From positions 1 to 16,992 of the forward strand of contig PMKB01000207.1 in assembly GCA_003157595.1 (NCBI GenBank): a stretch of DNA of 16,992 nucleotides, in the 5' to 3' direction. The stretch's first letter is position 1. Each line of letters starts with the position of its first letter. A program made the translations under genes and the position numbers. This document shows, in pieces, positions 1-16,992 of the stretch. A model generated the notes under the pieces. That model searched no databases, was not told where the DNA came from, and worked only from the letters and a program-made list of their open reading frames with translations. The DNA comes from Solirubrobacterales bacterium (GTDB lineage Bacteria; Actinomycetota; Thermoleophilia; Solirubrobacterales; Solirubrobacteraceae).

Positions 1-2
1 CT

Positions 3-73
3 GGCGACGTGGCGGAGTGGCTACGCAGCGGCCTGCAAAGCCGTGTACGCCGGTTCGATTCCGGCCGTCGCCT
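3..73 (+). tRNA. tRNA-Cys (anticodon GCA)
   Basis: A complete cloverleaf can be folded by eye. The acceptor stem is GGCGACG (3-9) with CGTCGCC (66-72), followed by discriminator T73. The anticodon stem is 28-32 with 40-44 (one G-U pair), and the loop CTGCAAA carries anticodon GCA at 35-37. The T stem GCCGG (49-53) pairs with CCGGC (61-65) around loop TTCGATT. No 3' CCA is encoded. The promoter would lie outside the window. Confidence 0.95.
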
Positions 74-185
74 GTACTCCGGACACTCGCCGATGCGAGG
101 GGCGCCGGCGCATCTGCGACCGATAGGCTCTCGGGCGCGAGCAGCTCGTTGCTGGCCGCGGACGGCGACCGCGCGAAAAGGGCCC

Positions 186-192
186 AGGGAGA
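186..192 (+). promoter_or_regulatory. Ribosome binding site deciding the GTG start at 198
   Basis: AGGGAGA lies 5 nt before GTG 198. This is the only convincing Shine-Dalgarno sequence in the 190 nt between the frame's first possible start and the first membrane segment, so it sets the start. Confidence 0.6.
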
Positions 193-197
193 CGGCT

Positions 198-1706
198 GTG
201 ATCGGCGTTGGGGAGCACGCTCCAGCAGGTGTTGCAGACCAGCCAGGCCGCCGTAGGGCTGGGTCGGCGACTGCAACCTGGGTCCTGCTGGCCGCGATCA
301 CTGCGCTCGGCGTGGTGCTGCGAGCGGTTTTCGTCGGCGACCAGGGCCTCGGCTACGAGGAGGTCTTCACGGCGCAGATCGTGAACCAGTCGACGTTCGC
401 CGCGGTGTGGCACGGGGTCAAGGCCACGGAGTCGACGCCGCCGCTCTACTACGTGCTGACCTGGCTGTGGGTCAAGCTCAGCGCGAGCCACTCCGAGACG
501 TCGCTGCGCATGGTTTCACTGCTCGCCGGGTCGCTTACGGCGCCGGTCTCGTTTTTCGCGATGCGCAATTTCATCAGCATTCGCCTGGCCCTGGTGGTGG
601 CGTGGCTTTGCGCGATCAGCCCGGTGCTCCTGTCCTACTCGATCTACGCGCGCTCATACGCACTGCTGGTGCTTGCCGGCGCCTTGTCGGTGTGGGCTCT
701 GGGCGCGCTGTTGGAGCGGCCGTCGTGGCGACGTTGGCTGCTTTGGGGCCTCGCGGCGGCGCTGTGTCTGTGGACGCACTATTTCACCGCATTCCTGCTG
801 GTCGCGGAAGTTGGCGTGCTGTTCGTCAGGCTGCCCGGAGCCCGGGCCCGGCTGTTGTTGTGCCTCGGAGGCGTAGCCGTCGCGACAGCTCCGCTGTGGG
901 CGGTGTTTCTCGCCCAGAGCGGGGACTCGGATCGAACTGCCTACATCGCCGCCGAGTCGCTGAGCGGCCGGCTCGAGGGCATCGTGCGCCAGTTCGCAAT
1001 GGGCACCAACGTTCCCTCCGCGTGGCTGGAGGGAGCCGGCATCGTGATCGTGGGGATCGCCGTGGCGTTTGCGCTGGTGCGAACCCGCCACCGCCGCGCG
1101 ACCCTCCTGCTCGGGGCGGTCGCGCTCACCGGAGCCGGCCTGCCGGTCCTTTCCGCCCTCACCGGCATCGACGACCATCTGCTGGCGCGCAACCTGCTCG
1201 GGGTCTGGATCTGCGTGGCGCCCTTCGCCGCCTACGGACTCACCCGCCTGCGCAGCGTCCCGCTGCTCGCCTACAGCGCGATCTGCATCGTCGCGGTGAT
1301 CGCAGTCGAGGGCAATTGGCGCTATCAGGCAGCGACCGACTGGCGCGGGGCGAGCGTGCGTCTGGCGGCCGAGGCACGCGGGGCGCCGGTGGCAGTGGAG
1401 CCCGGCCTGGATCTGGCACTCGCCGGCCTGTACATGCATCGCGCACCGCTGACCGCTGCCCTGCACACGACCGACCTGTGGGTGATGGTGCAACCGGAGC
1501 GCGGTGCCGGCGAGCGCGCGCTCAACCCCGTCTCGAACCCCCCGCTCAGCGGGCTCTGGGGATCGGAGTTTCGGCCGGTCGGCGAGATCGACTACCACGG
1601 CTTTCGCCTGATTCACCTGCACGCCACCGCAGCGACAGTCGTCCTTCCAGCCCCGCCGGACAACGGCTCCCCGACGACGCCGAACGCCTTCGTGCTGGCA
1701 CCCTGA
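198..1706 (+). CDS. GT-C type polytopic membrane glycosyltransferase (family 39-like)
   Basis: Predicted 502-residue integral membrane glycosyltransferase that would use a polyprenyl-phosphate-linked sugar at the outer face of the membrane. It has about ten hydrophobic segments. The first starts near residue 27, followed by an extracytoplasmic loop with acidic residues (GLGYEEVFT) and the sequence STPPLYYVLTW that recurs in this family. A later RSYALLVLAG segment is also typical of actinobacterial members. The C-terminal 110 residues are mostly soluble. The reading frame stays open back to position 9 inside the tRNA-Cys gene, so the longer start is not credible. GTG at 198 is preceded by AGGGAGA (186-192) at good spacing. 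An ATG at 93 has no ribosome binding site. Donor and acceptor cannot be told from sequence; arabinose, mannose or lipid-linked sugar are all possible. Confidence 0.82.
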   Translation: MIGVGEHAPAGVADQPGRRRAGSATATWVLLAAITALGVVLRAVFVGDQGLGYEEVFTAQIVNQSTFAAVWHGVKATESTPPLYYVLTWLWVKLSASHSETSLRMVSLLAGSLTAPVSFFAMRNFISIRLALVVAWLCAISPVLLSYSIYARSYALLVLAGALSVWALGALLERPSWRRWLLWGLAAALCLWTHYFTAFLLVAEVGVLFVRLPGARARLLLCLGGVAVATAPLWAVFLAQSGDSDRTAYIAAESLSGRLEGIVRQFAMGTNVPSAWLEGAGIVIVGIAVAFALVRTRHRRATLLLGAVALTGAGLPVLSALTGIDDHLLARNLLGVWICVAPFAAYGLTRLRSVPLLAYSAICIVAVIAVEGNWRYQAATDWRGASVRLAAEARGAPVAVEPGLDLALAGLYMHRAPLTAALHTTDLWVMVQPERGAGERALNPVSNPPLSGLWGSEFRPVGEIDYHGFRLIHLHATAATVVLPAPPDNGSPTTPNAFVLAP

Positions 1707-1789
1707 GCCTCAGCGCGCGAGCGAGACGCCGCGACAGCGACCGCAACACGCTCCCTGCGCGCAGCTATTGCCGAGCGCTCGCGAGCACG

Positions 1790-2779
1790 TCACTGCTGCC
1801 CGTCCTCTCCGTCGTCGCCGTTGGCGCGCAGCCAGTCGCTCAGCTGCTTGCCCACGTCGCCGATCGACTCGCCCGCGTCACGGAAGACGTTCTTGAAGCG
1901 CTCGGCGTAGTGCGCGACGGCGTCGCCCGCCTCGGCGCGCGGCCGTGCCGGCTCATCGCGCGTTACGTAGGACCCCCCCACGATCCTGTCGTACTCGCCG
2001 CTGCCCACCCACTCCATCAGCTCGTGGATCCGACGCACGGGCATCGGGTGCGTGACGTTGAGGTCGAGCAGAAGCCGCGAGAGCCGCTCGAGTCCGCTGC
2101 CCTTCTCGCGGTACTCCTCCCCCTGTTTCATGAACACGTTCAGGTCGAGGCGCTTGGCCTCCGCGCCGGCTGCGATCACCATCAGCACGCGGCAGACCGT
2201 CAGCGGGTCGCGCGTCACCAGCGCCGCGGCGCGGTCACAGCTCAGCTCGGCTGAGCGGTACCACTCCATCAGCGCAGCACGCAGCGGCATCAGCGGCAGC
2301 GGGATTCCGGGCAGCCGGCTGAGGCTGGTCAGGATCGTCAGCGCCGTGCCGTAGAGGACGTGGTCGGAGAGCACATGCCCGGCCTCGTGCGCGAAGACCG
2401 CGTACAGCTGCTCCTCGTCGAGCAGCTTGACGAGCCCGGACTGGAGCACGACGATCGGCCGTCCGGCGCCGATCGTCGACGCGTTCGCCACCGGGAACTG
2501 GGTCAGGTAGAGGTCCGGGATCGGCTCGAGGTCAAGCGTCCTGTACGCCCGCGCGTGCGAGCGCCAGACCTTCGGCAGCTGATCCTCGCCGAGCCGCACG
2601 GATGAGCCGAGGTAGGCCTGGCGCAGCGCCCGCTCGTAACCCATCTCGATCAGCTTGCGCACGACGCGATCGAGGTACGGGATCGACTGCAGTGAGGCCG
2701 TCGCCGCGCGGTCCGCGGGATGCTCGTAGGCCTTCGACGAGATGCCCTTCAGCTGGTAGCCCTCGACTGGCAGCGTCAT
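1790..2779 (-). CDS. M48 family zinc metalloprotease
   Basis: A 329-residue protein with the zinc-protease motif HEAGH at residues 131-135 (two His ligands and the catalytic Glu). The third ligand is probably E178 in the downstream ExxxD pattern (E178, D182), and a THPMPVRRIHEL segment at 243-254 is typical of M48 proteases. It lacks the N-terminal transmembrane bundle of HtpX. Only a moderately hydrophobic stretch at about 143-170 follows HEAGH, so it is probably cytosolic or peripheral. The last 60 residues are charged and amphipathic, ending in an acidic tail. ATG at 2779 is preceded on the minus strand by GAGGAG at about 6 nt, which supports the start. It stands alone, convergent with the glycosyltransferase to its left. 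The general activity is well supported; the substrate is unknown. Confidence 0.9.
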   Translation of the reverse strand: MTLPVEGYQLKGISSKAYEHPADRAATASLQSIPYLDRVVRKLIEMGYERALRQAYLGSSVRLGEDQLPKVWRSHARAYRTLDLEPIPDLYLTQFPVANASTIGAGRPIVVLQSGLVKLLDEEQLYAVFAHEAGHVLSDHVLYGTALTILTSLSRLPGIPLPLMPLRAALMEWYRSAELSCDRAAALVTRDPLTVCRVLMVIAAGAEAKRLDLNVFMKQGEEYREKGSGLERLSRLLLDLNVTHPMPVRRIHELMEWVGSGEYDRIVGGSYVTRDEPARPRAEAGDAVAHYAERFKNVFRDAGESIGDVGKQLSDWLRANGDDGEDGQQ

Positions 2780-2873
2780 CGTCGCTCCTCACGTTCGTGC
2801 GTATGTCACTTGAACGGTAGCGGTGCGGACCTTCGGCCGGTTTTCGCCTACGTCTTGGATTAGGCGGCGCCGG

Positions 2874-3752
2874 CTACCGCCTGGCGCCGATCGTTCGCCC
2901 CAGCACGGCGAAGCCGACGCTCAGCACTACCGCCTCGAAGATGCCGCGCTGCAATCCCTCGGCGAGCGATCGTTCGGCGTGCCATTCGGCGAGCGTCACC
3001 ACGACGCCGCTGGCAACCGCGGCGCTGACGCATAGCGCCAGCGGATGACCGCGAAGGCGCCGCAGCGCCGGGACGTCGTCGAACAGGTCGCCAGCCCGGC
3101 CCGACGCGAACACGACGGTCGCCGAGCTGTTCGCCAGTGCCCGGCGCGCCGCCACCAGAGCCGCCATCGCGCCGGCCGCAAGCGCACCGCTGAGGGCGAG
3201 CCACCATGCCGGCAGGACGCCGATGAAGTCCACGGTGTAGAGCAGGAGCCCGGCGGTCGTGACGATGCCGGCAAGCAGTCCGACCCGCACGCGGCGCCGC
3301 AGAAGCGCAATCTCCGCGGCCGGGAGAACTGGCTCGCGTCGGCGTCGAATGGCACGCCAGGCGGCGAGCGTCCCGCCGACCAGCGCCACCTGTGGGCCGA
3401 CCAGCATCGCGAGGATCGCCGGCAGCGCAAGCGCCGCGCTGAAGCCGTGGTCGAAGCCCGGGTAACCGACGAACTGACCGAGCGTCAGCTGCGAGACGAC
3501 CAGCGCGGCGGCCGCGCAGCCGAGCGCTGCGAACGCCGCGAACGCACCGTGACGCGCGCCGTCGGCAGCCAGCTCGTCGGCGTACTGCCCGGCGATCTCG
3601 CGCGCCACGCCGAGCCGCGTCAGCGCGACCGCTGTCGCGGCGCCCTGCTCGCAGGCGATGTGGTCCGCGAACTCCGTGACCAGCCGCTCGCGCACGGCCG
3701 GCCGGATTCCGCGCGTCGCCAGCTCGTCCTCGAACTCGCCCAACCAGCTCAT
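2874..3752 (-). CDS. Six-helix membrane protein with HAAS-like N-terminal domain, partner of PadR
   Basis: A 292-residue protein. Residues 1-62 form a charged helical domain resembling the HAAS/DUF1700-type domain often encoded beside PadR regulators (pattern with RERLVTEFADHI and LGVAREIAGQYADEL). About six hydrophobic helices follow, near residues 70-90, 105-131, 157-180, 183-203, 237-256 and 270-288. The frame is open to 3875, but ATG at 3752 overlaps the padR stop in an ATGA arrangement, so translational coupling fixes the start. No catalytic motif is visible. In family precedents such proteins are the main target of the adjacent PadR repressor and respond to envelope stress or membrane-active compounds. 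That role here is inference from gene order only. Confidence 0.78.
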   Translation of the reverse strand: MSWLGEFEDELATRGIRPAVRERLVTEFADHIACEQGAATAVALTRLGVAREIAGQYADELAADGARHGAFAAFAALGCAAAALVVSQLTLGQFVGYPGFDHGFSAALALPAILAMLVGPQVALVGGTLAAWRAIRRRREPVLPAAEIALLRRRVRVGLLAGIVTTAGLLLYTVDFIGVLPAWWLALSGALAAGAMAALVAARRALANSSATVVFASGRAGDLFDDVPALRRLRGHPLALCVSAAVASGVVVTLAEWHAERSLAEGLQRGIFEAVVLSVGFAVLGRTIGARR

Positions 3753-4063
3753 GCCAGCACCGCCTCGACCGCCGTGGCGAACAGCTTCCACTCGTGGCGG
3801 CGCTCGCCAAGTGCCCTGCCGCCGGAGCGGGTCAGGCTGTAGGTACGACGGCGGCGCCCGGCTTCCGTGGACCATTCGCTCGAGATCAGCCCGGCCCGTT
3901 CGAGCCGGTGCAGCGCCGGATACAGCGTGCCCTCGGGCAGGTCGAACGCGCCGTCGCTGCGCTCGCGAAGCGTCTGGGCAATCGCGTAGCCGTGCGCCGG
4001 CCGGTTGGCCAGCGTCGCGAGGATCAGTCCGTCAAGGTGACCCTTGAGCGCCTCAGCTCTCAT
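3749..4063 (-). CDS. PadR family transcriptional repressor
   Basis: A 104-residue winged-helix protein of the short PadR (PadR-s2) class. The N-terminus contains LKGHLDGLILATLANRPAHGYAI, then the recognition region LPEGTLYPALHRLERAGLISSEW, and a basic wing (AGRRRRTYSLTRSG) before a C-terminal dimerisation helix. It overlaps the downstream membrane protein gene by 4 nt and is the first gene of the unit. Its ATG lies 8 nt after a good -10 box, so the mRNA is probably leaderless, and an inverted repeat overlaps the promoter. Autorepression is therefore likely. The effector is unknown. Confidence 0.93.
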   Translation of the reverse strand: MRAEALKGHLDGLILATLANRPAHGYAIAQTLRERSDGAFDLPEGTLYPALHRLERAGLISSEWSTEAGRRRRTYSLTRSGGRALGERRHEWKLFATAVEAVLA

Positions 4064-4071
4064 ACACAGCT

Positions 4072-4100
4072 AATCTATACATCGTATTGCTATGTGTCAA
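4072..4100 (-). promoter_or_regulatory. Sigma70-type promoter of padR, giving a leaderless mRNA
   Basis: On the minus strand a perfect -35 TTGACA (4095-4100) is separated by 17 nt from -10 TAGATT (4072-4077). Only 8 nt separate the -10 box from the ATG at 4063, which puts the transcription start at or next to the A of the ATG. The stretch is notably AT-rich compared with its surroundings. Confidence 0.72.
4077..4097. promoter_or_regulatory. Probable PadR operator
   Basis: ATACAT (4077-4082) and ATGTGT (4092-4097) form an inverted repeat with 5 of 6 matching pairs and a 9-nt spacer. It contains ACAT/ATGT half sites like those known for PadR proteins and lies over the spacer and -35 box. A wider, imperfect repeat also exists: ACACAGC at 4064-4070 against GCTATGTGT at 4089-4097. 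Confidence 0.5.
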
Positions 4101-4180
4101 GTCTGCGGCCGACTGCGCCAGACCGCCGCGAGCTTCCCGGCGGTGAACGGCTGCACCACCAACTCGAGACCTCGATCGCG

Positions 4181-4204
4181 AGCGTGGCCATCGGCGCCCA
4201 CGCT
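4181..4204 (-). terminator. Possible hairpin downstream of the GlcD-type gene
   Basis: AGCGTGG (4181-4187) and CCACGCT (4198-4204) form a 7-bp stem with a 10-nt loop, 35 nt after the stop codon at 4240. There is no T tract, so this is at best a weak or Rho-assisted terminator. The rest of 4101-4239 shows no gene. Confidence 0.25.
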
Positions 4205-4239
4205 ACAACGAGCGGCTGGCGCTCGCAACGGCGCGTGTT

Positions 4240-5613
4240 TCAAGCCCGGCTGAGCTTCTTGCCAGGATTCAGAATGCCGCGCGGGTCAAAGAGCGCCTTC
4301 ACGCCGTCGTGCAGGTCAAGCGCCGCGGGATCCCACTGGCGAGCGAGCTGGCCGCGCTTGACCCAGCCAAGACCGTGCTCGCCGCTGACCGAGCCGCCGA
4401 ACGCGATCGCCAGGGAGAAGAGCTCCTCGGTCGCCGCCTGTGCTCGGGCCAGCGCCTCGGCATCCCCTGGTGCGACGAGAAACGTGGCGTGCAGATTGCC
4501 GTCCCCGGCGTGCCCCCAGCTGCACGCCTGCAGCTCGTGGCGCGCTCCGATCGCGAGCGTCGCCGCGACGGCTTCGCCCAGCCGTTCGAACGGGACGACG
4601 ATGTCCTCGCTGACCTTCCCGCCGAGCCGGGCGCTGACCGCGAGCGACACGCCGTCGCGCCATCGCCAGAGCGCCTCGACGTCCGCTCGTTCACGCGGCT
4701 CCAGCACGACGCTTGCGTCCTCACGCAGGGCCTGCGCCACCTCATCCGCCAGCCGCGCCGCCTCCGGCGCCGAGCCATCGGCCTCGGCGATCACCATGAA
4801 CCCGCCGCCGCCGGGCAGCTTCCCGGGAAAGCCCTGAGCCGCGATCGCAACCGTCGGCGCGTCCAGGTATTCGAGCGTCGCGACGGCGAGGCCGCTGCCG
4901 ATCACGCGTTCGACCGCGCCGACGCCGGCCGCGCTGTCGCCGAACAGCCCCACCACCGGTAGCGCGGCCTCCGGCGCGGGGATCAGCCGAAGCCAGGCGG
5001 CCGTGATGATCGCGAGGGTCCCTTCGGAGCCGATCAGCAGGCTCCGCAGGTCGTAGCCCGCCACGTCCTTGGTGATCGCGCCGCCCAGCGTGATCACCTC
5101 ACCGCCGGCCAGCACCGCCTCCAGCCCGCTCACCCAGGCACCGGTGACCCCGTACTTGAAGGCGTGCGGGCCCCCGGCGTTGGTCGCTATGTTGCCGCCG
5201 ATCTGCGACTGCTCGCCGGCGCCCGGGTCGGGCGGGAACAGCAGTCCGTTCTCACGTGCGAGCCGTCGCACGTGTGCCGTGGTGAGCCCCGCCTCGACGC
5301 ACATCCGCCAGCACAGCGGCTCGAGCGCCCGAACGCGGTTCATCCGCTCGAGGCTCAGCACGACCCCTCCGTCCAGCGGCACCGCTCCGCCGGCAAACCC
5401 GGTCCCCCCGCCGCGCGCGGTCACGGCGACCCCGTGCTCGTTGCACCACGCGAGCACGCGGGCGACCTCCGCCGTGCTGCTCGGCATCACCCACGCATCC
5501 GCACGGGCGGCGATCCCGCGGATCTCCGTGCTGTCCTGGAGCTGCGCGGGCGTCGGTGTTCTGACGCTCGCGCCGTCGAGCAGTTCCGCCAGCGCCGCGA
5601 TCAGCGGCTGCAT
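4240..5613 (-). CDS. FAD-binding 2-hydroxyacid dehydrogenase, GlcD / D-lactate dehydrogenase type
   Basis: A 457-residue flavoprotein of the VAO/PCMH family that oxidises a 2-hydroxyacid such as glycolate or D-lactate and passes electrons to the respiratory chain or an electron-transfer protein. FAD-binding signatures are TARGGGTGFAGG (65-76) and PPDPGAGEQSQIGGNIATNA (127-146), then YGVTG (154-158) and GSEGTL (195-200). The C-terminal FAD-oxidase domain shows GGKVSEDIVVP (331-341), GHAGDGNLH (367-375) and GEHGLG (411-416), which hold the metal and active-site residues in this family. There is no FeS domain and no GlcE or GlcF gene nearby, so a single-subunit enzyme is possible. It starts 35 nt after the PFK stop and is probably in the same operon. 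The substrate is not determinable. Confidence 0.9.
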   Translation of the reverse strand: MQPLIAALAELLDGASVRTPTPAQLQDSTEIRGIAARADAWVMPSSTAEVARVLAWCNEHGVAVTARGGGTGFAGGAVPLDGGVVLSLERMNRVRALEPLCWRMCVEAGLTTAHVRRLARENGLLFPPDPGAGEQSQIGGNIATNAGGPHAFKYGVTGAWVSGLEAVLAGGEVITLGGAITKDVAGYDLRSLLIGSEGTLAIITAAWLRLIPAPEAALPVVGLFGDSAAGVGAVERVIGSGLAVATLEYLDAPTVAIAAQGFPGKLPGGGGFMVIAEADGSAPEAARLADEVAQALREDASVVLEPRERADVEALWRWRDGVSLAVSARLGGKVSEDIVVPFERLGEAVAATLAIGARHELQACSWGHAGDGNLHATFLVAPGDAEALARAQAATEELFSLAIAFGGSVSGEHGLGWVKRGQLARQWDPAALDLHDGVKALFDPRGILNPGKKLSRA

Positions 5614-5648
5614 GCCCGCCCGCGGTTCGGCAGCTGGGTCACGGCGGC

Positions 5649-6683
5649 CTAGCCGAAGAAGACGGAGGCGATCTCGAACAGCCGCGGGTCGAGCAGCTTG
5701 TGGACGTTCGTCGCCTCGGCCAGCGGCATCAGCACGATCTCGTCGGCCCGCAGCGCGACCATTTCCCCGAAGCGACCCGCCAGCACCGCGTCCATCGCCG
5801 CAACCCCGAAGCGCGTCGCGAGCACGCGGTCGAACGCCGTCGGCGTGCCGCCGCGCTGGATGTGGCCGAGGATCGTGTAGCGCGTCTCATAGCCGGTGCG
5901 CTCCTCGATCTCGGCGCTCAGCGAGACCGCGACTCCGCCGAGGCGCGCGTGGCCGAAGGCATCCACGTGCTCATGGCTGACGCTCTCCCCGCCGTCCTTC
6001 GGTTTCGCGCCCTCGGCCACAACGACGATCGAATAGGTCGTGCCATTGGCGTGACGCGCCCACAGCAGCTTGCAGACCTCGTCGACGTCATAGGGCCACT
6101 CGGGCACGAGGATCGCGTCGGCGCCTGCGGCGATGCCGGCGTAGGTTGCGATCCAGCCGGCCTCGCGGCCCATCACCTCGACCACGATCACGCGATCGTG
6201 AGACTCGGCGGTCGTACGCAGGCGGTCGATCGCGTCGGTCGCGATCTGCACCGCCGTGTGGAAGCCGAATGTCAGCTCGGTGCCGCCCAGGTCGTTGTCG
6301 ATCGTCTTTGGCACGCCGACGACCGGCACATCCGCCTCAGCCAGGCGCGCGGCCACGCTCAGCGTGTCGTCGCCGCCGATCGCGATCAGCGCGTCGACGC
6401 CCTGTGCCGCCAGCGTGGCACGAATCTGGTCGGTGCCGTCGGCGCCGTCCGCAAAGGGGTTCGTGCGCGAGGTGCCGAGGATCGTCCCGCCGCGACCGAG
6501 GATGCCGGCCGTGACGGCGCGCGTCAACTCGAACGAGTTTCCCTTCATCACTCCCGCCCAGCCGTGGCGGAATCCAACGCAGGTCGTCTCGGGATCGTCC
6601 AGTCCTCGCCGCACGACGGCTCGGATCACTGCGTTGAGGCCGGGACAGTCGCCTCCGCCGGTCAGGATGCCAACACGTGCCAT
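5649..6683 (-). CDS. 6-phosphofructokinase, pyrophosphate-type active site (group III)
   Basis: A 344-residue PfkA-family enzyme that phosphorylates fructose 6-phosphate to fructose 1,6-bisphosphate. The N-terminal loop reads GILTGGGDCPGLNAVIR (5-21). The catalytic motif TIDND is at 127-131 with D129 as base. The substrate motifs MGREAGWIA (171-179) and GHIQRGGTPTAFDR (273-286) are intact. The phosphoryl-donor pocket has GGDDT (103-107) and PKTIDND (125-131), that is Asp106 and Lys126 where E. coli ATP-PFK has Gly104 and Gly124. Those two residues are the established marker of PPi-dependent enzymes (for example Amycolatopsis methanolica), so EC 2.7.1.90 is more likely than 2.7.1.11, though mixed donors exist. 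It heads a probable two-gene operon with the GlcD-type gene. There is no clear ribosome binding site. Confidence 0.93.
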   Translation of the reverse strand: MARVGILTGGGDCPGLNAVIRAVVRRGLDDPETTCVGFRHGWAGVMKGNSFELTRAVTAGILGRGGTILGTSRTNPFADGADGTDQIRATLAAQGVDALIAIGGDDTLSVAARLAEADVPVVGVPKTIDNDLGGTELTFGFHTAVQIATDAIDRLRTTAESHDRVIVVEVMGREAGWIATYAGIAAGADAILVPEWPYDVDEVCKLLWARHANGTTYSIVVVAEGAKPKDGGESVSHEHVDAFGHARLGGVAVSLSAEIEERTGYETRYTILGHIQRGGTPTAFDRVLATRFGVAAMDAVLAGRFGEMVALRADEIVLMPLAEATNVHKLLDPRLFEIASVFFG

Positions 6684-6691
6684 GTCGCTGC

Positions 6692-6697
6692 AGCATA
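6692..6697 (-). promoter_or_regulatory. Possible -10 box of the PFK gene
   Basis: TATGCT on the minus strand ends 8 nt before the ATG at 6683, the same spacing as at padR. Together with the lack of a Shine-Dalgarno sequence this suggests a leaderless mRNA. No good -35 box is present (ACAACT at 17-nt spacing). Confidence 0.35.
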
Positions 6698-6749
6698 CGA
6701 AACTCGCGCGACGGAGTTGTCGCGCACGCGTTGCGAGGCGCCTCAGTCG

Positions 6750-6780
6750 CCCTGTAACAGGTGAGACCGCTGTTACAGGG
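6750..6780. repeat. 11-bp perfect inverted repeat (paired CTGTWACAG dyads) between glycosyltransferase and PFK genes
   Basis: CCCTGTAACAG (6750-6760) and CTGTTACAGGG (6770-6780) are perfect inverse copies with a 9-nt spacer. Each arm is itself a palindrome around one base (CTGT-A-ACAG and CTGT-T-ACAG), centred at 6756 and 6774, 18 bp apart. It lies 64 nt past the glycosyltransferase stop and upstream of the PFK promoter. It could be a terminator hairpin (no T tract follows) or a two-site operator. Confidence 0.75.
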
Positions 6781-6843
6781 CTGGGAGTGCATCGACTTCT
6801 GGTACGCGCACGCAGCGCGGCGATCGGTGTCGGACCGTGTCGC

Positions 6844-8934
6844 TCAGCCGAGCGCGCGCAGCTTCGCGGCCCGGCCGGAGCAGTCGTAGAAAGCCGAGGA
6901 GACAGCGGTCACGGGCTTGCACGCCGCCGCCACCGCGTTCAGCACCGCCGTCGCACCGGGGCGAGCGCCGACGCCGGTGCTCACGATGCCGCCACCGACC
7001 ACCCAGCGGATGTGTCCCGAGGCCACCTCGTCGGCCAGCCAGGAGATCGAGGGGTCGCTCTCCTGGCCGGTGAAGCCGCCGATCCCGGCGACCGTGCCGT
7101 CGTTGGCGAGGATCGCGGCAGCGGCGGCCGACTGACTCGCGACGGCGATCGTGCCGCCGCCGTGCGATCTGACGTAGCTCGTCTCGGCCGCGCTCAGCGG
7201 GGAGTTTCCACCGAACTGACCGCCGCCGAAGCCGCCGAGACCGCCTGCGCCCCCGAACGGCGCTCCCTGGCTCCGCGCGCCACCCGGGGCGCCGCCACCG
7301 AAGAGCCCCTGCGAGGATCCGCCCTGACCGGCGAAGCCATTGGCGCCGGGCGGGGCGTTCGGGAGGGTCACCCCAGGCCGGCTGGCGAAGCCGCCACGCA
7401 GCGAGCCGCCGCCGGGATCTGCCGCGGTGTTGTAGATCGCCGGGCCGCCGGCCGGGAACGTGGGTTGCGTCGCGTAGCCGAGTGTGTCGAAGGCCCAGAT
7501 GGTCGGTGCGATGAACAGCGCGGCGACGCCGACGCCCATCGCCCAGGCACGTGCGCGGGTGTCGCGAAAGACCCACAGCGCGCCGAGCGCACCCCCACAC
7601 GTGAGCGGCAGGACTACCCGCAGCCAGGTGAGGTCGCCGGCGTAGCTGTGCAGAACGACGAACTCGCAGATCACGCCCCCGACAAGCGTCGCGCTGCCAG
7701 CCGGCGCCGTCGGCACATCGCCCCTGACCACGCTGGCCACGCCGGCTCCGACCAGCGCCGCCGTGAACGGTGCGAGCAATACGACGTAGTAGGGATGGAA
7801 GATCCCGCCGGCGAGGCTGAACAGCGCGGCCGTGACCACGAACGCGCCGCCGACGACCGCCAGCCAGGCCGTTCGCGGATCGTGCCGGCGCGCCCCGCTC
7901 GCCAGTCCCACCACGACGGCGCCGACGACGGCCACTCCGAGCAGCCAGCCGTCCTGGCCGCCGAGCGCGGCGTTGAGCAGCCGAACCGGACCGGTACCCA
8001 GCCCGAACACGCCGCCGCCACCGCCGCCACCGCCGCCGGGACCGCCGTTCTGGCCGGTCACGCGGCCGAGGCCGTTGTAGCCGAAGATCAGCGAGAGGAT
8101 GCTGTTGTCGGAGGTTCCGGAGATCCACGGCCGCTCGGCGGCCGGCGTCAACATGATCAGCAGCGGCCACGCACCGCCGACCACGAGCAGCGCCGCCCCT
8201 CCGGCGAGCAGCTGGCGAATCGCGGCGAGCCGACCGCGCGGCGCCAGCCACAGCCATGCGAGAGTGATCGCCGGGACGACCACAAACGCGACGAGCATCT
8301 TCGTCTCAAAACCCAGGCCGACCGCGATCCCGGCCAGCACCAGCCAGCGGGTGCGTCCGTCCTCGAGGCCGCGCACGGCGAACCAGACGGCGGCGACGCA
8401 GCAGAGCGTCAGCAGCGCGTCGGGGTTGTTGTGGCGCGACATCGCCACTGCGATCGGCGTGGTCGCAAGCGCAAGCCCGGCCACGCAGCCGCCGAGGCGT
8501 CCGAACCGCCGGCGCACGAGGTCGTAGACGAGCACCACGCCGGCTATCCCCATCAGCGCCTGCGGGACAAGGATCGCAAGCGGGTGAAACCCGAACACGC
8601 GCGCCGACAGCGTCTGGATCCACAGCGACAGCGGCGGCTTGTCCACAGTCATCACGCCACTGGAATCCATGGAGGCGTAGAGGAAGTTGTGCCAGTTCGC
8701 GGCCATCGAGCGCACCGCCGCCGAGTAGTAGGTGTTGGCCCAGTCGTTGCGCCCTAGCGCCCACAGGTTCAGCAGCGCAGCGAGACCGATCAGGCCGCCG
8801 ATCTCGGGCGCACGACGCACCACCGCGAGCGCGCGACTCATCCGCCGGCTGACCGGCGTGCGTCTGGGCGCGGCCACATCGCCGGCCGGCGGACCGACCG
8901 GCTGCGGTTCGAAGACGTGGCGGTGCAGCGCCAT
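6844..8934 (-). CDS. YkcB-like ArnT/PMT-family membrane glycosyltransferase
   Basis: A 696-residue polytopic GT-C protein. After a short cytoplasmic N-terminus and first helix comes an extracytoplasmic loop with the acidic DWANTYYSAAVRSM segment (from about residue 64), the hallmark TVDKPPLSLWIQ (D98, K99) and later SRHNNPDALL (D172), all typical of the YkcA/YkcB group of putative mannosyltransferases. About ten to twelve helices reach to about residue 490. A pure-glycine-rich loop sits at 298-309. A long Gly/Ser/Pro-rich linker (about 508-577) leads to a compact C-terminal domain (about 580-690) that resembles the conserved YkcA/B extracellular domain. The open frame extends to 9009; ATG at 8934 is preferred because it directly precedes the recognisable N-terminus, but its ribosome binding site is weak. 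The acceptor is unknown. It is divergent from the secreted protein gene at 9105. Confidence 0.85.
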   Translation of the reverse strand: MALHRHVFEPQPVGPPAGDVAAPRRTPVSRRMSRALAVVRRAPEIGGLIGLAALLNLWALGRNDWANTYYSAAVRSMAANWHNFLYASMDSSGVMTVDKPPLSLWIQTLSARVFGFHPLAILVPQALMGIAGVVLVYDLVRRRFGRLGGCVAGLALATTPIAVAMSRHNNPDALLTLCCVAAVWFAVRGLEDGRTRWLVLAGIAVGLGFETKMLVAFVVVPAITLAWLWLAPRGRLAAIRQLLAGGAALLVVGGAWPLLIMLTPAAERPWISGTSDNSILSLIFGYNGLGRVTGQNGGPGGGGGGGGGVFGLGTGPVRLLNAALGGQDGWLLGVAVVGAVVVGLASGARRHDPRTAWLAVVGGAFVVTAALFSLAGGIFHPYYVVLLAPFTAALVGAGVASVVRGDVPTAPAGSATLVGGVICEFVVLHSYAGDLTWLRVVLPLTCGGALGALWVFRDTRARAWAMGVGVAALFIAPTIWAFDTLGYATQPTFPAGGPAIYNTAADPGGGSLRGGFASRPGVTLPNAPPGANGFAGQGGSSQGLFGGGAPGGARSQGAPFGGAGGLGGFGGGQFGGNSPLSAAETSYVRSHGGGTIAVASQSAAAAAILANDGTVAGIGGFTGQESDPSISWLADEVASGHIRWVVGGGIVSTGVGARPGATAVLNAVAAACKPVTAVSSAFYDCSGRAAKLRALG

Positions 8935-8980
8935 CGCACCACAGCTTGGCGCCCAGCGTTTACCCAAAGCTATGGAGAAG

Positions 8981-9030
8981 CTGAGAATCGTGCGTGCGGC
9001 ACACCGCAAATCATCCCAGCCGAATCTCAG
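8981..9030. promoter_or_regulatory. Divergent intergenic region with an imperfect inverted repeat
   Basis: The 170 nt between the two divergent starts (8935-9104) must hold both promoters. CTGAGAATC (8981-8989) and GAATCTCAG (9022-9030) are inverse copies with one mismatch, centred at about 9005. They could be a shared regulator site. No promoter boxes are convincing. Confidence 0.3.
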
Positions 9031-9087
9031 ACCCGCCTGAGTCCCCCTTTACCACCGGGCCGTTGACTGGAGCGCATCCACCAACGC

Positions 9088-9095
9088 AAAGGAGG
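9088..9095 (+). promoter_or_regulatory. Strong Shine-Dalgarno sequence for the secreted protein gene
   Basis: AAAGGAGG, an essentially complete anti-16S match, lies 9 nt before ATG 9105. It fixes the start even though the frame is open back to 8994. It is the best ribosome binding site in the window and suggests high expression. Confidence 0.85.
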
Positions 9096-9104
9096 CACAC
9101 CACG

Positions 9105-9410
9105 ATGCGACCACGCATGCTGAGTGCGCTCGCCGTGCTCGGCGCCGCGGGAGCGATCGCCGGCGCCACGGTCGCCCACGCGGCCTCGAGCTCCACGACG
9201 TCGACGAGCCCGGCGACCACAACCTCGAGTTCCACCTCGACCTACAGCTCGACCTCCCAGAGCAACACGGGCTCGAACACGGGTTCGACCGGCTCGACCG
9301 GCTCAACCGGGTCAGCCGGCTCAGCCGGATCAAGCGGGCATCACTGCCCGAACATGTCCGCCAAGGGCGGCGGTCCCAACATGCCGCCACCCAACACGAC
9401 CGGCAGCTGA
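9105..9410 (+). CDS. Small secreted Ser/Thr/Gly-rich low-complexity protein
   Basis: A 101-residue product. Residues 1-26 are a clear Sec signal peptide (MRPRM, hydrophobic core, cleavage likely after AHA). The mature part begins with about 33 residues that are almost entirely Ser and Thr, followed by six tripeptide repeats GST/GSA/GSS (60-77), then GHHCPNM with a single Cys, and a Gly/Pro/Asn tail. There is no domain fold. One Cys next to two His and Met residues could bind metal or form an intermolecular disulfide, but this is only a possibility. The Ser/Thr-rich part resembles O-glycosylated stalks, and the neighbour is a PMT-like glycosyltransferase. The gene has an excellent ribosome binding site and a strong hairpin just after the stop. 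No homologue is recognised. Confidence 0.8.
   Translation: MRPRMLSALAVLGAAGAIAGATVAHAASSSTTSTSPATTTSSSTSTYSSTSQSNTGSNTGSTGSTGSTGSAGSAGSSGHHCPNMSAKGGGPNMPPPNTTGS
9282..9335 (+). repeat. Six tandem 9-bp coding repeats
   Basis: Units GGTTCGACC, GGCTCGACC, GGCTCAACC, GGGTCAGCC, GGCTCAGCC and GGATCAAGC encode GST, GST, GST, GSA, GSA and GSS inside the secreted protein. The units are graded, as expected of slippage followed by drift, so copy number may vary between strains. Confidence 0.8.
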
Positions 9411-9417
9411 CCCGCGC

Positions 9418-9450
9418 ACCGCGGCTCCCGGCTCTGCCGGGGGCCGCGGT
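9418..9450 (+). terminator. Very stable 15-bp hairpin after the secreted protein gene
   Basis: The arms 9418-9432 and 9436-9450 pair completely, with one U-G wobble (9426/9442), around a TCT triloop. The hairpin begins 7 nt after the stop codon. No T tract follows, so it is a terminator of the U-less type or an mRNA 3' stabiliser. The rest up to the tRNA (9451-9530) shows no gene. Confidence 0.6.
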
Positions 9451-9530
9451 CAGCCGGCAGCGCCACCACAACCGCGGAGCACCCCGCAGCAACACCGCGT
9501 ACACCCCTCGCGCAATCGAGGCGACCGATC

Positions 9531-9536
9531 TATACT
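9531..9536 (+). promoter_or_regulatory. -10 box of tRNA-Gly
   Basis: TATACT ends 9 nt before the first base of the tRNA, in an otherwise GC-rich stretch. No good -35 is seen at 16-18 nt spacing. Confidence 0.5.
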
Positions 9537-9545
9537 GGCCGTCCC

Positions 9546-9619
9546 GCGGATGTAGCTCAGTTGGCTAGAGCGTCTGCTTGCCATGCAGAAGGTCGAGGGT
9601 TCGAGTCCCTTCATCCGCT
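9546..9619 (+). tRNA. tRNA-Gly (anticodon GCC)
   Basis: Acceptor stem GCGGATG (9546-9552) pairs with CATCCGC (9612-9618), with discriminator T9619. Anticodon stem TCTGC (9573-9577) pairs with GCAGA (9585-9589); the loop TTGCCAT carries anticodon GCC at 9580-9582. The T arm GAGGG-TTCGAGT-CCCTT closes the fold. No CCA is encoded. It is followed at once by a terminator and then by mobile-element genes, so its 3' end is the likely attachment site. Confidence 0.96.
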
Positions 9620-9623
9620 TACA

Positions 9624-9657
9624 AGAAAGGCCCGCAAATGCGGGCCTTTCTCTTTTC
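9624..9657 (+). terminator. Intrinsic terminator of tRNA-Gly
   Basis: AGAAAGGCCCGC (9624-9635) pairs perfectly with GCGGGCCTTTCT (9640-9651) around an AAAT loop, a 12-bp stem followed by the T-rich CTTTTCT. This is a textbook Rho-independent terminator, with partial A-tract symmetry that may let it also work from the minus strand against the HTH gene. Confidence 0.88.
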
Positions 9658-9688
9658 TCTAGCGGCCGCACAGGCCCCAAAATCGGCC

Positions 9689-9711
9689 TCGTCTACCACT
9701 TTCGTCTACCA
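9689..9711. repeat. Two 10-bp direct repeats, 13 bp apart, beside the tRNA
   Basis: TCGTCTACCA occurs at 9689-9698 and again at 9702-9711, about 70 nt from the tRNA 3' end, overlapping the last codons and stop of the HTH gene. Spacing and position fit binding sites for a recombination factor. Confidence 0.65.
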
Positions 9712-9971
9712 AACCCGGTATCCAGGCGTGCGTCGAAGGCCCTCCGCAGCCCGTCGAGGTAGCCGACGAGGTCGGCTTCGACGAAGCGGAGGTGGCGGCC
9801 GATCTTGACGCTGGGGACGATGCCGCGGCGGGAGTAGTCGCGCAGCGTCGACTCCTTGAGCGTCAGGAACTCGGCGGCTTCGGCGGAGGTCAGCAGCCGC
9901 GGGTTCGACTCGGCGGCGCCCCGAATGGCGGCCTCACTCGACTGGTCTACGTTGCGCGCTGGCAGGCTCAC
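9693..9971 (-). CDS. Excisionase-like HTH (MerR/HTH_17) DNA-binding protein
   Basis: With the GTG start at 9971 the product is 92 residues. Residues 26-74 form a winged HTH of the excisionase/BldC type: LLTSAEAAEFLTLKESTLRDY, then RRGIVPSVKIGRHLRF and the closing helix VEADLVGYLDGLR. The basic tail ends GFGRRKW. Such proteins act as recombination directionality factors or small regulators. It is the gene closest to the tRNA and reads toward it, ending 74 nt from the tRNA. The open frame extends to an ATG at 10085, but that would overlap the divergent gene and an AT-rich inverted repeat. The start is uncertain, as GTG 9971 lacks a clear ribosome binding site. No integrase gene accompanies it here. 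Confidence 0.75.
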   Translation of the reverse strand: MSLPARNVDQSSEAAIRGAAESNPRLLTSAEAAEFLTLKESTLRDYSRRGIVPSVKIGRHLRFVEADLVGYLDGLRRAFDARLDTGFGRRKW

Positions 9972-9980
9972 GGTAGGAAT

Positions 9981-10023
9981 AGACCAAACTAGCAAAATGA
10001 TGAGAGTTTGGCTACCCTGGTCT
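9981..10023. promoter_or_regulatory. AT-rich divergent control region with nested inverted repeats
   Basis: CCAAACT (9984-9990) and AGTTTGG (10005-10011) are perfect inverse copies with a 14-nt spacer. A second, offset pair is AGACCA (9981-9986) and TGGTCT (10018-10023). The stretch is AT-rich and lies between the HTH gene and the divergent gene at 10072, so it probably holds operators or promoters for both. Confidence 0.5.
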
Positions 10024-10071
10024 GATTCTGTGGCTTTCTCGAGATGAGCGGCGGCGACCGAGGTCGATGCG

Positions 10072-10536
10072 ATGATCCGCCCCATGGTCGACAGGGTCGA
10101 AAATGCGGCTCAGGAAGCTTTCCGTGGCGCTCAGCAGCTGTGGCGCGGTGCGCTTGAGGCGCACCGCTTGGCGCCGCCTGACGCTGGTTTCAGCGGCCGG
10201 TTGGCCCGGCTCGCGGATGCCGCGCGAGCGGAAGCTCTTGCGTGTCGCGCGGCGGACCTGGCGGGATTTGAGTGGCCGCCGCATCGGGTGTCGTCTAGTG
10301 CGCCGCCGTATGAGCTGCAGCCTGGCTCGGGTCGGCGTGGTCCGCAGGAGCTCTGGCGGCGGTTTGACGGTGCGGTGAGCGAGCTCAACCGTGCAGCGAC
10401 CGGGACTGACCTGGTCGCGGTCGCGGTGGCGTACGAGGAGTTGACTGAGGCGGCCGGCGAACTCGCGGTCGCGGTGGAGCGTGAGGACCGGGCCAGTGGG
10501 CTGCTACCGCGGGTGCGCGCTCGTCGCTCGGCGTGA
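10072..10536 (+). CDS. Hypothetical protein, small helical
   Basis: A 154-residue product, not recognised. It is rich in Ala, Arg and Glu, has no signal peptide or membrane segment, and looks mostly alpha-helical. An N-terminal helical part has several Trp and Arg residues (AQQLWRGALEAHRL); a Pro/Ser/Gly hinge at about 75-92 follows. The C-terminal helical half (about 95-145) contains the heptad-like DLVAVAVAYEELTEAAGELAVAVERE. ATG 10072 has GAGG (10060-10063) at 8 nt, better than ATG 10084. It is divergent from the excisionase-like gene and convergent with the SNF2 helicase gene, the only + strand gene in the element segment. A 3-base periodicity of GC and its bounded position support it being real. 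Confidence 0.6.
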   Translation: MIRPMVDRVENAAQEAFRGAQQLWRGALEAHRLAPPDAGFSGRLARLADAARAEALACRAADLAGFEWPPHRVSSSAPPYELQPGSGRRGPQELWRRFDGAVSELNRAATGTDLVAVAVAYEELTEAAGELAVAVEREDRASGLLPRVRARRSA

Positions 10537-10546
10537 CGGGTCACGC
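10531..10546 (+). terminator. Short hairpin overlapping the stop of the 10072 gene
   Basis: GCGTGAC (10531-10537) and GTCACGC (10540-10546) are perfect inverse copies spanning the TGA stop. As RNA this gives a 6-bp stem with a CGGG tetraloop. No T tract follows. The convergent gap 10537-10628 holds nothing else visible. Confidence 0.3.
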
Positions 10547-10628
10547 TGACGCTCTCGCGGTTGTAGCGATCGCGTCCAATCGCTCGGCCTTCGCCGACGC
10601 GGTTTGCCCGCTCGGGAAGACGGCGTGG

Positions 10629-13343
10629 TCAGGCTACGGCGCGCAGGTGACGGTAGGGCTCGCTGCGCAGCTCGGCGACGAGTGCGTCAATCAGGCCGGT
10701 GTCGTCCTCCGGGCGGCCGTCGGTGACGGCTGCGATCACGGCGCGTTTGCGCTCGAGGAGCGTCGCGATCGTCTCATCGATGGTGTCCGCGGCGAGCAGG
10801 TAGGTGGCGTTGACCGCGTTTGGCTGGCCGATGCGGTGGCAGCGGTCTTCGGCCTGGTCGTGCTTTGCTGGTGTCCAGTCGAGCTCGAGGAACGCGACGT
10901 TCGACGATCGGGTCATCGTGATGCCCTGGCCCGCGACCTCGAGCGAGCACACGATCAGCTGGTTTCGGTGGTCGTCGGGGGCCTGGAAGCCGCGTAGCGA
11001 ATCGTCGCGCGCCAGCTGGCTGTCGTCGCCGAGGATGTGCAGCGCGGCAGGAAAGCGCTCGAGCACGGCGTGCTGGATCTCGCGGTGGCGGGCGAATACG
11101 ACGAGCCGCTCGCCGGAGGAGAGGAAGTCGTGGATCCAGGCGAGCGCGGCGTGGAGCTTGCCGCGGGCGGCGAGCAGCTTCAGCGCGTTCAGCCGCACGA
11201 GTCTTTCGGCGCGCAGCGCTGCGGCCACCTTCGCATCGAGTTCGCGCAGGTCGAGCGGCTGGCTGCGAAGCCACGCGACAATGTCCTGTTCGGCGAGGCG
11301 ATATTCGGCCTCGTTGTCGAGTTCGACGGGCACGACCGCGCGCGTCTTCGGCGGCAGCTGAGGCAGGACGTCGACCTTGAGACGCCGCGCAAAGCAGCGT
11401 GCGCGAAGGTGCCAGTGCAGGCGGTGGTGGGCGTCGGGTCCGCGGAAGCGCTGGCCGAACTGCGCGCCCGAGCCGAAGTCGCCGAGCCGACCGAGGATCC
11501 GCAGCTGGGAGATCAGCTCCGGCGGGCGGTTCATCACCGGCGTACCGGTGAGGGCCAGGACGAGTCCGTCGGGCGGTACAGCCGCAGCGAGACGGTGCAC
11601 CGCCTGCGTGCGCTTGGCCCCCGGGTTCTTGCAGTAGTGGGATTCGTCGATCACCACGGCGCGGGGCGCGAGCGCCGTGAGCGTGTCGATCCGCGCAGCG
11701 ACGATGTCGTAGTTGACAACGGTGACGTCCGCCGGCGCCACGGCGCCGCGTGTGGCCGCCCCGTTGAGGACCTGGGTGCTGCGGTCGGGCAGCCACCGCT
11801 GCAGCTCGCGCAGCCAGTTGAGCTTCAGGCTCGCCGGGCAGACGACGATCGCGGGGTAGGCGTCATCGGCCTGCAGCGTCGCGATCGCCTCGATCGTCTT
11901 CCCCAGGCCCTGCTCGTCCGCGAGGAAGGCGCGCCGCTGGGCGAGGAGATAGCGCACTCCGGCGCGCTGGAACGGCTTCAGCTCGCCGCCGAGGCCGTGC
12001 ACCTCGAGGGCGCAATCGGTCGCCGCGGAGAGTGCCACGAGCCCCGCGGCGTGCGCGTGCTGCTCGCGGACCTCCTGCAGCGCCCCCAGCGCGTCGGGCG
12101 CCACCCAGGTGTTGCTGTCAGCGATGAAGCTGTCGAGCGCTGGGACGCAGAACGGATCGACGCGGATCGCGGGCAGGCGGGTGTGTTCGTGCTCACCAGC
12201 TTTGTCAGATTTGCCGGCCAGCACGCCGGGCAGTCCGGCGAACACCTCAAGCAGACGGGTGTCGTGCCCGGGGGCGAGAACGAACGACGGCTCGTCATGG
12301 ATTGCGGATAGCTCGAGCACCGCCGGCGGCGCCGGGTTGCCGGCGACGAGGGCGGCGACGCATCGCTTGGCGGCGTGGCTGATCCAGCCTCGTAGTGGCT
12401 GTGCGTCGATCAGCTGCCACGAATCGAGTGTGAGTGGCAGGCTCGCACCGTCGGGGACCGCGCGGGCGCGATCCTGCAGCGCCGAGGGGAGCCGCTCGGC
12501 TTTCCCGATGAGCACAAACACGGGAGCGTCAGCCGGCCCGTCGACTTCGATCGTGCCATGCCAGATGGTGGCGCGCTCCAGCCAAGCCTCGACACGCGGG
12601 TCGACCGCCGCAACGTCGAGTTGGGCAACGATCTCCGCTATGCGCACGCCATCGCGGTCGGCTGCCGCCAGCCCCACGCAGGAGCCGGGGCCCTCGAGCA
12701 CCTTCAGCCCAACCGCGTTCGCGAGCGCACGGGCGAGCGGCGCATGCTCAGCCGCAATCACAAGCCAGGCTGCGCCGCCGCGGCCGCGACGCAGCTCGAC
12801 ATCCCAAGCGAGCGCCTCCTCACGCGCTGCCGCGGGCTTCGGCTGCCCGACCTCCACAAGCGCGTGCAGCGCGTCGTCGGCGAGGCGAAGACGCGTGGTG
12901 TGATCGAGCAGGGCACGCACGAGATCCGCGGCTCGCGGATCCAGCGGGATCAGGGCACGGCCGATCGCCGGCAGGCTGTAGGCGTTCGGATGCTGCAGGA
13001 GCGCTGCGACGAGATCCGCGGCGTTGTCGGTCGCGAAGCTGAACCACCAGGAATCGTCGGCACGCGCGAGGCCGAGCACGCACTCGTCGGGCCGGCGCTT
13101 GGCACGACGGCGCTCGAGTGCTCGTCCGAGCGCCCCGCTGACCTCAACCGTGTAGGGGACGGTCGCGAACAATCGCGTGATCGCCTCGGCTCGGTCCGGG
13201 TCAAGCGGGACGCGCCACACCCGGTATTTAGCATCCCAACGTCGCCCGGGGATCGCCCGCAGCAGCAGGCGAAGACGCTCGTCAAAGGGGAACCGCAAAA
13301 CGGCGGCGCCCTCTTCGAGTGACGCGATGAACGTCGGCGACAT
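10629..13343 (-). CDS. SNF2-family helicase with HARP-like N-terminal domain (SMARCAL1-like)
   Basis: A 904-residue superfamily 2 translocase. The C-terminal motor has all motifs: FQRAGVRYLL (458-467), Walker A DEQGLGKT (476-483, K482), DESH (566-569), TGTP (599-602), and the second RecA-like domain with LVVFARHREI (747-756) and motif VI AEDRCHRIGQ (831-840). Residues 16-62 (RFPFDERLRLLLRAIPGRRW, DAKYRVWRVPL) resemble the HARP domain of SMARCAL1, which gives annealing-helicase activity. Residues 90-440 are a long region I do not recognise. The bacterial HepA/RapA group lacks HARP, so this is a distinct architecture. ATG 13343 has no ribosome binding site. The gene lies 77 nt after the HTH gene, probably in one operon with the relaxase. 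Roles in fork or ssDNA processing during transfer, or in defence, are inference. Confidence 0.88.
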   Translation of the reverse strand: MSPTFIASLEEGAAVLRFPFDERLRLLLRAIPGRRWDAKYRVWRVPLDPDRAEAITRLFATVPYTVEVSGALGRALERRRAKRRPDECVLGLARADDSWWFSFATDNAADLVAALLQHPNAYSLPAIGRALIPLDPRAADLVRALLDHTTRLRLADDALHALVEVGQPKPAAAREEALAWDVELRRGRGGAAWLVIAAEHAPLARALANAVGLKVLEGPGSCVGLAAADRDGVRIAEIVAQLDVAAVDPRVEAWLERATIWHGTIEVDGPADAPVFVLIGKAERLPSALQDRARAVPDGASLPLTLDSWQLIDAQPLRGWISHAAKRCVAALVAGNPAPPAVLELSAIHDEPSFVLAPGHDTRLLEVFAGLPGVLAGKSDKAGEHEHTRLPAIRVDPFCVPALDSFIADSNTWVAPDALGALQEVREQHAHAAGLVALSAATDCALEVHGLGGELKPFQRAGVRYLLAQRRAFLADEQGLGKTIEAIATLQADDAYPAIVVCPASLKLNWLRELQRWLPDRSTQVLNGAATRGAVAPADVTVVNYDIVAARIDTLTALAPRAVVIDESHYCKNPGAKRTQAVHRLAAAVPPDGLVLALTGTPVMNRPPELISQLRILGRLGDFGSGAQFGQRFRGPDAHHRLHWHLRARCFARRLKVDVLPQLPPKTRAVVPVELDNEAEYRLAEQDIVAWLRSQPLDLRELDAKVAAALRAERLVRLNALKLLAARGKLHAALAWIHDFLSSGERLVVFARHREIQHAVLERFPAALHILGDDSQLARDDSLRGFQAPDDHRNQLIVCSLEVAGQGITMTRSSNVAFLELDWTPAKHDQAEDRCHRIGQPNAVNATYLLAADTIDETIATLLERKRAVIAAVTDGRPEDDTGLIDALVAELRSEPYRHLRAVA

Positions 13344-13420
13344 GGACAGTGGACGATAGGCGGCACAACGGATGTGGCCGCGGCCCCTGGAGACAGCTGG
13401 CTGCGAGGTTGCCGGCTAGT

Positions 13421-13777
13421 TCATGCGGGTCTGCCCCGAGAGCCGGAATCGACCGGCGCTTGTCGCTCAGCGTCAGCCCTTTGGGGCGCAGCCAGGTTGC
13501 TGGTGTCGTCCCAGATCGAGCGGGGTTGGTCGGCGGTGTGGCGGTGTGGCAGGGTTGTGGTGGTTGGTTGCCAGAGGTCGCGGCGGGTGGCGATCGAGGT
13601 GCTGTCGGCGCTGGCACGTTCGAGTAGCGCTTCGACGTCTTGGCGTTTGACTCGGAACGCCCGGCCGATCCGCACCGCCGGGAGTGTCCCGTGGTCGATC
13701 CAGTTGCGGATCGTCTGCGCTGTGACCTGAAACTCGGCGGCGACCTGCGGGACCGTGAGCAGCTTTGGCTCGCTCAT
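13421..13777 (-). CDS. HTH (excisionase/HTH_17 type) DNA-binding protein coupled to the relaxase
   Basis: A 118-residue product. Residues 6-53 form a winged HTH: LLTVPQVAAEFQVTAQTIRNW, then HGTLPAVRIGRAFRV and the helix KRQDVEALLERA. The C-terminal half (54-118) is polar, rich in Ser, Thr, Arg and Pro, and appears disordered. The ATG follows the relaxase stop by one base (TGAAATG), so translation is almost certainly coupled. It probably regulates element genes or acts at an origin of transfer or attachment site. It is a paralogue-like relative of the HTH protein at 9693, with similar domain layout but clearly different sequence. Confidence 0.85.
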   Translation of the reverse strand: MSEPKLLTVPQVAAEFQVTAQTIRNWIDHGTLPAVRIGRAFRVKRQDVEALLERASADSTSIATRRDLWQPTTTTLPHRHTADQPRSIWDDTSNLAAPQRADAERQAPVDSGSRGRPA

Positions 13778-13778
13778 T

Positions 13779-16700
13779 TCAGAACTCGATGTCGAGGCCG
13801 TGGCCGCGGTCGTGGGTGTGTTCGCGGCCGAGGCGCCGCTCGGCCCGTTCTACCGCTTCATGGGCGCGATGCCACCGGCCGGCCTGGTGGTAGTCGCGCG
13901 GCTCGGGGCCGAGCGCGTCCGCCTGGTCGGTGATCTCGTATTCGATCCGGTAGCGCGCGACGCGGCGCACGGCGGTGTCCCAGTCGTCGCTGCGCGAGCC
14001 GGCGGGTCGTTCGCCGAGCAGCGTCTTGGCCCACTCCCCGGGTGCTTGGAGCTCACGGTCGCTGAGCTCGTTGAGTAGCCCGTCGCGCTCCTTGGTGAGC
14101 CGGTGGAGCTCGCGGTCGAGGCCGTCGAGCTCGGAGCGGATCTGCTCCGGGTTGCCGAGCTGCTCACGCAGCCGGACTTCGGCTTCGCGGGCGCGAACGA
14201 GCGCGTCGTCTGTGGCGTCGAGCGCGGAGGAGAGCCGCACCCGGTCGATGATGTGCTCGTCGCGGTCGCGGCCGAGCAGGCTGCGCTTCGGCGCCGGCAA
14301 GCGCTCCAAACTCGCGGACAACTCGCTACGGTCCGCCGTCAACTCCAGCGCCCGGGCGTGAGCGGTGTCGAGTTGGTTCAGCTGGGAGCTCGGGAGCGCG
14401 CCGCGTTGGACAGTGAGCTGCTCGAGGCGTTCCCGGAGCTCGCGCAACCGCGACGTACCCACCGGTGGTGTCTCGGGTTGCGCGCGCAATGCGGCGTGCT
14501 CCTGCAGCGGTTCGCCGGCGTGGTCGAGGGCGAGTGTGAGCTGGCGGTCATCCGCGCGACCGGCCGGGGCGAGTTGTTCGATGGCGAGGTCTTGGTCGTC
14601 GCGCTCGAGCATCCGCCGCCCCGCACGCGCAAGCAGCTCCTCACGGCACGCCGGTTGGTGCGTCCGTTCGGGTGCGTGATCGGCACGCTCGCGCTCGGGC
14701 TGGTCGTCGTGGATCAGCAGCCGCGTGGATGCGCGAGCGCGGGACAGCGCGGTGTAGCTCCAACCCGCCGTGAGATGGCTCGGTGTGGCGACGACGATCG
14801 CAGCCTCGACGGTCGCGCCCTGCATCCCATGGCCGGTCAGCGCGTAGGCGTGCTCGACGTGCTCAGCAACGTACTGGGCTGGCAGCTCTCTGATCAATCG
14901 GCTGTCGGTCTCGATCACGACACGATGCTCGTCGAGATGGCGGACGGTCCCGCGCGTCCCGTTATCGACATCGAGCAGGCTGTCGTTGCGCCGGCAGATC
15001 ACCCGGTCACCGACCGCCAACTCCCGGCGACCGTATACGCGCTGTTCGCCGAGCTCTCCCTGGTCGCGCCGCAGTGTGCGTGCGGCCTGGTTGAGCGCCT
15101 GTCGGGTGTCGTTGTCGCGGGCGATCATCACCGCCTGCTCAACCCCGACCTCGCCAACCACGGCGGCCCACTCGACGACCGCCCACTCACGCGCGCCGAC
15201 GGGGTCGTCGAAGGTGTCGATCCGTCCCGCCCTTGCTGCCCAGTCGAGGTAGCGGTCTGGGATCAGGTCGTGGAGCGCTGCGAGTGCCCTGCGTTCGGCG
15301 GGGTCGCGTTGGCGCATCACCTCGGTCAACCGCAACGCCCCGAGCTCACGCCCGACCGCGCGCAGCCACCCGCCCGCCCGGACCGAGGCGAGCTGGCCCG
15401 GGTCACCGATCGCGACAATCTTTGCCCCCGCCCGTTCGGCCGCCTCGAGGAGTCTCGCGGTCGTGCGGGTCGCGGCCATGCCGGCTTCGTCGAACACGAC
15501 CACGCACCGCTTCGGGAGAGTGTCGCCGAGCTGGTCGAGGTCGATCAGCAGCCGGTCAAGCGTCCGCGAGGGGATACCGGCTTGGTCGGTCAGCTCGCGC
15601 GCCGCACGGCCAGTCGGCGCGACACCCAACACCTCATAGCCGGCGTGTTCGTAGAGCTCACGCAGGACGCCGGCGGTGTAGGTCTTGCCGGTCCCCGCGA
15701 GCGCCTCAACAACCTCCACCCCGCGCCCGCGCGCGGCGACCTCACTCACGACCGCCGTCTGGTCCGCGGTCAACGGGCGGGCCGTCCTGGCGATCACCCG
15801 ATCAACGGCGCGCGTGTCGAGAATCCCGACGCCCTCCCCGGCGCGGCCGACCGCTGCGGCGATCAGCCGCCGCTCACACGCGACCAGGTCCGCGGTCGTG
15901 AACTCGCCGAGCTCGGTAGCCAGCACGTCCGCACGCCGGGTGAACCGCTCGGCCTGCGCGCGGATCTCATCAACCGTGGCGCCCTGCCCGGCCGCGGCGG
16001 CGAACTCCTGCAACACGACCCGCTCATCGAAGCTGTTCGCGCGCTCCGTCAGCCCGTGCGGACCCGCGAGCCGCTCACCGAGTGTCAGCTCGTCTGAGAC
16101 GTCGTGCTCGGCCAATCCGTGCGCGAGACGTTCGCGGCCTCGCTCGAACAGTTCGGTGATCTCCTCGCGGCCGAACCCGAGCTCGCTCGCGCGGGCTTGG
16201 ATCTCTTCTCGCCAGGTTCCCGTGTCGATCCCGTACTCCTTGCGCTCACGCGTAGCGAGCGCCGCCGCCTCACCGCCCGCCTTCGTGTCGAGGCTGATGC
16301 CGCCAAGCTCCGCAGCGCGCAGCATCTCCTGACGACGCTTCGAAAACTCAACGAGGATCTCCGCCGGGACAGCGGCCAGCTCGGCGGCGCCCTTGCGGAC
16401 CTCCCCCCACTCCAGACCGAGGCGCTCGCTGATCGTGGCGCGCAGCTGCGATTGGTAGAGATAGCCCGCGGTCTTCGCCGCCCGATAGAGCGGCGCGCCA
16501 TGCAGCGCCGTGAACCGCCCGTCCGGGCCGCGCGTCAGATTCGCCGCGACCACATGCGTGTGCAGCTGCGGATCGAGCGAGCGGCTCATCCGGTGCAGGT
16601 AGGCCGCCGCGATCAACCCCTCCCCCGCCTGCACCGTCGTACCGTCATGGCCGCGACGCACCATCACCGCGCTGTCGTCGAGGTAGGCCAGCGCGGCGGT

Positions 16701-16992
16701 CACCGCGGCGTTGTGCGCGTCGACCAGCACACGCGTCAGATCGTTGGAGCCGGCGGCGGCGAGGACGCTGACCGACTTCGGCGCCGAGAACGTCAGATCA
16801 AGCGCCGCGACCTCCGGATCACGCACCGACCACCGCAAACGGACGGACGGGTCGCGCGGATCCAACCCCGCCACCAGCGCGTTGAACTGCCCGTCCGACA
16901 CCCCGCCCGACAGACCCAGAGTCTGGGCGCCGGCGCCCTGCCACTGCCCCGGCACCTCCCCCCGGCCCGTGTAGTAGTCGTCGGCGCCCTGC
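13779..16992 (-). CDS. MobF-family conjugative relaxase-helicase (TrwC/TraI type), 5' end beyond window
   Basis: Partial: 1070 residues are visible and the frame is open to the edge. Just before the GTG at 16955 the frame reads ADDYYTGRGE, equivalent to the second tyrosine pair of TrwC, so the true start and first catalytic Tyr lie outside. Counting from that GTG codon as 1: TrwC-relaxase DLTFSAPKSVS (53-63) and the metal-binding His triad H121, H132, H134 in DPQLHTH; then a RecD/TraI-type helicase with Walker A ALAGTGKT (418-425), Walker B VVFDEAGM (486-493), GDPGQL (517-522) and the late motif LTGHGMQGATVEAA to YTALSRARA (706-742). The region 835-970 is coiled coil, with a charged C-terminus. 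It would nick oriT, stay covalently bound to the strand and unwind it for transfer. It heads the HTH and SNF2 genes. Confidence 0.95.
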   Translation of the reverse strand, partial: QGADDYYTGRGEVPGQWQGAGAQTLGLSGGVSDGQFNALVAGLDPRDPSVRLRWSVRDPEVAALDLTFSAPKSVSVLAAAGSNDLTRVLVDAHNAAVTAALAYLDDSAVMVRRGHDGTTVQAGEGLIAAAYLHRMSRSLDPQLHTHVVAANLTRGPDGRFTALHGAPLYRAAKTAGYLYQSQLRATISERLGLEWGEVRKGAAELAAVPAEILVEFSKRRQEMLRAAELGGISLDTKAGGEAAALATRERKEYGIDTGTWREEIQARASELGFGREEITELFERGRERLAHGLAEHDVSDELTLGERLAGPHGLTERANSFDERVVLQEFAAAAGQGATVDEIRAQAERFTRRADVLATELGEFTTADLVACERRLIAAAVGRAGEGVGILDTRAVDRVIARTARPLTADQTAVVSEVAARGRGVEVVEALAGTGKTYTAGVLRELYEHAGYEVLGVAPTGRAARELTDQAGIPSRTLDRLLIDLDQLGDTLPKRCVVVFDEAGMAATRTTARLLEAAERAGAKIVAIGDPGQLASVRAGGWLRAVGRELGALRLTEVMRQRDPAERRALAALHDLIPDRYLDWAARAGRIDTFDDPVGAREWAVVEWAAVVGEVGVEQAVMIARDNDTRQALNQAARTLRRDQGELGEQRVYGRRELAVGDRVICRRNDSLLDVDNGTRGTVRHLDEHRVVIETDSRLIRELPAQYVAEHVEHAYALTGHGMQGATVEAAIVVATPSHLTAGWSYTALSRARASTRLLIHDDQPERERADHAPERTHQPACREELLARAGRRMLERDDQDLAIEQLAPAGRADDRQLTLALDHAGEPLQEHAALRAQPETPPVGTSRLRELRERLEQLTVQRGALPSSQLNQLDTAHARALELTADRSELSASLERLPAPKRSLLGRDRDEHIIDRVRLSSALDATDDALVRAREAEVRLREQLGNPEQIRSELDGLDRELHRLTKERDGLLNELSDRELQAPGEWAKTLLGERPAGSRSDDWDTAVRRVARYRIEYEITDQADALGPEPRDYHQAGRWHRAHEAVERAERRLGREHTHDRGHGLDIEF

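Follow-up and report, generated by a model that had tools for sequence, protein, structure and literature searches.

A probable SMARCAL1-like DNA remodeller with a predicted array of five HARP-like units in a MobF-bearing element of Solirubrobacterales

SMARCAL1 combines a SNF2 motor with an N-terminal HARP-type domain. In the cited text, the HARP part of SMARCAL1 in animals is described as one domain or two, placed immediately beside the motor, and it is reported to confer annealing activity (PMC4035279). The HARP domain itself is a five-stranded sheet on two helices, and T4 UvsW carries one such domain at its N-terminus, as described in PMC4666394. T4 UvsW and XPB/Ssl2 join an SF2 motor to a recognition domain, but they belong to other motor subfamilies than the protein described here. 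UvsW and XPB/Ssl2 have single domains or a pair, compared with a predicted five-unit array in the present protein. Related SNF2-type motors are also found in ZorD (Zorya), DrmD (DISARM) and DpdE (Dpd). The present protein shares with SMARCAL1 the SNF2 motor and an N-terminal HARP-type domain, and many JGI records title its homologues 'SWI/SNF-related ... subfamily A-like'. Unlike SMARCAL1, it has five predicted HARP-like units, and its recognisable HARP (core 16-62) does not adjoin the motor (from about residue 450) but lies about 390 residues from it, with diverged units between. Because the spacing and number of units are unlike those of SMARCAL1, the protein is proposed to work like SMARCAL1 and is not classed as SMARCAL1.

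The window, that is, the whole stretch of 16,992 nucleotides that was analysed, contains the gene at 10629..13343 on the minus strand, encoding a SNF2 ATPase of 904 aa with a predicted HARP array. The gene is intact and its SNF2-type ATPase motor (10716..11996, minus strand, about residues 450-876) is complete, as the initial annotation had stated; the protein is a SNF2-family ATPase. One copy of the HARP-SNF2 family was found in the window genome. Its GC content is 70.3%, compared with 70.7% on the chromosome side of the window; a foreign composition was rejected on this measure.

A HARP-like domain had been suggested at residues 16-62, and a profile comparison of the N-terminus with HARP had been proposed as a check. 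Unit 1 (residues 2-84; 13092..13340, minus strand) keeps the HARP sequence signature, with a core of about 16-62. HARP was absent from the list given by a plain Pfam scan of the 904-aa protein, and in the genome search the protein alone scored 12.2 bits against PF07443, under the Pfam gathering score of 25. At E<=1, PF07443 matched in 101 of the 146 Solirubrobacteraceae genomes; judged by position, most of these matches fall on the N-terminal end of the orthologue, and one case within these genomes scored above the cut-off; at the same loose threshold, 3 of 14 control genomes matched, none above the cut-off. It was found that all 24 aligned N-termini of the short form of the protein matched PF07443 at E<=1 (best 2.9e-5), while each other family matched at most two of them. 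For the profile A3, made from these 24 N-termini (picked from 28 short forms), and for the long-form profile A4 (10 rows), the SMARCAL1 HARP domain 4o66 ranked first of 177,635 PDB sequences (E 0.027 and E 0.56, respectively), and the two profiles aligned with each other at E 4.8e-12 (a single-comparison value). In addition, a stand-alone HARP protein used as the query matched the window N-terminus at E 4.7e-6. Judged from sequence, the HARP identity of the N-terminus holds as a remote homology that is real at the family level, where HARP homology is placed N-terminal to a SNF2 motor as in SMARCAL1; for unit 1, this homology suggests that junction DNA is what it binds.

The initial annotation had left about 350 residues between HARP and motor as unrecognised. 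AlphaFold2 predicts five tandem HARP-like units, at residues 4-81, 88-165, 182-259, 262-333 and 341-440 in the model, all encoded on the minus strand. Unit 2 (residues 86-172; 12828..13088) is HARP-like by its predicted fold and has a profile relation to unit 4, and unit 3 (residues 180-260; 12564..12806) appears to be a degenerate HARP that is also detected by profile, with a full-length alignment to the short-form HARP profile at E about 5e-5. Unit 4 (residues 260-338; 12330..12566) is assigned from the predicted fold only, while unit 5 (residues 339-440; 12024..12329), likewise HARP-like in its predicted fold, contains a loop insertion and adjoins the motor. The mean pLDDT was 84.6 for the whole protein and 93.0 for residues 84-445 modelled alone, with identical element order in both models; in units 2-5, the predicted order fits five strands and two helices, the strands being very short in units 3 and 5. 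Fold searches with predicted residues 84-445 gave only weak matches, among which 4o66 was not listed and ZorD (8qy7) was. The two best Foldseek matches were TFIIH chains (E 0.012 and 0.022), which we take to be yeast Ssl2/XPB, with TM-scores of 0.18, too low to establish a common fold. On this prediction, the best account of the puzzling N-terminal half is a series of five HARP-like DNA-recognition domains that are related to one another.

The short-form Solirubrobacterales orthologue (~730 aa, e.g. L080 and L038) shares with the window protein the motor and the portion of the N-terminal region that lies nearest to it, with about 50-59% identity in the aligned parts. It differs in having one N-terminal module fewer, that is, three units by alignment compared with five, and its intact HARP is placed where the window protein has unit 3. 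The short-form N-terminus aligns twice to the window protein, at 181-445 (E 4.5e-25) and at 11-183 (E 1.2e-11), and by this alignment the long form is the ~730-aa short form with its N-terminal module duplicated. A tree built from 86 rows places the window protein within the long-form clade, together with the metagenome proteins P0002-P0008; P0105, from the same clade, is encoded on a 5.1-Mb contig. One genome (G207) holds a second, diverged long-form copy (L276:8245-10923, minus strand) beside its own short form, and a neighbour of this copy (L276:7460-8149, minus strand) matches the nuclease-like PADLOC model C3a212 at E 1.1e-22.

The gene had been described as carried in a relaxase-bearing mobile element, and its surroundings do look like one. 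It lies on the same strand as a MobF gene and an HTH gene, behind both. The MobF (TrwC-type) relaxase-helicase (13779..16991, minus strand, with its start beyond the contig end) scores 222.6 bits against NF041492 (cut-off 100) and 237.6 against PF08751 (cut-off 25). The 118-aa HTH_17 (excisionase/BldC-like) gene lies between it and the SNF2 gene (13421..13777, minus strand). ORF154, the element marker (10072..10536, plus strand), is convergent to these three genes, and a second HTH_17 (excisionase-like) gene (9693..10085, minus strand) marks the tRNA end of the element, where tRNA-Gly(gcc) (9546..9619, plus strand) is the proposed attachment site and is followed by a terminator-like sequence (9624-9651). 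A tRNA-Gly 3' half with two N inside, adjoining an integrase-cluster gene on another contig of the genome (C264; L187, 1269-1330), is a candidate for the far attachment site. Scans of Pfam, NCBIfam, PHROGs and PADLOC gave no family for ORF154, yet it has 67 matches in 31 of the 146 family genomes, and it is an undescribed element gene. The window genome (G000, a 73%-complete bin) has six ORF154 copies, on contigs C321, C322, C348, C244, C135 and C307, three of which have a nearby tRNA gene (Gly, Ala and Phe); the six copies are read as a sign that this genome holds numerous integrated elements of one kind.

The sibling contig C322 of the same genome carries ORF154, HTH (94.7% aa identity) and MobF (93.4% aa) without SNF2. 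The nucleotide alignment of window and sibling covers 10108-10518 and 13493-16845, and the 2,974-bp SNF2-bearing segment between (10519..13492), which includes the last 24 codons of the HTH gene, stop included, is replaced by 48 bp in C322. Among 52 ORF154 loci read, 14 have the convergent ORF154/HTH pair, and the others have a different layout or a contig that ends too soon. In 13 of these 14 elements, the gap that separates the ORF154 match from the HTH gene is 10-427 bp long and contains no SNF2 (one contains an 83-aa ORF), compared with 2,888 bp in the window, and no SNF2-profile gene was found near ORF154 in the other 51 loci within the neighbourhood read. As far as seen among the loci examined, the SNF2-relaxase linkage is a single insertion.

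SNF2 orthologues (E<=1e-50) were found at 117 places in 108 of the 146 family genomes, where the places include pieces of one gene and a single place is listed in 100 genomes. They are present in 56 of 71 good-quality family genomes and, order-wide, in 122 of 232 genomes (E<=1e-60). In the named complete chromosomes among the matches (Conexibacter S30A1 and DBS9H8, and Svornostia abyssi), the orthologue is chromosomal. The genus of the window has three further genomes (G086, G087 and G088; 91, 86 and 93% complete), and none of them has the gene. Four loci (L022, L027, L028 and L050) carry a Solirubrobacterales-type orthologue under Bifidobacterium breve MAG titles, and these titles look wrong. 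Plasmid or phage matches are numerous (602 and 789 records, respectively), but none covers 80% of the query, and 40 loci matched in viral contigs reach at most 46% identity, mostly in the motor region; a viral or plasmid family was rejected on these grounds.

MobF matches occur in 58 of the 146 family genomes. Of the 117 SNF2 places, only the one in the window has a TrwC match at a distance of 10 kb or less (two listings compared by eye). The next-nearest distances are 12 kb in G109, with tRNA-His between, and 16 kb in G018, to a fragment. The window's MobF, two HTH genes and ORF154 were found by tblastn (E<=1e-5), among 58 loci, only in the window itself, where the flanks of the 57 other GTDB loci were up to 8 kb, often shorter at contig ends, and very distant MobFs could escape tblastn. 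Eight long-form loci with wider flanks (L276, L278, L279 and L281-L285) have no gene matching the MobF, integrase, HTH or ORF154 profiles. A conserved functional neighbour was not found, and a conserved partner was rejected, the most widespread neighbour cluster occurring in 10 of 57 loci. The neighbourhood survey that had been proposed to look for conserved MobF linkage returned orthologues mostly unlinked to relaxases, the outcome that the initial annotation had itself named as refuting its reading.

The HARP search also turned up proteins of ~230-310 aa that consist of two HARP units and no motor (L286:6530-7264, plus; L287:6924-7625, plus; L289:7873-8577, plus; L290:6878-7804, minus). The L286 protein has 128 homologues at E<=0.001, and among the 120 listed, the named ones are all called hypothetical. 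PF07443 was matched at E<=0.1 by 36 of 38 aligned homologues (best 7.4e-7), and DUF2795 was also matched by 27 of the 38 (best 2.7e-4). The halves of the L286 protein are related to each other (E 4e-7), and they also align with the profile of unit 1 (E 5e-9). As a query, this protein found 29 places in 28 of the 146 genomes, which by eye were sorted into 5 HARP-only genes, 23 SNF2 N-termini (window included) and one contig fragment. In G014, the double-HARP gene has a tyrosine integrase on one side and, on the other, a TrwB-like coupling protein together with a TraG-P-loop (VirB4-like) ATPase; in G141, it adjoins a coupling protein, with a second TraG-P-loop ATPase, below its own cut-off, further on; and in G016, an integrase is near. 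Also present are an AbiEii gene within the G014 element (L286:8348-9259, minus strand) and an MmeI-type restriction-modification gene near the G141 element (L321:11825-14533, minus strand). The stand-alone double-HARP proteins sit in conjugative-type elements of Solirubrobacteraceae, so that elements of this kind may profit from HARP-type binding. A broader reading, possible but rather doubtful, is that HARP is a mobile toolkit in Solirubrobacterales, comprising the five-unit SNF2 remodeller, element-borne double-HARP proteins as transfer-linked annealing or junction factors, and a motor version captured in the relaxase element.

The window gene is moderately likely to encode a SMARCAL1-like DNA remodeller with a five-unit HARP-like array, from a mostly chromosomal family, the window copy being cargo in a MobF-bearing element. 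By analogy, the five units, of which unit 1 has an intact signature and units 2-5 are diverged, would recognise ss/ds junctions or forks; the array would feed these junctions to the SNF2 double-strand-DNA translocase, and the motor would rewind strands or migrate branches. Because the gene is mostly single-copy, usual in Solirubrobacterales and chromosomal wherever visible, host replication-fork or repair work is the most likely general role. In the window, one copy would have been inserted between two conserved genes of the tRNA-Gly-side element. Junction binding, annealing or fork regression, and co-transcription, are what we infer for it, and the element may gain a repair gene for hosts without one or may carry a mere passenger.

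It is improbable that the SNF2 protein works within the relaxase module to protect, anneal or convert transferred ssDNA. The tight spacing behind MobF and HTH on the same strand, the one family copy in the window genome and the double-HARP proteins that conjugative-type elements of Solirubrobacteraceae carry would fit such a role, but the C322 sibling has MobF (93% identical) and HTH (95%) without SNF2, 13 of 14 ORF154/HTH elements lack it, and no TrwC match lies closer than 10 kb to any of the 116 other SNF2 places. The conserved relaxase/HTH/SNF2 module proposed by the initial annotation was rejected on orthologue neighbourhoods, C322 and the SNF2-free elements; that annotation is partly supported, its observation being right and its interpretation half right. 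An anti-phage or anti-element defence cargo with a SNF2 motor, like ZorD, DrmD or DpdE, would agree with the position of the gene as cargo, with PADLOC ZorD/DpdE/DrmD profile matches (best 1.2e-42) and with ZorD among the weak fold matches. These PADLOC matches, however, cover the motor, and the NCBIfam scores are far under the curated cut-offs (ZorD 69.5 vs 1500, DpdE 46.7 vs 500, DrmD 45.4 vs 950 and 41.9 vs 610). The PADLOC scan of four further proteins from the element side found no partner gene of these systems, eight near neighbours of long forms gave one match, to a nuclease-like model, and the SNF2 gene occurs in about three quarters of family genomes, all of which make a defence role unlikely. 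Little probability is likewise given to a transcription-related or generic bacterial SNF2 (SCO1167/SCO6262, RapA-like) whose N-terminal units bind something besides forked DNA: the SCO1167/SCO6262 helicase family is the best NCBIfam match, over residues 412-892 only and with 148 bits where the cut-off is 1200, but RapA is weak (33.5 bits vs 576) and the HARP homology of unit 1 suggests junction DNA.

HARP-SNF2 proteins are a known kind, and the interest of the SMARCAL1-like remodeller proposed here lies in its predicted five-unit array. A bacterial enzyme family whose members have either three or five predicted HARP-like units would provide a natural series for studying how fork remodelling depends on how many recognition domains there are and how they are spaced, and the element copy, together with the double-HARP proteins, makes the use of HARP-type binding by conjugative elements a testable question.
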